Positions 1 through 64,000 of a stretch of DNA of 64,000 nucleotides are shown here, piece after piece. A program made the translations under genes and the position numbers. This DNA comes from Bradyrhizobium murdochi. GTDB taxonomy: Bacteria > Pseudomonadota > Alphaproteobacteria > Rhizobiales > Xanthobacteraceae. Below the pieces are notes generated by a model. It was given only the letters and a program-made list of their open reading frames with translations. It did no database searches and had not been told where the DNA came from. The stretch covers positions 57,103-121,102 of the forward strand of contig NZ_AXAU01000012.1 in the NCBI RefSeq assembly GCF_000472965.1, written 5' to 3'. The first letter of the stretch is position 1. Every line of letters begins with the position of its first letter.

Positions 1-2
1 GC

Positions 3-92
3 GCGCACGACGAGTTCATTCTCGCAGCCACCGCCCAGAACCTTCGCAAGATGGCCAAGCTAATCCCGATGCAAATCCCCAAGCCCGCATAG
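3..92 (+). pseudogene. 3' end of a transposase gene (IS remnant or IS cut by the window edge)
   Basis: Reading frame 3 is open from the window edge to a TAG at 90-92 and encodes 29 residues beginning AHDEFILAATAQNLRKMAKL. This resembles the C-terminus of IS1182-type transposases found in rhizobia, judged from memory of the family. The body of the gene lies outside the window, so I cannot say whether it is intact. The DNA between it and the LysR gene (93-228) has no gene and probably holds the right end of the element, but I could not define a terminal inverted repeat. Confidence 0.5.
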
Positions 93-228
93 CGGACGAC
101 AGCGTTCTGCCGCTTCAATGGTTGCGCCAATACATCCGATTACTTACGACCTTTTTCAACGGAATCGACCCCAACCAGACATTGACCGTAGGCCTACAGC
201 TTTCCGGCGGATCCAAACCGGCGATTCT

Positions 229-1191
229 TCACTGCCTGCGAGATTTTCGTACAGCAGGTTGTTTCCGCGCGGCAGCCATCTTGCTTTCAGTCGGATGCGT
301 GATCGGGAGGACCTCACGCATATACTCGGCGAGCGCCTCGCAAAAGCTCTCGGCATAGGGCGGCATTGGACGCCGCTTGTCCCATTGAATGGCATATCGC
401 TCTCGAATCGGCTTGCGCCGGTGTGTTACGCGGACGATTCTCAATGTGTAGCGATCCGTTCGCAGGAGCGATGGAATGATCGCTATCCCTTGCCCGGCCT
501 CCGCGAGCGCGAGCAAAGTATGCGGCGCGCGGCTCTCGAGCATGATATTGGGGTCGACATCTGTGAGACGGCAAGCTGCGTCAAACAGTCTCCGAATTGA
601 ATAACCCTGGTCCAGCAACAGCAACGGATGGGACGCGAGCCGGCCGATATCAATAGTGCCGGCATGGCCAAGCTCGAGCGATGGGGCGCAGGCGGCTAAA
701 ACCTCATCTGGTGGCAATACGCGACTCTCGAAGCGTCGATCACCTTGATCGTGTCGAATGCCGATGTGAACCTCGCCGCGTTCCAGAATGGCGGTCTGTT
801 CGCGACCGAGGGCCTCTGACAGTTTCACGTGCACATTGGGAAAACGCTCGGCATATCGAGGCAGAAACGGCGACAAGACACTTTCGATCGTGTGCGGCGG
901 GGCGGCAACCTTCAGCACCCCTCTGTCTCCACGCTTGAGCACTTCGACCCGCTCGCCGAGCGCATCGACATGGGCCAATACACCACGAGATTCCGCAAGA
1001 AACTCCTCGCCTTCCCTGGTCAAGACGAGGCCGCGCCCGACGCGGTCGAACAGCCTGAGCCCCAGCTCTTGCTGAAGGTCCATGATTTGCCGCGACAGGG
1101 CGGGCTGCGTAATGCGCAGCCGCAGCGCCGCTTTCGAAACCGTGCCCAGCTCCGCCACGGCGACGAACGTTCGCAAACGTCTCAAGTCCAT
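229..1191 (-). CDS. LysR-family transcriptional regulator
   Basis: A 320-residue protein with the LysR layout: an N-terminal winged helix-turn-helix at about residues 1-60 (LGTVSKAALRLRITQPALSR region) and a two-lobed effector-binding domain at about 90-290. The open frame extends 40 codons further upstream, but the family-typical start MDLRRLRTF fits the ATG at 1191. It diverges from the ABC importer that starts at 1425, the usual arrangement for a LysR regulator and its target, so control of that operon is a reasonable inference. The roughly 230 bp between them contain an AT-rich patch around 1228-1245 where a promoter and operator would fit. The effector is unknown. Confidence 0.92.
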   Translation of the reverse strand: MDLRRLRTFVAVAELGTVSKAALRLRITQPALSRQIMDLQQELGLRLFDRVGRGLVLTREGEEFLAESRGVLAHVDALGERVEVLKRGDRGVLKVAAPPHTIESVLSPFLPRYAERFPNVHVKLSEALGREQTAILERGEVHIGIRHDQGDRRFESRVLPPDEVLAACAPSLELGHAGTIDIGRLASHPLLLLDQGYSIRRLFDAACRLTDVDPNIMLESRAPHTLLALAEAGQGIAIIPSLLRTDRYTLRIVRVTHRRKPIRERYAIQWDKRRPMPPYAESFCEALAEYMREVLPITHPTESKMAAARKQPAVRKSRRQ

Positions 1192-1424
1192 AGCTTGGAA
1201 ATCTATGCTCCCTCGGCATCGGATACTAGAAAAATTATGCATTGGACATTGCTCTGATCCCGGCCATATCGTCCATACAGCATCGCTCAATGGTTGGCCG
1301 CCAGTGCGCACTCCACGCGTAAGCTTCTGGCGACCGCCGCCGCAACGAAGAGCGGCCCGCGGCCGTTACCGCGCCAAGGGATTGGCGCCTGGGGTGCATC
1401 TTCCGGCGACATGTGGAGGCTCTC

Positions 1425-2468
1425 ATGAGTTGCTGCGACGAAACGACCGCCCGCGTACCCGGTACCAACGTGTCTCGGCGCTCGCTGTTCAAGGGCGCTG
1501 CTCTGATTGCAAGCGTCATCCCGGCGGCCCAACCCATCCGATCCGAAGCGCAGAGCAAACAGATCAGGCTCGCCTATTGCAGCCAACTCCTGTGCGGAGT
1601 GCCGTACGAAGTCGCACGCTCGGCCGGTATCTTCAAGAATCACGGGCTCGATGTGCAACTCGTCTATACTCGCGGCGGCAATGCCGCGATGCAGGCGCTG
1701 GTCGGCGGTGCGGTCGAATATGCCGGCACCGCCTTGGACGTTGCCCTCCAAGCCTATGCCAATGTGGGCGCGGACATCCGGCGCTTTGCGGTCACCGGCC
1801 GCCTCCCCCTGTTCGCCGTTGTCACCGCTCCCAAGACCGCGAGCCAGATTCAATCAATCAAGGACCTCGAGGGAAGGACGGTCGGCGTCTCCGCGCTCGG
1901 CAATGCCGATCACGCGCTGACGCTTTACCTGCTGAAGCAAGCCGGCGCCGACGCCCAGAAAGTGCAGTTCGCGACCATGGGCGTCAATCTGCTGGAAGCG
2001 TTGCGGCAGAACCAGATCGACGTCGGCCTGGTGCAGGAGCCCGCCTTGACCGTGCTGAGGCGCTCGGGCGCGCGCGTGCTCGTCAACGCAATGGACCTTG
2101 AAGACGCCAAGCACTATCTCGGCGGTTCTTTTGAATTCATGGGCGTCGCGGTGCGCGCCAAGGAAATCGAACAGCGCAGGCCGGAAATGGTCGCGCTGAC
2201 CAAGGCGCTCGCGGATGCGCTCAAGGCGCTGCGCCAGATGACGGGCGAGCAGTTGGTTGCGGCTTTCCCCAAGGAGATGGTCACCGGGCTCGACCTCAAG
2301 GAGTTCAGCGAAATTCTCGGGCGCCACCGCGATTCGCTCTACCCCGAAACGGTGGGCATAGACCTGGAAGCGGCGAAACGCGTCGAGCAGAGCCTGGTCG
2401 CCGGCGGCCTCATCAGGTCGGGGGCGAGCATGGCCGGGCTGCACGACACCACGATCGTCGGGGGTTGA
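1425..2468 (+). CDS. ABC importer substrate-binding protein, NMT1/SsuA/TauA type, Tat-exported
   Basis: A 347-residue periplasmic binding protein for an ABC importer of the nitrate/sulfonate/taurine superfamily. The N-terminus carries a twin-arginine signal (SRRSLFK at residues 17-23 followed by a hydrophobic stretch). The mature part begins with the family-like segment QIRLAYCSQLLCGVPYEV. The ATG at 1425 is preceded by GGAGG at 1415-1419, which decides it over an in-frame GTG at 1413. The cysteine pair near the start of the mature domain is unusual for sulfonate binders. The stop codon directly abuts the ATPase gene. The ligand cannot be read from sequence. Confidence 0.88.
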   Translation: MSCCDETTARVPGTNVSRRSLFKGAALIASVIPAAQPIRSEAQSKQIRLAYCSQLLCGVPYEVARSAGIFKNHGLDVQLVYTRGGNAAMQALVGGAVEYAGTALDVALQAYANVGADIRRFAVTGRLPLFAVVTAPKTASQIQSIKDLEGRTVGVSALGNADHALTLYLLKQAGADAQKVQFATMGVNLLEALRQNQIDVGLVQEPALTVLRRSGARVLVNAMDLEDAKHYLGGSFEFMGVAVRAKEIEQRRPEMVALTKALADALKALRQMTGEQLVAAFPKEMVTGLDLKEFSEILGRHRDSLYPETVGIDLEAAKRVEQSLVAGGLIRSGASMAGLHDTTIVGG

Positions 2469-3218
2469 ATGCGCGTCAGCGATCTGACCATTTCCTACGG
2501 CGGCGAGCCGGTCCTCGAAGGCGCGAGCCTCACCGTCGGCGACGGCCGTTTCGTGAGTCTCGTCGGGCCTTCGGGTTCGGGCAAGTCGAGCCTCTTGCGC
2601 GCTGTGATCGGTTTGCAGCGGCCGCTCTCGGGCACGATCGAGACGAAACTTGCGCGCTCGCAGATCGGCATCCTCTTTCAAGACGATGCCCTGCTGCCGT
2701 GGAAGACGGCCCGCGACAACGTCGCGCTCGGCCTGAGCTTGAATGGCATGGAGCGCGGCAAGGCGCTCGCCGAGGCGGAAGCCTGGCTCGAGCGGCTGGA
2801 TCTGGCGGGCTTCGGCGACCGCTTTCCCCGGCACCTGAGCGGCGGCCAGCGCAAGCGCGTCGCGCTCGCACAGGTGCTGGCGATGAAGCCCGAGCTCATC
2901 CTGATGGACGAGCCGTTCGCCTCCCTCGATGCGATCGTGGGCGCTCGCATCGTGAAAGACGTCGTCGCGTTGGTCGAGGGTCAGGGAATCAGCGTTCTGC
3001 TGGTCACCCACGATCTGGAAGAGGCAATCAGCCTTTCCGACGAAGTCTGTCTGCTGTCGCAGGGGCCGCGGGCGCATATCATTCAGCATTACGCGGTGCC
3101 GATTCCGCGGCCGCGCGACCCCATCCATTCGCGCACGCATCCCGCCTTCGCGCCACTCTACGAGCGACTCTGGGCGGACCTCTCCCGCGAAGTGGATCAC
3201 CGGGCGGAGGCGGCATGA
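2469..3218 (+). CDS. ABC importer ATP-binding protein (SsuB/TauB-like)
   Basis: A 249-residue nucleotide-binding subunit. It has Walker A GPSGSGKSS at about 33-41, the Q-loop near 71, the ABC signature LSGGQRKR at 123-130, Walker B LILMDEPF at 143-150 and the H-loop in LLVTHD. The ATG follows the stop of the binding-protein gene without a gap, and the 3' end overlaps the permease start (ATGA), so the three genes are translationally coupled. It energises uptake of the ligand delivered by the upstream binding protein. Confidence 0.95.
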   Translation: MRVSDLTISYGGEPVLEGASLTVGDGRFVSLVGPSGSGKSSLLRAVIGLQRPLSGTIETKLARSQIGILFQDDALLPWKTARDNVALGLSLNGMERGKALAEAEAWLERLDLAGFGDRFPRHLSGGQRKRVALAQVLAMKPELILMDEPFASLDAIVGARIVKDVVALVEGQGISVLLVTHDLEEAISLSDEVCLLSQGPRAHIIQHYAVPIPRPRDPIHSRTHPAFAPLYERLWADLSREVDHRAEAA

Positions 3219-3973
3219 TGCTTCCCGGTCCCCGCTATGCCTGGCTACGCCAACTCGCTGCGGTAGCCGTGCTGCTCGCGGTCTGGGAGGCTGCGGGTCG
3301 CGCCGACATGCTCAATCCAATGTATGTGCCGAATCCGAGTAGAATTGGAGCGGCGTTGGTCGACCTGTTCGCGGACGGCCGCATCTGGCCGCATCTCGAC
3401 GCAACCTTCACTGCCGCGCTCGGCGGTCTCGCGCTCGGCATTGCCGTTGGTATTATCCTAGGCGTCGTTGCTGCGCTCGTTCCGGCCATCGCGGAGCTAA
3501 TCGAGCCGGTAATGTCCGTCCTCAATGCCATCCCGCGCGTGATCCTTGCCCCGCTTTTCGTGATCTGGCTCGGCATCGGGCTCGCCTCCAAGGTTGCGCT
3601 GTCCTTCATTCTCGTGGCGGTGCTGATCTTCTTCACAGTGTTCAATGGTATCCGGCAGGTGGATCGCAGGCTTGTCGAGCGCGTCATCACGCTCGGCGGC
3701 AGCCGCTGGTCGCTCGTGCGGCACGTCTACCTGCCGTCGGTCGCGGCCTGGGTGCTCGGCAATCTGAAAATCGCGGTCGGCTTCGCTTTCACGGGCGCCT
3801 GCGTGGGCGAGTTCGTGGCAGCGACCCGCGGCCTCGGCTACCTATTGTCGTTTGCGCAGAGCACCTACAACGCCGCCCTGATGTTCGCACTGATCCTTCT
3901 GATCCTGGTAGTGGTACTGCTGATCTTCGCTATTGCGGGGCGCCTGGAAAAATATCTGCTGCGCTGGAACTGA
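3215..3973 (+). CDS. ABC importer permease (SsuC/TauC-like)
   Basis: A 252-residue inner-membrane protein with about six hydrophobic segments and the cytoplasmic EAA loop typical of BPD_transp_1 permeases (ERVITLGGSRWSLVRHV region). Two adjacent ATGs (3215 and 3218) are possible. GGAGG at 3206-3210 serves either, and the first gives an ATGA overlap with the ATPase gene. With the two preceding genes it completes a minimal importer. Confidence 0.93.
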   Translation: MMLPGPRYAWLRQLAAVAVLLAVWEAAGRADMLNPMYVPNPSRIGAALVDLFADGRIWPHLDATFTAALGGLALGIAVGIILGVVAALVPAIAELIEPVMSVLNAIPRVILAPLFVIWLGIGLASKVALSFILVAVLIFFTVFNGIRQVDRRLVERVITLGGSRWSLVRHVYLPSVAAWVLGNLKIAVGFAFTGACVGEFVAATRGLGYLLSFAQSTYNAALMFALILLILVVVLLIFAIAGRLEKYLLRWN

Positions 3974-3997
3974 GCGCAGGTCGCCGGGGATGTCGCT

Positions 3998-4807
3998 GTG
4001 ACCGATCTATACACCCGTATCAGAGACCAGCCGCGTGATGCGTTGGACACCATCGCCAAATCGTTGAATGTCCGCGCATCCGAGCCCGCCATGCAGACCA
4101 TCTGCGCCCGATATATGGCGCAGATCGCCCTGCCCGCGGGCGCTCGTGTCCTTGAGATTGGGTGCGGAAACGGCGCGACGACGAAGCTTATCATGCAGCA
4201 CGTCCGTCCGGCGCAACTCGTCGGGATCGACCCGTCTTGCGTGTTCATCGACATGGCAGGCGAGACATTCGCCGATGAACCGGGGGTCTCATTCGCGATC
4301 GGCGACGCTGCGGCGACCGGACAGGCGGACGCCTTCTTTGATCTTGTTATCGCGCACACGGTCTACTCGCATTTGGTCGACCCGGAGGGGGCGCTGGCCG
4401 AGGCCCGCCGGGTTCTCAGGCCGGGCGGGCAGCTCGTGATTTTCGACGGCGACTTCGCGACCATCACTGTCGCCCTGTTCGATGGCGATCCGTTGCAGTC
4501 CGCCGTAGGCGCGGTAATGCGTCACATGATGCATGCACCCTACATTATGCGGCGGCTTCCCGCTCTTGTCACCGCAGCCGGATTCAGCGTGCAGTCGGTC
4601 GAACCGCACGGCTATGTACAGACGACGAGCCCCGACTTTTTGTTGACGCTGCTGTCGCGCGGCACGAGCGCTGCCGCTCATGCTGGTGAAATCGGTCAGG
4701 AGCTCGTTGACGGCTTTGCTCAGGAGGCGCGTCGGCGAGTCGCGAACGGCACGTTCTATGGAGCCATCCTGTTCCTCAGTCTCGCCGCGCGCAAAGATGG
4801 CCGGTGA
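3998..4807 (+). CDS. SAM-dependent class I methyltransferase
   Basis: A 269-residue protein with the class I motif VLEIGCGNGA at 51-60, an acidic end of strand 2 (LVGIDPS) and the post-I/motif III region AEARRVLRPGGQLVIFDGD, as in Methyltransf_11/UbiE-like enzymes. It starts with GTG at 3998, 24 nt after the permease stop. It ends in a 4-base GTGA overlap with the DUF169 gene, so it probably belongs to the importer operon. The substrate is unknown. An inferred role is to modify the imported compound or something made from it. Confidence 0.85.
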   Translation: MTDLYTRIRDQPRDALDTIAKSLNVRASEPAMQTICARYMAQIALPAGARVLEIGCGNGATTKLIMQHVRPAQLVGIDPSCVFIDMAGETFADEPGVSFAIGDAAATGQADAFFDLVIAHTVYSHLVDPEGALAEARRVLRPGGQLVIFDGDFATITVALFDGDPLQSAVGAVMRHMMHAPYIMRRLPALVTAAGFSVQSVEPHGYVQTTSPDFLLTLLSRGTSAAAHAGEIGQELVDGFAQEARRRVANGTFYGAILFLSLAARKDGR

Positions 4808-5613
4808 CTGAGCCATTCAGCGGGCAGGAGAATTGCACTGTTCGATTGGACATAACTGGAGGGCTGATCAGGAGGGGCGCATGTCGCAGACTTCGCTTCG
4901 AGAGTTGGCACCTCGATCTGCAGGACCTGTTAGGCCTTGCGGTTCCGCCGATTGCCATTGCCTTTATCGACCACCTTCCTGCCGGGATCGGCCGTATCGA
5001 ACGAACCCTGCCGCCGGCAACGACGGATGGCCGGACGGGACCCGTTGCGGCGAGTTGCGTGTTCTGGATCGAGGGCACGCAAGTCGTGTTCGCGACGGTG
5101 GCGGAGGACCACGGCAATTGCAGCGTCGACAGCCTTACGCATGGCTTTAAGTCCATGGCGGAGATCGCCCACAATGCAGATGTCGTTGCTCTGTGCGAGA
5201 CCGGGTGGGTCACGACGGAGGCAGTGGCAAAAATCGCGGTCGTTCGCGAAGCGGCGAAATATGTAGTTTATGGACCGCTGCGCGACGTTCCCGTCGAGCC
5301 ATCGATTGTCCTGCTGCGGCTGAATGGAAAGCAACAGATGCTGCTGCATGACGCGTGGCCAAGCCTTCGCTTCGAAGGCAAACCGCAATGCCACATCATT
5401 CCGATCGCCAAAGAGAGCGGCGAGATCGCCATGAGCGTCGGCTGTATGCTAAGCCGGGTGCGTACCGGCATGTCCAATAACGAGGTGACCTGTGCGATCC
5501 CGGGGAGCCGTGTATCCGAGCTCGTTGAGCGCCTGCGCGCGGCACGTGTCGCCGACAATGCAGTGGCAGCATATGCAACAGACGATTCCAAGCGTTTTGC
5601 CCGTCATCAATGA
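4804..5613 (+). CDS. DUF169 (COG2043) family protein, 5' end possibly frameshifted
   Basis: From about residue 38 onward (LDLQDLLGLAVPPIAIAF) the protein matches the layout of DUF169 proteins, including the cysteine-containing segments CVFWIEGT and DHGNCSVDSLTHGF and further cysteines downstream. The family has no established biochemical function. The frame opens at a GTG overlapping the methyltransferase stop, but the first ~35 residues do not look like the family. A much better start, ATG 4881 with GGAGG at 4871-4875, lies in another frame and encodes MSQTSLRELA. Removing one base near 4911 would join that start to LDLQDLLGL. Either the GTG start is used, or the gene (or this sequence) carries a one-base insertion. 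Confidence 0.75.
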   Translation: MTEPFSGQENCTVRLDITGGLIRRGACRRLRFESWHLDLQDLLGLAVPPIAIAFIDHLPAGIGRIERTLPPATTDGRTGPVAASCVFWIEGTQVVFATVAEDHGNCSVDSLTHGFKSMAEIAHNADVVALCETGWVTTEAVAKIAVVREAAKYVVYGPLRDVPVEPSIVLLRLNGKQQMLLHDAWPSLRFEGKPQCHIIPIAKESGEIAMSVGCMLSRVRTGMSNNEVTCAIPGSRVSELVERLRAARVADNAVAAYATDDSKRFARHQ

Positions 5614-5820
5614 AGCGACTGACGGTCCGCCACGCGGCGCCGGTGATCTTCCAGTATCGCCAGCTCGACGCGGCCGGCGGCCTGCTGAGCTACGGAAGCA
5701 ACGAAACGGAATATTGCCGTCTGATTGTCACCTACTCACGGGGGAGAATTCCTGCCGGCGCTCGGGCTCACCGCCCCGCTCTCGCTGCTGGGCCGCGCCG
5801 ACGAGGTATCCAATGAATGA
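5610..5820 (+). pseudogene. Remnant of a COG2984-type ABC substrate-binding protein gene (C-terminal part)
   Basis: The frame from 5610 encodes RHAAPVIFQYRQ and then AAGGLLSYGSNETEY, the C-terminal half-motif of COG2984 binding proteins. After about 5755 that frame degenerates. A different frame (5758-5820) then encodes ALGLTAPLSLLGRADEV before a stop, which is the characteristic extreme C-terminus of the same family. About 25-30 residues normally lying between the two segments are missing, and the N-terminal ~200 residues are absent. This is therefore a decayed fragment with an internal deletion and frame change, lying directly against the DUF169 stop codon. Confidence 0.7.
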
Positions 5821-6264
5821 CGAAGGTTCATTGCGAATTAGCTAGCGCATGATTTGAGGCTCCGGTTTCGAAGCTTGAATCACGTCCGCGATAGCGCCAT
5901 CAACCCGCACCGGTCTATAGCGAAATCGCTCTGAATTTACTTCCGCTTTGGGGGCATAGCCGAAATGGCCGGACTTGCCGCTGGATCGCTCGTGTAGCCA
6001 TTGACCCGAAAGAGACATTGCGCGCGAGGGCCGGCCGTGCCGTCCCGGCGCGAGCGGTTCATGCCGGCGGGGAAGGCCGTGGCCGCTTCGATCGGGCTTG
6101 GATCGCCTTTGATTTGGCGTTTCGGCTTCTCGGCATCGCGATCTTTGGCGCCGTGGCCCGGCGAAGCCGACTGTGCCCCGCAACGTCGGCCTTGTTTCAC
6201 AACCGGCTGCTGGCCCCCGCTCCCGAAGGGGAGTAAGATGTCCCTTACCCACCCGGAGGCATAC
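5821..6264. other. Intergenic region with one copy of the palindromic repeat of the 6-13 kb segment
   Basis: About 440 bases without a convincing gene. Open frames here on both strands are extensions or shadows of the cyclase gene. The segment 5939-5974 belongs to the same degenerate palindromic repeat (GGGGCATAGC core) found at 8094, 9453, 11482 and 13037. A GGGGAG at 6228-6233 precedes an alternative cyclase start at 6238. Confidence 0.5.
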
Positions 6265-8031
6265 ATGGCCAGGGAGCACGTAGAGCGACGGCTCACGGCC
6301 ATCCTCGCCGCCGATGTCGCTGGCTACAGCAGGCTGACCGGCATGGACGAGGAGGGCACACACATCCAGTTGAAGGAACATCGGCGTATCCTTGTTGATC
6401 CCAAGATCAGCGAACATCGCGGGCACGTGTTCAAGAACACCGGCGACGGCATGCTGGCTGAGTTCAGCAGCGTAGTGGATGCGATGCATTGTGCCGTTGA
6501 GGTTCAGCGCGGAATGTCCGAGCGCAACACCGGTGTGCCGCAGGAAAAACGGATCGAGTTTCGCATTGGCATCAATGTTGGCGACGTCATAATCGACAGC
6601 GGTGACATCTTCGGTGATGGTGTGAACGTCGCGGCGCGTCTGGAGGGCTTTGCTGAACCGGGTGGCATCTGCGTGTCGGGTCGCGTGAAGGAGTACGCAC
6701 AAGGCCAGCTCGACCTCGCGTTCGAGGACGCAGGTGAGCAGCAGCTCAAGAATATCGCGCGGCCGGTCTGGGTCTATCGAGTGCGGCTCGAAGGGGCCGC
6801 GAAAGCGGCGGCCCTTACCGTTTCCCATAAGGCGTCGATAGCCGTCTTGCCCTTCAATAACATGAGCGGCGACCCGGAACAGGAATACTTCGCCGACGGC
6901 ATTGTGGAAGAAATCATCACGGCCCTATCGCGCTTCCGTGGGCTGTTCGTGATCGCGCGCAATTCGAGCTTCACCTACAAGGGCCGGGCCGTGGACGTGA
7001 AGCAGGTCGGTCGCGAGCTGGGCGTTGGCTACGTGCTCGAAGGTAGCGTGCGCAAGGCGGGGAACCGGGTGCGCATCACGGCGCAGCTCATCGATGCGTC
7101 GACCGGGGCGCATCTGTGGGCGGATTGCTTCGAGGGAGCGCTCGACGACATCTTCGATCTGCAGGATCGGGCGACTGTGAACGTCGTGGGCGCCATCGCG
7201 CCGCAGTTGGAGTGGGCCGAGATCGAGCGTGCTAAGCACAAGATGACCGGGAGCCTCGATGCCTACGACCACTATCTGCGTGGAATAGCGAGCCATCATC
7301 GGGGAACCAGGGGGTTTAACAGGGAGGCTAATGAGGAGGCGTTGCGTCTATTCTACAGCGCCATCGAACTCGACCCCGAATTTTCCTCAGCTTATGGCAT
7401 GGCTGCGTCGTGCTATTGCCCGCGCAAGCAGAATGGCTGGATGGGAAATCGCGTGCAAGAGATCGCGGAAGCCCAGCGCCTCGCTCGTCGTGCGGCGGAG
7501 CTGGGCCACTACGATGCGACCGCGCTCTGCAGGGCCGGCTATGCACTTGCCTACCTGGTCCACGACTTCGACGCGGGTGCCGCGCTAACCGATCGGGCGC
7601 TTGCGCTCAATCCGAACTTAGCATCGGCGTGGCGGGCCAGCGGTTGGGTGAAAATCTATGTCGGCGAGCCGGAATTGGCGATCGAACGCTTTACGCGTTT
7701 CATCCGCCAGAACCCACGCGATCCGGCCATCTTTGGGACGTACCACGGGATCGCGGTCGCTCATTTCTGCTCAAGCCGCTATGACGATGCGTCATCATGG
7801 GCAGAGAAGGCGATTGCACAGGCGCCGAATTTCGCGCCCGCATTTCGTGTGGCCGCTGCATCCCAGGCGCTTGGTGGGCGACTGGAGGGAGCGCAGAGAG
7901 CCATGGCCCGCATGCGCGAGCTTGATTCCGCGTATCGGATCTCCGACGTCAAGGATCGGATCCCGTTTCGCCGACCGGAAGATCTTGCTAGGTACGAAGA
8001 GGGGCTGCGAAAAGCGGGACTGCCGGAGTGA
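6265..8031 (+). CDS. Class III adenylate/guanylate cyclase with TolB-like domain and TPR repeats (copy 1)
   Basis: A 588-residue predicted soluble protein. Residues 1-175 form a class III nucleotide cyclase domain with metal-binding Asp17 (LAADVAGYS) and Asp61 (NTGDGMLAEF), and the transition-state pair Asn121/Arg125 in GDGVNVAARLEG. Residues ~188-315 resemble the TolB N-terminal/FlgO-like domain (SIAVLPFNNMSGDPEQEYF). From ~330 to 560 there are tetratricopeptide-like helices. The ATG at 6265 has GGAGG at 6255-6259 and gives the family-typical start MAREHVERRL. An in-frame ATG at 6238 is possible. It probably makes cAMP, with the C-terminal part as sensor or scaffold. A close paralogue starts at 9598. 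Confidence 0.88.
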   Translation: MAREHVERRLTAILAADVAGYSRLTGMDEEGTHIQLKEHRRILVDPKISEHRGHVFKNTGDGMLAEFSSVVDAMHCAVEVQRGMSERNTGVPQEKRIEFRIGINVGDVIIDSGDIFGDGVNVAARLEGFAEPGGICVSGRVKEYAQGQLDLAFEDAGEQQLKNIARPVWVYRVRLEGAAKAAALTVSHKASIAVLPFNNMSGDPEQEYFADGIVEEIITALSRFRGLFVIARNSSFTYKGRAVDVKQVGRELGVGYVLEGSVRKAGNRVRITAQLIDASTGAHLWADCFEGALDDIFDLQDRATVNVVGAIAPQLEWAEIERAKHKMTGSLDAYDHYLRGIASHHRGTRGFNREANEEALRLFYSAIELDPEFSSAYGMAASCYCPRKQNGWMGNRVQEIAEAQRLARRAAELGHYDATALCRAGYALAYLVHDFDAGAALTDRALALNPNLASAWRASGWVKIYVGEPELAIERFTRFIRQNPRDPAIFGTYHGIAVAHFCSSRYDDASSWAEKAIAQAPNFAPAFRVAAASQALGGRLEGAQRAMARMRELDSAYRISDVKDRIPFRRPEDLARYEEGLRKAGLPE

Positions 8032-8084
8032 CTGCACCCGGCGAGCAGGAGTGTTCGTTATTGGCAGTTTGAGGCGTGCCGACG

Positions 8085-8180
8085 GACACTAGCAATATCT
8101 GTTTATTGGGGTAGACGGGAAGTCGTCGGTAGAGGGTCAAAGGTAGAAGGTCAAAACGGCGCCTTTGACCCTGAGCCGAC
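8085..8180. repeat. Degenerate palindromic intergenic repeat, copy 3' of cyclase 1
   Basis: Core 8094-8124 (ATCTGTTTATTGGGG and GGGAAGT) aligns with 9453-9484. The flanking GTCAAAACGGCGCCTTTGACC segment (8152-8172) aligns with a similar block at 9500-9521. It belongs to a set of short diverged copies with a GGGG-centred palindrome that I associate with Bradyrhizobium intergenic DNA. It contains no gene. Confidence 0.55.
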
Positions 8181-8221
8181 ATAGGCCGGCGAAATCCCGC
8201 AGTGCGGCAGCTCCCTGCTGC

Positions 8222-9193
8222 TCACTCCCGTTTCATATTGGCCGCCAAAATCACCCTGCTCCACTTCTTGACTTCGTCGGAGATCAGTTTGGCGAAGTCG
8301 GCGGGCGACCCGCCAAGAGCCGTGCCGCCCAGATCGGCAAGCCGCGCTTGGAGTTTCGGATCGGCGATGCTGACGTTGACCTCCTTGTTCAGCTTTTCGA
8401 TGACTTCTTCCGGCGTGCGCTTTGGACCGCCAATACCGAACCATGCACTTGCCTCGTAACCCGGCAAGGTTTCGCCCAGAGCTGGAACGTCCGGCAATAT
8501 TGGCGAGCGCGCCGCCGTCGTTACCGCCAGGGCGCGGAAATTGCCGGCCCTGACATATTCGATCGATGAGAGTAGCGGGCCAAAATAGACCTGCGCTTCG
8601 CCGGTGAGAAGGGCAGGAAATACCTGCGCGCCCCGATAAGGCACGTGAAAGAGATCGACGCCGGCCATCGTTTTGAACATTTCGCCGGCCAAGTGGGTCG
8701 TAGATCCGGTCCCGGCTGACGCCATATTGACCTTGCCGGGATTAGCCTTCGCGTAGGCGATGAACTCCGCGACTGTCTTGGCGGGAACCGATGGGTGGAC
8801 CTCCATGACCAACGGCACACGAACGATACCTGCGATCGGCGCGATATCGCGGATGAGGTCGAAGTTAAGCTTGAGCATGGTCGCATTTATCGCATTTGTT
8901 GCGGTAACCAACAGCAGCGTGTAGCCGTCCGGGGATGCCCGCACGACCGCCTCAGTCGCGATGTTGCCGGTAGCGCCACTGCGGTTCTCGATGACAAATG
9001 ACCGTCCAAGTCGCTCCGACAGCGATTGACCGATCAATCGCGCGACGATGTCAGGTGCTCCGCCCGCGCCAAAGCCTTCGAGCAGGTGCACCGGTCGCGT
9101 CGGGTAGCTCTGCGCGCTAGCGAAGCGGGATAATACCGGAAGCGTGGCAGCGGCCGCTGCCAGATGCAGGAATTGACGGCGTGGAACTTTCAT
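8222..9193 (-). CDS. Tripartite tricarboxylate transporter (Bug) substrate-binding protein
   Basis: A 323-residue periplasmic solute receptor of the Bug/TctC family. It has an N-terminal Tat-like signal (PRRQFLHLAAAAATL), then YPTRPVHLLEGFGAGG, the ligand-binding segment SGATGNIATEAV, and the conserved YRGAQVFPALLTGEAQ region. ATG 9193 has GGAGG five bases upstream, which decides it over upstream frame extensions. No TctA/TctB membrane genes are nearby, so it is an orphan receptor, as is common for Bug proteins. It lies head-on between the two cyclase paralogues. The ligand is unknown, probably a carboxylate. Confidence 0.9.
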   Translation of the reverse strand: MKVPRRQFLHLAAAAATLPVLSRFASAQSYPTRPVHLLEGFGAGGAPDIVARLIGQSLSERLGRSFVIENRSGATGNIATEAVVRASPDGYTLLLVTATNAINATMLKLNFDLIRDIAPIAGIVRVPLVMEVHPSVPAKTVAEFIAYAKANPGKVNMASAGTGSTTHLAGEMFKTMAGVDLFHVPYRGAQVFPALLTGEAQVYFGPLLSSIEYVRAGNFRALAVTTAARSPILPDVPALGETLPGYEASAWFGIGGPKRTPEEVIEKLNKEVNVSIADPKLQARLADLGGTALGGSPADFAKLISDEVKKWSRVILAANMKRE

Positions 9194-9597
9194 TGCGGCC
9201 TCCCAAACTGCTGGCATGCGGAGTCCCTGCGGAGCCGCACGGGAGGCCGCACACGCAGATGTCGGTTTAATTTCGATGCGCGCCTGCCGACGGCATGAGC
9301 GCTGCGGCTATAATAGAAGGGACTTCGGCACGTCCCGCTCGGCAGCTCGTCATCAGGCTACATCAGTTGCACGACCGGCGGAAGGCATGAATTAAGAGCC
9401 ATGTTGCACCGTCAGCAACTGGCACTTTTGAGACATGCCGGCCGGCACTGATAATGTCTGTTCATCGGGGAAGAGCGGAAGTCATTGGCCAACGTCTAAA
9501 CGGCGCTGTTGACCCATTTCGGACCTTGGGCGTAGCCGGACATCGACCCACAATCGTGCTATATAACCATTCGATTTCCCCAGTACGGGGGACCATC
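9194..9597. other. Intergenic region with repeat copy and a TATAAT box
   Basis: About 400 bases between the divergent Bug gene and cyclase 2. It contains a perfect TATAAT at 9309-9314 on the + strand with only a poor -35 match upstream, and a repeat copy with core 9453-9484. Nothing here looks protein-coding. Confidence 0.4.
9440..9525. repeat. Degenerate palindromic intergenic repeat, copy 5' of cyclase 2
   Basis: The core ATGTCTGTTCATCGGGG with AGAGCGGAAGT (about 9453-9484) matches the copy at 8094-8124 at most positions. GTCTAAACGGCGCTGTTGACC (9500-9520) matches 8152-8172. The repeat thus brackets the Bug gene between the two cyclase paralogues. Confidence 0.55.
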
Positions 9598-11385
9598 TTG
9601 AGCAGCGAGCACGTAGAGCGACGACTAGCAGCTATTCTGGCGGCGGATGTCGCAGGCTCCTGCCGCTTAATAGGGATAGACGAAGAAGGCACGCTGGCGC
9701 GACTGAAAGCGCTTAGAAGGACGCTTTTCGATCCCAAAATCGCTGAGCATCGCGGACGCATCGTCAAGAATACCGGGGACGGCGCTCTCGTTGAGTTCGC
9801 CAGCGTCGTCGACGCCGTGCGATGCGCCGTCGAAGTTCAGCGCCGCATGGCCGAACAAAATATCGACGTGCCGCAGGACAAGCGTATCGAACTCCGCATC
9901 GGCATTCACGTCGGCGATATCATCATTGATGACAACGATATCTTTGGCGATGGCGTCAACATCGCCGTGCGTCTCGAAGGGATCGCAGAACCGGGAGGTA
10001 TTTGCATTTCCGACGACGCGCAGCGGCAAATCCGGGGCAAGGTCGAGCTTGCCTGTGTCGATATGGGCATGCAGGTCCTCAAGAATATTGCTGAGCCCCT
10101 GCGTGCGTGGTGCGTGAGGTTTGACGTGGCTGTGTCGACGTCGATGAGACCATCTGCGGTTACTGCTCAACCTCTCACAGTTCCCGGCAAACCTTCCATT
10201 GCTGTTCTGCCATTCATCAACATGAGCGGCGATCCGGAACAGGATTACTTTGCCGACGGCATGGTCGAGGACATCATCACGGCACTGTCTCGCTTCAAGG
10301 CGCTGTTCGTCATCGCCCGCAATTCGAGCTTCACCTACAAGGGACGCGCCGTCGACGTGAAGCAGGTCGGACGCGCGCTCGGGGTGCGCTACGTGTTGGA
10401 AGGTAGCGTTCGCAAAGCGGCAAATCGAGTCCGCATCACAGGACAGCTTGTCGATACCGCCACTGGGGCACATCTTTGGGCAGAACGGTTTGATGGTGGG
10501 CTCAGCGACGTCTTCGATCTGCAGGACCAGGTTACTGAGAGCGTTGTCGGGGCGATCGCCCCAGCGGTTGAACAAGCCGAGATCGAGCGCGCCAAGCGCA
10601 AGCCGACCGAGAGTCTCGATGTCTATACGCTCTACTTACGCGGTTTGGCCAGGTCTTATCAGTTTGCGAGCCGGCAAGCGAACGACGAGGCATTGCGCCT
10701 GTTCAACAGCGCGATCGAGCTCGACCCAGATTTTGCCTCCGCCTATGGTTGTGCAGCCTTTTGCTATGTCATTGCCAAGTTCAATGGCTGGATTTCAGGC
10801 ACAGCGAACGAGATTGCCGAAGTGACGAGGCTCGCCCAGCGGGCGGTTGAGTTGGGCAAGGATGACGCGATCGCGCTCGCCGCCAGCGGGCAGGCGTTAA
10901 TGTATGTCGTTCGCGATCTCGAGGCAGGCGCCGCCTTGATCGATCGCGCGCTTGTGCTCAATTCCAATTCGGCGGAGGCATGGTATTGCGGCGGCTGGGC
11001 AAAAAACTGGCTCGGCGAGCAAGAAGCTGCGATCGTGCGCTTCGCGCGTGCCATGCGCCTGAGCCCACTTGATCCGCGGATGAGCGGTATGCGGTCCGGG
11101 ACCGCGCTTGCCCATTTCCTCTTGGGCCGCTATGACGAAGCGGCATCGTGGGCGGCAATGGCATTGCAGGACAGGCCGGATTATCAACCTGGATTACGCA
11201 TCGCCGCCGCAAGCAACGCAATGGCCGGGCGACCGGAGCAGGCAAGTCAGGCAGTGGCTCGGCTGCGGCAAGTGAATCCCGCGTTACGTGTTTCCACTCT
11301 CAAGGACGTGCTGCCCCATTATCGGCGGGCCGAAGACTTCTCGCGATACCAAGAAGGATTGCGGCGAGCCGGGCTGCCCGAATGA
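9598..11385 (+). CDS. Class III adenylate/guanylate cyclase with TolB-like domain and TPR repeats (copy 2)
   Basis: A 595-residue paralogue of the protein encoded at 6265. The cyclase domain keeps Asp17 (LAADVAGSC), Asp61 (NTGDGALVEF) and the Asn/Arg pair in GDGVNIAVRLEG. The TolB-like segment SIAVLPFINMSGDPEQDYF and the following ~130 residues are nearly the same as in copy 1, while the TPR region diverges more. The family-consistent start is a TTG at 9598 preceded by GGGGGA at 9587-9592. An upstream ATG (9454) would add 48 residues that lie partly in repeat DNA and look non-coding. Predicted soluble. Product cAMP is inferred. Confidence 0.87.
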   Translation: MSSEHVERRLAAILAADVAGSCRLIGIDEEGTLARLKALRRTLFDPKIAEHRGRIVKNTGDGALVEFASVVDAVRCAVEVQRRMAEQNIDVPQDKRIELRIGIHVGDIIIDDNDIFGDGVNIAVRLEGIAEPGGICISDDAQRQIRGKVELACVDMGMQVLKNIAEPLRAWCVRFDVAVSTSMRPSAVTAQPLTVPGKPSIAVLPFINMSGDPEQDYFADGMVEDIITALSRFKALFVIARNSSFTYKGRAVDVKQVGRALGVRYVLEGSVRKAANRVRITGQLVDTATGAHLWAERFDGGLSDVFDLQDQVTESVVGAIAPAVEQAEIERAKRKPTESLDVYTLYLRGLARSYQFASRQANDEALRLFNSAIELDPDFASAYGCAAFCYVIAKFNGWISGTANEIAEVTRLAQRAVELGKDDAIALAASGQALMYVVRDLEAGAALIDRALVLNSNSAEAWYCGGWAKNWLGEQEAAIVRFARAMRLSPLDPRMSGMRSGTALAHFLLGRYDEAASWAAMALQDRPDYQPGLRIAAASNAMAGRPEQASQAVARLRQVNPALRVSTLKDVLPHYRRAEDFSRYQEGLRRAGLPE

Positions 11386-11640
11386 CCATCGCAGCCAGAT
11401 GCTCGCCCGTGGCAACGAGGTGATCGAAAGAGGGACTTCCGTTGTTGGCACTTTTCGGACCTGAAGGATCTGGCTGACGATGCCCGTTGTTGAGGGCAAA
11501 GCGGACTTCCCAGTTGCGCACTCAGACTTCTGAGTTTGACCCCAACCGGACATGTCGCGAGCCGCTACTCGAATCGACCCGTCGGAAAGGGAAGTAGCTT
11601 TGCCAGATCGAGAAGTCAGAGCTAAGGCCAGGCATTTTTC
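11386..11640. repeat. Intergenic region with a diverged palindromic repeat copy
   Basis: Non-coding DNA after cyclase 2. The segment 11482-11508 (GCCCGTTGTTGAGGGC then AAAGCGGACTT) is a further diverged copy of the repeat seen at 8094 and 9453, and GAGTTTGACCCC near 11533 matches the repeat's distal block. No open frame has a ribosome-binding site or family resemblance. Confidence 0.45.
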
Positions 11641-11669
11641 TTGACGGAGCAGTTAGTCGGTAGGATCAT
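11641..11669 (+). promoter_or_regulatory. Candidate sigma-70-type promoter of the metallo-beta-lactamase-fold gene
   Basis: TTGACG at 11641-11646 is followed after 17 bases by GATCAT at 11664-11669 (4 of 6 consensus positions). It would give a leader of roughly 85-90 bases to the ATG at 11764. The call rests on hexamer match and spacing only. Confidence 0.35.
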
Positions 11670-11763
11670 ATTTGACTTGAGACGCCCGACCTTCCGGAAC
11701 GAACCCGTGCGGTCCCGCGCCTTCTGTTTATGGCCTCGTGGTTGGCAGAACGGGAGGTTAGCA

Positions 11764-12966
11764 ATGGCTATCGATTACACCTCAGCTTCAATCGCGCTAT
11801 CACAAACAGGTGCTGCTCAGGCGCCTCGGCGGCAGTTTTTCTGCGACGAGGTTGGGCGGCGAGAATTTGTCTGCGGCGGAGGCGCCAGTCTCTTTAGCCT
11901 GATACTTGCCACAATACTCGGTAGCTCGAAGCCAGTCAGGGCCGAGGCCATGACCGGATCATTGCCTGAGCTCGACCGCGTGGCAGTCCGGATAGTGATC
12001 GATAGCTATCAGTTCGCTGTCGCTCCGAGCAGAAAGCTGCCCAACCTCGATGTCCAGCACTTTGGCTGGGGTCTTAGCGACAAGCCGCCGCGCAAAACGT
12101 TGGTCAGCGAATTCGGCCTTGCGATGCATGTCGAGTCGCGGCGCGGTAACGAGACGCGCAATATCCTGGTTGATTTCGGCTTCACGCCGGAAGCCCTTCT
12201 CAACAATGCGAGCTTGCTCGGTATTGACCCTGCGGCCATCGACGCACTTGTGCTCAGCCACGGGCACCAGGACCACTTTGGCGGTCTCGTCGGTTTCTTG
12301 CAGGCGCACCGTGGCAAGCTGAAGCCCAAACTGCCGTTGTTTGTCGGCGGCGAAGGATGTTTCTGCGCGCGCGAGTGGACTGCAGCCCCGGTGCGGGGCA
12401 GCTTCGGCGTCATCGACCGCAAAGCACTCGAGGAGGCCGACCTTGCCGTAACCGTCGCGGACAGACCTGCCCTGGTTGCCGATCACGCCGTGGCGACGGG
12501 GCAGATCAGCCAGAAGAGCTTCGAGAAGGTGCTATCACCGAGCGCAATGACCATTGGTTTCGACCGAGGCATCGGCTGCTATCCCGAGCGCCTCAGCGAG
12601 GCGGAACGCACTACGCCCGTCGTCCCGGATCAGTTTCAGCACGAGATCGCGACGGCGTTCAATCTGAAAGGACGGGGGCTTGTCGTCCTAACTTCATGCA
12701 GCCATCGCGGCGTGGTCAACGCGATCAAGCAAGCTCAAGCCGCCTCCGGCGTGGAAAAAATTCATGCGGTGATCGGCGGCTTTCATCTCGCGCCCTATCA
12801 AGAGGACTACGTTCGAGATACGGTCAAGGCACTGCGGGAAATCGATCCAACTTTCGTGATTCCGCTGCATTGCACGGGGGAGCCTTTTTACGAAACCGCG
12901 CGAGCTGCGATGCCGACAAAGCTCCTACGCTCGTACACCGGAACTCGATTGGTTTTCGAGGCGTGA
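11764..12966 (+). CDS. Tat-exported metallo-beta-lactamase-fold hydrolase
   Basis: A 400-residue protein with the zinc-binding motif HGHQDH at 166-171 and later histidines in SCSHRG (311-315), GGFH (338-341) and PLHC (367-370). This fits the MBL branch often annotated as dihydropterin-linked RFA-P synthase-like (COG1237); that name does not prove the reaction. The N-terminus has GRREFVCGGG plus a hydrophobic run ending near AEA, a plausible twin-arginine signal. GGGAGG at 11752-11757 supports ATG 11764 over an upstream extension. It stands alone between repeats, with no operon partner. Substrate unknown. Confidence 0.85.
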   Translation: MAIDYTSASIALSQTGAAQAPRRQFFCDEVGRREFVCGGGASLFSLILATILGSSKPVRAEAMTGSLPELDRVAVRIVIDSYQFAVAPSRKLPNLDVQHFGWGLSDKPPRKTLVSEFGLAMHVESRRGNETRNILVDFGFTPEALLNNASLLGIDPAAIDALVLSHGHQDHFGGLVGFLQAHRGKLKPKLPLFVGGEGCFCAREWTAAPVRGSFGVIDRKALEEADLAVTVADRPALVADHAVATGQISQKSFEKVLSPSAMTIGFDRGIGCYPERLSEAERTTPVVPDQFQHEIATAFNLKGRGLVVLTSCSHRGVVNAIKQAQAASGVEKIHAVIGGFHLAPYQEDYVRDTVKALREIDPTFVIPLHCTGEPFYETARAAMPTKLLRSYTGTRLVFEA

Positions 12967-12984
12967 GCATAGCCTAACCATTAC

Positions 12985-13075
12985 GTGAATGTCCGTTCGC
13001 GGCACATAGCGTCGTTACGCTGTTATGCAGTAGCACGTCGGCTATCGGGGCATAGCGGACTCTGGCGCGGCGCCC
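12985..13075. repeat. Degenerate palindromic intergenic repeat, copy after the MBL gene
   Basis: At 13037-13060 the sequence GTCGGCTATCGGGGCATAGC followed by GGAC forms an imperfect palindrome. It matches the 5939-5974 copy (GGGGCATAGCCGA) and the GGGG core of the copies at 8094 and 9453. It lies between the convergent MBL and RND genes and contains no gene. Confidence 0.5.
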
Positions 13076-13198
13076 GGCAAATTTATAGTTCATGGACTGG
13101 ATGCATCGGCCGCCGCCTGCGCCAAGGCTTCTCGACGGCCCGAGACCGCAAGTCCCGGCGAAGCCCTGGCGTCGCGGGGTCACGGAGCATGACAGCGT

Positions 13199-16100
13199 CT
13201 ATGACTTCACCGGCGCCGGCGGGCCAGCCACCTCGGCTTCCGCCACTTCCTCCACCTTCTCCCTGTCTCCCGCCAGCACGCGCTGCACTGAGACGAAGAA
13301 CACCGGCACCATCAACAGCGCCAGGATCACGACCGCGATCATGCCGCCCATCACGCTGGTGCCGAGCGCCTGTTGGCTGGCGCCGCCGGCTCCCGTCGCA
13401 ATCGCCATCGGCAGCACGCCGCAGACGAAGGCTAGGCCGGTCATCAGGATCGGGCGGAAGCGCAGCGAACAGGCTTCGACCGTCGCCTCGATCAGCGGCT
13501 TACCTTGCGCACGCAGATCCTTGGCGAATTCGATGATGAGGATGGCGTCTTTCGCCGCAAGGCCGATGATGGTGATCAGGCCGACGGTGAAGTAGACATC
13601 GTTCGGCAGCCCCCGCATGGTCGCGGCAATCACCGCGCCGCAGATGCCGAGCGGCACCGTCAGCAAGACCGCAAGCGGAATGGTCCAGCTCTCATAGAGC
13701 GCGGCAAGCAGCAGGAACACCACCAGCACCGAGAGGCCGAGCAGGAACGGCGCCTGCGAGCCCGACAGCTTTTCCTGCAGCGACTGGCCGGTCCATTCGA
13801 AACCGAAGCCGCGCGGCAGCTTGTTGGCCAGCCGCTCCATCTCTGCGATGGCATCGCCGGAGGTGAAGCCGGGTTTGGCTTCGCCTGAGATACGCACGGC
13901 GGGATAGTAGTTAAAGCCCGCGATCTGGGTCGGCCCCTTCGACCACTGGACCGTGGCGAAAGCGGAGAACGGCACCAACTGACCGCGGCTGTTCTTGACG
14001 TTGTAATTGAGAATGTCGTCGGCGTTCATGCGGCTGGCGCGGTCGGCCTGCACGATCACGCGCTGCATCCTGCCGCGGTTCGGAAAGTCGTTGATATAGT
14101 TCGAGCCGAGATTGGTCGAAATCGTCTGGTTGATGTCCTCGAAGGTGACGCCGAACGCGCCGGCTTTTTCGCGGTCGATCATAAGATTGACCTGCGGCGC
14201 CGGCGGCAGGCCCTCGACATAGACCTTCTGCAGGACGGGGCTGGCGTTGGCTTCTGCGATCAGCCGGTCGGATGCGGCAACCAGCGCCGGATAGCCCTTC
14301 TGGCCGCGGTCCTGCAGGCGGAACGAGAAGCCGGAGGAATTGCCGAGATTGTCGATCGGCGGCGGCTGCAGCGCCGAGATCCTAGCGTCGCGGATCGACG
14401 AGAGCTCGCGGTTGATGTCGGCGACAATCGCGGCGGCGGAATCCTTTTTGCCACGCTCCGACCAGTCCTTCAGCGTGATGAAGGCCTGCGCGGTGTTCAT
14501 GCCCTGGCCGAGGAAGCTGAAGCCAGTGAGGAACGTGACGTCCTCGACGCCGGCGCGATTGAGCAGATATTTCTCCACGGCCTCGACCGCTGCTTCGGTG
14601 CGGGCGTAGGAGGAGTCGGACGGCGTCTGCACGTCCGTCGTGATGAAGCCCTGGTCGTCGACCGGCAGGAAGCCGCCGGGCAGCCGGACGAAGGCCCAGC
14701 CGAGGCCGATGAGCAGCGCGGCGTAGATCAGCATCAAACGCCCGGTGCGCTTCAGCGAGCCCTGCACGGTGCGCGAATAGCCGCCACGGCTCGTCTCGAG
14801 CACGCGGTTGAACCAGCCGAACACGCCCTTGCGCGCATGGCCGTGGCCGGCCTCGACCGGCTTCAACAGCGTCGCGCACAGCGCCGGCGTCAGCGAAAGC
14901 GCCAGCAGCGCGGAGAAGGCGATGGCCGAGATCATGGTGACCGAGAACTGGCGATAGATGATGCCGACCGATCCCGGAAAGAACGCCATCGGCACGAACA
15001 CGGCCATCAGCACCAGCGTGATGCCGATGATGGCGCTGGTGATCTGCGACATCGCCTTGCGGGTCGCTTCCTTCGGCGGCAGGCCCTCTTCCGCCATGAT
15101 CCGCTCGACATTCTCGACCACGACGATGGCGTCGTCGACGAGGATGCCGACCGCCAGCACCATGCCGAACATGGTCAGCATGTTGATGGAATAGCCGGCC
15201 GCCATCAGCATCGCACAGGTGCCGAGCAGCGCCACCGGCACCACGATGGTCGGGATGATGGTGTAGCGGATGTTCTGCAGGAACAGGAACATCACGATGA
15301 AGACCAGCACCACCGCTTCCACCAGCGTCATCAACACCTTGTTGATCGAAGCCTTGACGACGGGCGTGATGTTGTAGGGGATTTCGTAGCCGATATTGGC
15401 CGGAAAGAACTTTGATAGTTCCTTCATCTTGGCTTCGACGGCGCTGGCGGTGGCAAGCGCGTTGCCGGTCGGCGACAGCAGCACCGAAAGGCCAGCCGTC
15501 GGCTTGCCGTTGAGCCGCGTGTTGAACTGGTAGCTCAAGCCGCCGATCTCGATACGGGCGACGTCGCGCAACCGCACCGTCGATCCATCCGGATTGGCGC
15601 GCAGCGTGATGGCGCCGAATTCATCCGGCGATGAGAGCTGACCCTTGACCAGCACCAGCGCGGAGATCCTCTGCTCCGGCGTGCTCGGCTCGGCGCCGAC
15701 GCTGCCCGAGGCGACCTGGGCATTCTGCGCCGAGATCGCCTTGTTGACGTCGTCGGCGGTGAGGCCGTAGCCGACCAGCTTGGCCGGATCGACCCAGATC
15801 CGCAGCGAACGTTCGGTGGAATAGAGCGTGGCGCGGCCAACGCCGGGAATGCGCCTGATCTCGCCGAGCACGTTGCGGATCATGAAATCGCCTAGGCCGA
15901 TTTCGTCGAGCGAGCCGTCGGCCGAATTCAGCGTGATGATCTGCAGCACGGCAGAGGAGGCCTCCTCGACTAGGATGCCTTGCTGGATCACCGCGCGCGG
16001 GAGCCGCGCCTCGACGCGCTTGAGACGGTTCTGCACTTCGACCGACGCCGCGCCCGTCTCCGTGCCGGGCACGAAGTTGGCGATGATTTCGACCTGCCCC

Positions 16101-16354
16101 AGCGAGTCAGAGGTAGATTCGAAATTGAGAATGCCGGAGGCGCCGTTGAGCTCCTCCTCGATCAGCCGCGTGACGCTGTTGTAGAGGTTCTCCGGCGACG
16201 CGCCGGGATAGCTGGTCGAGATCGAGATCGAAGGCGGTGCGATGATCGGATATTGCGCGACCGCCAGCAACGGGATCGAGATCGCGCCGATCAGGCAGAT
16301 GAAAAGCGCGACTACCCAGGCGAAGATCGGCCGGTCAATGAAGAAGCTGGGCAT
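13199..16354 (-). CDS. RND efflux transporter, HAE1 family (AcrB/MexB-like)
   Basis: A 1051-residue inner-membrane pump, full length for the family. The start MPSFFIDRPIFAWVVALFIC and the duplicated arrangement of transmembrane bundles and large periplasmic loops are typical. The proton-relay residues are present: paired aspartates in VGILVDDAIVVVENVER (TM4) and a lysine in GLAAKDAILIIEFA (TM10). It follows the adaptor gene by 9 bases on the same strand and will act with it and an outer-membrane channel encoded elsewhere, as no TolC-like gene is nearby. Substrates are probably hydrophobic or amphiphilic compounds. Confidence 0.97.
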   Translation of the reverse strand: MPSFFIDRPIFAWVVALFICLIGAISIPLLAVAQYPIIAPPSISISTSYPGASPENLYNSVTRLIEEELNGASGILNFESTSDSLGQVEIIANFVPGTETGAASVEVQNRLKRVEARLPRAVIQQGILVEEASSAVLQIITLNSADGSLDEIGLGDFMIRNVLGEIRRIPGVGRATLYSTERSLRIWVDPAKLVGYGLTADDVNKAISAQNAQVASGSVGAEPSTPEQRISALVLVKGQLSSPDEFGAITLRANPDGSTVRLRDVARIEIGGLSYQFNTRLNGKPTAGLSVLLSPTGNALATASAVEAKMKELSKFFPANIGYEIPYNITPVVKASINKVLMTLVEAVVLVFIVMFLFLQNIRYTIIPTIVVPVALLGTCAMLMAAGYSINMLTMFGMVLAVGILVDDAIVVVENVERIMAEEGLPPKEATRKAMSQITSAIIGITLVLMAVFVPMAFFPGSVGIIYRQFSVTMISAIAFSALLALSLTPALCATLLKPVEAGHGHARKGVFGWFNRVLETSRGGYSRTVQGSLKRTGRLMLIYAALLIGLGWAFVRLPGGFLPVDDQGFITTDVQTPSDSSYARTEAAVEAVEKYLLNRAGVEDVTFLTGFSFLGQGMNTAQAFITLKDWSERGKKDSAAAIVADINRELSSIRDARISALQPPPIDNLGNSSGFSFRLQDRGQKGYPALVAASDRLIAEANASPVLQKVYVEGLPPAPQVNLMIDREKAGAFGVTFEDINQTISTNLGSNYINDFPNRGRMQRVIVQADRASRMNADDILNYNVKNSRGQLVPFSAFATVQWSKGPTQIAGFNYYPAVRISGEAKPGFTSGDAIAEMERLANKLPRGFGFEWTGQSLQEKLSGSQAPFLLGLSVLVVFLLLAALYESWTIPLAVLLTVPLGICGAVIAATMRGLPNDVYFTVGLITIIGLAAKDAILIIEFAKDLRAQGKPLIEATVEACSLRFRPILMTGLAFVCGVLPMAIATGAGGASQQALGTSVMGGMIAVVILALLMVPVFFVSVQRVLAGDREKVEEVAEAEVAGPPAPVKS

Positions 16355-16363
16355 CTCCCGGTC

Positions 16364-17569
16364 TCAGCGGGACGCTTGCGCTGCAGGTGCTGCCGGTATC
16401 GTACCAACCGAGGCATCCGCATCGATCCACGCCTTCGCCTTGACCTTGTCGCCGGCAACAAACTTCTGGAACCCGTCGACGATGACGCGGTCGCCCTCTT
16501 TGAGGCCATCGCTGATCAGCCACAGGCCGTCCTGCATCGGGCCGGTGCGGACCGGCTGCGTTGCGACGCGGCCATCGTCCTTGACGACAAAAACCTCGCT
16601 GCCGCCGCCGGCATCGCGCTGGATCGCCTGCTGCGGCACGGCCATGGCATCGGAATCGATGCCCTGTTCGATCAGGACGCGGACATACATGCCGGGCAGT
16701 AGTTCGCGGTTCGGATTCGGAAACTGTCCGCGCAGCGTGACCTGCCCGGTATAGGCGTCGACCTTGGCATCGGAGAACAGAAGCTTGCCGGGAATCGAAT
16801 AGGCGGGACCATCGTCGAGCACGAGGCGGACCTTGGCCACGTCGGGCGCGATCCGGTCGAGGTCGCCGCTTTCGAGCGCACGGCGCAGCTTGTTCATCTC
16901 CGCGATCGATTGGGTGAAGTCGGCGTAGATTGGATCGAGTTGCTGGATCGTGGCGAGACTGGTGGTCTCGTTCTGCACCACCAGCGCGCCTTCGCTCACC
17001 AGCGCCGCGCCGACGACGCCGCTGATCGGCGCACGGATTGTCGCGTAGTCGAGATTGAGTTTCGCGCGGGCGACATCGGCCTTGCGGCTGTCAACTTCAG
17101 CCTCAGCCTGGCGTTGGGCCGCGATGGCCTTTTCGTTCTCGGCCTCGGGCGCCGCGCGCTGGCTGGTCAGCGTCGCAATGCGCCGGGCGTGCTGGGTGGC
17201 GAGATCGAGCGCCGCCTCCGCCTTGTCCAGCGCGGCTTCGCTCGCCTGCAGTTCCACTTCGAACGGTTTGGGGTCGATCCGGTACAGCGGATCGCCGGCC
17301 TTCACCTCGGCACCCTGCTGGAACAGGCGCTCGACGACGATGCCCGAAACCCGCGCACGGACTTCCGAGACCCGGGTGGGTGCGATGCGGCCGGGCAACT
17401 CACGAACGATGGCGCGGGGCTGAGATCTGACGGTGAAAGTGCCTACTTCGGGCTCGGGCGGCTTTGCCGCTGCGGTCGCGGCGATCGGTTCATTGCAGCC
17501 AGCCAAAAGCGGCGCCATCGCAGTCAACACCACAAGGATGCATGCCGATTGCGTTCGTAGTCCGGACAT
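16364..17569 (-). CDS. RND efflux periplasmic adaptor (membrane fusion) lipoprotein
   Basis: A 401-residue HlyD/AcrA-type adaptor. The N-terminus is a lipoprotein signal with lipobox LLAGC near residue 24. It is followed by a barrel-sandwich segment, a helical hairpin rich in Ala/Glu/Gln (about 95-165) and the C-terminal beta-barrel (LLPGMYVRVLIEQGI). It is first gene of a two-gene operon with the RND pump. The upstream region contains a tandem 11-base repeat and a 20-bp palindrome that could bind a repressor. No TetR or MarR gene lies adjacent. Confidence 0.95.
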   Translation of the reverse strand: MSGLRTQSACILVVLTAMAPLLAGCNEPIAATAAAKPPEPEVGTFTVRSQPRAIVRELPGRIAPTRVSEVRARVSGIVVERLFQQGAEVKAGDPLYRIDPKPFEVELQASEAALDKAEAALDLATQHARRIATLTSQRAAPEAENEKAIAAQRQAEAEVDSRKADVARAKLNLDYATIRAPISGVVGAALVSEGALVVQNETTSLATIQQLDPIYADFTQSIAEMNKLRRALESGDLDRIAPDVAKVRLVLDDGPAYSIPGKLLFSDAKVDAYTGQVTLRGQFPNPNRELLPGMYVRVLIEQGIDSDAMAVPQQAIQRDAGGGSEVFVVKDDGRVATQPVRTGPMQDGLWLISDGLKEGDRVIVDGFQKFVAGDKVKAKAWIDADASVGTIPAAPAAQASR

Positions 17570-17905
17570 TGAAAGCTTTGCCCCAGTTCAGGTTGGAAGG
17601 CGCGAGTTGAGCATTCGCGACGTTGTCGTAAGCAGTCTTAGTCGTAAGCAGGTCTCGGGAACTCACGATTGATGGAAGATAGGATAGGGACAGGGTGCTG
17701 CGACGCAATACGGTTTCGCGGCGGCCCAATGTCACACAACGCTATCGCACTGAACTTCCACCGATTTTTCCGGACTCACTTGATTGTGAGTCGGTTCCAT
17801 TGCGTATGGGTCCGAAACGGACGGCGGGAACGTGCCGTTTCGCTGCATAAGATTGCAGCCGATGACGGTGCGGGAGGCATCTGGCACGAATCGGTTAATT
17901 TCGGG
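17570..17905. other. Intergenic region upstream of the RND operon, with a tandem repeat and a palindrome
   Basis: No gene seen in about 336 bases. GTCGTAAGCAG occurs at 17625-17635 and again at 17641-17651, a 16-bp period within the likely promoter region of the adaptor gene. Further upstream GACTCAC (17773-17779) and GTGAGTC (17786-17792) form a perfect 7-bp inverted repeat separated by TTGATT. Both could be operator sites. This is inference. Confidence 0.4.
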
Positions 17906-18928
17906 CTAAGGCGCCTTGAGCCGGTAATGGCTGATGCCCCACTCGCTGCCACCGGCGTAACCGAACAGGCCTGCCGTGGCGAGCAGGAACCAGCGCCAGC
18001 GCCGCATCCACAGCGCGGTCTCTCCGTCATAGATCTTGCGAAGCACGCGCTCGATTTCGTCGCGATGTCGGTCGAAGTTCGCCAGCCAGTCCTGCGCGGT
18101 GCGCTGATAATGGATGCCACTCCAGCGCCATTCCTTTTCGACCCCGAACAGATCGGCATATTGCCGAATCAGATGATGGCTCGGCATCACGCCGCCGGTA
18201 AAGAAATGCTGCGCAATCCAGTCCGCGCCATCGGCGCGATCGAACAGGTGGGCGCCGGATCGGTGGGTGAAGATATGCAGGAAGAAGCGGCCGTCGGGCT
18301 TCAGCCATACGCGCAGACGCATCATCAGTTCGCGCCAGTTCATCATATGTTCGAAGATCTCGATCGCGAGGATGCGGTCGAACCGCGCGTCCGGTGCGAA
18401 CAGGTTCACGTCTGACGTAACAATGCGCAGATTGGCCAGGCCACGCTTTGCGGCTTCGCCCTCGATATATTCCCGCTGCGCGTTCGAGTTGGAGACTGCG
18501 GTAACTTGCGAATGCGGGAACTGCCGTGCCGTCCACAGCGACAGCGAACCCCAGCCGCAGCCGAGTTCGAGGATCGACTGTCCGTCGGCCAGATCGGCAT
18601 GCTCCACCGTCTGGCGCAGCGCCTCTTCCTCGGCCTCCTGCAGGGTCGAGGCCGCTTCGCGGTAGAAGCAACAGGAATATTTCCGGTTAGGACCGAGCAC
18701 GCGGGCAAAGAACGCGGCCGGCACCTCGTAATGCTGGATATCGAGCGCGTCGGCATATTCGATGGCGCGTGCCGCCATTTCGTCGGCGAGCCAGGCATCG
18801 CTTTCGGCATTTCCGGTGGCGAGCTTCATGGCGGTGCGTGAGCAGAGCTGGTGGATGGCAGCCCGGACAATGACGTCTGGCAGCGGCACCCGCTCGGCGG
18901 TGCCTATGATCGCGGAGACGAAGCTCAT
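17906..18928 (-). CDS. Cyclopropane-fatty-acid-synthase-like SAM methyltransferase
   Basis: A 340-residue protein of the mycolic acid cyclopropane synthetase/CFA family. Motif I is ILELGCGWGS at 119-128, with SCCFYREAASTLQEAE before it, then AIEIFEHM and HLFDRADGADWIAQHFF as in CFA synthases. It is shorter than E. coli Cfa at the N-terminus. ATG 18928 follows GGGAG by 5 bases and is preferred over a GTG six bases upstream. It may modify membrane lipid acyl chains or another lipid. A definite substrate cannot be given. Confidence 0.85.
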   Translation of the reverse strand: MSFVSAIIGTAERVPLPDVIVRAAIHQLCSRTAMKLATGNAESDAWLADEMAARAIEYADALDIQHYEVPAAFFARVLGPNRKYSCCFYREAASTLQEAEEEALRQTVEHADLADGQSILELGCGWGSLSLWTARQFPHSQVTAVSNSNAQREYIEGEAAKRGLANLRIVTSDVNLFAPDARFDRILAIEIFEHMMNWRELMMRLRVWLKPDGRFFLHIFTHRSGAHLFDRADGADWIAQHFFTGGVMPSHHLIRQYADLFGVEKEWRWSGIHYQRTAQDWLANFDRHRDEIERVLRKIYDGETALWMRRWRWFLLATAGLFGYAGGSEWGISHYRLKAP

Positions 18929-19271
18929 GACCACTCCCTCCCTTTTGGCACCTTTTCGAAAACCGGTACCCGCTATGGGCTAACGCGATCCACCGGGTCG
19001 GATGATGCCGGCGGCGGCCGCCGCGGGAAGAATGGGCTGGTGCGCAACCGGCAGTCGCGATAGAGCCACTGCCGAGCGCTGGGCGGGGCTTCTCATGAAA
19101 AATCCCGGTTGGACATCGAACCGTTCCAAAATACGCTGATGTCAAAGCCGGGTTTCGGGAAGATGTTCCACCACCGTCGGCCCGAAATCGCGGCTTGCCA
19201 GCTTTTTTCTCCAGCCCGCTGTGCCATATTGGCCGCCAGCGCCGATTTTCCTAACGGATGACACCCCGCAA
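18929..19271. other. Intergenic region between divergent genes
   Basis: About 340 bases between the CFA-like gene and the ExbB/MotA-like gene. The segment near 18949-18982 (CCTTTTCGAAAACCGGTACC) resembles the short repeat seen at 62513-62560. No strong ribosome-binding site precedes the start of the channel gene. Nothing else stands out. Confidence 0.35.
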
Positions 19272-20267
19272 ATGCCTTCAGGCCCCTCCTCCCGCTCCGA
19301 AATGGAGATCGAACTGAGCAAGCTGTCCTCACCCCGGATTTTCCTGGTGCGGATGCTCGTGTTCCTGGTGCTATGCGCGCTGGTCATGGTCGTGCTCTAC
19401 AAGCAGATCATCGTGGCGTTCTTTGCCAATCCTGGCCTTAACGCGCTGATCGGCGGGGTGCTCCTGATCGGCATCCTCCTGTCGTTCCGGCAGGTGGTTC
19501 GGCTCTATCCGGAGGTGGCCTGGGTCAACAGTTTCCGCATCGCCGATCCGGGACTCGCGATCGATCGGCGCCCGACCCTGCTGGCGCCGATGGCGGCAAT
19601 CCTCGGCGGCGAGCGTACCGGGCGTATGACGATATCGCAGCAGACCATGCGGCACTTGCTGGATTCGATCGCGACGCGGCTGGACGAAGCCCGTGATATT
19701 TCCCGCTACATGACGGGCTTATTGGTCTTCCTCGGCCTGCTCGGCACCTTCTGGGGCCTGATCGAAACCGTCGGTTCCGTCGGCAAGGTGATCGACGGCC
19801 TGAAGGTCGGCGGCGATGCCGGCTCGCTGTTCGACACCCTCAAAGAGGGGTTGGCCGCGCCGCTTGGCGGCATGGGCATTTCGTTCTCGTCCTCGCTGTT
19901 CGGCCTTGCGGGCTCCCTGATCCTGGGCTTTCTCGACTTGCAGTCGAGCCAGGCGCAGAACCGCTTCTATACCGACCTTGAAGACTGGCTCGCCTCCACC
20001 GTGCGCGAATATGGCGATGGCAGTTCCGGGATCGGCGGCGAACTGCAGCATGCGATGGAACGTATCCGCGCAGTGGTGGAAGAGAGCGGCGGCAGCCGCA
20101 ACACTACGGCCGCGATGGCCAATCTGGCCGAGGCGATCCAGGGCCTGGTTGCGCATATGCGCACGGAGCAGCAGATGATCCGCGAATGGGCCGACGGCCA
20201 GGGCGAACAAAACCGCGAGATCAAGAAGCTCCTGGAGCGGATCGCCAGGCAGCCCGAGAAGAGCTGA
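19272..20267 (+). CDS. MotA/TolQ/ExbB-type proton-channel protein
   Basis: A 331-residue membrane protein. Two N-terminal transmembrane segments (about 24-44 and 57-74) are followed by the conserved MotA/TolQ/ExbB core: MTGLLVFLGLLGTFWGLIETV, then GLAAPLGGMGISFSSSLFGLAGSLILGF. A cytoplasmic tail rich in Glu/Gln follows. The start is uncertain: ATG 19272 is used here, but an in-frame GTG at 19221 exists and neither has a good ribosome-binding site. The next gene encodes an OmpA-domain partner, so the pair probably forms a proton-driven stator-like complex. No flagellar or Tol-Pal genes are adjacent. Confidence 0.85.
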   Translation: MPSGPSSRSEMEIELSKLSSPRIFLVRMLVFLVLCALVMVVLYKQIIVAFFANPGLNALIGGVLLIGILLSFRQVVRLYPEVAWVNSFRIADPGLAIDRRPTLLAPMAAILGGERTGRMTISQQTMRHLLDSIATRLDEARDISRYMTGLLVFLGLLGTFWGLIETVGSVGKVIDGLKVGGDAGSLFDTLKEGLAAPLGGMGISFSSSLFGLAGSLILGFLDLQSSQAQNRFYTDLEDWLASTVREYGDGSSGIGGELQHAMERIRAVVEESGGSRNTTAAMANLAEAIQGLVAHMRTEQQMIREWADGQGEQNREIKKLLERIARQPEKS

Positions 20268-20278
20268 AGTGAAAGGTT

Positions 20279-20437
20279 CGTGTCACGGCCGCGGCGCAGC
20301 AGGCAAAAGCGCGTTTACGCGCGTCTTCCACACGCTATGGTGATGCGACGCCGAGCCGGGACCCAGCACGAATAGGTCCCGGCTCTGCGGCGCAGCGTTT
20401 ACACGCCGCACCGCGTCCGGGACACGAGATTGGAGAC
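20279..20437. repeat. Intergenic repeat with inverted segments (type F, copy 1)
   Basis: The gap between the channel gene and the OmpA-domain gene contains AGCCGGGACC and GGTCCCGGCT arms. The block CTCTGCGGCGCAGCG, then CACCGCGTCCGGGAC (20385-20432), recurs in inverted orientation at 41786-41848. It is non-coding and probably folds as RNA. It separates two genes that otherwise look like an operon. Confidence 0.55.
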
Positions 20438-20442
20438 GACAA

Positions 20443-21468
20443 ATGGCCCTCGCCCGTGCACGCCGCAGTGAGTCCGGTTTCAACTACTGGCCGGGCTTCG
20501 TCGACGCGCTGTCGACGCTGGTGCTGTCGATCGTGTTCCTGCTGTCGGTGTTTTTGGTGGTGCAATTCTTCCTGTCGCAGGAGGTCACCGGCAAGGACAA
20601 GGCGCTCGAACAACTCAACGCCAAGATCGCGCAGCTCAATGACCTGCTGTCGCTGGAAAAGCTCGGCAAGATCACGCTCGATGACCAGCTCGCGCAATTG
20701 CGCGCCGGCCTCGCCGCGGCGGAAGGCGAGCGCGACCGCATCAAGGGGCTTTACGAGGGGTTGAGCGGTGCCGGCGACGCCCAGGGCCGCGCCAACGAGC
20801 TCAACAAGGCGCTCGAATCCGAAAAGGCGGTGAGCTCGCGCGCGCTCGCCCAGATCGAGGTGCTGAACCAGCAGATCAGCGCGCTGCGCCGCCAGCTTGC
20901 GGCGCTCGAGGAAGCGCTGGAAGCCTCCGAAAAGCGTGACAAGGAATCCCAGGGGCGGATTGCCGATCTCGGCCAGCGCCTGAACGTCGCGCTGGCGCAA
21001 CGCGTGCAGGAACTGTCGCGCTACCGTTCGGAATTCTTCGGCCGCCTGCGCGCCATTCTGGGCAACCGCCCCGATATCCGCATCGTCGGCGACCGCTTCG
21101 TATTCCAGTCGGAAGTGTTCTTCGATACCGGCCAGGCGGTGCTGCTTCCCGAGGGCCGCTCCGAACTCGACAAGCTCGCCACCGCGCTGATCGATCTGGA
21201 CAAACAGATACCGAGCGAGATCGGCTGGGTGCTGCGGGTCGATGGCCACACCGACATGCGCCCGATCAACTCGCCGCTGTTCAAGTCGAACTGGGAATTG
21301 TCCTCGGCGCGCGCCATCTCCGTGGTGCAGTATCTGGTTTTCCTCGGCGTTCCCGCGCAACGGCTGGTCGCCGCCGGCTTTGCCGAATTCCAGCCGCTCG
21401 ACTCGGCGCCCAACGAAGACGCCTACAAGCGCAACCGCCGCATCGAGCTGAAGCTGACGGAACGGTAG
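20443..21468 (+). CDS. OmpA/MotB-like peptidoglycan-binding protein with coiled coil
   Basis: A 341-residue protein with a single N-terminal transmembrane helix (about 20-44) carrying an aspartate at its start (GFVDALSTLV), as in MotB/TolR-type stator subunits. A long Ala/Leu/Glu-rich coiled coil spans about 50-195. The C-terminal OmpA-like peptidoglycan-binding domain (VDGHTDMRPI, then YKRNRRIELKL) spans about 215-341. It is paired with the upstream MotA/ExbB-like gene and is likely to anchor the complex to the cell wall. The acetyltransferase gene overlaps its stop by one base. Confidence 0.88.
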   Translation: MALARARRSESGFNYWPGFVDALSTLVLSIVFLLSVFLVVQFFLSQEVTGKDKALEQLNAKIAQLNDLLSLEKLGKITLDDQLAQLRAGLAAAEGERDRIKGLYEGLSGAGDAQGRANELNKALESEKAVSSRALAQIEVLNQQISALRRQLAALEEALEASEKRDKESQGRIADLGQRLNVALAQRVQELSRYRSEFFGRLRAILGNRPDIRIVGDRFVFQSEVFFDTGQAVLLPEGRSELDKLATALIDLDKQIPSEIGWVLRVDGHTDMRPINSPLFKSNWELSSARAISVVQYLVFLGVPAQRLVAAGFAEFQPLDSAPNEDAYKRNRRIELKLTER

Positions 21469-21914
21469 TGGCATATCACACTCGCTCCTACCGTGCAGAT
21501 GATGAAGCAGCGGCAATTGAGCTGTGGCATCGCACTTGGCAAGAGGCGTATCCCAGGATCGACTTCACCTCACGGCTGGAATGGTGGCGCAGTCGTTGGC
21601 GCAACGATCTCGTACCGAAAGCCGAGATTGTGGTCGCGGAACACGAGGCCGGCGCGCTGGTCGGTTTTGTCACTGTCGACCGCGAAGGCTATCTCGACCA
21701 GCTTGTGGTTGCGCCAGAACACTGGGGCTTCGGCGTCGCTCACCTGCTGGTCGAAGAGGCCAAGCGCATCTCTCCGAAGGGAGTCACGCTACTCGTGAAC
21801 AAGGACAACGCCCGCGCGATCCGCTTCTACGAGCGCAACGGCTTTGAACATGCCGGCGAGGATGTAAACCCGACTTCAGGCAGGCCGGTGTTGAAGATGG
21901 AATGGAAGGCGTAA
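21468..21914 (+). CDS. GNAT-family N-acetyltransferase
   Basis: A 148-residue protein with the GNAT fold signature: a beta-strand/loop LDQLVVAPEHWGFGVAHLLV corresponding to motif A (acetyl-CoA pyrophosphate loop), and C-terminal NARAIRFYERNGFEHAGE. The GTG start overlaps the last base of the preceding stop, so it is co-transcribed with the OmpA-domain gene. Acceptor substrate unknown. Confidence 0.88.
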   Translation: MAYHTRSYRADDEAAAIELWHRTWQEAYPRIDFTSRLEWWRSRWRNDLVPKAEIVVAEHEAGALVGFVTVDREGYLDQLVVAPEHWGFGVAHLLVEEAKRISPKGVTLLVNKDNARAIRFYERNGFEHAGEDVNPTSGRPVLKMEWKA

Positions 21915-21930
21915 CCCCTCACCCAGACGG

Positions 21931-23784
21931 CTACACGCCCTCGAACTGCAGCCGCGCCAATCGCGCGTAGAGCCCGTTCGCCGCGACCAGCTCGGCATGC
22001 GTGCCCTGTTCGACGATCCTGCCCTGGTCCATCACCATGATGCGGTCGCAGGAGAGCACGGTAGCGAGGCGATGCGCGATCACGAGCGTGGTGCGGTGGC
22101 GCATCAGCTCTTCCAGCGCGGTCTGCACCAGCGTCTCGCTTTCGGCATCGAGCGCTGACGTCGCCTCATCGAGCAGCAATAGCGGCGCGTCGCGCAGGAT
22201 CGCACGCGCAATCGCAATGCGCTGGCGTTGGCCGCCGGACAGCGTCACGCCGCGCTCGCCGAGTTGCGCCTCGAAGCCGCCGGGCAGCTTGCGCAGGAAT
22301 TCGGTGGCGTGCGCGAGATCGGCGGCGCGCTCGACCTCGGCGTCGGTGGCATCGGGCCGACCGAAGCGGATATTTTCGCGCGCCGTAGCCGCAAACACCA
22401 CCGAGTCCTGTGGCACCAGCGCAATCCGCGAGCGTACGTCAAGCGGATCTGCCGATTTGACCGGCACGCCGTCGAGCGAGATCGTGCCCTTGGCCGGATC
22501 GTAGAATCGCAGCAGGAGATGAAACAGCGTGCTCTTGCCCGCACCCGAGGGACCCACGATCGCGACCTTCTCGCCCGCTTTGACCGACAGCGAAACCTGA
22601 TCGACCGTCAGCACATCCGGCCGCGCCGGATACGCAAAGCTGACGTTCTCGAACCCGACGTCGCCGCGCGCAGGCTGCGGCAGCGCGACGGGCTGCGGCG
22701 GGGCCGTGATCTGCGACTTGACCCGAAGAATCTCAAACAGCCGCTCGGCGGCGCCGGAGGCGGCCGAGACTTCGCCCCAGACCTCGCTAAGCTGTCCGAG
22801 ACCGGCGGCGGCGAACGCCGCATACAGCACGAACTGACCGAGCCGACCCGGCGTGATCTGGCCGGTCAGCACGTCGTGCGAGCCGACCCAGAGGATCGCC
22901 ACCACGCTGGAGAACACGATGAAGATGATGATCAGCGTCAGCACCGCTCGCGCCCGCGTCGAGCTGCGCGCCGCCTCATAGGCCTGTTCGACATCGCCGC
23001 TGAAGCGGGCCGTGGCCATCCGCTCGCTGGTATAGGCCTGCACGGTCCTGATCGCACCGACCAGTTCGGAAGCGTACGCGCTGGCGTCCGCCAGCGTATC
23101 CTGGGCGTTGCGCGACAGCCGCCGCACCCAGCGGCCGAAGGCGACCAGCGGGATCACGATCACGGGGATCGCCAGCAGCACGAAGCCTGAAAGCTTGGGG
23201 CTCGTGATCACCATCATGGTGGCGGCGCCAATGAACAGCATCATGTTGCGCAGCGCGATGGATACCGAAGCGCCGACCGCGGACTTGATCTGGGTGGTGT
23301 CGGCCGTCAGTCGCGACACCAACTCGCCCGAACGCGCGGAATCGAAAAATGCGGGCGAGAGTGAGATCAGATGCGCGAACACGTCGCGCCTGACGTCGGC
23401 AACGATGCGTTCGCCGATCGTCATGACGAGGTAGTAACGCGACGCGCTGGCGGCGGCGAGCACCGCGACGACCGCGATCATGACGCTGAAATAGCTGTTG
23501 ATCAGGACGATGCCTTCGGGACTGAAGCCGAAATCGATCATGCGCCGGACCGCGATCGGCACGACCAGCGTGGTGATCGCCGCAACCGTCAACGAAATCA
23601 AGGCGAGCGCCGCGCGCCCGCGGTAGCGCGCAACATAGGGCGCGAGCGCCAGCAGCGGGCGCAGCCTGGCGCCGGTCCTCGCCGGCGATTGCGTCAACTG
23701 GCTCTCGATGAAGGCCTCTTCCTCGAGCAGGGCGTCACGCGGCGGCGTGCCGCGGGGGGCTTCAATCTGTTCCACTGCGCTCAT
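21931..23784 (-). CDS. ABC exporter half-transporter (permease plus ATPase)
   Basis: A 617-residue MsbA/LmrA-type protein. Six transmembrane helices lie in about 70-340 and the nucleotide-binding domain in about 370-610, with Walker [10 protein letters not shown], signature [14 protein letters not shown], and Walker [13 protein letters not shown]. The ATG at 23784 ([10 protein letters not shown]) is preferred over a 24-codon extension that runs into the rpmE promoter region. It would act as a homodimer exporting lipids or hydrophobic compounds. It converges on the acetyltransferase gene and diverges from rpmE. Confidence 0.94.
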
Positions 23785-23874
23785 GAAATCCGACCCGTTT
23801 TTCTGCCCCCAGATAGGCCTCCACGGCCCCCTCTGGCAAATCCGGGAGATTCCCAATCAGGACATATACGTAGC

Positions 23875-23903
23875 TTGTTTTGACAGGCTTCCTAAGCTAT
23901 AGA
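23875..23903 (+). promoter_or_regulatory. Candidate promoter of rpmE
   Basis: TTGTTT (23875-23880), a 17-base spacer and TATAGA (23898-23903) give a plausible housekeeping promoter about 63 bases before the rpmE ATG. An overlapping TTGACA at 23879-23884 is too close to this -10 box to pair with it. Confidence 0.45.
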
Positions 23904-23965
23904 GCCGCCAAATCCCGTATTCCCCTGACAGTTGAGACGGGCGCCGGCGCGCCGAAGGATATACC

Positions 23966-24193
23966 ATGAAAGCCGAAATTCACCCGAATTATCATACGAT
24001 TACGGTCGTGATGACCGACGGGACCGAGTACCAGACCCGCTCCACCTGGGGCAAGGAAGGCGACAAGCTGCACCTCGATATCGATCCCAAGTCGCACCCG
24101 GCGTGGACCGGCGGCTCGCAGCAGATCCTCGACCGCGGCGGCCGAGTGTCGCGCTTCCAGAAGAAGTTTTCGGGCTTCCTCAAGAAGGATTGA
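23966..24193 (+). CDS. rpmE: 50S ribosomal protein L31
   Basis: A 75-residue protein beginning [19 protein letters not shown], typical of bacterial L31, a component of the large subunit near the central protuberance. It has no cysteines, so it is of the zinc-independent (C-minus) kind. It is monocistronic: a promoter candidate lies at 23875-23903 and an intrinsic terminator follows at 24231-24257. Confidence 0.97.
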
Positions 24194-24230
24194 GGCTACC
24201 CGGCCCGGTTCTCGTAGACCAGAAATGCGA

Positions 24231-24257
24231 AACGCCCCGGCTCTCCGGGGCGTTTTT
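24231..24257 (+). terminator. Intrinsic terminator of rpmE
   Basis: AACGCCCCGG and CCGGGGCGTT form a perfect 10-bp stem around the loop CTCT, followed by a T-rich tail. It starts 38 bases after the rpmE stop. Confidence 0.9.
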
Positions 24258-24278
24258 ATTTGGTCACACCTCTAACCC

Positions 24279-24362
24279 CGTCATTGCGAGCGAAGCGAAG
24301 CAATCCATCGCGCCGCAAGCGCAAGCGGAGAAATGGATTGCTTCGCTTCGCTCGCAATGACG
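24279..24362. repeat. Palindromic repeat: perfect 30-bp inverted arms with a 24-base loop
   Basis: The arm at 24279-24308 (CGTCATTGCGAGCGAAGCGA and ten more bases) is the exact reverse complement of 24333-24362. It lies between the convergent rpmE and rcdA-like genes, ending 9 bases from the latter's stop. It resembles palindromic elements dispersed in Bradyrhizobium-type genomes (from memory) and may act as a bidirectional RNA hairpin. Confidence 0.85.
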
Positions 24363-24371
24363 CGGAGAGAA

Positions 24372-24884
24372 TTACTGCTCGAACGCTGCTTTCAACCTGT
24401 TGAGCTGCGGCACCAGCGGATTGCCGATCGGTGCGCGTTCCGCGGGCGCCGCGTGGATCGAGATGTCGAGGCGACGGACCCGCGCCTGCAGGCTCATCGA
24501 TCGCGCAATCAGATCCTGCAATTGCTGCGGGAGCTTCTCGATCATGTCCTCCGGCCCGGGATCGGCGGCCGTGAGCTTGACCTTGGTCTTTTCCCGATTG
24601 GCCTGGGTCAGCGTCATCTCGCCTTCCTTGACCGCGCGATGCAGCAACAGCCATGACGCAAGCTGCATCAGGCGGGTGGTCAGGCGCATGCTTTCAGTTG
24701 CGTAAGTGAGGCTGACAGAACGTTCGAGCGCCTTGGCTTCGGTGCGGCCGTCGCCATCGAGATAGGCGGCGGTTTCCTCGACCAGATCCATGCCCTCCCG
24801 GAAGAGAGTTCCGAACGCCGCCGAATTAGTCAGCCGCTCGCTGAACAGAACGAGCGCGGATTCGCTTTGCGAACGGTCCGCCAT
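24372..24884 (-). CDS. rcdA: DUF1465 family protein, RcdA-like CtrA-degradation adaptor
   Basis: A 170-residue helical protein of the DUF1465 family, to which Caulobacter RcdA belongs. RcdA is a ClpXP adaptor needed for regulated degradation of the cell-cycle regulator CtrA. The region VLFSERLTNSAAFGTLFREG and the helix around RSVSLTYATESMRLTTRLMQ are typical. ATG 24884 (MADRSQSE) is used, since the upstream extension is not family-like. The C-terminal ~45 residues are variable in the family. Function as an adaptor in this organism is inferred. Confidence 0.82.
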   Translation of the reverse strand: MADRSQSESALVLFSERLTNSAAFGTLFREGMDLVEETAAYLDGDGRTEAKALERSVSLTYATESMRLTTRLMQLASWLLLHRAVKEGEMTLTQANREKTKVKLTAADPGPEDMIEKLPQQLQDLIARSMSLQARVRRLDISIHAAPAERAPIGNPLVPQLNRLKAAFEQ

Positions 24885-25035
24885 GGTTAACACCCTCACG
24901 CCACTATTTGCCCCACCGGCTGTGAACCACCGGCTTATGATGAACAAATCATTGCTCGGGCGAAGTGGAGAGTCCAGCGGCAACCGGATTTATGGTTTCC
25001 GGCTCGTGGGGGCACAAAATAGCCGCGAAGAGCAC

Positions 25036-25065
25036 AAAAAAGAGCCGCCGTTTCCGGCGGCTTTT
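25036..25065. terminator. Bidirectional intrinsic terminator-like hairpin
   Basis: AGCCGCCG (25043-25050) pairs with CGGCGGCT (25055-25062) around the loop TTTC. It is followed by three T on the + strand, and on the minus strand by C and six T. No annotated gene ends close by (DUF1192 stops at 25445, 380 bases upstream on the minus strand), so the RNA it ends is not identified. Confidence 0.6.
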
Positions 25066-25235
25066 GAAGTTGATAACAGGGAGGCGTCAAACAGAGTGGA
25101 CAGGAGCCACTCGGTGTCCAAACGAGGACGATGACAGTCATAATCGAGAAAGCTTAACGGACCGTAAACGAACCATTTTCTTTAGGGATTGTTTGCCATG
25201 TCGGCCATTGGCCGAGTTTGGTGATTGACTCAAAT

Positions 25236-25440
25236 TCCTTGTCGTTCCTGCGAACGCAGGAACCCATAACCACCGGCGGTTATGGATGGAGGGGAAAGTC
25301 GGCCAGCGGCCTGCCACAAGACAAGCCGCGGCGTGTGGGTCCCGGATCGCGTTCGCGGAGCCTGTCATCGGGCCGGCCGAGGGCCGGACCCGTTGGCTCA
25401 CTTGTCCGGGACGACGGAGGAGAGAGAAGTCGCGGCTTTG
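25236..25440. repeat. Intergenic repeat (type G, copy 1)
   Basis: TTCCTGCGAACGCAGGAACC is a palindrome followed by CATAACCACCGGCGGTTATG, itself an inverted repeat. The same words recur at about 32440-32570 and 42957-43105. Non-coding. Confidence 0.5.
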
Positions 25441-25444
25441 AATT

Positions 25445-25636
25445 CTACGTCTTGAAAAAACTGTTCGCGGCGTCCTTTGAGGCGCGCTTTTTGGTGACCG
25501 CCTCTTGCAGCCGCGCGATTTCCGAATTCAGGAGCGCGATCCGCTCCGTCAATTCCTCGACCGAGAGCAGCGACAGGTCCTGGCCGATCTCATGGCTGAT
25601 TTTCTTCCGCGGCTTGTCGTCGTCCTCAATGGCCAT
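25445..25636 (-). CDS. DUF1192 family small protein
   Basis: A 63-residue acidic and coiled-coil protein (MAIEDDDKPRKK, then VEELTERIALLNSEIARLQEAV) matching the short DUF1192 family common in alphaproteobacteria; its function is not established. ATG 25636 has GGAGG a few bases upstream, which excludes the longer upstream reading frame. Confidence 0.85.
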   Translation of the reverse strand: MAIEDDDKPRKKISHEIGQDLSLLSVEELTERIALLNSEIARLQEAVTKKRASKDAANSFFKT

Positions 25637-25837
25637 GTGTCCTCCCGGGCAGTCCTGTCCTGAAACACGCCGATCTGGCGTTTTCCATCCCGAAATGATA
25701 TCGCTCCTGCACAAGGAGAATTTGCAGTGACTTTCGCGAGCGCGCAACACCTAACGCGAATGCCCCGGCCCGACCGCAAGAAGGCTGACCGGACGGGATA
25801 AGTGCGCGTCCAAGCGCGTGGAGCATGAGCCGACCCC

Positions 25838-25867
25838 AAGCCCTTCCGATCATGCGGGAGGGCTTTT
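25838..25867 (+). terminator. Intrinsic-terminator-like hairpin in the metG leader
   Basis: AAGCCCTTCC (25838-25847) pairs with GGGAGGGCTT (25856-25865, one G-U pair) around an 8-base loop, followed by TTT and another T-run (TTTT at 25870). No + strand gene precedes it for more than 1.5 kb apart from rpmE, which has its own terminator. It lies about 45 bases before the metG ATG, so it is either the end of a small RNA or a leader attenuator. Confidence 0.55.
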
Positions 25868-25910
25868 GATTTTCTTCGGTCGGCATCACCAAACGCGAAA
25901 GACCATAGTC

Positions 25911-27590
25911 ATGACCAAAATTCTCATCACCAGTGCCCTTCCCTACGTGAACGGCGTCAAGCATCTCGGTAATCTCGTCGGCTCGCTCTTGCCTGCCGAC
26001 GTCCATGCCCGTTTCAGGCGGCAGATCGGCGACGACGTGCTCTTCATCTGCGCCACCGACGAGCACGGCACGCCGGCCGAACTCGGCGCCGTTCGGGCCG
26101 GACGGGACATCCGAACCTTCTGCAACACGCAGCACGCCGTCCAGGCCGACATCTACCGCCGTTTCGGCCTCTCCTTCGACCATTTCGGGCGGACCAGTTC
26201 GCCGCAGAATCGCGCGCTGACGCAGCACTTCTATCGCAGGCTCGACGATGCCGGACTGATCGAGGAACGCGAGTTGCAACAGGTCTGGTCACCCACGGAC
26301 CGCCGTTTCCTACCAGACCGCTACGTGCTCGGCACCTGCCCGCATTGCGGCGACCCATCTGCGCGCGGCGATCAATGCGACCACTGCGGCACGCTGCTCG
26401 ATCCGCCCGAACTGATCGACCCTCGATCTGCGCTGTCGGGAGACCGCGCGCTGGAGATCCGCGAAAGCCGCCACCTGTTCCTGCGCCAGTCGCAGCTTGT
26501 CGCGGCGTTGAGCGCGTGGATCGATGGCCGCACCGGCTGGCCACCCTTCGTGGTGTCGACCGCGAAGAGCTGGCTCACGGCCGATTTGCGCGATCGCTGC
26601 ATTACGCGCGATCTGGCCTGGGGCATTCCGGTTCCGCGCCAGGGATTCGACGACAAGGTCTTCTATGTCTGGTTCGACGCGCCCATCGGTTACATCGCCG
26701 CCACACAGGAATGGGCCGCCGCCGCGCCGGGGCGCGACTGGCGAAAATGGTGGTGGCAGGCCGATGACGTCGGCTACATCCAGTTTCTCGGAAAGGACAA
26801 CATCCCGTTTCACACCGTAAGCTTCCCGGCGACGCTGATCGGCTCGAACGAGCCATGGAAAACCGTCGACGTCGTCAAGGGATTCCATTGGCTCAACTAT
26901 GAGGGCGGCAAGTTCTCTACCAGCCGCAATCGGGGCATCTTCACTGATCAGGCACTTGAAGAATTGCCCGCCGATCTCTGGCGCTGGTGGCTGATCGCCA
27001 ACGCGCCTGAAAGCGCCGATACCGATTTCACTGTCGCGAAATTCGTCGCCGACGTGAACAAAGATCTCGCTGACATCTTCGGCAATCTCGTCAATCGCAT
27101 CGTCAGGTTCGTGCATCGGGCCTTCAGTGGCCGAATTCCCGAAGGCGGCGCGCCTGATGAGGCCGAGCGCCTTCTCGCAGGCGAGCTGGAACAGCGTATT
27201 GCGGTGCTGCGTCGGCAACATGAGGCGCTCGAGTTTCGTGCCGCGGCAGCCGCAACGCGCGCGATCTGGGATGTCGCGAACGCTTACCTGCAGCGCGCGG
27301 CGCCGTGGACGGCCATCAAGTCCGATCCGGTTCGCGCGGCAGTCGTGACGCGAACGGGGCTCAATCTAGTCAGCGCCTGCGCCGTGCTGGCGTGGAGTAT
27401 CGCGCCCGGCCTGTCGGAACGTGTGCTGCGCGCCTTCGGTCGCGATGACGCCGTTCCAATCTGGCCCAATGGCCCACTCGCCGGCTTGCTCGACGGCGGC
27501 GCCGGCACGGCCATCGCGCCGATCGGTCCACTCGTCGAAAAAATCTCTCCCGAGAGAGCAAGTCGTCTGGCGGCGCGGTTTGGGGCTTAA
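25911..27590 (+). CDS. metG: Methionyl-tRNA synthetase, short form
   Basis: A 559-residue class I aminoacyl-tRNA synthetase that charges tRNA-Met. The HIGH-like motif is HLGN within PYVNGVKHLGNLVG. A zinc knuckle CPHCGDPSARGDQCDHCG sits near residues 143-160, and the KMSKS-equivalent loop is KFSTSR in NYEGGKFSTSRNRG. It lacks the C-terminal tRNA-binding (EMAP/Trbp111) domain present in longer bacterial enzymes. The KFSTSR loop is commoner in archaeal-type and other divergent MetRS. The start ATG 25911 (MTKILITSALPYVNG) is clear from the family, although no good ribosome-binding site precedes it. It may be a second MetRS in this organism; the window cannot show that. Confidence 0.92.
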   Translation: MTKILITSALPYVNGVKHLGNLVGSLLPADVHARFRRQIGDDVLFICATDEHGTPAELGAVRAGRDIRTFCNTQHAVQADIYRRFGLSFDHFGRTSSPQNRALTQHFYRRLDDAGLIEERELQQVWSPTDRRFLPDRYVLGTCPHCGDPSARGDQCDHCGTLLDPPELIDPRSALSGDRALEIRESRHLFLRQSQLVAALSAWIDGRTGWPPFVVSTAKSWLTADLRDRCITRDLAWGIPVPRQGFDDKVFYVWFDAPIGYIAATQEWAAAAPGRDWRKWWWQADDVGYIQFLGKDNIPFHTVSFPATLIGSNEPWKTVDVVKGFHWLNYEGGKFSTSRNRGIFTDQALEELPADLWRWWLIANAPESADTDFTVAKFVADVNKDLADIFGNLVNRIVRFVHRAFSGRIPEGGAPDEAERLLAGELEQRIAVLRRQHEALEFRAAAAATRAIWDVANAYLQRAAPWTAIKSDPVRAAVVTRTGLNLVSACAVLAWSIAPGLSERVLRAFGRDDAVPIWPNGPLAGLLDGGAGTAIAPIGPLVEKISPERASRLAARFGA

Positions 27591-27660
27591 TGGCGTTTCA
27601 CTTCGCCGGAAAAAGGCGATATGCCATCCGCGGATCCCCATTCACCGACCGAGGACAATC

Positions 27661-28659
27661 ATGGAAAAGCTGCCCGCGCAAATGACCGTCATCGGCATCA
27701 GCAAGCCAGGCGGCCCCGAAGTGCTGTTGCCCGAAACCCGCAGCGTTCCAGCGCCCGGACCAGGCGAAATCCTGGTCAAGGTGATGGCCGCCGGCGTCAA
27801 CCGCCCCGACGTCGCGCAGCGTTCCGGCGCTTACCCGCCGCCACCTGGCGCCAGCGACCTGCCCGGCCTTGAAATCGCGGGCGAAGTGGTGGCGCTCGGC
27901 GAAGGTGCCAAAAAGCACAAACTCGGCGACAAGGTGATGTCGCTGGTCGCGGGCGGTGGCTACGCCCAGTATTGCATTGCGCAAGACGCGCAGGCGATGG
28001 CGGTGCCGCCGTCGCTATCGATCCAGGAAGCCGGCGCGATCCCGGAAACGCTGATGACGGTCTGGCACAATGTGTTCGAGCGCGGTGCGCTCAAGCCCGG
28101 CGAAACGCTCCTGATCCACGGCGGCTCGTCCGGCATCGGCACCATGGCGATCCAGCTTGCGAAAGCGTTCGGCTCCAAGGTGATCGTGACCGTCGGCTCT
28201 CAGGACAAGATCGACGCCTGCCTCAAGCTCGGCGCCGACCGCGCGATCAATTACAAGACCGAAGATTTCGTCGCCGTGGTGAAGGCCGAGACCAGCAATG
28301 TCGGCGCCAACCTGATCCTCGACATGGTCGCCGGCGACTATGTCGATCGCAACTATGACGCTGCTGCCGTCGACGGCCGTATCGTGCAGATCGCGACGCT
28401 CAACAGCCCCAAGGTTACCGTCAACATTGCCAAGGTGATGGTGAAGCGGCTGACCCATACCGGCTCCACGTTGCGCCCCCGTACTAATGCGGATAAGGCC
28501 GCGATGGTCGCCGCGATCGAGGCCAAGGTGATGCCGCTATTGCGCGAGGGACGTGTAAAACCGCTGATGGACAGCTCATTCCCGCTGGAAAAAGCGGCCG
28601 ACGCGCATCGGCGGATGGAGACCTCCGCACATATTGGCAAAATTGTGTTGGCGGTCTAG
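27661..28659 (+). CDS. NAD(P)H-quinone oxidoreductase, zinc-free MDR family (QOR/PIG3-like)
   Basis: A 332-residue medium-chain dehydrogenase/reductase. It has the GroES-like N-terminal domain (VKVMAAGVNRPDVAQRSGAYPPPPGASDLPGLEIAGEV region) and the nucleotide-binding loop IHGGSSGIGTMAIQLAK at about 145-161. The catalytic-zinc cysteine/histidine set is absent, as in quinone oxidoreductases. It lies 70 bases after metG and has no obvious operon partner. Confidence 0.92.
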   Translation: MEKLPAQMTVIGISKPGGPEVLLPETRSVPAPGPGEILVKVMAAGVNRPDVAQRSGAYPPPPGASDLPGLEIAGEVVALGEGAKKHKLGDKVMSLVAGGGYAQYCIAQDAQAMAVPPSLSIQEAGAIPETLMTVWHNVFERGALKPGETLLIHGGSSGIGTMAIQLAKAFGSKVIVTVGSQDKIDACLKLGADRAINYKTEDFVAVVKAETSNVGANLILDMVAGDYVDRNYDAAAVDGRIVQIATLNSPKVTVNIAKVMVKRLTHTGSTLRPRTNADKAAMVAAIEAKVMPLLREGRVKPLMDSSFPLEKAADAHRRMETSAHIGKIVLAV

Positions 28660-28780
28660 CCGATCGCGAGCGAAGCTCGGGTGGAAACCCTTTGATTTGC
28701 TTCGCTTTCATGTCATTTATCGCGGCAACGCCGACCCCGTTCGCTGGGCCGGGAGAATCGCTGGTCGCGGAGTACTGACA

Positions 28781-31657
28781 TTGCGTCTGATCAGGTGCCT
28801 TGCGCTATTCGCGCTGGGCCTCATGATTGTTATGGCCGCGCCCGCGGCGCATGCCATCGACGCGGTCAGCGTCCGCAGCGACGCGCCTGCCATCGATCTC
28901 ACCGCAGTGCTCGACCACCAGCGCAGCGAAACCGATCGTATCCAGGTTTCGACAGCGCCGGGAACCGATGGCATCGTCCGCCGTATCGAAGTGCGCGCCC
29001 GCGAGGGCGGGCAGAACTGGGTGGTGTTCGCGCTGGCCAACAACACCGACGACCAGCTCGATCGTCTGATCGTCGCGCCGCACTATCGGATCGTGTCATC
29101 GGGTCTGTTGTGGCCCGACCTCGGCCTGTCGCGCATCGCGACCATCACGCCGTCGACCGGCGACCGCCCCGAACGGCAGGAGAGCGCGACCGCCGACATC
29201 TTCCGCATCACGCTCGACCCTGGCGCCGTCATCACTTTCGTGGCGGAGCTGCGCACCGACAAGCTGCCGCAGCTCTATCTCTGGGAACCCGACGCCTACA
29301 AGGACAAGGTCAACTCATTCACGCTCTACCAGGGCATCGTGATCGGCATCTCCGGCCTGCTGGCGCTGGTGCTGACGATCCTGTTCGTGGTGAAGGGCAG
29401 CATCATGTTCCCCGCCGCCGCCGCGCTGGCCTGGGCGGTGCTGGTCTATATCGGCGTCGATTTCGGCTTTTGGGGCAAGGTGCTCGACATGTCGAACAAT
29501 GCCGAGCGCGTCTGGCGCGCGGCCGGCGAAGCGATCCTCGCAGCGACGCTGCTGGTGTTTCTGTTCGCCTATCTCAACTTGAGCCGCTGGCATGTGCGCT
29601 ATTCCCACATCACCGTCGGCTGGCTGGCCTTCCTCGGATCGCTGGTGGCGCTAGCGCTGTTCGATCCCGCGGTCGCCTCGGGCATCGCGCGCATCTCGCT
29701 GGTCTTGATCGCCTTCGCCGGCTTTGCGCTGATCGTCTATCTCTCGACGCATGGTTTCGACCGCGCGGTGTTGTTGATCCCGACCTGGTTCCTGCTGGTG
29801 GTCTGGGTGATCGCCGCCGGCATGACGGTGGCGGGAAGCGTCACCAACGACATCGTAGGCCCGGCGCTGCTCGGCGGCCTCGTGCTGATCGTGATGCTGA
29901 TCGGATTTACGGTGATGCAGCACGCGTTCGCCGGTGGCGGCGCGACAACCGGCATTGTCTCCGACATCGAGCGCCGCGCGCTGGCGCTGACCGGCTCCGG
30001 CGACCTGATCTGGGACTGGGACGTCTCTGCCGACAAGGTATTCACCAGCCCGGAGACCGAAAGCCTGCTGGGGCTGAAGCGGGGCACGCTGGAAGGGCCG
30101 GCCGCAAAATGGCTGGAGGTGCTGCACCCGCTCGACCAGGATCGCTTCCGTGCCGCGCTGGACAGCGTGCTCGACCAGCGCCGCGGCCGGCTGGTGCAGG
30201 ATTTCCGCCTGCGCACGCCTGACGGCCACTTCATGTGGTTTGCGCTGAAGGCGCGCCCGGTGGTCGGCTCCGACGGCGAAGTCTCGCGCGTGGTTGGAAC
30301 GCTGACCGACGTCACCGAAATCAAGAACGCCGAGGAGCGCATGCTGCACGACTCCGTGCATGACAACCTCACCGGCCTGCCCAACCGCAAACTGTTCATG
30401 GATCGCCTCGGCGCGGTGGCGAATTTCGCCAAGAGCATGCCGAACCTGCGGCCGACGCTGATGGTGATCGACCTCGATCGCTTCAAGCAGGTCAACGATT
30501 CCGTCGGCATTGCGGTCGGCGACTCCATCCTGCTGACGCTGGCGCGTCGGCTGACGCGCATCCTGAAGCCCCAGGATACGCTGGCGCGGCTGGCCGGCGA
30601 CCAGTTCGGCCTGATCCTGATATCGGAACAGGACCCGGCACGTATCACCGCCTTCGCCGAAACCATCCGCAAGACCATCCGCGCGCCGATCGCCTTCAAC
30701 GACCGCGAGATATTCCTGACCGCTTCGATCGGGCTCGCGCTGTCGGATCCGCAGGCGCAATTGTCCGACGAGATCATCAAGGACGCCGAGCTTGCGATGT
30801 ATCACTCCAAGCGGATCGGCGGCGACCGCATCGACGTCTACAAGCCGGCGATGCGCGCGCGAAAGACCGACCGTCTGACGCTGGAAAGCGAATTGCGCCG
30901 GGCCATCGAGCGGCAGGAAATCACCATTCTCTACCAGCCGATCGTGCGGCTGGAAGATCGCTCGATCGCCGGCTTCGAGGCGCTGGCGCGTTGGGACCAT
31001 CCCAAGCTCGGGAGGATGTCGCCCTCCGAATTCATCACGATTGCCGAGGAAATCGGCCTGATCGTCGATCTCGGCATGTTCGTACTGGACCAGACCGCGC
31101 GGCAGCTCTCGGTATGGCAGCGCGCAATGCGCTCGCGCGAACCGATCTTCGCCTCGGTCAACGTGTCCTCGCGGCAGTTGCTGCGCCACGACTTGATCCA
31201 CGATATCCGCACCGTGCTGTCGCGTTCGTCGGTAGCGCGCGGCACGCTTAAGCTGGAGCTCACCGAGTCGCTTGTGATGGAGAATCCGGAGCATGCAGCG
31301 CAGATGCTGGCGCGCATTCGCGAACTCGGCACCGGACTGTCGCTGGACGATTTCGGCACCGGCCATTCCTCGCTGGCGTACCTGCAGCGCTTCCCCTTCG
31401 ACACCATCAAGATCGACCAGTCCTTCGTGCGCACCACCAGCCGCGGCACGCGGCCGGTGATCCTCAAATCGATCATTGCGCTGGCGCATGACCTCGGCAT
31501 GGACGTGGTGGCGGAAGGCGCGGAGACGGATTCGGATGCGGTCGAGCTCTATCAGCTCGGCTGCGAGTACGCGCAAGGCTTTGCCTTCGGCGAGCCGATG
31601 GATGCGGATGCCGCGATGCGGCTATTGACCGAAGAACGGCTGGAAGCGGCGAGCTAA
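28781..31657 (+). CDS. Membrane GGDEF-EAL protein with PAS domain, predicted c-di-GMP phosphodiesterase
   Basis: A 958-residue protein: signal peptide (about 1-25), periplasmic sensor region (to ~185), a membrane block of about seven helices (~190-390), PAS-like domain (~410-530), GGDEF (~535-695) and EAL (~705-950). In the GGDEF domain the signature is AGDQF, so the catalytic glutamate is gone and cyclase activity is unlikely. The EAL domain keeps EAL (GFEALARW), NVSSRQL, ELTES, DDFGTGHSS, KIDQSFV and AEGAET, so it should hydrolyse c-di-GMP. Start TTG 28781 is preceded by GGAG at 28769-28772; the frame opens further upstream inside the quinone reductase gene. Confidence 0.88.
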   Translation: MRLIRCLALFALGLMIVMAAPAAHAIDAVSVRSDAPAIDLTAVLDHQRSETDRIQVSTAPGTDGIVRRIEVRAREGGQNWVVFALANNTDDQLDRLIVAPHYRIVSSGLLWPDLGLSRIATITPSTGDRPERQESATADIFRITLDPGAVITFVAELRTDKLPQLYLWEPDAYKDKVNSFTLYQGIVIGISGLLALVLTILFVVKGSIMFPAAAALAWAVLVYIGVDFGFWGKVLDMSNNAERVWRAAGEAILAATLLVFLFAYLNLSRWHVRYSHITVGWLAFLGSLVALALFDPAVASGIARISLVLIAFAGFALIVYLSTHGFDRAVLLIPTWFLLVVWVIAAGMTVAGSVTNDIVGPALLGGLVLIVMLIGFTVMQHAFAGGGATTGIVSDIERRALALTGSGDLIWDWDVSADKVFTSPETESLLGLKRGTLEGPAAKWLEVLHPLDQDRFRAALDSVLDQRRGRLVQDFRLRTPDGHFMWFALKARPVVGSDGEVSRVVGTLTDVTEIKNAEERMLHDSVHDNLTGLPNRKLFMDRLGAVANFAKSMPNLRPTLMVIDLDRFKQVNDSVGIAVGDSILLTLARRLTRILKPQDTLARLAGDQFGLILISEQDPARITAFAETIRKTIRAPIAFNDREIFLTASIGLALSDPQAQLSDEIIKDAELAMYHSKRIGGDRIDVYKPAMRARKTDRLTLESELRRAIERQEITILYQPIVRLEDRSIAGFEALARWDHPKLGRMSPSEFITIAEEIGLIVDLGMFVLDQTARQLSVWQRAMRSREPIFASVNVSSRQLLRHDLIHDIRTVLSRSSVARGTLKLELTESLVMENPEHAAQMLARIRELGTGLSLDDFGTGHSSLAYLQRFPFDTIKIDQSFVRTTSRGTRPVILKSIIALAHDLGMDVVAEGAETDSDAVELYQLGCEYAQGFAFGEPMDADAAMRLLTEERLEAAS

Positions 31658-31684
31658 TCGCTGCGGCACAAGTCCCCTGAGGGT

Positions 31685-31734
31685 GTATCGTCGCATGATA
31701 CAAAGTCCTTGCGATCTGTATCAGTACGTGATAC
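31685..31734. promoter_or_regulatory. Twin palindromic operators of higBA with an embedded promoter
   Basis: Two 17-bp palindromes, GTATCGTCGCATGATAC (31685-31701) and GTATCAGTACGTGATAC (31718-31734), share GTATC and GATAC arms and are centred 33 bp apart, about three helical turns. They directly precede the toxin gene. A promoter candidate TTGCGA (31709-31714), 17 bases, TACGTA (31732-31737) overlaps the second palindrome. Autorepression by the HigA/HigBA complex is known for the family and is inferred here. Confidence 0.7.
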
Positions 31735-31744
31735 GTAAGGGCTT

Positions 31745-32026
31745 GTGATCAAGAGTTTCAAGAATGATCTGGCCCGCGCCGCCTTCGAAGGCGAAGCGAT
31801 AAAGGGCTTTCCGGCCGATCTGCTCAAGGTGGCCCGCCGCAAGCTTCAGTACCTGAACGCGGCGATTTCCTTGCAAGACCTTCGTTCCCCTCCAGGAAAT
31901 CGGCTGGAAGCCCTGAAGGGCGACAGGGACGGACATCACTCCATTCGCGTGAACGATCAGTTCCGTATCTGCTTTGTCTGGACCAAGGACGGACCAAAAG
32001 ACGTCGAATTCACGGACTACCACTAG
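31745..32026 (+). CDS. higB: HigB-type mRNA interferase toxin
   Basis: A 93-residue RelE/HigB-fold protein (MIKSFKNDLARAAFEG, then RKLQYLNAA and LRSPPGNRLEALKGDRDGHH, IRVNDQFRICFVW). This order matches host-inhibition-of-growth HigB toxins, ribosome-dependent mRNases. It starts with GTG at 31745, close to a weak AAGGG. The toxin gene precedes the antitoxin gene, the reverse of most toxin-antitoxin operons but normal for higBA. Confidence 0.93.
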   Translation: MIKSFKNDLARAAFEGEAIKGFPADLLKVARRKLQYLNAAISLQDLRSPPGNRLEALKGDRDGHHSIRVNDQFRICFVWTKDGPKDVEFTDYH

Positions 32027-32074
32027 CTACACTGAGGCTGCCGAAGGGCAGGCCCAGATTTGGAGAAGTCGCAC

Positions 32075-32377
32075 ATGGCAAAGAAACTGGCACCGATGCA
32101 CCCCGGAGAAGTTCTCCGGGAGGAGTTCTTGAAGCCGCTCGGGCTCTCGCCAGGTGCGCTGGCGAAGGCGTGCGGCGTCCCCCGCACCAGGATCGAGCGC
32201 ATTGCGAGCGAGACCACCAACATCACGGCGGATACGGCTCTCAGGCTGTCCAGGGCGCTCAATACGTCGGCCCTGCTCTGGCTTAACCTACAGAACGCCT
32301 ATGACGTGCAGACGGCTGAGCGCGAGCTCGGCAAGCAATTGGAAAAGATCAAGCCGGTGATCGCTGATGCTGCCTGA
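32075..32377 (+). CDS. higA: HigA-type antitoxin, XRE-family DNA-binding protein
   Basis: A 100-residue helix-turn-helix protein (MHPGEVLREEFLKPLGLSPG, then LAKACGVPRTRIERIASETT) matching VapI/HigA antitoxins. It should neutralise HigB and repress the operon via the palindromes at 31685-31734. ATG 32075 has GGAGAAG upstream and lies 48 bases after higB. Confidence 0.94.
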   Translation: MAKKLAPMHPGEVLREEFLKPLGLSPGALAKACGVPRTRIERIASETTNITADTALRLSRALNTSALLWLNLQNAYDVQTAERELGKQLEKIKPVIADAA

Positions 32378-32429
32378 AGCCGTAATGCCCGCTATGCTTC
32401 CACAGATCGGAGACCGAAATCCGCACCGT

Positions 32430-32570
32430 TAGCCTAGTGTCTTCGCCGCCCCTGCGAAAACAGGGCCCATACGCCGCGGCTTTCCCGTGAAGTGATGGAG
32501 CCAATGGCCTTCGCTACAACAACGCCCGGTGGTTATGGGTCCCCGCGGTCGCGGTGACGACGGCGGTCTT
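32430..32570. repeat. Intergenic repeat (type G, copy 2)
   Basis: Contains CCCTGCGAAAACAGGGCCCA and GGTGGTTATGGGTCCCCGCG, diverged from the arms of the copies at 25236 and 42957. It reaches into the last codons of the convergent small gene ending at 32533. Confidence 0.45.
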
Positions 32571-32817
32571 GAGGCATTCTCTTGAACTTCACGCTCTTCC
32601 CATCCGCCTGCCGCGTTGCGATGTAGCCGGCTTCGAGGCAGGCCTCGCGCTGCGGCATCTTCTCCTGGGGGCTGCGCAACGTCTCCCACCATGACGCACG
32701 GTGCGCGGCGCGCGGCAGCGCCGCATCGATGATCTCCTCGATCTCTTCGAAGCTCAGCACAAATTCGGTGCGCGTCTGCGCCTTCAGATAGTCCCGCAAC
32801 GGATCGTAAACGTTCAC
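32533..32817 (-). CDS. Small conserved protein (DUF7662-like)
   Basis: A 94-residue protein starting at GTG 32817 (VNVYDPLRDYLKAQ), with GAGG six bases upstream. The pattern YDPLRDYL, FEEIEEIIDAALP, a Trp-Trp pair and a C-terminal VKFKRM fits a short family I recall as DUF7662, of unknown function. The last residues (RRRHRDRGDP) are encoded inside the adjacent type G repeat, so the C-terminus may have been altered by repeat insertion. Confidence 0.7.
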   Translation of the reverse strand: MNVYDPLRDYLKAQTRTEFVLSFEEIEEIIDAALPRAAHRASWWETLRSPQEKMPQREACLEAGYIATRQADGKSVKFKRMPQDRRRHRDRGDP

Positions 32818-32950
32818 GCGTGTCCTCTTAAGCGAATTGCACAAAACCGTCAGCGCCGGCAACCGGATGTTAACTGTCTACCATATCGCCGTCGCCGCTT
32901 AAGACCGCAACAATGTATCCGGCGCATACCGGAAGGCTCGGAGCGGATGA

Positions 32951-34477
32951 ATGCTATTCGAGCGGCAAAGCGACGTAGCCAGAAAGGGTTGGTTCAGGAA
33001 AGACTCCGGCCGCCGCCCCTGGCGATTGTCCGTAAAGCTGTTGATCGCATCGACGGTCGCGGCCGTGATCGGCTTCTCCGCGATTTGCACCAGCGTCATG
33101 CTCGACATGCGCCGCGGCGAGGAAGAGCTGGCGCGTCAGACGCTGGAAAATCTTGCCTCGAGCATCGACGCCGATATCAGCCGGAATATCGAACTCTACG
33201 ATCTGTCGCTGCGTAACGTCGCCACCAATCTGGTGATGCCGGAGATCGAAAAGGTCAGCAAGGAGATTCGCCATCTAATTCTGTTCGATCATGCCGCGAC
33301 CGCCAGGCATTTCGGCGCGATCCAGGTGTTCGACGTGCAGGGCAAGCTGATCATCGATGCGGCAAGCCTCGATCCCGTGCCGGAGGATCGCAGCGACGAG
33401 GAATACTTCTTCGTCCATCGTGACAAGCCCGACGTGGGCTTGTACATGAGCCGTCCGATGCTGCATCGCAGCGCCTATTCGATCGTGCTCAGCCGACGCA
33501 TCACCGACGCCGATGGTGGTTTTCTCGGTGTGGTCGTGGGCTCGATCCGCTTCAGCTATTTCCACGATTTGTTCGGGCGGCTGACACTCGATCCCACCGA
33601 TACTATCACGGTGTTGCGCCGTGACCGGACGATCATCATGCGCAAGCCATTCGACCTCGACATCGTCGGCAAAAATCTCGCAGAGCGAAGAAACTGGAAT
33701 CCGGCAAATCTGAAGCAAGGTGGGTCCTACGCCGGGGTCGGACCGGTGGACCCGACGCCGCGGCTTTACGTTCGAAGCGCCAATACGAGCCTGTTCTTTG
33801 TCGTAGTCGGAAAACCGCTGGCGAGCATCCTGAGCCTCTGGCACCGGGAGGTGATCCGGATCGGAGCGGTCATGGTGGCCCTGATCCTGTTCGTGCTCGG
33901 CACCACATTGTTCCTCGCGCGCGAGATCGGCCGCCGCGCCGAGGCCGAGGAAAAGCTTGAAGAGCTTGCGACCACCGACGCGCTCACCGGCCTGAAGAAC
34001 CGGCGCAAATTCGATTCCGAGATCGACCTGGAATGGCGGCGGGCGACACGCAACCAGACCCCCGTCGCGGTGCTGATGATCGATGCCGACCATTTCAAAT
34101 CGTACAATGACACGTTTGGACATCAGGCCGGCGACCAGGTGCTGGTTGGCATTGCGATCTGCATTTCGGATTCGGTGAAGCGGGCCGGCGACTGTCCGGC
34201 CAGATATGGCGGCGAAGAATTCGCGGTACTTCTGCCTGGCCTCTCGGCGGTGGAAGCGCTTACCGTCGCCGAAACGATTCGCCTGAAAGTCGAACAATGG
34301 GCCGAAGACCCCAGTGTGACGACGGTGAGTATCGGCGTGGCGAGCATGACGCCCACGGCAGCGATCGATTGGTCCTATCTGATCGAAGCGGCCGACAAGG
34401 CCCTCTACGCGGCCAAGGCCAACGGCCGCAACCAGTCGGTGGTCGCCGCCATCCCGCAGCTCGCGCTGGTGGCTTAA
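32951..34477 (+). CDS. Membrane-anchored diguanylate cyclase with periplasmic sensor domain
   Basis: A 508-residue protein. TM1 is at about 28-48, followed by a periplasmic Cache-like sensor region (~50-300; HFGAIQVFDVQGKLIIDA, DEEYFFVHRDKPDVGLYMSR), TM2 (~305-330), and a GGDEF domain (~345-495) with signature GGEEF. Five residues before it lies RAGD, an intact RxxD inhibitory site. It is therefore predicted to make c-di-GMP with product feedback inhibition. It lies about 1.3 kb from the predicted phosphodiesterase at 28781, with higBA and a small gene between. Confidence 0.92.
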   Translation: MLFERQSDVARKGWFRKDSGRRPWRLSVKLLIASTVAAVIGFSAICTSVMLDMRRGEEELARQTLENLASSIDADISRNIELYDLSLRNVATNLVMPEIEKVSKEIRHLILFDHAATARHFGAIQVFDVQGKLIIDAASLDPVPEDRSDEEYFFVHRDKPDVGLYMSRPMLHRSAYSIVLSRRITDADGGFLGVVVGSIRFSYFHDLFGRLTLDPTDTITVLRRDRTIIMRKPFDLDIVGKNLAERRNWNPANLKQGGSYAGVGPVDPTPRLYVRSANTSLFFVVVGKPLASILSLWHREVIRIGAVMVALILFVLGTTLFLAREIGRRAEAEEKLEELATTDALTGLKNRRKFDSEIDLEWRRATRNQTPVAVLMIDADHFKSYNDTFGHQAGDQVLVGIAICISDSVKRAGDCPARYGGEEFAVLLPGLSAVEALTVAETIRLKVEQWAEDPSVTTVSIGVASMTPTAAIDWSYLIEAADKALYAAKANGRNQSVVAAIPQLALVA

Positions 34478-34480
34478 GCC

Positions 34481-34560
34481 GTCATTCCGGGATGGTCCGA
34501 AGGACCAGACCCGGAATCTCGAGATTCCGGGTTCGATGCTTCGCATCGCCCCGGAATGAC
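34481..34560. repeat. Multi-hairpin palindromic repeat (type H)
   Basis: Outer arms GTCATTCCGGG (34481-34491) and CCCGGAATGAC (34550-34560) are perfect inverted repeats. Inside are TGGTCC/GGACCA, a perfect 24-bp palindrome at 34509-34532 centred on CTCGAG, and GATGC/GCATC. The element can fold into a cruciform or branched RNA. It lies between the convergent diguanylate cyclase and galU genes. I recognise it as a dispersed Bradyrhizobium-type element from memory. Confidence 0.85.
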
Positions 34561-34586
34561 GGCAAAAAGCGAAGGCTTTTTGCCGT
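34559..34586. terminator. Hairpin abutting the galU stop codon
   Basis: ACGGCAAAAAGC (34559-34570) pairs perfectly with GCTTTTTGCCGT (34575-34586) around GAAG. It touches the galU stop codon on the minus strand and the type H repeat on the other side. The T-run lies within the stem, so it is not a classical terminator, but it would form a stable 3' hairpin on either transcript. Confidence 0.5.
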
Positions 34587-35464
34587 CACTTCTCCAGATA
34601 CTTCTTCATCTCCGCGCGCAGGCCGTCGCGCAGGTCGGGGCGGGCCATGCCGTAGGCGATGTTGGCGCGAAGGAAGCCAGATTTCGAGCCGCAGTCGTGC
34701 CGCTCGCCCTCAAACTCCACGCCGTAGAACTTTTGCATCTTGGCGAGAGCTTTCATCGCATCGGTGAGCTGGATCTCGTTGCCCGCACCGCGCTCCTGGG
34801 TTTCGAGGATCTTGAAGATTTCCGGCTGCAGGATGTAACGCCCGGTGATCGAAAGATTTGACGGCGCGGTGCCCTTCGGCGGTTTCTCCACCATGCCGTC
34901 GACCTCGAACATGTTTTTGGCGAGGCGCTTGCCGACGCCGCAAATGCCGTATTGGTGGGTGAGATCGTCGGGCACCGCCTCCACCGCGAGCAGATTGGAC
35001 TTAGCGCCGAGTTTTGCCGCGGCCTCGATCATCTGCTTCAGGCAACCTGGGCTGTTGAGCACCAGTTCGTCCGGCAGCACCACGGCGAACGGCTCATCGC
35101 CAACAATATCGCGCGCGCACCAGACCGCGTGGCCGAGGCCGAGCGGCGCCTGCTGGCGGGTGAAACTCATGGCGCCGGCTTCGGGCTGGTCGCGCGCCAG
35201 GATGTCCTGCTCGGCCTTCTTGCCGCGCGCGGCGAGCGTGGTGTCGAGCTCGAACATCCTGTCGAAATGGTCCTCGATCACGCCCTTGTTGCGCCCGGTG
35301 ACGAAGACGAAGTGCTCGATGCCGGCCTCCTTGGCCTCGTCGACCACGTATTGAATCAGCGGCTTGTCGACGATGGTCAGCATTTCCTTCGGCATCGCCT
35401 TGGTGGCGGGCAGGACGCGGGTGCCGAGGCCGGCGACCGGGAAGACGGCTTTACGGATTTTCAT
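34586..35464 (-). CDS. galU: UTP--glucose-1-phosphate uridylyltransferase
   Basis: A 292-residue nucleotidyltransferase that makes UDP-glucose for polysaccharide and lipopolysaccharide synthesis. The nucleotide-binding signature GLGTRVLPATKAMPKEML lies near the N-terminus. DKPLIQYVVDEA, PLGLGHAVWCARDIVGDEPF and VEKPPKGTAPSNLSITGRYI follow in family order. ATG 35464 (MKIRKAVFPVAG) is the family start. It diverges from the lytic transglycosylase gene. Confidence 0.97.
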   Translation of the reverse strand: MKIRKAVFPVAGLGTRVLPATKAMPKEMLTIVDKPLIQYVVDEAKEAGIEHFVFVTGRNKGVIEDHFDRMFELDTTLAARGKKAEQDILARDQPEAGAMSFTRQQAPLGLGHAVWCARDIVGDEPFAVVLPDELVLNSPGCLKQMIEAAAKLGAKSNLLAVEAVPDDLTHQYGICGVGKRLAKNMFEVDGMVEKPPKGTAPSNLSITGRYILQPEIFKILETQERGAGNEIQLTDAMKALAKMQKFYGVEFEGERHDCGSKSGFLRANIAYGMARPDLRDGLRAEMKKYLEK

Positions 35465-35695
35465 GGGATGTCGGGCGCCTTGATATTGAGATTTGGAAAT
35501 CAGGAAAGTGCTTTGATTGCACGTTGATAGCCGGTTTGCACCCCTGAACAAAGGCGGATGTATGGTGGCGTTCCCGCCCGACTTGCGCCTCCCCTTGCGC
35601 GCACCGGGCGGGACAACAAAATGCCCTCTGTTAAGCTATTGGAAACCGTGTCAGGGCCTTCTGGCACGGGGTTGGTTTGGACGGACGGGTACGGC

Positions 35696-37078
35696 ATGGG
35701 TCTCTTGGAACGAGTGACGAGTAATCGAACCGGCGCGATCTTAATCGCCGCAGCGCTGTTGTGTTCCAGCGGCCAGTCCCTGGCCCAATCCTCCGGCAAC
35801 GGGGTTTCGAACTTTTTCGGCAACATCTTCTCAGGGCAGAAGGCGGTGGCGCAGCAGGCCATGCCCGGCCCGGACGGCAGTCCGCCGCCCTGGAGCGGCG
35901 AAGACGGCGCGTCCGGCCATCCGCTGATGACAGCGTCCGCGATCCGGCAGGCGGCGGCGAATTTTCAAAATTGCGTCGCCTCGATGTGGCCAGATGCTGC
36001 GCGGCGCAACGTCACCCAGCAAAATTTCGAGCGTTTCACCGCCGGCCTCGAGCCTGATTTGCGCATCATGGACCTGATGGATTCGCAGCCCGAGTTCACC
36101 AAGGCGATCTGGGACTATCTCGATATCCTCGTCAACGACAACCGCCTTGCCAAGGGCGGCGAGATCCTTGCCCAATACAAGCCGCAATTCGACGCGGTGG
36201 AGAAAGCCTATGGCGTCGACCGCTACATCATCGCGTCGATCTGGGGCATCGAATCGAACTACTCGACGCAAGTGGGCGATCGCAACGTCGTGCGATCGAC
36301 CGCGACACTGGCCTGCATCGGCCGCCGCCAGGCCTATTTCAAGGATGAATTCCTCACCGCGATCGAGATCCTCAACCGCGGCGATCTCAGACCCGAACAA
36401 ATGCGCGGCTCCTGGGCCGGCGCGTTCGGGCCGACGCAGTTCATGCCGACCGCCTTCAAGCGCTATGCCGTCGACGCCGACGGCGACGGCCGCCGCGACG
36501 TCGTCGACAACGTCGCCGATCTGATCGCCTCCACCGCCAACAACCTCAAGAAAGACGGCTGGCAGACCGGCCGGAGCTGGGGCTACGAGGTGGTGCTGCC
36601 GGAGGGCTTTAATTTCATGCTGGCGGACAAGTCCAAGGCGATGACGATTGCGCAGTGGCAGAGCCAGGGACTGAAGCGGGCCGATGGCAAGCCGTTTCCC
36701 GACACAACCGAGAGGGCCTATCTGCTGGCGCCGGCCGGCATGCAGGGGCCTGGCTTCCTGATGCTGCAGAATTTCCGGGTGATCATGAAGTACAACCCGG
36801 CCGAGGCCTATGCGCTGGCGATCGGCCATTTTGCCGACCGCCTGCGCGGCGGGCCGCCGTTCGTGCAACCCTGGCCGCGGCAGGAACGGGTGCTGTCGCG
36901 GGCGGAGCGACTGGAACTGCAGCAGCTCCTGGCGCAGCGCGGCTTCTACAAGGGCACGCCGGATGGCCAGTTCGGTGGCCAGACGCGGGAGGCGCTCCGC
37001 AGCTTCCAGGTTTCGATCGGAGCGCCAGCGGACGGATTTGCCTCTTCCGACGTGCTGGAGCGGCTGCGGGGCCGTTAA
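35696..37078 (+). CDS. Lytic murein transglycosylase, MltB family, with peptidoglycan-binding domain
   Basis: A 460-residue periplasmic enzyme that cleaves peptidoglycan glycan strands. From ATG 35696 it has a signal peptide (AILIAAALLCSSGQSLAQ). The catalytic domain (SLT_2/MltB type) contains the acid glutamate in SIWGIESNYSTQVGDRN, followed by WAGAFGPTQFMPTAF. A PG_binding_1 domain occupies about the last 65 residues (LQQLLAQRGFYKGTPDGQFG). In-frame ATGs at 35558 and 35621 exist, but 35696 gives the best signal peptide. The downstream DUF459 gene may belong to the same process. Confidence 0.92.
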   Translation: MGLLERVTSNRTGAILIAAALLCSSGQSLAQSSGNGVSNFFGNIFSGQKAVAQQAMPGPDGSPPPWSGEDGASGHPLMTASAIRQAAANFQNCVASMWPDAARRNVTQQNFERFTAGLEPDLRIMDLMDSQPEFTKAIWDYLDILVNDNRLAKGGEILAQYKPQFDAVEKAYGVDRYIIASIWGIESNYSTQVGDRNVVRSTATLACIGRRQAYFKDEFLTAIEILNRGDLRPEQMRGSWAGAFGPTQFMPTAFKRYAVDADGDGRRDVVDNVADLIASTANNLKKDGWQTGRSWGYEVVLPEGFNFMLADKSKAMTIAQWQSQGLKRADGKPFPDTTERAYLLAPAGMQGPGFLMLQNFRVIMKYNPAEAYALAIGHFADRLRGGPPFVQPWPRQERVLSRAERLELQQLLAQRGFYKGTPDGQFGGQTREALRSFQVSIGAPADGFASSDVLERLRGR

Positions 37079-37238
37079 GACCTGTTTTCAGCGCCTAAAT
37101 GACCCTGAAAACCACGAATCGGAAGGAGCCTTGACGCTGGGCCCGGAACCTCGGTTTATGGGAGGTGAAATCTGCCCGCTTGCGGCCCGATTCCACTGTT
37201 ATATTTGACGCTTCACGATCTATTAGCGACCGAGCCGG

Positions 37239-38957
37239 ATGCGAAAGCCAACGTCCTTCTTGCGCGTGTTTACCGAGACCGGGCCACTGGTGGCGCTGGC
37301 GGTTGCGATCGCGCTCCTGATCGGGATCGTGGGACCCGCGTCGGCGCAGTTTTTCAATTTCGGCGGCTTTGGCGGGCCGCCGCAGCGGCAAGCGCCGCAG
37401 CGCGGCTGGTTCGGCGGCGATCTCTTTTCGCCATTCCAGCAGCAGGCCCCGCAGGCGCCGCGCCAGGATTTCTCCCGCGCGCCCGCGCCCGCCAAGCGAG
37501 ACACGGTGCCGGAACGCAACGTTCTGGTGCTCGGCGACGCCATGGCCGATTGGCTCGCCTATGGCCTGGAAGACGCTTATTCCGAGCAGCCCGACATGGG
37601 CGTGATCCGCAAGCACAAGACCGTCTCCGGCCTGATCAAGTATCAGCCGCGCGGCGAGCCCGCCGATTGGACCGCGGCCGCCAAGGGCATCCTCGCCACC
37701 GAAAAGCCCGATGCCATCGTCGTCATGCTCGGCCTCCACGACCGCCAGGCCATCCGCGAGGCGGTCACCGAGAAAAAGACCGACAAGAAGGAAGACAAGA
37801 AAGACGCGCGCGGCAAGACAGATACCAAGACGGATACCAAGCCGGCAGAGGCAAAGAAGCCGGAAGGCTCGGCTGACACGGCAAAGCGCGACGATAAGCC
37901 GGCCGATGCCGAATTGTCGCCTGACGATGCAGCCGATAGCGACACGCCACAAAACGCCGCACCCGCGCGATCTGGCGGCGGACTTTACGAATTCCGTGAC
38001 GAGCGCTGGGTCGAACTCTACACCAAGAAGATCGAAGAGCTGATCGGGGTGCTGAAATCCAAGGGCGTCCCTGTGTTGTGGGTCGGCCTGCCGGCGATCC
38101 GCGGGCAAAAGGGAACGGCCGACATGCTGTTCCTCGATGCGCTGTATCGCGACGGCGCCGGCAAGGCTGGCATCACCTATGTCGATATCTGGGATGGCTT
38201 TGTCGATGAAGCCGGCCGGTTCCTGCAGAAAGGTCCCGACTTCGAAGGCCAGATCCGCCAGCTCCGCACCGCCGATGGCGTCTTCTTCACCAAGCCCGGT
38301 GCGCGCAAGCTCGCGCATTATGTCGAGCGCGAGGTGACGCGCCTGCTCGCCGCCCGCTCCGGGCCGATCGCGGTGCCGATCGAACCCGCAACGCCGGAGG
38401 CCAATGCCGCGCCCGGCCAGCCGGCGCCGCGTCCGCTGGCCGGACCGGTCATGCCGCTGGTCGCCTCGTCCGTCGGCACCGATCAATTGCTCGGCGGTCC
38501 CGGCTCGCGTCCGGCAGCGGTCGATGCGCTCGCCGCGCGCACGCTGGTGAAGGGTGAAGCGTTGGCCGCGCCGGCCGGCCGCGCCGACGACTACGTATGG
38601 CCTCGTCGCGAAATCGGCCGCGAGCCGGCGAAGGGCGATACGCCCATGGCGGCCACCTCACCGAGCGGAACCGCGGCAGCCGCCCCGCCACAGAAGCAGC
38701 TTTTACTGCCGCCGCCGCAGCAAACGCTGCAGCAACAGAAGAGACAACTGCCACCGCCGCCGATGCAGATCCGCCCGCCGCAAAATAACGGTCCGTCACT
38801 ACGTGACTTCTTCGGCGGGTTCGGGCTAGGGCCGCGGCCGCCAGCACCACCGGCGGCTGCACCGCCGCGTGGCCCCGCTGCTCTTCCTGGCGCGCCGCGG
38901 CCGCCGGGCAATGTCGGGCGCTCGGCAGAGGTTCCGCCGGGCATTTTCACGCGGTGA
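37239..38957 (+). CDS. DUF459 SGNH-hydrolase-like protein lacking the catalytic residues
   Basis: A 572-residue exported protein: signal/anchor at ~13-37, a Gln/Pro-rich linker, an SGNH/GDSL-like fold (~93-370) interrupted by a Lys/Asp-rich insertion (~175-245), and a long Pro/Ala-rich tail (~375-572). The SGNH signature residues are replaced: block I reads GDA at 99-101 where GDS carries the nucleophile, block III reads GLHD at 165-168 in place of GxND, and block V reads DGVF at 346-349 in place of DxxH. The fold context (ADWLAYGLEDAY, TKPGARKLAHYVEREV) is otherwise typical. It is predicted to be a non-catalytic cell-envelope protein, located 160 bases after the transglycosylase gene. Confidence 0.85.
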   Translation: MRKPTSFLRVFTETGPLVALAVAIALLIGIVGPASAQFFNFGGFGGPPQRQAPQRGWFGGDLFSPFQQQAPQAPRQDFSRAPAPAKRDTVPERNVLVLGDAMADWLAYGLEDAYSEQPDMGVIRKHKTVSGLIKYQPRGEPADWTAAAKGILATEKPDAIVVMLGLHDRQAIREAVTEKKTDKKEDKKDARGKTDTKTDTKPAEAKKPEGSADTAKRDDKPADAELSPDDAADSDTPQNAAPARSGGGLYEFRDERWVELYTKKIEELIGVLKSKGVPVLWVGLPAIRGQKGTADMLFLDALYRDGAGKAGITYVDIWDGFVDEAGRFLQKGPDFEGQIRQLRTADGVFFTKPGARKLAHYVEREVTRLLAARSGPIAVPIEPATPEANAAPGQPAPRPLAGPVMPLVASSVGTDQLLGGPGSRPAAVDALAARTLVKGEALAAPAGRADDYVWPRREIGREPAKGDTPMAATSPSGTAAAAPPQKQLLLPPPQQTLQQQKRQLPPPPMQIRPPQNNGPSLRDFFGGFGLGPRPPAPPAAAPPRGPAALPGAPRPPGNVGRSAEVPPGIFTR

Positions 38958-38974
38958 TTTAATTTAGGCAGTCC

Positions 38975-39095
38975 TCATGGTGAGAAGCGCGTCTTCGCGC
39001 GTCTGCGGACGATGCTTCACATCGCCGCGCGAACCATGAAGCCCAATGCCCGCCATCCTTCGAGACGCGGCCAAGGGGCCGCTCCTCTCAGGAGA
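38975..39095. repeat. Intergenic repeat with inverted segments (type K)
   Basis: CTCATGGTGAGAAGCGCG, later GAACCATGAAG and CCATCCTTCGAGACGCG, then GCTCCTCTCAGGAG, are words of a palindromic element that I associate with Bradyrhizobium-type intergenic DNA. It fills the gap between the convergent DUF459 and CsbD-like genes. Confidence 0.5.
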
Positions 39096-39097
39096 AG

Positions 39098-39472
39098 TTA
39101 GCCGTAATAGCGCCAGCGCGGTGGCGGGCGGCGCGGCGGGCGGGTCATCAACAGCGCCAGCGCAAAGCCAATTCCGGCTGCGACCAACAGCGCACCGAGC
39201 GGATTTTCCTGCACGGTTTTCGCTACCGTCTGCTGGCCGCTACGAATGGTGTCGCCGCTGTGCTCAATAGCGTCCTTGGCATAGCTGACGGCGGTGTCAG
39301 TGGCCTCGCGGGCGGCATCCTTGGCCTGGCCGTAGAGATTTTGCACTGTGCCGGCCGCTTCGCGCACGCGGCCCTCAGCTTGCGTCTTCGCATCGCCAGC
39401 CATCTCGCCGACGGTGCTTTCGACCTTACCCGCAAGATCCTCGGCCGAGCCTGCAATCCGATCCTTGTCCAT
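39098..39472 (-). CDS. CsbD-like stress protein with C-terminal membrane segment
   Basis: A 124-residue protein. The N-terminal half (MDKDRIAGSAEDLAGKVEST, then GDAKTQAEGRVREAAGTVQN) resembles CsbD-family general-stress proteins. The middle is an amphipathic Ala-rich helix, and the end has NPLGALLVAAGIGFALALLM plus a basic tail, like the membrane anchor of ElaB/YqjD-type proteins. ATG 39472 is preferred, with GGAG 8 bases upstream. It probably associates with the inner membrane. Exact role unknown. Confidence 0.85.
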   Translation of the reverse strand: MDKDRIAGSAEDLAGKVESTVGEMAGDAKTQAEGRVREAAGTVQNLYGQAKDAAREATDTAVSYAKDAIEHSGDTIRSGQQTVAKTVQENPLGALLVAAGIGFALALLMTRPPRRPPPRWRYYG

Positions 39473-39565
39473 CGCGGTCACTCCTGCTTTCTGAGGACGT
39501 AACCGGAGAGACCCCGTTCGGGTTCCTACCGCGATCGAAACGCACTTCTAATCAAGATGCCGGGC

Positions 39566-40300
39566 TTACAGGATCAGACCACCGTCGACCACGATGGTCT
39601 GGCCGATGATGTAGGACGCAAGCGGCGAGGCCAGGAACAGCGCCGCACCGGCCATGTCGGCCGGCGTTCCGAGCCGCTTCAACGGGATCCGCTCGAGCGC
39701 GCCTTCGAGGCGTTTCGGATTGGCGGTGGTCGCCTTGGTCATCTTGGTGTCGACCAGGCCGGGCGCGATGCCGTTGACGCGGATGCCGTCCCCGGCCCAT
39801 GCCTCGCCGAGCGTGCGCGTCAGGCCGACCGCGCCGGTCTTCGAGGCGTTGTAGGCCGGATTGCCCATCGTGGAGTGATAGGCGGCGGTCGAACTGACGA
39901 TGATGAGCGAGCCTTTGCTGGCGCTCAGCATCGCATGGAATTTTGTCGCACAGGCCATCAGACTCATCAGGTTGACTTCAACCACCTTGCGAAAGCCATC
40001 CATCTCGAATTCGCCGCGGCGGTAGATCACCGCGCCCTGCGCCAGCACCAGCACGTCCAGTTTCGTGAAGGATGGCTGGAAGGATTCGACGGCCTGCGTG
40101 TTGCTGACGTCGAGCTGAAAATAGTCGAGCCCGTCAAGAAGCGAGCCTTCGTCGGGCGAATAGTCGGCGGCGCTGTCGCGGGTGCCGCAAATGGCGACGC
40201 GCGCGCCCTTGGCACGGAACGCCTGCGCGATGCCATTGCCGATCCCGCTGGAGCCGCCGACCACCAGCACCTGTCTGCCGCTGAAATCCAGTTCGTTCAT
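39566..40300 (-). CDS. Short-chain dehydrogenase/reductase
   Basis: A 244-residue SDR with the cofactor loop GGSSGIGNGIA (about 15-25), catalytic Ser in IVSSTAAYHS and YNASK (Tyr-x-x-x-Lys) at about 149-153. The C-terminal VDGGLIL ending is usual for classical SDRs. The pattern around residue 40 (CGTRDSA) suggests NADP preference. Substrate unknown. Confidence 0.92.
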   Translation of the reverse strand: MNELDFSGRQVLVVGGSSGIGNGIAQAFRAKGARVAICGTRDSAADYSPDEGSLLDGLDYFQLDVSNTQAVESFQPSFTKLDVLVLAQGAVIYRRGEFEMDGFRKVVEVNLMSLMACATKFHAMLSASKGSLIIVSSTAAYHSTMGNPAYNASKTGAVGLTRTLGEAWAGDGIRVNGIAPGLVDTKMTKATTANPKRLEGALERIPLKRLGTPADMAGAALFLASPLASYIIGQTIVVDGGLIL

Positions 40301-40328
40301 CTCTGCGATCCCTTCCTTGTGTTCTAGT

Positions 40329-40841
40329 TCAACCTTCGTCGAGGAATTTGACCATCAGGACCTGGTCGTAATATCGCCCCTCATACTTGAGGCCCCTCTT
40401 TTCATAGCCGTACTCGACGAAACCCGCGGCGCTGTAGATCCGGCGCGCGCTCTCATTCTCACTCACCACGGTCAATTGAACCATCTCCACGCGTCCGCGT
40501 GCATGATCGAGTACCGCCGCAACGAGCTTCTTCCCGAGCCCCAAGTTTCTTGCGCTGTCTCGAACATACATGCCCCAGAGGGTCGCCCGATGCGCTTGCT
40601 TCGTACCTTCCTGCGCAGCATAGGCCGCGACGCCTCCGAGCGTCTCCTCGACGAAAGCGCCGAAGATGGCGGTACGGCCAAGGACGGCTTCGAACCACGA
40701 CAGCGGTAGCGCGCTCTCCTTCTCAAACGTGCTGCCGAAGGCTTCCGGATTTCGCTGCAGGCCTTCCAGCCGGATATCTCTGAACAGCGCCGCGTTCGAA
40801 GGCTCCAGGCGACGGATCTGCAGGCCGCGAATATTAGTCAC
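40329..40841 (-). CDS. GNAT-family N-acetyltransferase
   Basis: A 170-residue acetyltransferase. The acetyl-CoA loop is in MYVRDSARNLGLGKKLVAAV, and NESARRIYSAAGFVEYG is the family's C-terminal motif. GTG 40841 preceded by GAGG (spacing 7) is a better start than the far-upstream frame opening. It lies 28 bases before the SDR gene on the same strand and may be co-transcribed with it. Confidence 0.88.
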   Translation of the reverse strand: MTNIRGLQIRRLEPSNAALFRDIRLEGLQRNPEAFGSTFEKESALPLSWFEAVLGRTAIFGAFVEETLGGVAAYAAQEGTKQAHRATLWGMYVRDSARNLGLGKKLVAAVLDHARGRVEMVQLTVVSENESARRIYSAAGFVEYGYEKRGLKYEGRYYDQVLMVKFLDEG

Positions 40842-40937
40842 GTTTGCACCTCGCTCGGCTCGTTTGACCTGTCTGCGGATCGGTGCCAGCCTTGTCAATC
40901 CTGCAACGCGCACCTCGCATCTTTGTCCGGATCCGTC

Positions 40938-41717
40938 ATGTCAGATTTCAAAGAGCTCAGCCGTTCGGTCAAAGGTCTGACCGTTCTCGTCACCGGTGCG
41001 GCCAGCGGCATGGGGCGCGCCACCGCGCTCGTGTTCGCGGCCGAGGGCGCCAACGTCGCGGTTACCGATTTAAACGCCGAGCTTACCCAGGTGGTTGCCA
41101 GCGAAATCGCAGCGAATGGCGGCGCGGCGAAAGCGTGGGCGCTCGACGTCGCGAAACCCGACGACATCATCAAGGTGGTCAACGAGGTTGCCGCACATTT
41201 CGGTGGGCTCGACATCGTCATCAACAATGCCGGAATCTCCGTGCGCGTGGCGATCGACGAGGAAGGTTATGAAGCCGCCTGGGACAAGGCGCTGGCCGTG
41301 ATGCTGACCGCGCATCCACGTATCATCCGCGCCGCGTTGCCGCATTTGCGCCGATCGAAATGCCCGCGGATCGTCAATATCGCCTCCACCGAGGCGCTCG
41401 GCGCGACCGCGCTGCACAGTCCCTATTCGGCGGCGAAAGCCGGCGTCACCGGCTTGACGCGCTCGCTCGCCGTCGAGCTCGGCCGCGAAGGCATCACCGT
41501 GAATTGCATCTGCCCGGGCCCGATCCGCACCGCGATCACCGAGCGGATTTCCGAAGAGCACAAGACGATCTACGCCAAGCGCCGCACCGCACTCGGCCGC
41601 TACGGCGAGCCTGAGGAAGTGGCGCACATGACGCTGAGCCTCTGCCTGCCGGCCGCCTCGTTCCTGACCGGCGCGGTGATCCCGGTCGACGGCGGGCTGA
41701 TGGCGCGAAATGCGTGA
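40938..41717 (+). CDS. Short-chain dehydrogenase/reductase
   Basis: A 259-residue classical SDR: TGAASGMGRATAL (cofactor loop), NNAGIS, catalytic Ser in NIASTEAL, YSAAK and VDGGLMA. ATG 40938 is taken as start; TTG 40923 is an alternative and neither has a clear ribosome-binding site. It diverges from the acetyltransferase gene. Substrate unknown. Confidence 0.9.
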   Translation: MSDFKELSRSVKGLTVLVTGAASGMGRATALVFAAEGANVAVTDLNAELTQVVASEIAANGGAAKAWALDVAKPDDIIKVVNEVAAHFGGLDIVINNAGISVRVAIDEEGYEAAWDKALAVMLTAHPRIIRAALPHLRRSKCPRIVNIASTEALGATALHSPYSAAKAGVTGLTRSLAVELGREGITVNCICPGPIRTAITERISEEHKTIYAKRRTALGRYGEPEEVAHMTLSLCLPAASFLTGAVIPVDGGLMARNA

Positions 41718-42061
41718 GGCGTTCCCCGGATGTGCGCGGCAGCCATGCCTGACACTCTGGAAGATGAGGTAGAGGCGTTAACGCGTCCCGGACGCGGTGC
41801 AGCCTAGGCGATGCGAAGCATCGTCCGGCAACGCTGCGCCGCAGAGCCGGGACCCATAGCGCCGCTAGACCTGGGCCCCGGTTCAGCAGCGCAGCACTCT
41901 GTGCTGCGCTGCGCCCGGGGCATGAGAAATCAGCAGCGTCCGGGACACGAGACAGGCGCAATGCCGCATGCGCGCCGCAGCGTTGACTTGGACATTTCGG
42001 GGAGTAATTTTTCTTACAAACAGAGCGGGCAAAACCGCCCGCCGCTTTCTGGAGAGACGCC
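41718..42061. repeat. Intergenic region carrying repeat type F, copy 2
   Basis: The 344-base gap contains a repeat at about 41775-41957. Its segment 41786-41848 is an inverted, diverged copy of the block at 20385-20432. It also has a perfect 12-bp hairpin (GCAGCGCAGCAC at 41886-41897, loop TCT, arm to 41912). A ribosome-binding site for the following dioxygenase (GGAGAG) lies at its end. No gene seen. Confidence 0.6.
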
Positions 42062-42949
42062 ATGGCGATCGCAATCCGGCAGTTGCATCCGCATTTTGTC
42101 GGCGAAGTATCCGGGCTTGATCTGCGAAAACCCCTAACGCCGCAGGAAGCAGCCGACGTCGAAGCCGGCATGGACAAATACGCCGTGCTGCTGTTCCGCA
42201 ACCAGGACATCACGGACGAACAGCAACTCGCATTTGCGCTGAATTTCGGCAAGCGCGAAGACGCTCGCGGCGGCAACATCGTCAAGCCTCAGGATTCGCG
42301 CCTCTCGACCGGCCTCAACGACGTCTCCAATCTCGGCAAGGACGGCAAGCCGTTGCCGCGCGACAGCCGCGCGCATCTGTTCAACCTCGGCAATTGCCTG
42401 TGGCATTCCGACAGCTCGTTCCGCCCGATCCCGGCGAAGTTCTCGCTCTTGTCGGCGCGGGTGGTGAATCCGAAGGGCGGCAACACCGAATTCGCCGACA
42501 TGCGCGCGGCCTATGACGCGCTCGACGACGACACCAAGGCCGAGATCGAGGACCTGATCTGCGAACATTCGCTGATGTATTCGCGCGGCTCGCTCGGCTT
42601 CCTGGACTATACCGACGAAGAAAAAGAGATGTTCAGGCCGGTGCTGCAGCGGTTGGTGCGGACGCATCCGGTGCATCGCCGCAAGTCGCTGTATCTGTCA
42701 TCGCACGCGGGCGCGATTCTGGGCATGAGCATGCCCGAGGCGCGGTTATTGCTGCGCGACCTGACCGAGCATGCTACGCAGAAGGAATTCGTCTACGTCC
42801 ATAAATGGACCGTGCATGACCTCGTGATGTGGGACAATCGCCAGACCATGCACCGGGTGCGGCGCTACGACCAGTCGCAGCCCCGTGACATGCGCCGCGC
42901 CACGGTTGCCGGTACCGAGCCGACGGTGACGCAGCAGGCCGCGGAGTAA
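42062..42949 (+). CDS. TauD/TfdA-family 2-oxoglutarate-dependent dioxygenase
   Basis: A 295-residue Fe(II)/2-oxoglutarate oxygenase. The iron-binding HxD is in NCLWHSDSSFRPIPAKFSLL, the distal histidine is in MHRVRRYDQ with the 2-oxoglutarate-binding arginine downstream (RRATVAG), and the start MAIAIRQLHPHFVGEVSGLD is typical. The length and motif order fit the TfdA-like (2,4-D/alpha-ketoglutarate dioxygenase) side of the family, common in bradyrhizobia, but the substrate cannot be assigned. Confidence 0.92.
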   Translation: MAIAIRQLHPHFVGEVSGLDLRKPLTPQEAADVEAGMDKYAVLLFRNQDITDEQQLAFALNFGKREDARGGNIVKPQDSRLSTGLNDVSNLGKDGKPLPRDSRAHLFNLGNCLWHSDSSFRPIPAKFSLLSARVVNPKGGNTEFADMRAAYDALDDDTKAEIEDLICEHSLMYSRGSLGFLDYTDEEKEMFRPVLQRLVRTHPVHRRKSLYLSSHAGAILGMSMPEARLLLRDLTEHATQKEFVYVHKWTVHDLVMWDNRQTMHRVRRYDQSQPRDMRRATVAGTEPTVTQQAAE

Positions 42950-42956
42950 GCCTATC

Positions 42957-43103
42957 CGTCGTCCCGGCCAAGCGAAGCGCGAGCCGGGACCCATAACCAC
43001 CGATCTACACCACCGATCTACGTTGTTGCGCTGGAAAGCGGCCACTGCCTTTGCAATCACCCACGCTTGTGGTTATGGGTCCCTGCGTTCGCAGGGACGA
43101 CAA
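42957..43103. repeat. Intergenic repeat (type G, copy 3) with perfect 15-bp inverted arms
   Basis: GGGACCCATAACCAC (42986-43000) is the exact reverse complement of 43069-43083, and CCTGCGTTCGCAGG is an adjoining palindrome. A 13-base unit ACCACCGATCTAC is duplicated in tandem within the loop. It overlaps the space between the convergent dioxygenase and yqgE genes. Confidence 0.75.
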
Positions 43104-43754
43104 CTAAGCGTGCCCGGCCTCGTTCGACAGCATGCCGGGGTCGATGCCGATCTTGCGCAACGCGCGTTGATATTTTTCGTCGACGTCGTCGCCGAAGATC
43201 AGATCCGGGTCGGCGTCGCAATGCAGCCAGCCATTGTGCTGGATCTCGTCTTCGAGCTGCCCGGGCGCCCAGCCGGCGTAGCCGAGCGCCAGGATCGCGT
43301 GCTTCGGCCCGGTGCCCTTGGCGATCGCCTTGAGGATGTCCACCGTCGCGGTCAGGCAGATGCCGTCGTCGATGTTCAGCGTCGCGTCCTTGATGAAGAA
43401 ATCGCTCGAATGCAGCACGAAACCGCGGCCGGTATCGACCGGGCCGCCCTTCAGCACCTGCATGGTCTCGGCGTTTTCCGGCAGCGTGATCTGGTCGGCC
43501 TTCTCGATGATATCGAGCTGCACCAGCAGTCCTGGAAAGTCGATGCTGCCGGCCGGACGGTTGACAATGATGCCCATCGCCCCCTCCGACGAGTGCGCAC
43601 ACATGTAGATGACGGAGCGCTCGAAACGCGGATCGCCCATGACGGGCATGGCGATCAGCAGCCGGCCGTCCAGATAGCCCTCGCCGGCCGAATTATCGCC
43701 AAAGCCAGCGGTTTTGCGGCGGACAGGCTTCGATGTCTTGCCTTCAGGGCTCAT
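43104..43754 (-). CDS. YqgE/AlgH family protein
   Basis: A 216-residue protein of the DUF179 family ([20 protein letters not shown], then [38 protein letters not shown]). All conserved blocks are present. The family is widespread and cytoplasmic with no firmly established molecular role. ATG 43754 is the likely start; a TTG two codons upstream is possible. Confidence 0.95.
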
Positions 43755-43891
43755 CCGCAAAGGCCTTTCTTTTGCAGGTTCATATCCTGATATCGGGTGC
43801 GGTTTCTGTCAATCAAGCTTCCGGCATCATTCGGCTGCCGATCACACGCAATTCAATGGTTTGCCTCGAAACTTGCCTGTAAAGACGTGCC

Positions 43892-44725
43892 ATGAGCGTC
43901 CTAGTTCCCTTGCGCGCCGCACTCGGCGTCGCCGCGTTGAGCGTCGCGTGTGCGGCGTCGGAGGTTCGCGCCCAGGATGCTTCGCCGTGGCAACACGACG
44001 CCCATTCCGCGGTACGGTTGCTGGCGGGATCACGCAGCGGCGCTGTGTTGCTCGGCGGCGTAGCCATCCAGTTGCAGCCGGGATGGAAGACCTATTGGCG
44101 GACGCCCGGGGATTCCGGCGTGCCACCCCGCTTCGACTTCTCCAAATCCGACAATGTCGAAGCTGTGACGGTGCTGTGGCCGGCACCGATGAAATTCGAC
44201 GACGGCGCAGGCGGCACCGCGCTGGGATACAAGCACCAGGTCGTGCTGCCGTTGCGGATCGTCGCCAAGAATGCCGACAAGCCGGTGACGCTGCGCACCC
44301 ACATCAGCTACGCGGTCTGCGAAAAGCTCTGCATTCCCGTCGAAGCCCATGCCGAGCTCGCTTTTGCCAGCGTGGCAAGCACCGAGGACGGCACACTGTC
44401 CGATGCGCTCAATGCGGTGCCGAAGCCGGCCAATGTCGGGGACGACAATCCGCTGACCATCCGCGACGTCAAGCGCGAGGGAAAGAACGTGCTGGTCGAC
44501 GTGACCGCGCCCGAGGCCAAGGAGATCAACCTGTTCGCCGAGGGGCCGACGCCCGACTGGGCGTTGCCGGTTCCCAAGCTCGTGGAGCAAGACCCGCCTG
44601 GCGTCAAACGCTTTGCCTTCGAACTGGACGGCCTGCCGCCCGGCGCCAGTCCGGAAGGCGCCGCACTCAAACTGACGCTGGTCGGCGGTGACCGGGCCTA
44701 CGAGTTCAACGTCAGTTTGAATTGA
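43892..44725 (+). CDS. Exported DsbD N-terminal-domain-like protein
   Basis: A 277-residue protein with a signal peptide (cleavage near VRAQ) and an immunoglobulin-like domain matching the DsbD N-terminal (DsbC-interacting) family: LQPGWKTYWRTPGDSGVPP, then AVCEKLCIPVEAHAEL. The Cys-x3-Cys pair is the redox centre in DsbD. It lacks the DsbD membrane and thioredoxin-like domains, so it may hand electrons within the periplasm or work with a separate membrane partner. Confidence 0.88.
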   Translation: MSVLVPLRAALGVAALSVACAASEVRAQDASPWQHDAHSAVRLLAGSRSGAVLLGGVAIQLQPGWKTYWRTPGDSGVPPRFDFSKSDNVEAVTVLWPAPMKFDDGAGGTALGYKHQVVLPLRIVAKNADKPVTLRTHISYAVCEKLCIPVEAHAELAFASVASTEDGTLSDALNAVPKPANVGDDNPLTIRDVKREGKNVLVDVTAPEAKEINLFAEGPTPDWALPVPKLVEQDPPGVKRFAFELDGLPPGASPEGAALKLTLVGGDRAYEFNVSLN

Positions 44726-44858
44726 CGCGTCCTGGCGTCCTCCGGGCGTACGCAGTCGCGCGACGCTGCCGCGACGTGGTTTCCTGCCAGTGCAGCGACG
44801 CTTTCCAGTCCGAGGAGAGCCGGCGCTTGGCGGCTCTCCTCTTCAGCAACGTGTTCTC

Positions 44859-45131
44859 CTAGCTCTTCTGGCCGCTCATTTGCTGAGCGCGCATATAGCT
44901 CTTGCAAGCGCTACGCATATCGCCCTTTGACATGGCGGCATTCGCCGCACCCATCTCTTTCATCATCGCAAATTTGCCGGGGCTATCAGGCATAGCGTTA
45001 CTGGACGCGAGGAGCTTGGCCATGTTTTCGCTTGTGCAACCCGTCTTCTGGGCAGAAGCCTTCTGGGCAAAAGCCGGGCTGACAGCCAGCGCGGTGGTGA
45101 TCGTTACAGCGGTGACAAGCAGTAGTTTCAT
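44859..45131 (-). CDS. Small exported protein with two cysteines
   Basis: A 90-residue protein with a clear signal peptide (MKLLLVTAVTITTALAVSPA, cleavage near AFAQ). The mature ~67 residues are helical and Met/Ala/Lys-rich with two cysteines (TGCTSENMAK and SACKSYM) that could form a disulfide. GGAGG lies 7 bases before ATG 45131. I do not recognise a named family. Confidence 0.8.
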   Translation of the reverse strand: MKLLLVTAVTITTALAVSPAFAQKASAQKTGCTSENMAKLLASSNAMPDSPGKFAMMKEMGAANAAMSKGDMRSACKSYMRAQQMSGQKS

Positions 45132-45223
45132 ATTTTTCCTCCCCGGCCGCACCATGCGACCGAAGCTCAAAATCAAAAAAGCCGGAAAAGTTCCGCCAAC
45201 CCCCGGGGCCAACCAGCATGAAG

Positions 45224-45376
45224 CTACGAAACCGGGGATACCTGCACGGCTGGCGGGGGCCTGTGGGTCGGTATGGGATCGGGCGCGTTGATGACGTAGA
45301 GCGCACCGGCCACCAGCATGATGGCAGCGATCACCAATCCCAACATGGCCAGGACCAGATCGTTCGGGTCATCCAT
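45224..45376 (-). CDS. Possible small membrane protein
   Basis: A 50-residue frame from ATG 45376: MDDPNDLVLAMLGLVIAAIM plus further hydrophobic residues and a Pro-rich tail, giving one transmembrane helix. There is no strong ribosome-binding site. It is upstream of the small exported protein on the same strand. Coding is plausible from the single clean helix but not proven. Confidence 0.4.
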   Translation of the reverse strand: MDDPNDLVLAMLGLVIAAIMLVAGALYVINAPDPIPTHRPPPAVQVSPVS

Positions 45377-45679
45377 TTCGCGGCCCGGACACGCGGGCTG
45401 TTCGGGTGCGACGGCAGCCATCGCCTCTGGCTACCCGCGCGAGCGCCTGCAATGAATAACGGCGGTCCGAAGACCTCTGGCCATCCATGACGTGCGCCGT
45501 TGTGAACGGTGGGCGATGGCTCCGCGACTTCAAACGACGGCCCGGCCGGTTTGTTCCTGACTTCGTCGTTTCGCAGCTCCAGGCGGCAGCACACCCAACC
45601 GAATCTTAACGAATGGTTGATACATCCGACCAACGCCGCCGCCTCGCGGCACGTTTCGGGATGTATCGTTGTGGCCGTG

Positions 45680-47038
45680 ATGGATACCCAATCCGCAACC
45701 GCTTCGCCTAGTGGCGTGATCGCGCGCCTGCGTGCGCTGCTTGGCGGCTCCAGTGAAGCCTCCGTTACAAGGCGGCTGGCCGGCACGATCTTCGTGATCC
45801 GCGTCTTCAGCGCAGCGCTTGCCTATTTCTCGCAGATCCTGCTGGCGCGCTGGATGGGCGGCTCGGACTACGGCGTCTATGTCTATGTCTGGACCTGGGT
45901 GCTGCTGCTCGGCAGCATGATGGATTTCGGCATCTCGGCGTCCGCGCAGAAGATCATTCCGGAATATCGTACACGCGGTGAGCATGCGCTGCTGCGCGGC
46001 TTTCTCTCCGGCAGCCGATGGATGACATTCGCAGTCGCCTCCATCGTCTCGCTGCTGCTGGCGGGCGCGGTGAAGGGATTGTCGCCATGGATCGACGACA
46101 ACGCGATCGTTCCCCTCTACATCGGTTGCCTGACACTGCCGGCGTTCGTCGTCGCCAACACCCAGGACGGCATCGCCCGCTCGCACGACTGGATGCGGCT
46201 TGGCCTGGTGCCACAGTTCATCGTGCGCCAGTCGCTGATCATTGGCCTGACCGCTGGCGCCTTCGTGCTCGGCTTTAATCTTGGCGCCACCGCCGCGATG
46301 TGGGCCAGCGCCGCGGCGGTATGGATCGCGATGATCGGCCAGATGATCGTGCTCAATCGCAAGCTCGGCGGCCATACCGACCGCGGCCCCCGGGCCTACG
46401 ACTTCCGCGGCTGGCTCGCGGTCTCGCTGCCGATCCTGCTGGTAGAGAGCTTTTATCTGCTGTTGTCCTACACCGACGTACTGGTGCTGCAGCAATTCCG
46501 CTCCTCGGAAGAGGTCGGCGTCTACTTTGCCGTGGTGAAGACGCTGGCGCTGGTCTCCTTCATTCACTACGCGATGGGGGCTTCGACTGCGCATCGCTTT
46601 GCCGAGTATCACGCGCAGGGCGATAAGCCGCGGCTGTCGGCCTATGTGGCGCATGCGATCCAGTGGACGTTCTGGCCGTCGCTCGGCGCAACCATTCTGC
46701 TGCTGGCGCTGGGCAAGCCGCTATTGTGGCTGTTCGGACCGCAATTCGTCGTCGGCTATGACATCATGTTCATTGCAGCGATTGGCCTTGTGGTGCGCTC
46801 CGCCATCGGCCCGGTCGAGCGACTCCTGAATATGCTCGGCCATCAGCACATCTGCGCGCTGGCCTATGCGCTCGCCTTTATCATGAACGTTGTGCTGTGC
46901 GTCGTCCTGGTGCCCCACTTCGGCGGCCAAGGCGCCGCGGCCGCGACCTCGATCTCGCTGACGTTCGAGACGGTGCTGCTGTTCTGGATCGTGCGCCGGC
47001 GGCTCGGACTGCACGTGCTGGCGTTCGGGAAGCGCTGA
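45680..47038 (+). CDS. Polysaccharide/oligosaccharide flippase (Wzx/MATE-type membrane protein)
   Basis: A 452-residue polytopic membrane protein with about 12-14 helices. LARWMGGSDYGVYVYVWTWV near the N-terminus and the LLNMLGHQ block in the second half are typical of the polysaccharide biosynthesis/flippase (MOP) superfamily. ATG 45680 is used; the long upstream frame extension is not hydrophobic and reads through non-coding DNA. No glycosyltransferases are adjacent, so the lipid-linked substrate is unknown. Confidence 0.88.
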   Translation: MDTQSATASPSGVIARLRALLGGSSEASVTRRLAGTIFVIRVFSAALAYFSQILLARWMGGSDYGVYVYVWTWVLLLGSMMDFGISASAQKIIPEYRTRGEHALLRGFLSGSRWMTFAVASIVSLLLAGAVKGLSPWIDDNAIVPLYIGCLTLPAFVVANTQDGIARSHDWMRLGLVPQFIVRQSLIIGLTAGAFVLGFNLGATAAMWASAAAVWIAMIGQMIVLNRKLGGHTDRGPRAYDFRGWLAVSLPILLVESFYLLLSYTDVLVLQQFRSSEEVGVYFAVVKTLALVSFIHYAMGASTAHRFAEYHAQGDKPRLSAYVAHAIQWTFWPSLGATILLLALGKPLLWLFGPQFVVGYDIMFIAAIGLVVRSAIGPVERLLNMLGHQHICALAYALAFIMNVVLCVVLVPHFGGQGAAAATSISLTFETVLLFWIVRRRLGLHVLAFGKR

Positions 47039-47161
47039 TCCCACAGACCGCTGGAGCGGTTGGAAGACGGCCGCCGGGGCGGCCGACAGCATCGGCGAGG
47101 CAGGACACCGGTTTCGCTCTGCACCGCCAAATTGGGGAAAACAACCACCGGATTCCTATGT

Positions 47162-47194
47162 GCGCATGAAATATTCTTATTTCACCCCATGCGC
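47162..47194. promoter_or_regulatory. Nested inverted repeat upstream of the TauE/SafE gene
   Basis: GCGCATG (47162-47168) and CATGCGC (47188-47194) are perfect inverted arms, and inside them GAAATA (47168-47173) and TATTTC (47178-47183) are a second pair. It is AT-rich in the centre, in contrast to its surroundings, and lies about 75 bases before the ATG at 47267, a position suitable for an operator. Confidence 0.4.
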
Positions 47195-47266
47195 CGCCAT
47201 CGATAGGACGTTTATCCCCTGCGTTGCTATATACTCGCACATGCCAAATGGAACTTGCACCCGGAA

Positions 47267-48097
47267 ATGATTGATCCGCTTTACGTTGCCTCGGGATTCG
47301 GCGTCGGCCTGCTGGTCGGGATGACCGGTGTCGGCGGCGGCTCGCTGATGACGCCGCTGCTGATTCTGCTATTCGGCATCCACCCGTCGACCGCTGTCGG
47401 CACCGACCTTCTATATGCCGCGGCCACCAAAACGGGCGGCAGCCTGGTGCATGGCTTTGCACGCAGCATCCACTGGCCGGCAGTGATGCGTCTCGCCAGC
47501 GGCAGCATCCCGGCAAGCGTCGTTACCTTGCTCGTGCTGTGGCAACTCGAGCTCAAGGGGGAGGCCGCGCGCAGCCTGGTTAATCTGGTGCTGTGCTTCG
47601 CGCTCCTCCTCACGGCGACATCGTTGATCTTCCGCAGGGCGATCATGGATCACTATCGCCGCCGCATGGAAGGGTTCGATGCCGCGGCGACCGGCCGCGC
47701 GACCGTGATGGTCGGCGTGGCGCTCGGTGTGCTGGTCTCGATTTCATCCGTCGGCGCCGGCGCCGTCGGCGTCACCGCGCTCCTGCTGCTCTATCCGCGC
47801 CTGCCGATGGCGAGCATTGTCGGCTCGGACATCGCGCATGCGGTGCCGCTGACGCTGGTAGCCGGCATCGGACACTGGGCGCTGGGTTCGGTCGATTGGG
47901 CGCTGATGAGTGTGCTGTTGGTCGGATCTTTGCCCGGCATCGTGATCGGCAGCTACTGCGCGGTTCGCGTCCCGGAGACAGTGCTGAGGGTGGTGCTGGC
48001 CTCAGTCCTGATTCTGGTGGCCAGCAAGCTCGGCTTCAACGAGCTGCATTTTTCGCAGGCGAGTATCGCAGCCGTGACCGGGAGCGTCGCCCATTAG
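47267..48097 (+). CDS. TauE/SafE-family membrane transporter
   Basis: A 276-residue membrane protein with about eight helices and the family's repeated glycine-rich motifs (GVGLLVGMTGVGGGSLMTP and VLVSISSVGAGAVGVTALLL). Members export sulfite, sulfoacetate or related anions. ATG 47267 gives the typical start. It lies in the same region as the sulfate genes (about 3.6 kb from cysA), so a role in sulfite export is possible but not shown. Confidence 0.9.
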   Translation: MIDPLYVASGFGVGLLVGMTGVGGGSLMTPLLILLFGIHPSTAVGTDLLYAAATKTGGSLVHGFARSIHWPAVMRLASGSIPASVVTLLVLWQLELKGEAARSLVNLVLCFALLLTATSLIFRRAIMDHYRRRMEGFDAAATGRATVMVGVALGVLVSISSVGAGAVGVTALLLLYPRLPMASIVGSDIAHAVPLTLVAGIGHWALGSVDWALMSVLLVGSLPGIVIGSYCAVRVPETVLRVVLASVLILVASKLGFNELHFSQASIAAVTGSVAH

Positions 48098-48128
48098 GCG
48101 CGCTTCCCGGGCCTGCTCACGATTTGCC

Positions 48129-48917
48129 TTATGCCGCGGTCCATCCGCCGTCGATCGACAGATTGGCGCCGGTGATCTGGGCGGCATCGTCGCTGCACAG
48201 GAACAGCGCCAGTGCGGCGACCTGTTCGGAGGTCACGAACTCCTTGGTCGGCTGCGCCTCCAGCAACACGTCGTTGATGACCTGCTCCTTGGTCAGGTTG
48301 CGCGCCTTCATGGTGTCGGGAATCTGCTTTTCCACCAGCGGCGTCCAGACATAACCTGGGCTGATGCAGTTGCAGGTGATCTTGAACGTCGCAAGCTCCA
48401 GCGCCACCGTCTTGGTGAGACCGGCAATGCCGTGCTTGGCCGAGACATAGGCCGCCTTGAACGGCGACGCCACCAGCGAATGCGCGGAAGCCGTGTTGAT
48501 GATACGGCCCCAGCCACGCTTCTTCATGCCGGGGACTGCAGCGCGGATGCCGTAGAACGCCGACGACAGGTTGATGGCGATAATGGCTTCCCACTTCTCG
48601 GGCGGAAACTCCTCGATCGGCGAGACGAACTGGATGCCGGCATTGTTGACGAGGATATCGACCGAACCAAACGTCTTCTCGCCAAGCGCGACCATTTCGG
48701 CAATCTCGGCGGGCTTGGTCATGTCGGCGGGCGAGTGCACGGCGCGGACCTTGAAGTCGGTCTCGATGCCGGAACGCTCGCGCTCAATATCGGCCGGCAC
48801 GCCCATGCCGTTAAGGACGACATTGGCGCCGGCGGCGGCAAAAGCGCGCGCGTAAGCCAATCCGATGCCGCTTGTCGAGCCGGTCACGACAGCGGTCTTG
48901 CCTTTTAACGTACCCAT
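48129..48917 (-). CDS. bdhA: 3-hydroxybutyrate dehydrogenase (SDR)
   Basis: A 262-residue SDR with TGSTSGIGLAYARAFAAAGA (cofactor loop) and catalytic residues in TASAHSLVASPFKAAYVSAK (Ser, Tyr, Lys), followed by GYVWTPLVEKQIPD, a segment characteristic of D-3-hydroxybutyrate dehydrogenases. It interconverts 3-hydroxybutyrate and acetoacetate during PHB use. The second ATG (48917) has better spacing from AGGAG than the first (48926). It follows the patatin gene by 5 bases, consistent with a lipid/PHB-turnover operon. Confidence 0.93.
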   Translation of the reverse strand: MGTLKGKTAVVTGSTSGIGLAYARAFAAAGANVVLNGMGVPADIERERSGIETDFKVRAVHSPADMTKPAEIAEMVALGEKTFGSVDILVNNAGIQFVSPIEEFPPEKWEAIIAINLSSAFYGIRAAVPGMKKRGWGRIINTASAHSLVASPFKAAYVSAKHGIAGLTKTVALELATFKITCNCISPGYVWTPLVEKQIPDTMKARNLTKEQVINDVLLEAQPTKEFVTSEQVAALALFLCSDDAAQITGANLSIDGGWTAA

Positions 48918-48922
48918 TCCAT

Positions 48923-50098
48923 TCACTCCTGCTTGCCTGCGGCGGTCTTCGAAACATCCCCCGTCATATCGTAGGCCATCATGGTCTGGCCGGATTGCGG
49001 ACGCTCCAACACATCCTTGTGACGCATCGACAGATGAACGTCGCGGACGCCTGCGTTCCAGTGTTCGACCATGGCGACATGCGAAAAGTCGTAATCCTTG
49101 GATGAAGTTTCGTAGTTCTTGCTCTTGTAGATCAGATGCACGACGGTGACGGTGTTTTCCTTGGCCGCGTTGCAGAGAACTGCCACCGACGGATCGTTCT
49201 TGAGATCATCGGGCAGCCTTCCGAGCAGCTCGCGCAGCGCCTTCCGCGCGTTGTGCACCTGCTTGTTCTTGTCGGTGGTCATGCGGGTGCGGCTGGAATA
49301 GCGGATGTCCTTTTCGCGCTCTGCGGCCTCCAGCAGCGATGTCGGCAATTCGCCGCGCGCGCTGAACAAATCGACCTGAAAGATCAGGAGATCGCGGTTG
49401 GTTTCCCCGCCCAGCACATAATCGAGCGGGGTATTGGAAGCGATGCCGCCGTCCCAATAGTGCTCGCCTTCGATCTCGATGGAAGGAAAGCCGGGCGGCA
49501 GCGCGCCGGAGGCCATGATGTGCTCCGGGCCGAGCTTTTTGCCGCGCTTCCTGAAATCGAAATTGTCGAAATATTTCAGGTTGCCCGAGGTTACCCCGAC
49601 CGCGCCGACGCTGAGCCGCGTCTTCAGATCGTTGATGCGGTCGAAGTCGACCAACCGCTCCAGCGTTTTCTTCAGCGGCGCAGTGTCATAATAGCTTTGC
49701 GATTGCCGGCTGCCCGGCGGCCACAAAGGGGCAGGCGGAATGCGCGGCATAAAGAAGCCCGGTACGCCGAAGGTCGCAATCAGTGCGGCACTGGTTTCGT
49801 TGAACAGCGAGCGCGCGCGGTCGCCTGATGCGACGGGCTTCCATGGCACCGGAGATGACACCAGCTCCCAAAATTCTTTCAGCCGGTCGACGCGCTTTTC
49901 ACCTTCGTTGCCGGCAATGATCGCAGCATTGACGGAGCCGATCGAAATGCCCGCGATCCATTCGGGTTCGAACCCCGAGCGGCACAGCGCCTGAAAGGCA
50001 CCCGCCTGATAGGAGCCGAGCGCGCCGCCGCCTTGCAGGACCAGCACACGCTGCGCTTTGGCGGGCGTGGTTGCCGGCGCGATATCGGAATGATCCAT
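48923..50098 (-). CDS. Patatin-like phospholipase with DUF3734 C-terminal domain
   Basis: A 391-residue serine hydrolase. It shows the oxyanion loop GGGALGSYQAGAFQAL, nucleophile elbow GISIGSVNAAI (G-x-S-x-G) and catalytic aspartate in YWDGGIASNTP. The C-terminal ~110 residues match the DUF3734 extension found with bacterial patatins. In rhizobia and other PHB producers these genes often precede bdhA, as here. It may act as a lipase or PHB-related esterase; the substrate is not shown. Confidence 0.93.
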   Translation of the reverse strand: MDHSDIAPATTPAKAQRVLVLQGGGALGSYQAGAFQALCRSGFEPEWIAGISIGSVNAAIIAGNEGEKRVDRLKEFWELVSSPVPWKPVASGDRARSLFNETSAALIATFGVPGFFMPRIPPAPLWPPGSRQSQSYYDTAPLKKTLERLVDFDRINDLKTRLSVGAVGVTSGNLKYFDNFDFRKRGKKLGPEHIMASGALPPGFPSIEIEGEHYWDGGIASNTPLDYVLGGETNRDLLIFQVDLFSARGELPTSLLEAAEREKDIRYSSRTRMTTDKNKQVHNARKALRELLGRLPDDLKNDPSVAVLCNAAKENTVTVVHLIYKSKNYETSSKDYDFSHVAMVEHWNAGVRDVHLSMRHKDVLERPQSGQTMMAYDMTGDVSKTAAGKQE

Positions 50099-50235
50099 CG
50101 TGACCGTCGGCTAGTGGACAATGACCGGGGCACCGTGGCGGCAGTTCGCGACGGCGTCAATCAGGCAAGATCGAAGCAGGGATCACGCCGAGTTTATCGC
50201 TTTGTGAGACGTCGAAGCCTGCATCCGGCGTTGCC

Positions 50236-50733
50236 TCAGGTTGATGCAAGGATCAGCGTCCAGAACACCTTGTATTTGGTGTTTGGAGCGTAAACCGCCG
50301 CAATGCCCAATTTTGTGACACCGTTCTTGAGCATATTGGCCTTGTGCGGCGGCGAGTCGCGCCAGCCGGAAAAGGCTTCCGCCATCGTGTGATAGCCGGC
50401 CGAGATATTCTCGACGGCAAGCTTCGCCGGATAGCCTGAGGCCCCCAGCCGCTTGTCCAGCGGGCCCTTCACATTGTGGTCCATCTTGTTGCGGGCCGCC
50501 ATCGCCTGGGACTGCTGCTCCGCCAGCTTGATCAGATCGGGATCGACCACGACGGCGCCGAGGCCGTTGTTCTGGCGATATTGCGAGATCAGAAGCGCCG
50601 CTGCCACAGGGTCCAGCGTGGCGCCGGGTTGGGCCATGTCGAGATACATGGCCGGCTGTTCCGGAATCTTGACGTCTGCCGAGCAGCCGGCAAGCAGCAA
50701 TACGCCGATAATGGCGGTGGTCGCCCGTTTCAC
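50236..50733 (-). CDS. CAP-domain (SCP-like) lipoprotein
   Basis: A 165-residue protein with a lipoprotein signal (TTAIIGVLLLAGCSAD) and a CAP/SCP domain: MDHNVKGPLDKRLGASGYP, then VENISAGYHTMAEAFSGWRD and SPPHKANMLKN. These are the usual CAP signatures. GTG 50733 after GGGGGA is preferred; an upstream ATG at 50790 would put 19 residues before the signal. It is predicted to sit on the envelope. Role unknown. Confidence 0.88.
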   Translation of the reverse strand: MKRATTAIIGVLLLAGCSADVKIPEQPAMYLDMAQPGATLDPVAAALLISQYRQNNGLGAVVVDPDLIKLAEQQSQAMAARNKMDHNVKGPLDKRLGASGYPAKLAVENISAGYHTMAEAFSGWRDSPPHKANMLKNGVTKLGIAAVYAPNTKYKVFWTLILAST

Positions 50734-50826
50734 TGAAAGAATCCCCCGAAGAAAGCCCCTAAGCCTGGATGGCCGCTTGTTGCATACCAACCGTGGCTGA
50801 ATGGTGAACGGGCCGTCGTTTCGACG

Positions 50827-51876
50827 TCATTCCTGCGCGGCAAAGATCCGGTAGCGGCGGGGTTGCAGGCTGATGATTTCTCCGGCCTGGAGTTCCCGGT
50901 CGCGGGGGGCGTCGATCTCGATCACGGTCTTGCCCTCCCCGCCCGTCAACGCGATCTCCGCCCGCTGGATCGGGCCGAATGAGCGGACATGGCGCACCGC
51001 GCCCTCCAGCGAGCCGGTTCCGGCGGGCCCGATCTGCATGTCGTGGCGACGGACGAACAGCTTTGAGGCGCCGGAGGCTGCACCATCGGCGGCGATATTG
51101 AGCGTGCGGCCGCCGAGCCGCACCGAGCCGCCTGAGACCTCCACCGGCAGTACGATGGATTCGCCGATGAAGCCGTGGACAAAGGCGGTCGCCGGATTGT
51201 CATAGACGTCGCCGGGCGTGCCGATCTGCTCGATGCGCCCCTTGTCCATCACCACCACGCGGTTGGCGACTTCCAGCGCCTCTTCCTGGTCGTGGGTGAC
51301 GAAGATCGAGGTGACATGGATTTCGGAATGCAGCGAACGCAGCCATTGCCGCAGCTCTTTGCGCACCTTCGCGTCGAGCGCGCCGAAGGGCTCGTCGAGC
51401 AGGAGGATGCGCGGCTCGATCGCAAGCGCGCGTGCCAGCGCAATGCGCTGCCGCTGGCCGCCCGACAATTGGCTGGGATAGCGGTTTGCCAGCCAGTCGA
51501 GCTGCACCAGGTCGAGCAATTCCTTGACGCGGGCACGGATCGTGGCCTCGTCCTTGCGAACGGCGCGCGGCTGCACGCGCAGGCCGAAGGCGACGTTCTC
51601 GAACACCGTCATGTGGCGGAACAGCGCGTAGTGCTGGAACACGAATCCCACGTGGCGCTCGCTGGCGCCGTGTCCCAGCGCATCCTCGCCATCGATCCGC
51701 ACCTCGCCTGCATCGGGCCAGTCGAGGCCTGCGATAATCCGCAGCAGCGTGGTCTTGCCCGAACCGGACGGGCCGAGCAGCGCCAGCAATTCGCCCTTGC
51801 CGACCTTCAGATCGACATTGTCGAGGGCAGCGAACGCGCCGAATTTCTTGACGATGTTTTTGACTTCAATGGTCAC
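50827..51876 (-). CDS. cysA: Sulfate/thiosulfate ABC importer ATP-binding protein
   Basis: A 349-residue ATPase: Walker [10 protein letters not shown], signature [16 protein letters not shown], Walker [13 protein letters not shown], plus a C-terminal regulatory TOBE-like domain (~235-349). It starts with GTG and overlaps the cysW stop by 11 bases. It is the last gene of the sbp-cysT-cysW-cysA transport unit and powers sulfate uptake. Confidence 0.97.
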
Positions 51877-52864
51877 TTGGATCGTCCCTTAAATCATCCC
51901 TTAAATCGTTCCTCGGGGTTTGTCCTTCATCCAGACGCTGTTCGAGAACGGTCTTCACGACCAGCGTGATCAAGGCCAGCATCGCCAGGAGCGAGGCAAT
52001 CGCAAACGAGGCTACGAATTGATATTCATTATAGAGGATCTCGACCAGTAGCGGCATGGTGTTGGTCTCGCCGCGGATATGGCCCGACACCACCGATACC
52101 GCGCCGAACTCGCCCATGGCGCGCGCATTGCACAGCAGTACGCCATACAACAGGCCCCATTTGATATTGGGCAGAGTGACGCGGAAGAAGGTCTGCAGGC
52201 CTGACGCTCCCAGCGAGATCGCGGCTTCCTCCTCCTGGGTGCCCTGCTCCTGCATCAGCGGGATCAGCGAACGGGCCACAAACGGAAATGTCACGAAGAT
52301 GGTCGCGAGCGCAATACCGGGCACGGCGAACAGAATATGGACGTTGTGCGCCTGCAGCCAGGTGCCCCAATAGCCCTGCGCACCGAACAGCAGCACGAAG
52401 ACAAGGCCCGAAATGACCGGACTGACCGAGAACGGCAGGTCGATCAGCGTGACCAGGAAGGTCTTGCCGGGAAAATCGAACTTTGCGATCGCCCAAGCCG
52501 CGATCACCCCGAACAGCAGATTGAGGCCGACCGAAATCGCCGCCACCAGCAGGGTCAGCCGGATTGCCGACAGTGCCTCCGGCTCGGCCAGCGCGGCGAA
52601 ATAGGCGCCAAAACCTTTCGACAAGGCCGATGCGAACACCACGACCAGCGGCAGCACGACAAAGATGGTGAGGAAGCTGACGGCAAGCGCGATGATGACG
52701 AAGCGGACCGGCCCCGGCTCTGTCCGAAAATCCTCAGGCGAAGCAATCGCCCGCGGAGGCTCGCGCGCCTCGCGGCGCGACAGCGAGGAAATGGCCGCGC
52801 CCGCCGTTGACGCGTAGGCCCTTAGCGGCGCCTCCGGAGTCACAAAGCTCGTTTGCGTCGACAT
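51866..52864 (-). CDS. cysW: Sulfate ABC importer permease CysW
   Basis: A 332-residue inner-membrane permease with about six helices and the EAA loop ([22 protein letters not shown]). The N-terminal ~55-residue cytoplasmic extension is longer than in E. coli CysW. It pairs with CysT and CysA. Confidence 0.95.
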
Positions 52865-52874
52865 CGATCGGCCC

Positions 52875-53711
52875 TCAATGCGCGGGAATGCGGGTTTGCG
52901 CCCAGCGTTGCAGGCGATTGACGGCTAAGATGATCACGAACGAAGCCAGCAGCATGATGACGGCAATCGCCGTCGCATCGGCGTAGCGAAATTCGGATAA
53001 CCGGATCACGATCAGCAGTGGCGCGATCTCCGATACGTTCGGCAGATTGCCGGCGATGAAGATCACCGACCCGTACTCGCCGACCGCGCGCGCGAATGCC
53101 AGCGCGAAGCCGGTCAGCAGCGCCGGAATCAGGCTCGGCAAAATCACCCGGAACACGGTGTGCCAGCGGTTGGCGCCGAGGCTTGCGGCCGCTTCCTCGA
53201 TTTCCGGATCGAGATCGATCAGGACGGGCTGAACCGTGCGCACCACGAAGGGGATGCCGATGAAAATCATCGCAATAAAAATCCCGATCGGCGTGAACGC
53301 CACCTTGATGCCGAGTTCAGCCAGCGGCGCCCCAAGCCATCCCTTCTGTGCGAACAATTGCGTCAGCGCCACCCCCGCGACCGCGGTCGGCAGCGCAAAG
53401 GGAATGTCGACGATGGCATCGAATATCCGCCGGCCCGGAAAGCGGTAGCGCACCAGCGCCCACACGATGATGGTGCCCATCACCAGGTTGACGCAGGCTG
53501 CGGCAAAGGAGAGACCGAACGAAATCTTCAGCGCATTCAGCGTACGGCGGCTGGTGAGAATTTCCCAGAACTGCGCGGGCGAAAGCTCGAGCGTCTTGAG
53601 GAACAGGCCGGCGAGCGGAATGAGGATGATAACGGAGAGCCACGTCAGCGTCAGGCCCATGGTGAGACCAAACCCTGGCAGGCTGCTTTGCCGCGCGACC
53701 GCTGTGCTCAC
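52875..53711 (-). CDS. cysT: Sulfate ABC importer permease CysT
   Basis: A 278-residue permease with six predicted helices and the EAA loop ([23 protein letters not shown]). It starts with GTG after GGGGGA and precedes cysW by 10 bases. It forms the membrane channel with CysW. Confidence 0.96.
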
Positions 53712-53750
53712 AAATCCCCCTGCTTCGGCTACGGCCGCCCGTTGGCCAGA

Positions 53751-54740
53751 TCAGTTCTTGTAAATCTGGTCGAAAATGCCGCCTTCGCCGAAGTGATCTT
53801 TCTGCGCCCTAGTCCAACCACCGAAAACGTCGTCGATTGTGAAAAGTTCGACCTTGGCGAAGGATTTTTCATGCTCCTTCGCGATTTCCGAATCGCGCGG
53901 ACGGTAGGAATTGCGTGCGGCAATTTCCTGACCCTCCTTGGTGTACCAATACTTCAGGTAGGCCTCGGCAACGGCGCGGGTGCCTTTTTTGTCGGCAACC
54001 TTGTCGACGACTGCCACCGGCGGCTCGGCGAGAATCGACAATGGCGGCGCGACGATCTCGAACTTGTCCTTGCCGAATTCGCGCTGCGCCAGGAACGCCT
54101 CGTTCTCCCACGCCAGCAACACATCGCCGACGCCGCGCTCGACGAAGGTTACCGTCGAGCCGCGCGCGCCGGTATCGAGCACCGGGACGTTCTTGAAGAG
54201 ATCGGCGACGAACTTCTTCGCCTTGTCGGCGGAGCCGAATTTCTTTTCGGCAAAGCCCCATGCGGCCAGGTAATTCCATCGTGCGCCGCCCGAGGTCTTC
54301 GGGTTCGGCGTAATCACCTGCACGCCGGGCTTGATCAGATCGTCCCAATCCTTGATGGCTTTGGGGTTACCCTTGCGAACAAGGAATACGATCGTGGACG
54401 TATACGGGGATGCATTGAGCGACAGGCGCTTCTGCCAATCCGGCGCCACCAGCCCCTTTGCAGCGATGGCGTCGATGTCATAGGCCAGCGCCAGCGTGAC
54501 GACATCGGCCTGCAGCCCGTCGATTACCGCGCGCGCCTGCGAGCCCGAGCCGCCATGCGACTGCTTGATCTCGACGCTCTTACCGTTCTCTTTCCGGTAG
54601 GCCGCCGCGAACGCCTTGTTGAAATCGGCGTATAGCTCGCGCGTCGGATCGTAGGACACGTTGAGCAAGGTGTAGTCGGCAGCGAAAGCCGAACTCGCCC
54701 AGAGCAATCCGGCAACAAGCGGCAGAATGCGACGGATCAT
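53751..54740 (-). CDS. Periplasmic sulfate-binding protein
   Basis: A 329-residue binding protein (Sbp/CysP type). Signal peptide [20 protein letters not shown], then [40 protein letters not shown] and [19 protein letters not shown], the sulfate-binding loops of the family. ATG 54740 has GGAG seven bases upstream. It is the first gene of the transport unit, with a 137-base gap from cysH upstream where a separate promoter could lie. Confidence 0.95.
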
Positions 54741-54877
54741 CGTTGATCTCCATTCGGCTTGACGAAGCATATCATCAACCACGAACGCATAAGTCGCGAC
54801 GAAGGGCCGCTTAGTCAACGAAACCGCATTTCAATGTTTGCGGTTCCGCAGCTTGCCTGTCCTACAAAGTTCGGACT

Positions 54878-55609
54878 CTAGGAAGTTTTGGTCGTATGGA
54901 TGCCGCATTCCGTCTTGGGCCTGCCGCGCCAGCGGCCGGCCCGGGCGTCCTCGTCCGGCGCCGTCCGGCTCGAACACGGCATGCACCCGACCGACAGGTA
55001 GCCCGAGGCGACCAGCGGATGCGGCGGCAATTTGGCGAGCTTGTAGATCGCCTCGATCTCTTCGCGCGATACGTTGGCAAACGGATTGAATTTCAACCTC
55101 TCGCCATCATCTTCAACGACGGGAATCTCAGCGCGCGCGCCGCCCTGAAAACGCTTGCGTCCGTTGATCCAGGCCGAGAACGGTTTGAGCGCCCGCGCCA
55201 GCGGCTCTACTTTACGGATACGGCAGCAGGCGTCGGGATCGGAAAACCACAATTCGCGATCGGGATCCTGGCGTGAGAGCGCTTCTGCCAGCGGCTTGAT
55301 CGAGCGGACGTCGCGGAGACCAAGCGCAGCAATCAGCGTATCGCGATAGGCGAGCGTCTCCTCGAACAGCCAACCCGTGTCGAGGAAGATCACGGGAATC
55401 GCGGGATCGACGTCGGCCATCACCTTCAGCAGCGCCGCCGATTCCGTACCGAACGACGACACCAGCGCAAGCTGCTCGCGGCCGACGGTCTTCAGCGCGG
55501 TTTCAATGACATGCGTCGGTGAAGCGTCGCGCAAGGTATGGTCGAGCGTCTGCGCTGAAGGAAGGATCGCCGCTTCGGTGGCGAGCGCATGCTGTAAGAT
55601 CGCTGTCAC
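54878..55609 (-). CDS. cysH: Assimilatory adenylylsulfate/phosphoadenylylsulfate reductase
   Basis: A 243-residue reductase converting activated sulfate to sulfite. SSFGTESAALL is the PP-motif-derived nucleotide loop. The paired cysteines CC (128-129) with C209 and C212 form the [4Fe-4S] site of the plant/bacterial APS-reductase type, and ECGIH near the C-terminus holds the catalytic cysteine. The iron-sulfur cysteines suggest APS as substrate, though an APS kinase domain is also encoded here (cysNC). The GTG start overlaps the DUF934 stop by 4 bases. Confidence 0.95.
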   Translation of the reverse strand: MTAILQHALATEAAILPSAQTLDHTLRDASPTHVIETALKTVGREQLALVSSFGTESAALLKVMADVDPAIPVIFLDTGWLFEETLAYRDTLIAALGLRDVRSIKPLAEALSRQDPDRELWFSDPDACCRIRKVEPLARALKPFSAWINGRKRFQGGARAEIPVVEDDGERLKFNPFANVSREEIEAIYKLAKLPPHPLVASGYLSVGCMPCSSRTAPDEDARAGRWRGRPKTECGIHTTKTS

Positions 55610-56121
55610 TGGCCCGCACTCTCTGAATGACGCAACTGCATCCGCCGATTGAGCGCCGTGACGCGGCCATCGCCGGTCGGCTGGTAGAACACCGAATAGC
55701 GCTTCATGGTCTCGGCGAAGGCGTCGGCGTCGGCATCCTTCTTCACCTCGAATGCGTCGAAGCCGGCGCGCGACATGAACACGAACTGGTCGCGCAGCAC
55801 CTGGCCGGTGGCGCGCAGCTCGCCGTCATAGCCATGCCGCTCGCGCAACAAGCGCGCCTGGCTGTAGGCTCGGCCGTCGCGGAAGGTCGGGAACAACAGC
55901 GCGACGGCGGCCAGGCGGTCGAGATAGGGCACGAGATCGTCGACGGCGCGATTGTTCGGCCAGATCACGCCGGTTTTGCCGGCGCGCTTGAGAATGGCTT
56001 CCGGATCTTCGAGGAACCGCGCCGCCGAAATGAGGACCGCTCCGTCGCCCGGCAATTCGGCGCCGTCGGCAACATGGACGAACAGGTCGGTGGTGATTCT
56101 TCCGTTCTTAACGAGTGGCAT
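55606..56121 (-). CDS. DUF934 family protein of the sulfite-reduction operon
   Basis: A 171-residue protein with the DUF934 blocks (WPNNRAVDDLVPYLDRLAAV, FPTFRDGRAYSQARLLRER, then ATGQVLRDQF). The family is almost always linked to cysI and cysH and is often called an oxidoreductase, without a demonstrated reaction. It overlaps both neighbours (cysI by 14 bases, cysH by 4), so its dosage is coupled to them. A role as accessory or electron-transfer protein for CysI is inference. Confidence 0.92.
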   Translation of the reverse strand: MPLVKNGRITTDLFVHVADGAELPGDGAVLISAARFLEDPEAILKRAGKTGVIWPNNRAVDDLVPYLDRLAAVALLFPTFRDGRAYSQARLLRERHGYDGELRATGQVLRDQFVFMSRAGFDAFEVKKDADADAFAETMKRYSVFYQPTGDGRVTALNRRMQLRHSESAGQ

Positions 56122-57763
56122 AGACCCGCTCCTTGAATGGCTCGACGCCCAGACGCTTGACCGTATCGACGAACAGCTCTTCGGGACGGTCGCGCAGCGC
56201 GAGATAGGCTTCGACAATGTCTTCGATCACGTCGGCAACTTCCGCATAAGGGACGGCCGGGCCGATCAGCGCGCCCATCTGCGCGTTCTCGTCGGCGCGG
56301 CCGCCGATCGTGATCTGGTAGAACTCCTCGCCGTTCTTCTCGACACCGAGGATGCCGATGTGGCCGACGTGGTGATGGCCGCACGCGTTGATGCAGCCGG
56401 AGATGTTGATGTGCAGCCGGCCGATCATGTCGGCGGTGTCGTGATTGGCAAAACGCCGGGTCAATTCCTGTGCGATCGGAATCGAGCGCGCATTGGCGAG
56501 CGAGCAGTAGTCGAGCCCTGGGCAGGCGATGATATCGGTGACCAGATTGACGTTCGGCGTGGCGAGCCCGAGACGGTCGAGCGCCTTCCACAATTGCGGC
56601 AGGTCGCGCTTGGCAACATGCGGCAACGCCAGGTTCTGCTCGTGGCCGACGCGGATTTCGCCGAAGGAGTATTTGTCGGCGAGATCGGCGATCGCGTCCA
56701 TCTGGTCGGCGGTGGCATCGCCGGGCGGACCGCCCACCGGCTTCAACGACAGCGTCACGATCGAATAGCCCTGCACCTTGTGCGGGGCCACCGAGTTCTT
56801 GCGCCAGCGCTCGAACAGCGGATCATGCGCGGCCTGCTTCAGCTCGTCCGGCATGTGCGGAAGCTTCTCGTAGGCCGGATAGGAGAAGCGCGAACGCACC
56901 TCCTCGATGACGGAATGGTCGAGTGTCAGGGCGCTGTGGCCCATCTGCCTCCATTCCTCGTCGACCTCACGCGCGAACTTCTCGATGCCGAGCTCATGCA
57001 CCAGGATCTTGATGCGCGCCTTGTAGATGTTGTCGCGGCGGCCGTACTGGTTGTAGACGCGCAGGATCGCCTCGACATAGCTGAGAATGTCGCGGCCGGC
57101 TACGAACGGCTTGATGGTCTTGGCGATGAACGGCGTGCGGCCGAGGCCGCCGCCGACCAGTACCTCAAAGCCGGTCTCGCCGTCGGCGTTCTTGTGCAGC
57201 CGCAGCCCGATGTCGTGGATTTTGATCGCGGCGCGGTCGTGCTCGGATGCGGTGATCGCGATCTTGAACTTGCGCGGCAGGAACGAGAATTCCGGATGCA
57301 GCGTGGTGTGCTGACGCAGGATCTCCGACCAGATGCGTGGATCCTCGACCTCGCCGGGCGCGACACCCGCCCATTGGTCCGAGGTGACGTTGCGCATGTT
57401 ATTGCCGGAGGTCTGCATCGCGTGGATACCGACCTCGGCAAGCTCGGCCAGTGCATCGGGCAACTCGGCAAGCTTGATCCAGTTGAACTGGATGTTCTGC
57501 CGCGTGGTGAAATGGCCGTAACCGCGGTCGTAGCGGCGGGCAATATAGGCGAGCCGGCGCAACTGCTTCGATGACAGCGTGCCATAGGGGATCGCGACGC
57601 GGAACATGTAGGCGTGCAATTGCAGGTACACGCCGTTCTGCAGCCGCAGCATCTTGAATTCGTCCTCGGTGAGTTCGCCCGAGAGGCGGCGCTTCACCTG
57701 ATCGCGGAATTCCGAAACCCGCTCGTTGATGAGCGTGCGGTCGAGTTCGTCATATGCATACAT
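56108..57763 (-). CDS. cysI: Sulfite reductase hemoprotein (siroheme, [4Fe-4S])
   Basis: A 551-residue nitrite/sulfite reductase that reduces sulfite to sulfide. It has two ferredoxin-like half-domains, the substrate-binding segment RHTTLHPEF-like region (QHTTLHPEFSFLPRKFKIA), and the cluster-ligating cysteines in CPGLDYCSLANARS (C-x5-C) and ISGCINACGHHHVGHIG (C-x3-C). No CysJ flavoprotein is encoded nearby, so electrons probably come from ferredoxin or another carrier. Confidence 0.96.
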   Translation of the reverse strand: MYAYDELDRTLINERVSEFRDQVKRRLSGELTEDEFKMLRLQNGVYLQLHAYMFRVAIPYGTLSSKQLRRLAYIARRYDRGYGHFTTRQNIQFNWIKLAELPDALAELAEVGIHAMQTSGNNMRNVTSDQWAGVAPGEVEDPRIWSEILRQHTTLHPEFSFLPRKFKIAITASEHDRAAIKIHDIGLRLHKNADGETGFEVLVGGGLGRTPFIAKTIKPFVAGRDILSYVEAILRVYNQYGRRDNIYKARIKILVHELGIEKFAREVDEEWRQMGHSALTLDHSVIEEVRSRFSYPAYEKLPHMPDELKQAAHDPLFERWRKNSVAPHKVQGYSIVTLSLKPVGGPPGDATADQMDAIADLADKYSFGEIRVGHEQNLALPHVAKRDLPQLWKALDRLGLATPNVNLVTDIIACPGLDYCSLANARSIPIAQELTRRFANHDTADMIGRLHINISGCINACGHHHVGHIGILGVEKNGEEFYQITIGGRADENAQMGALIGPAVPYAEVADVIEDIVEAYLALRDRPEELFVDTVKRLGVEPFKERVYATR

Positions 57764-57776
57764 GATGGATCAGCCT

Positions 57777-58088
57777 TTAGGCCGGAAGAAGGTCGATGGT
57801 GAGGCCCTTCGACCGGATGTGTTCACGGAGGTTGCCGGGCTTGACCAGCCCGCCGTTGAGCTCGACCGGCGCGATATAGGCACCGACCGCGCCGACGTCA
57901 TCGGCCGCGCTTTCGGCGAGCAACGCACGCGCATCATCCGACGTGCTCACGATCGCAGCGTCGGACAGAGCGGTCGACCACCCCTGCTGTGCGGTCCGGT
58001 AGACCACAGCGCCATCCCAGGTGCGGTTGGCGGTCACTACCGACGGCCCGGTGATTCTGATTTTCTTTTGTTCGAGCGGAGAGGTCAT
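57777..58088 (-). CDS. DUF2849 family small protein
   Basis: A 103-residue protein (KIRITGPSVVTANRTWDGAV, then GYIAPVEL-like AYIAPVELNGG and KPGNLREHIRS) matching DUF2849, a family found between cysG and cysI in alphaproteobacteria; function unknown. Its start overlaps the cysG stop by 4 bases, and cysI begins 13 bases later. Its fixed position suggests a role in siroheme delivery or sulfite reductase assembly, which is inference. Confidence 0.9.
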   Translation of the reverse strand: MTSPLEQKKIRITGPSVVTANRTWDGAVVYRTAQQGWSTALSDAAIVSTSDDARALLAESAADDVGAVGAYIAPVELNGGLVKPGNLREHIRSKGLTIDLLPA

Positions 58089-59521
58089 TCGGCAGCATCC
58101 AATAGTTTTGAGATGACTTGATTGAGGTTGGACTGGCGCCACGGCGCGGAATGCGCGACTACGTCGCCGATGATGAGGATGGCGGGGCCGCCATCGATTT
58201 TTTCGACCAGCGCAGGAAGCTTTTCGAGCGTCCCGACCACGGCCTGCGCATCCGGCCGTGTCACGCGCGCAAATATTCCGACCGGCGTTTGTGGCGACCG
58301 CCCTGCGGCCAGAAGCCCTGCGCGGACCGACGGTGCGGCCGTCATGCCCATATAGACCACGATGGTCATTTTCTTGTCGGTCAGCACCGACCAGTCGACG
58401 GCCTCGGCGTCCTTTGCCTTGTGCGCAGTCAGGAAAGTGATGCGCAGCGCTTCATGCCGATAGGTCAGCGGCGCCTCGAACTGTGCGGCGGCGCCGAGGC
58501 CTGCGGTGATGCCCGGCACCACCGAATAGGCCACGCCCGCGGCGCGCAGCACTTCGATTTCCTCACCGCCGCGGCCGAAGATGAAGGGGTCGCCGCCCTT
58601 CAGCCGCACCGCGCGCTGTCCAGCCTTGGCAGCCTCGATCAGCAGTTTGTTGATTGCATCCTGGCCGATGCCGGGCTTGCCGACGCGGCGGCCGACCGGA
58701 ATGCGCGAAGCGTCGCGGCGCACTCGATCGAGAATTTCCGGCGACACCAGCTCGTCGTAGAAAACCACGTCGGCATCCTGTAGCGCGCGCAGCGCCTTGA
58801 TGGTGAGCAGATCCGGATCGCCCGGTCCCGCGCCGACCAGCGTTACCCTGCCCTCGGCCTTGCCGTCCTTGCTCGCGCCGGCGAAGGCGGAGGGATCGGC
58901 GATTTCGTTCAGCGCTTTCTCGGCCTCGCTCTTGCGCCCGGCAAGCACCAGCGCGCCAATCGGGCCGTCAATCACGCGCTCCCAGAAGCGGCGGCGCAGC
59001 GCAAATTCGGGAATGCGCGCATGGATCGATTTACGAAAGCTGCCGATGAGGGCGGCGAGATCGCCGATGCGCGCCGGCAGCACTGCTTCGATGCGCTCGC
59101 GCACGCGACGCGCAACCACCGGCGACGCGCCGCCGGTGCCGACGGCGACGACAACGTCGCCGCGATCGACGATCGCGGGAAAGATGAAAGTGGAATGCGC
59201 GAGATCGTCCATCACATTCACAGGCAAACCGACCGTCTTCGCGCGCACTGACATCGCAACGCCGATATCACCGGCGCCGGCGCAGAGCACCGCAATGACG
59301 CCTGAGAGATCGGCCGTGAGCGGATCGCTGGTTGCGCGTTCGATCCGTGCGGCAGCGGCCGCATCGAGTCCCGAAACGTCATGGCTGCCGTCGGTCGCAT
59401 ACCAGCGAATGTTTGCACCGGCCGATGCCAAGAGGCGCAGCTTCGCGCGCACGAGTTCGCCGGCTCCGACGAGCAGCACCACGCCGCTTTGCAGATCGAG
59501 AAACACGGGCAGAAATCGCAT
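58085..59521 (-). CDS. cysG: Siroheme synthase (multifunctional CysG)
   Basis: A 478-residue fusion. The N-terminal ~215 residues are precorrin-2 dehydrogenase/sirohydrochlorin ferrochelatase (LVGAGELVRAKLRLLASAGA, VGTGGASPVVARRVRERIE). The C-terminal ~250 residues are uroporphyrinogen-III C-methyltransferase (VGAGPGDPDLLTIKALRALQ, then LKGGDPFIFGRGGEE). It makes the siroheme of CysI. It is first gene of the minus-strand sulfur operon. ATG 59521 (MRFLPVFLDL) is the family start; the upstream frame extension is rejected. Confidence 0.97.
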   Translation of the reverse strand: MRFLPVFLDLQSGVVLLVGAGELVRAKLRLLASAGANIRWYATDGSHDVSGLDAAAAARIERATSDPLTADLSGVIAVLCAGAGDIGVAMSVRAKTVGLPVNVMDDLAHSTFIFPAIVDRGDVVVAVGTGGASPVVARRVRERIEAVLPARIGDLAALIGSFRKSIHARIPEFALRRRFWERVIDGPIGALVLAGRKSEAEKALNEIADPSAFAGASKDGKAEGRVTLVGAGPGDPDLLTIKALRALQDADVVFYDELVSPEILDRVRRDASRIPVGRRVGKPGIGQDAINKLLIEAAKAGQRAVRLKGGDPFIFGRGGEEIEVLRAAGVAYSVVPGITAGLGAAAQFEAPLTYRHEALRITFLTAHKAKDAEAVDWSVLTDKKMTIVVYMGMTAAPSVRAGLLAAGRSPQTPVGIFARVTRPDAQAVVGTLEKLPALVEKIDGGPAILIIGDVVAHSAPWRQSNLNQVISKLLDAAE

Positions 59522-59663
59522 GCGAAACTCGCTTCCCCCACTTCGGGGTTGACTGGAATTATTTTCTATATATGTGTCGTTCAGCGCCCGCAAAGAGAAA
59601 ATTTTTACTTCTCTGTTGCATCGCGACTATAGAATTTTCGCCCACCAAGGCCAAGGCCCAGAG
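59522..59663. promoter_or_regulatory. Divergent cysG/cysD control region
   Basis: This 142-base, relatively AT-rich gap separates the two divergent sulfur operons. It contains TTGACT (59549-59554) followed by ATTATTTTCTATATATG, where overlapping -10 boxes could serve either strand. It also holds an inverted repeat AGAGAA (59594-59599) / TTCTCT (59609-59614) that could bind a CysB-like or other sulfur regulator. Exact promoters cannot be fixed from sequence alone. Confidence 0.45.
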
Positions 59664-60569
59664 ATGCATCTTCTCAATCCCGACTCTGCCAAAGACCGGT
59701 TGCGTGGCGCCGACCGCAAGAGCGGCGCCACCGTCGAACAAATTTTCACCGATGGACGGCCGCCGCCGCCCGCGATGGATCATCTCGACGAGCTCGAGGC
59801 ACAGAGCATCTACATTCTGCGCGAGGCGTTCGCGCGGTTGAAAAAACTCGCGCTGCTGTGGTCGCTCGGAAAAGATTCCAACGTGATGATCTGGCTGGCG
59901 CGCAAGGCCTTCTTCGGCCGCGTGCCGTTTCCGGCGCTTCACGTCGATACCGGCAAGAAATTTGCCGAGATGTACGCCTTCCGCGATCGCTTCGGAAAAG
60001 AGTGGGATCTCGATCTGAAAGTCGAACCCTGCCCGTCGATCGATGCCGTCGATCCAACGCTGCCGCCGGCCGCACGTTCGGCCGCCCGCAAGACCGAAGG
60101 GCTGAAGTGGGCCCTGACCAAATATGGTTTCGACGGATTGATTGCCGGCATCCGCCGCGATGAGGAGGCCACGCGCGCCAAGGAGCGCGTGTTCTCGCCG
60201 CGCGGGCTCGAAGGCGGCTGGGACGTGCGCGACCAGCCCCCGGAGTTCTGGGACCAGTTCAATGCATCAGTGCCGCAAGGCGCACATTTGCGCGTCCACC
60301 CGATCCTGCATTGGACCGAGGCCGACATCTGGGCCTACACCAAGCGCGAAAACATTCCGATCATTCCGCTCTATCTCTCGAAGGACGGCAAGCGCTATCG
60401 CTCGCTGGGCGATCAGGACATCACCAATCCTGTTGCGTCGACCGCCTCCAGCATCGACGAGATCCTCGCCGAGCTCGACGGCACCAAGGTGCCGGAGCGC
60501 GCCGGCCGCGCGCTGGATCATGAAACCGAAGATGCTTTCGAGCGGCTGCGCGTCGCCGGCTATCTCTAA
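59664..60569 (+). CDS. cysD: Sulfate adenylyltransferase subunit 2
   Basis: A 301-residue ATP sulfurylase small subunit. The PP-loop is LLWSLGKDSNVMIWLA, followed by FPALHVDTGKKFAEMYAFRD, GIRRDEEATRAKERVFSPRG and HPILHWTEADIWAYTKREN, all typical of CysD. ATG 59664 (MHLLNPDSAKDRLRGAD) is used; an in-frame ATG at 59574 is rejected because the added residues are not family-like. It forms the APS-synthesising complex with the CysN part of the next gene. Confidence 0.96.
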   Translation: MHLLNPDSAKDRLRGADRKSGATVEQIFTDGRPPPPAMDHLDELEAQSIYILREAFARLKKLALLWSLGKDSNVMIWLARKAFFGRVPFPALHVDTGKKFAEMYAFRDRFGKEWDLDLKVEPCPSIDAVDPTLPPAARSAARKTEGLKWALTKYGFDGLIAGIRRDEEATRAKERVFSPRGLEGGWDVRDQPPEFWDQFNASVPQGAHLRVHPILHWTEADIWAYTKRENIPIIPLYLSKDGKRYRSLGDQDITNPVASTASSIDEILAELDGTKVPERAGRALDHETEDAFERLRVAGYL

Positions 60570-60581
60570 CGGACATTTGCT

Positions 60582-62510
60582 GTGAGCGTTGCGATGAACA
60601 TGATCCTGCCTGCCAGCGTTTCGGCAACACCGAACGGCACCACCCGCCCGCAAGTCCGCATCGTCATCGTCGGTCACGTCGATCACGGCAAATCCACGCT
60701 GGTCGGCCGCCTGCTGCACGAGACCGGCAGCCTGCCCGAAGGCAAGCTGGAGATGCTGAAAGCGGTCAGCGCACGGCGCGGCATGCCGTTCGAATGGTCG
60801 TTCCTGCTCGATGCGCTGCAGACCGAGCGCGACCAGGGCATCACCATCGACACCACGCAAATCCGCTTCCGCACCCGCTCGCGCGACGTCGTACTGATCG
60901 ACGCGCCCGGCCATGCCGAATTCCTGCGCAACATGATCACCGGCGCCTCGCAGGCCGACGGCGCGGTGCTGATCATCGACGCGCTGGAAGGCGTGCGCGA
61001 CCAGACCCGGCGTCACGGCTATCTGCTGCATCTGTTGGGCATCAAGCAGGTCGCGATCGTCGTCAACAAGATGGACCGCGTCGATTTCAGCGCTGATCGC
61101 TTCAAGGAGATCAGCGACGAAATTTCGGCGCATCTCATCGGCCTTGGCGTGACGCCCTCGGCTGTGATTCCGATTTCCGCACGCGACGGCGACGGCGTTG
61201 CGGAGCAGACGCCACGGATCGACTGGTATCAGGGACCAACCGTCGTCGAAGCGCTCGACGCGCTCGAGCCGGCGCGGCCGCCGGAGCAACTGGCGCTGCG
61301 GCTGCCGGTGCAGGCGATCTACAAGTTCGACGACCGCCGCATTGTTGCGGGCCGCATCGAGTCCGGACATCTGAGTGCCGGCGATGAAATCGTCATCATG
61401 CCCGCCGGCAAGATCGCGAAGATCAAGACGGTGGAGAGCTGGCCGGTGACGCCGCTGAAGGGCAGTCATGGCGCCGGCCGTTCGGTCGGCATCACGCTCG
61501 ACCGCGAATTGTTCATCGAGCGCGGCGATGTCATCGCCCATGCGGGGGCTACTCCGCGCGACACGCGGCGGATTCGCGCGCGCATTTTCTGGCTGCACGA
61601 CAAGCCGCTGTCGAAGGGCGACCAGATCCTGATCCGACTCGGCACGCGGGAAACCCGCGCCAGCGTTGTCGCGATCGAGAAGGCGGTCGATCCCGGCGAA
61701 CTCTCCAACGAGGAGACGACTGCGATCGCGCGCAATCATGTCGGCGAAATCGACATCTCGCTGGCGCAGCCGATTGCGGCCGATCCCTATCAGGAAAATT
61801 CGCGCACCGGTCGGCTGGTAATCGAGGTCAATGGCCGCATCGCCGGCGGCGGCCTCGTGCTGTCGGTCGACGCTGGACAGCGTGCCGTTCCGATCGACAT
61901 TGTGCCGGTGGAATCCGCATTGCGCCCCGAAGAGCACTCGGCGCGCTACCGCCACAACGGCGCGGTGATCTGGCTGACTGGCTTGCCGGGTTCGGGCAAA
62001 TCGACGCTGGCGCGCGCACTCGAGCGACGGCTGTTTTCGCGCGGCGGTTCACCCATCCTGCTCGATGGCGACACGCTGCGCGCCGGCCTCAATGGCGATC
62101 TCGGCTTCTCGGCGCAGGACCGCACCGAGAACATCCGCCGGCTGGCGGAAGTTGCGACCCATCTGGCGCGCAACGGGCACATTGCCGTCGTCGCTGCGGT
62201 CTCGCCGTCGGCGGACGATCGCGCAGCCGCGCGACGCATCGCCGACGCTTCATTCCGCGAGATCTACGTCGCGACGCCGGCCGAAGTCTGCGAGAGCCGC
62301 GACCCCAAGGGCCACTACGCCAAGGCGCGCGCCGGCACGTTGCAGGCATTCACTGGAATCGGTAACGACTACCAGCCTCCGGCGCAGGCCGAACTGCGCA
62401 TCGATACCTCCGCGCGCACGGTTTCGGACGCGACCGACGAGATCGAGCGAATGCTGGCTGAGACGGGCATCCTGTTCGACGAACTGGTGGATCTGGCGGC
62501 GAACATCTAG
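60582..62510 (+). CDS. cysNC: Bifunctional sulfate adenylyltransferase subunit 1 / adenylylsulfate kinase
   Basis: A 642-residue fusion, as in rhizobial NodQ/CysNC. The N-terminal ~435 residues are an EF-Tu-like GTPase ([31 protein letters not shown]) that drives ATP sulfurylase. The C-terminal ~190 residues are APS kinase with P-loop [15 protein letters not shown] and [16 protein letters not shown]. It starts at GTG 60582, with ATG 60594 as alternative, 12 bases after cysD. With cysD it makes APS and then PAPS. Confidence 0.96.
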
Positions 62511-62710
62511 AAAGCGTTTTCGAGCGAAGTGGACACCGGTTCGCGTGAAGAAAGCGCGTCCAAATAAGACCTTCCACTTCTTTTTGGGGCCTTCTCATCG
62601 ACCCGGCTTTAGGGCTAAAAGGGCGGCCAATGCCGCCCCTTTGGCGCGTTTTTTGCTGTTTTCGCCTGAAAACAGCCATTGAACGCCAGTTTTACCCGAG
62701 AAAGCCCGTC
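62511..62710. other. cysNC-glcB intergenic region with repeat, terminator-like hairpin and leader hairpin
   Basis: A short repeat-like segment (62513-62560: GCGTTTTCGAGCGAAGTGGA, ACCGGTTCGCGTGAAG) follows cysNC. GGGCGGC (62621-62627) and GCCGCCC (62632-62638) then form a hairpin, with six T at 62649-62654, a possible cysNC terminator. A second perfect 9-bp hairpin, GCTGTTTTC (62655-62663) / GAAAACAGC (62668-62676), lies 34 bases before the glcB ATG. Confidence 0.5.
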
Positions 62711-64000
62711 ATGAATCGTGTCGACGCCCACGGATTGAAGATCGCCCCTGTCCTGTTCGATTTCATCGCCAAGGAGGCGACCCCCAAAACCGGGATTGCG
62801 CCCGATGCATTCTGGGCCGGCGTCGCCGCCATCGTCAAAAAGCTCGGGCCGAAAAATCGCGAGCTGCTCGCCCTCCGCGACGCGCTGCAGGTCAAAATCG
62901 ACGGCTGGCATCGCACCAACAAGGGCAAGGCGTTCGACATGAACGCCTACACGGCGTTCCTGAAGGAGATCGGTTATCTCCTGCCCGAGCCGGCTACGCA
63001 GAAGGTCGAGACATCAGATGTCGACGAGGAGATCGGCAAGATTTGCGGACCGCAGCTCGTCGTTCCCCTGACCAATGCCCGCTACGCGCTGAACGCGGCG
63101 AATGCGCGCTGGGGCTCGCTCTATGACGCCTTCTACGGCACCGATGCGATTCCGCATGATCCGAGCGAGGCTGGCCGCGGCTACAACAAGGCGCGCGGCG
63201 ACAAGGTGATCGCCAAGGCCAAGGCGTTCCTCGATTCCGCCGTGCCGCTCGCGACCGGCAGCCACACCGACGTGACCTCATATAGCGTGATCGCCGGCCA
63301 GCTTGCGGTGAAGCTCAAGAGCGGAAACGCCACCGCGCTAAAAACTGCTTCGCAGTTCGCCGGCTACCAGGGCGACGCGGCGCAGCCCTCCGCGGTCCTG
63401 CTCGTCAACAACGGCATGCATGTCGAAGTGAAGATCGACCGCAATCATGCGGTCGGCAAGGACGATCCGGCCGGTGTCGCCGACATGATTTTGGAAGCGG
63501 CGGTTTCAACCATTCTCGACATGGAAGATTCGGTTGCCGCGGTCGACGCCGAGGACAAGGTGCTGATCTATCGCAACACGCTCGGCCTGATGAACGGCAC
63601 GCTTTCGGCCGACTTCGAAAAGGGCGGCAAGACGGTTCAACGATCACTCAACCCTGACCGCGTCTACAAGACGCCCGACGGCAAGGAGCTGACGCTGCAT
63701 GGTCGCAGCCTGCTGCTGATGCGCAACGTCGGCCATCACATGTTCACCGACGCCGTGCTCGATGAAAAGGGCGAGGAGATTCCGGAAGGGCTGCTGGACG
63801 CTGCGGTCGCCGGTCTGCTCGCGATCCACGATCTCAAGGGCAATTCGAAGGTCAGGAATAGCCGCACCGGCTCGGTCTATATCGTCAAGCCGAAGATGCA
63901 CGGCCCCGACGAAGTCGCGCTGACCTGTGAATTGTTCAGCGAGGTGGAAAAGCTGCTCGGACTGCCCGAGAACACCATGAAGGTCGGCATCATGGACGAG
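62711..64000 (+). CDS. glcB: Malate synthase G (5' part; runs off the window)
   Basis: The first 430 residues of a protein normally about 720 long. [20 protein letters not shown], then the substrate loop around [20 protein letters not shown] and [19 protein letters not shown] are family signatures of malate synthase G, which condenses glyoxylate and acetyl-CoA to malate in the glyoxylate cycle. ATG 62711 is the family start. The frame stays open to the window end, so the gene is cut by the edge, not truncated. Confidence 0.96.

Follow-up and report, generated by a model that had tools for sequence, protein, structure and literature searches.

A DUF459 protein of the PatB family with a replaced catalytic site, encoded next to an MltB-type lytic transglycosylase in Bradyrhizobium

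Why should a bacterium maintain, just downstream of an enzyme that cuts its cell wall, a protein that looks like an enzyme but has lost its catalytic residues? A locus of Bradyrhizobium murdochi raises this question in the 64,000-nucleotide stretch of DNA analysed here (the window; Table 1). A sequence-only reading took the gene product for an SGNH-fold pseudo-hydrolase that binds peptidoglycan or a modified sugar and regulates or scaffolds the neighbouring transglycosylase. We examined its family, its gene neighbours, the state of its site in relatives and the selection acting on it.

RESULTS

The window protein is a PatB relative without the PatB catalytic residues

The protein matches the Pfam profile PF04311 (DUF459) with an E-value of 9.5e-51 and a score of 172.4 bits, against a curated cut-off of 27.2, in two stretches that flank a charged insert. 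A PDB search with a 23-sequence profile (E 0.001) gave only four sequence relatives, all of them chains of the PatB family (best E-value 2.3e-38). Profile alignment to these solved chains places Ala101 (motif G99-D100-A101, codon 37539-37541), His167 (G165-L166-H167-D168, codon 37737-37739) and Phe349 (D346-G347-V348-F349, codon 38283-38285) in the columns of the nucleophile Ser, oxyanion Asn and catalytic His of the GDS, GxND and DGVHFT or DGIHFT motifs. For gonococcal PatB, the part of PMC12148441 available to us gives Ser133, His305 and Asp302 as the triad and Asn196 as the oxyanion-hole residue. The window protein thus has neither the Ser-His-Asp triad nor the block III Asn of a PatB enzyme, and all three SGNH signatures are altered as the sequence-only reading had it; the triad Asp is nonetheless retained (Asp346). 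With the NCBIfam PatB equivalog NF045704 the protein scores 25.6 bits, where the cut-off is 580. A catalytic Ser and His elsewhere in the protein would have counted against a dead site, and no such pair stood out in the alignments, read by eye. We are confident that the protein is a pseudoenzyme, and it is probably secreted, judging by its sequence.

Table 1. Coordinates of the genes and protein segments discussed (window positions unless a locus is named)
Feature	Position	Strand	Basis
GalU-type nucleotidyltransferase (control gene; a common neighbour)	34586..35551	-	Pfam NTP_transferase
MltB-type lytic transglycosylase (SLT_2 + PG_binding_1), ESNY Glu kept	35558..37078	+	profile matches, alignment
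DUF459 / PatB-family pseudoenzyme, 572 aa	37239..38957	+	ATG start, translation and profile matches
Signal peptide-like N-terminal segment, ends ASA/Q	37239..37346	+	translation judged by eye
SGNH core part A, blocks I to III, including Ala101 and His167	37512..37760	+	alignment; edges hand-set
Lys/Asp-rich insertion, 72 codons, between block III and second core half	37761..37976	+	alignment
SGNH core part B, including Asp346, Phe349 and the GPDxxGQxRxLRxxDG stretch	37977..38348	+	alignment; edges hand-set
Pro-rich C-terminal tail	38349..38954	+	translation
Upstream epimerase gene	L178 4565-5584
Upstream epimerase gene	L179 4587-5579
Upstream epimerase gene	L186 4834-5820
Upstream epimerase gene	L212 4886-5881
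Upstream epimerase gene	L176 7127-8134

Structure prediction, which the earlier reading had proposed as a check, agrees with the fold. Confidence in the AlphaFold2 model is modest: mean pLDDT is 54.8, with 99 residues at 70-90, none reaching 90 and 172 below 50 (mainly in the N-terminus, the insert and the end). The model matches solved SGNH proteins. The top Foldseek ranks are five entries of PatB proteins, one of which, C. jejuni 8gr2, was deposited as an esterase. In VIA-align the C. jejuni PatB entries lead (8tlb, Z 16.1, rmsd 4.7, 193 aligned; 8gr2, Z 16.1, rmsd 4.1, 189 aligned), and gonococcal PatB, at Z 14.7, scores level with acetyl esterases such as 7ddy (Z 14.9). Despite this tie, a generic esterase identity is disfavoured, since PatB is the nearest family by sequence and by Foldseek. 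Of the proposed pseudo-hydrolase, therefore, the pseudoenzyme stands and the generic hydrolase does not: the nearest relatives are PatB O-acetyltransferases. Two beta-hairpins of PatB are suggested, in the available part of PMC12148441, to shape the surface for PatA and perhaps for peptidoglycan.

The gene is paired with MltB in many, not all, relatives

Neighbours were compared in two samples. The Bradyrhizobium-type set consists of the best 80 of 426 loci and the window (81 copies) and therefore favours close relatives of the window's copy; the nearest named loci among these best 80 are Bradyrhizobium sp. sGM-13 (99%) and B. retamae Ro19 (98%). The sample of the order Hyphomicrobiales comprises 132 DUF459 domains from 121 sources (the window and 120 hand-chosen, non-random regions, some of which end at contig ends), with near-identical pairs counted separately. 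Ser/Thr or His is missing in 65 of the 132 copies, in one of them through a gap; we call these copies dead and the others intact.

The 160-base gap noted earlier is correct, as the MltB reading frame ends at 37078, and the position beside a lytic transglycosylase recurs. A same-strand upstream MltB gene is present in 77/80 Bradyrhizobium-type loci (best 80 of 426), within about 700 bases in 69 and at a gap of 979-2057 bases in the other eight. Across the order it lies within 1.5 kb of 74/132 copies, 34 intact and 40 dead. Conserved pairing thus holds in the clade of the window's copy (see below) and is not universal. The Glu of the MltB ESNY motif, which we take to be the catalytic residue, is kept in 92/92 sequences when counted by alignment column (a regular expression missed 28 of the 92). 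None of the 132 copies is fused to MltB in a single frame, and a scan for promoters and terminators returned 0 and 4 sites versus 0.4 and 4.0 in shuffles.

Does the pairing reflect function, or are the two genes merely inherited together? That the protein is a periplasmic glycan-binding or structural component unrelated to MltB, the pairing being inherited synteny beside galU, is possible and in our judgement somewhat unlikely. The control gene, an NTP_transferase match that we presume to be of GalU type, is also frequent beside the MltB-DUF459 pair, as inherited synteny would have it. Against this, the upstream MltB of the 74 copies mostly lies within a few hundred bases, and the correlation between DUF459 and MltB distances persists with GalU partialled out (partial r 0.747, 0/500 permutations as high, 55 triples), where it exceeds that of DUF459 with GalU (partial r 0.254). 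Linked genes have a common history, and so this correlation is weak evidence: it fits shared function and also the shared inheritance of adjacent genes. Residues that are commoner in MltB-linked copies also speak against an unrelated protein. MltB-linked copies, whether intact or dead, share R173, R304, D316, D323, Q338, K357 and E363, which are less frequent where the link is to MBOAT; positions 101, 170 and 349 fit a pattern of decay in the dead MltB-linked copies (39 dead and 34 intact MltB-linked versus 35 MBOAT-linked copies, compared by simple thresholds and uncorrected for descent).

The exceptions count against a partnership with MltB, and some favour the unrelated protein. Dead copies that lack both an upstream MltB and an MBOAT gene in the flanking stretch examined are common (24/132), although at L093, L149 and L206 less than 1 kb of upstream DNA is available and a gene could be missed. 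Six loci lacking both neighbours were scanned further: five (L176, L178, L179, L186 and L212) have a NAD-dependent epimerase gene upstream of the dead copy, where MltB lies in other genomes, and the sixth, L107, has an ATP synthase gene. In a clade of nine copies of the R/E/Q/W type, the upstream MltB is absent in 8/9. Conversely, Ser/Thr and His are retained in 29 copies that are linked to MltB and have no MBOAT nearby, and a dead site is therefore not required for pairing with MltB.

The genome also carries a second DUF459 copy (L093, contig C6), likewise without Ser and His. It lies 5' of an N-acetylmuramoyl-L-alanine amidase (Amidase_3) gene (L093 1008-2546 and 2834-3871), an arrangement also seen in L145. 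With only 2/121 sources showing it, the amidase was rejected as a standing neighbour of this copy.

Intact copies cluster with MBOAT genes

Within 3 kb, 31 copies have a PatA-type MBOAT gene as a neighbour; they surround 21 MBOAT genes. Of these 31 copies 30 are intact, versus 37/101 of the others. Classes were taken from a 17-seed profile and are the same as with an earlier 19-seed profile. Independent contrasts, with four supported pairs, give no MBOAT signal, and the association is confounded by descent. Loss of PatA was accordingly rejected as the cause of decay, intact copies being present also in genomes that give no MBOAT match, for instance G282, G339 and G295; decay after loss of the PatA gene is only a scenario. 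The 29 intact MltB-linked copies without MBOAT and the 24 dead copies with neither neighbour mean that the condition of the site is fully accounted for neither by pairing with MltB nor by absence of MBOAT.

No PatA-type MBOAT gene stands beside the window gene: the genome has a single MBOAT match, which lies on contig C8, and the window is on C3. The 309-aa frame downstream of that match gives no Pfam hit at E 0.01. MBOAT was found in 51/61 genomes of the genus, and G017, one of the ten without it, has the MltB-DUF459 pair (L151). In the available part of PMC1199599, peptidoglycan of B. japonicum 532C is 18.5% O-acetylated, and a Pat and an Ape3 protein are named for it.

Both MltB and MBOAT (within 3 kb) accompany five copies, all intact. 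At L153 (4369-10132), and also at L154, L165, L156 and L157, MltB, an intact DUF459 gene and MBOAT share one locus; the order at L153 is MltB, DUF459, a second GDSL-type gene and MBOAT. Such a locus could be a cluster for wall O-acetylation with a lytic transglycosylase among its genes. A further locus, L171 (6572-9920), has three consecutive intact DUF459 genes near an MBOAT gene.

The site was lost repeatedly within the order

DUF459 was found in 223/249 genomes of the order and 117/119 of the family. The 132 sampled copies divide into 60 with Ser and His, seven with Thr and His, 47 with both lost, ten with only Ser lost and eight with only His lost; the ten include L193, which has no block I in frame, was scored as lost on account of this gap, and was omitted from the trees and the residue comparison. 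The nucleophile position holds S in 68 copies, A in 22, F in 13, T in seven, R in six, E in five, other residues in ten and a gap in one. The His position holds H in 77, Y in 20, F in ten, N in nine, R in eight, G in seven and S in one. Other motif positions are conserved: the Gly and Asp of block I in 131 and 128 copies, the Gly of block III in 132, the Asp after Asn in 130, and the Gly and Asp of block V in 130 and 124.

A tree of 142 copies requires 16 changes between intact and lost, and supported branches force eight of these. If regain is disallowed, 19 clades are all-lost, and the window's copy belongs to the largest, which has 24 members (the trees were built by a quick method that leaves 46 branches open, and they do not unite the outgroup copies in one clade). 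In this clade His is missing in all 24 copies and Ser is kept in five, so that the simplest order there is loss of His first. A class-wide search gave a match over the cut-off in 14/192 genomes, including the window's own and two of its order; matches followed up were those above the cut-off other than weak joined-piece ones (G566, G439). All 11 full-length copies from outside the order (nine genomes) are intact, with Ser, Asn and His, and in the flanking stretch examined 9/11 have MBOAT within about 1.6 kb and 0/11 have MltB.

None of the 81 Bradyrhizobium-type copies keeps the catalytic His, which is replaced by Y in 54 and by F in 27; the nucleophile position holds A in 69, G in nine and S in three. 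Nine further residues of the motifs (G, D, G, D, R, D, G, F, T), by contrast, are invariant in 81/81. The oxyanion position is N in 66, H in 12, D in two and Y in one, which makes the Asn-to-His change of the window protein (His167) a local variant.

Could the protein still be an enzyme, with a site that uses other residues or with another Ser/His doing the chemistry? Asp100, Asp168 and Asp346 are near-invariant, the always aromatic His position of the Bradyrhizobium-type copies indicates a pocket that is not free to drift, and the deposition of 8gr2 as an esterase makes hydrolysis possible in the family. We nevertheless consider this improbable: no alternative Ser/His pair stood out in the alignments, as said above, and the replacements pair by lineage (A+Y, A+F, F+N, R+R, E+G), unlike what one conserved new mechanism would leave.

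The altered protein is under purifying selection

Median dN/dS is 0.132 for the DUF459 core, close to 0.121 for the MltB catalytic domain and 0.110 for GalU (Nei-Gojobori script, 1500 random pairs per region, of which the 1197 to 1493 with dS 0.15-1.2 were used). This is the behaviour of a maintained pseudoenzyme, and the question whether the replacements define a conserved subfamily can be answered in the affirmative, as they recur across the 81 copies under purifying selection. A relic turning into a pseudogene, which the differing Ser, Asn and His positions of close relatives might suggest, has a very small probability given this core value and a matching open frame in 80/80 Bradyrhizobium-type loci (best 80 of 426; full length not confirmed for each locus).

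The insert (median dN/dS 0.268) and tail (0.198) are the least constrained parts of the protein, and the view that they fit a binding role accordingly loses much of its force. Intact relatives such as L119 and L123 carry an insertion at the same place, but Pro/Ala-rich rather than Lys/Asp-rich; the presence of an insert was therefore rejected as the cause of decay.

DISCUSSION

The window protein has lost its catalytic residues and yet is preserved about as carefully as MltB, which points to a probable non-catalytic helper. The best single explanation, whose likelihood we regard as evenly balanced, is that it is a non-catalytic partner of MltB; it may bind MltB or glycan and regulate the transglycosylase. 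It probably descends from a peptidoglycan O-acetyltransferase that belonged to a PatB/PatA cluster. Within Hyphomicrobiales MltB would have become the neighbouring gene; in many lineages the locus lacks a PatA-type gene and the protein its triad, with the fold and other residues kept. The product could then be an adaptor that binds glycan strands (perhaps with O-acetylated MurNAc), MltB, or both, and that would place or gate the transglycosylase. According to the available part of PMC1199599, the mechanism of lytic transglycosylases needs a free C6-OH on MurNAc. A wider proposal, speculative and rather unlikely, is that DUF459 in Hyphomicrobiales is an O-acetyltransferase killed in several independent lineages and now a non-catalytic peptidoglycan reader, which targets or gates the lytic transglycosylase depending on O-acetylation; the writer and the reader of a single wall mark would then have a common origin.

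If the partnership with MltB is true, nodule bacteria and related groups have, in a widespread and strongly conserved dead relative of PatB, a defined candidate for the control of wall cutting. Annotation of a DUF459 gene as PatB acetyltransferase or SGNH hydrolase should then await a check of its triad. We found no literature on the MltB-DUF459 pair, judging by titles and the beginnings of abstracts, with subscription journals mostly outside the scope of the search.

Clusters for O-acetylpeptidoglycan with Pat and Ape, as described in the available part of PMC1199599, combine MBOAT and SGNH genes; L153 adds MltB to such a layout, whereas the window's locus is without MBOAT. The PatB enzymes (N. 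gonorrhoeae 7TJB, C. jejuni 8TLB/8GR2; PF04311) are like the window protein in sequence family, fold and motif order. In contrast to them, it has Ser, His and the oxyanion Asn replaced, carries a charged insert and a Pro-rich tail, and has MltB, not PatA, as its neighbour. Control of an active wall enzyme by a dead one is familiar from the degenerate LytM regulators EnvC and NlpD. Their fold and partner are unrelated to those considered here, and control of MltB is something we only infer, but the idea of a dead wall enzyme turned regulator would be common to both.
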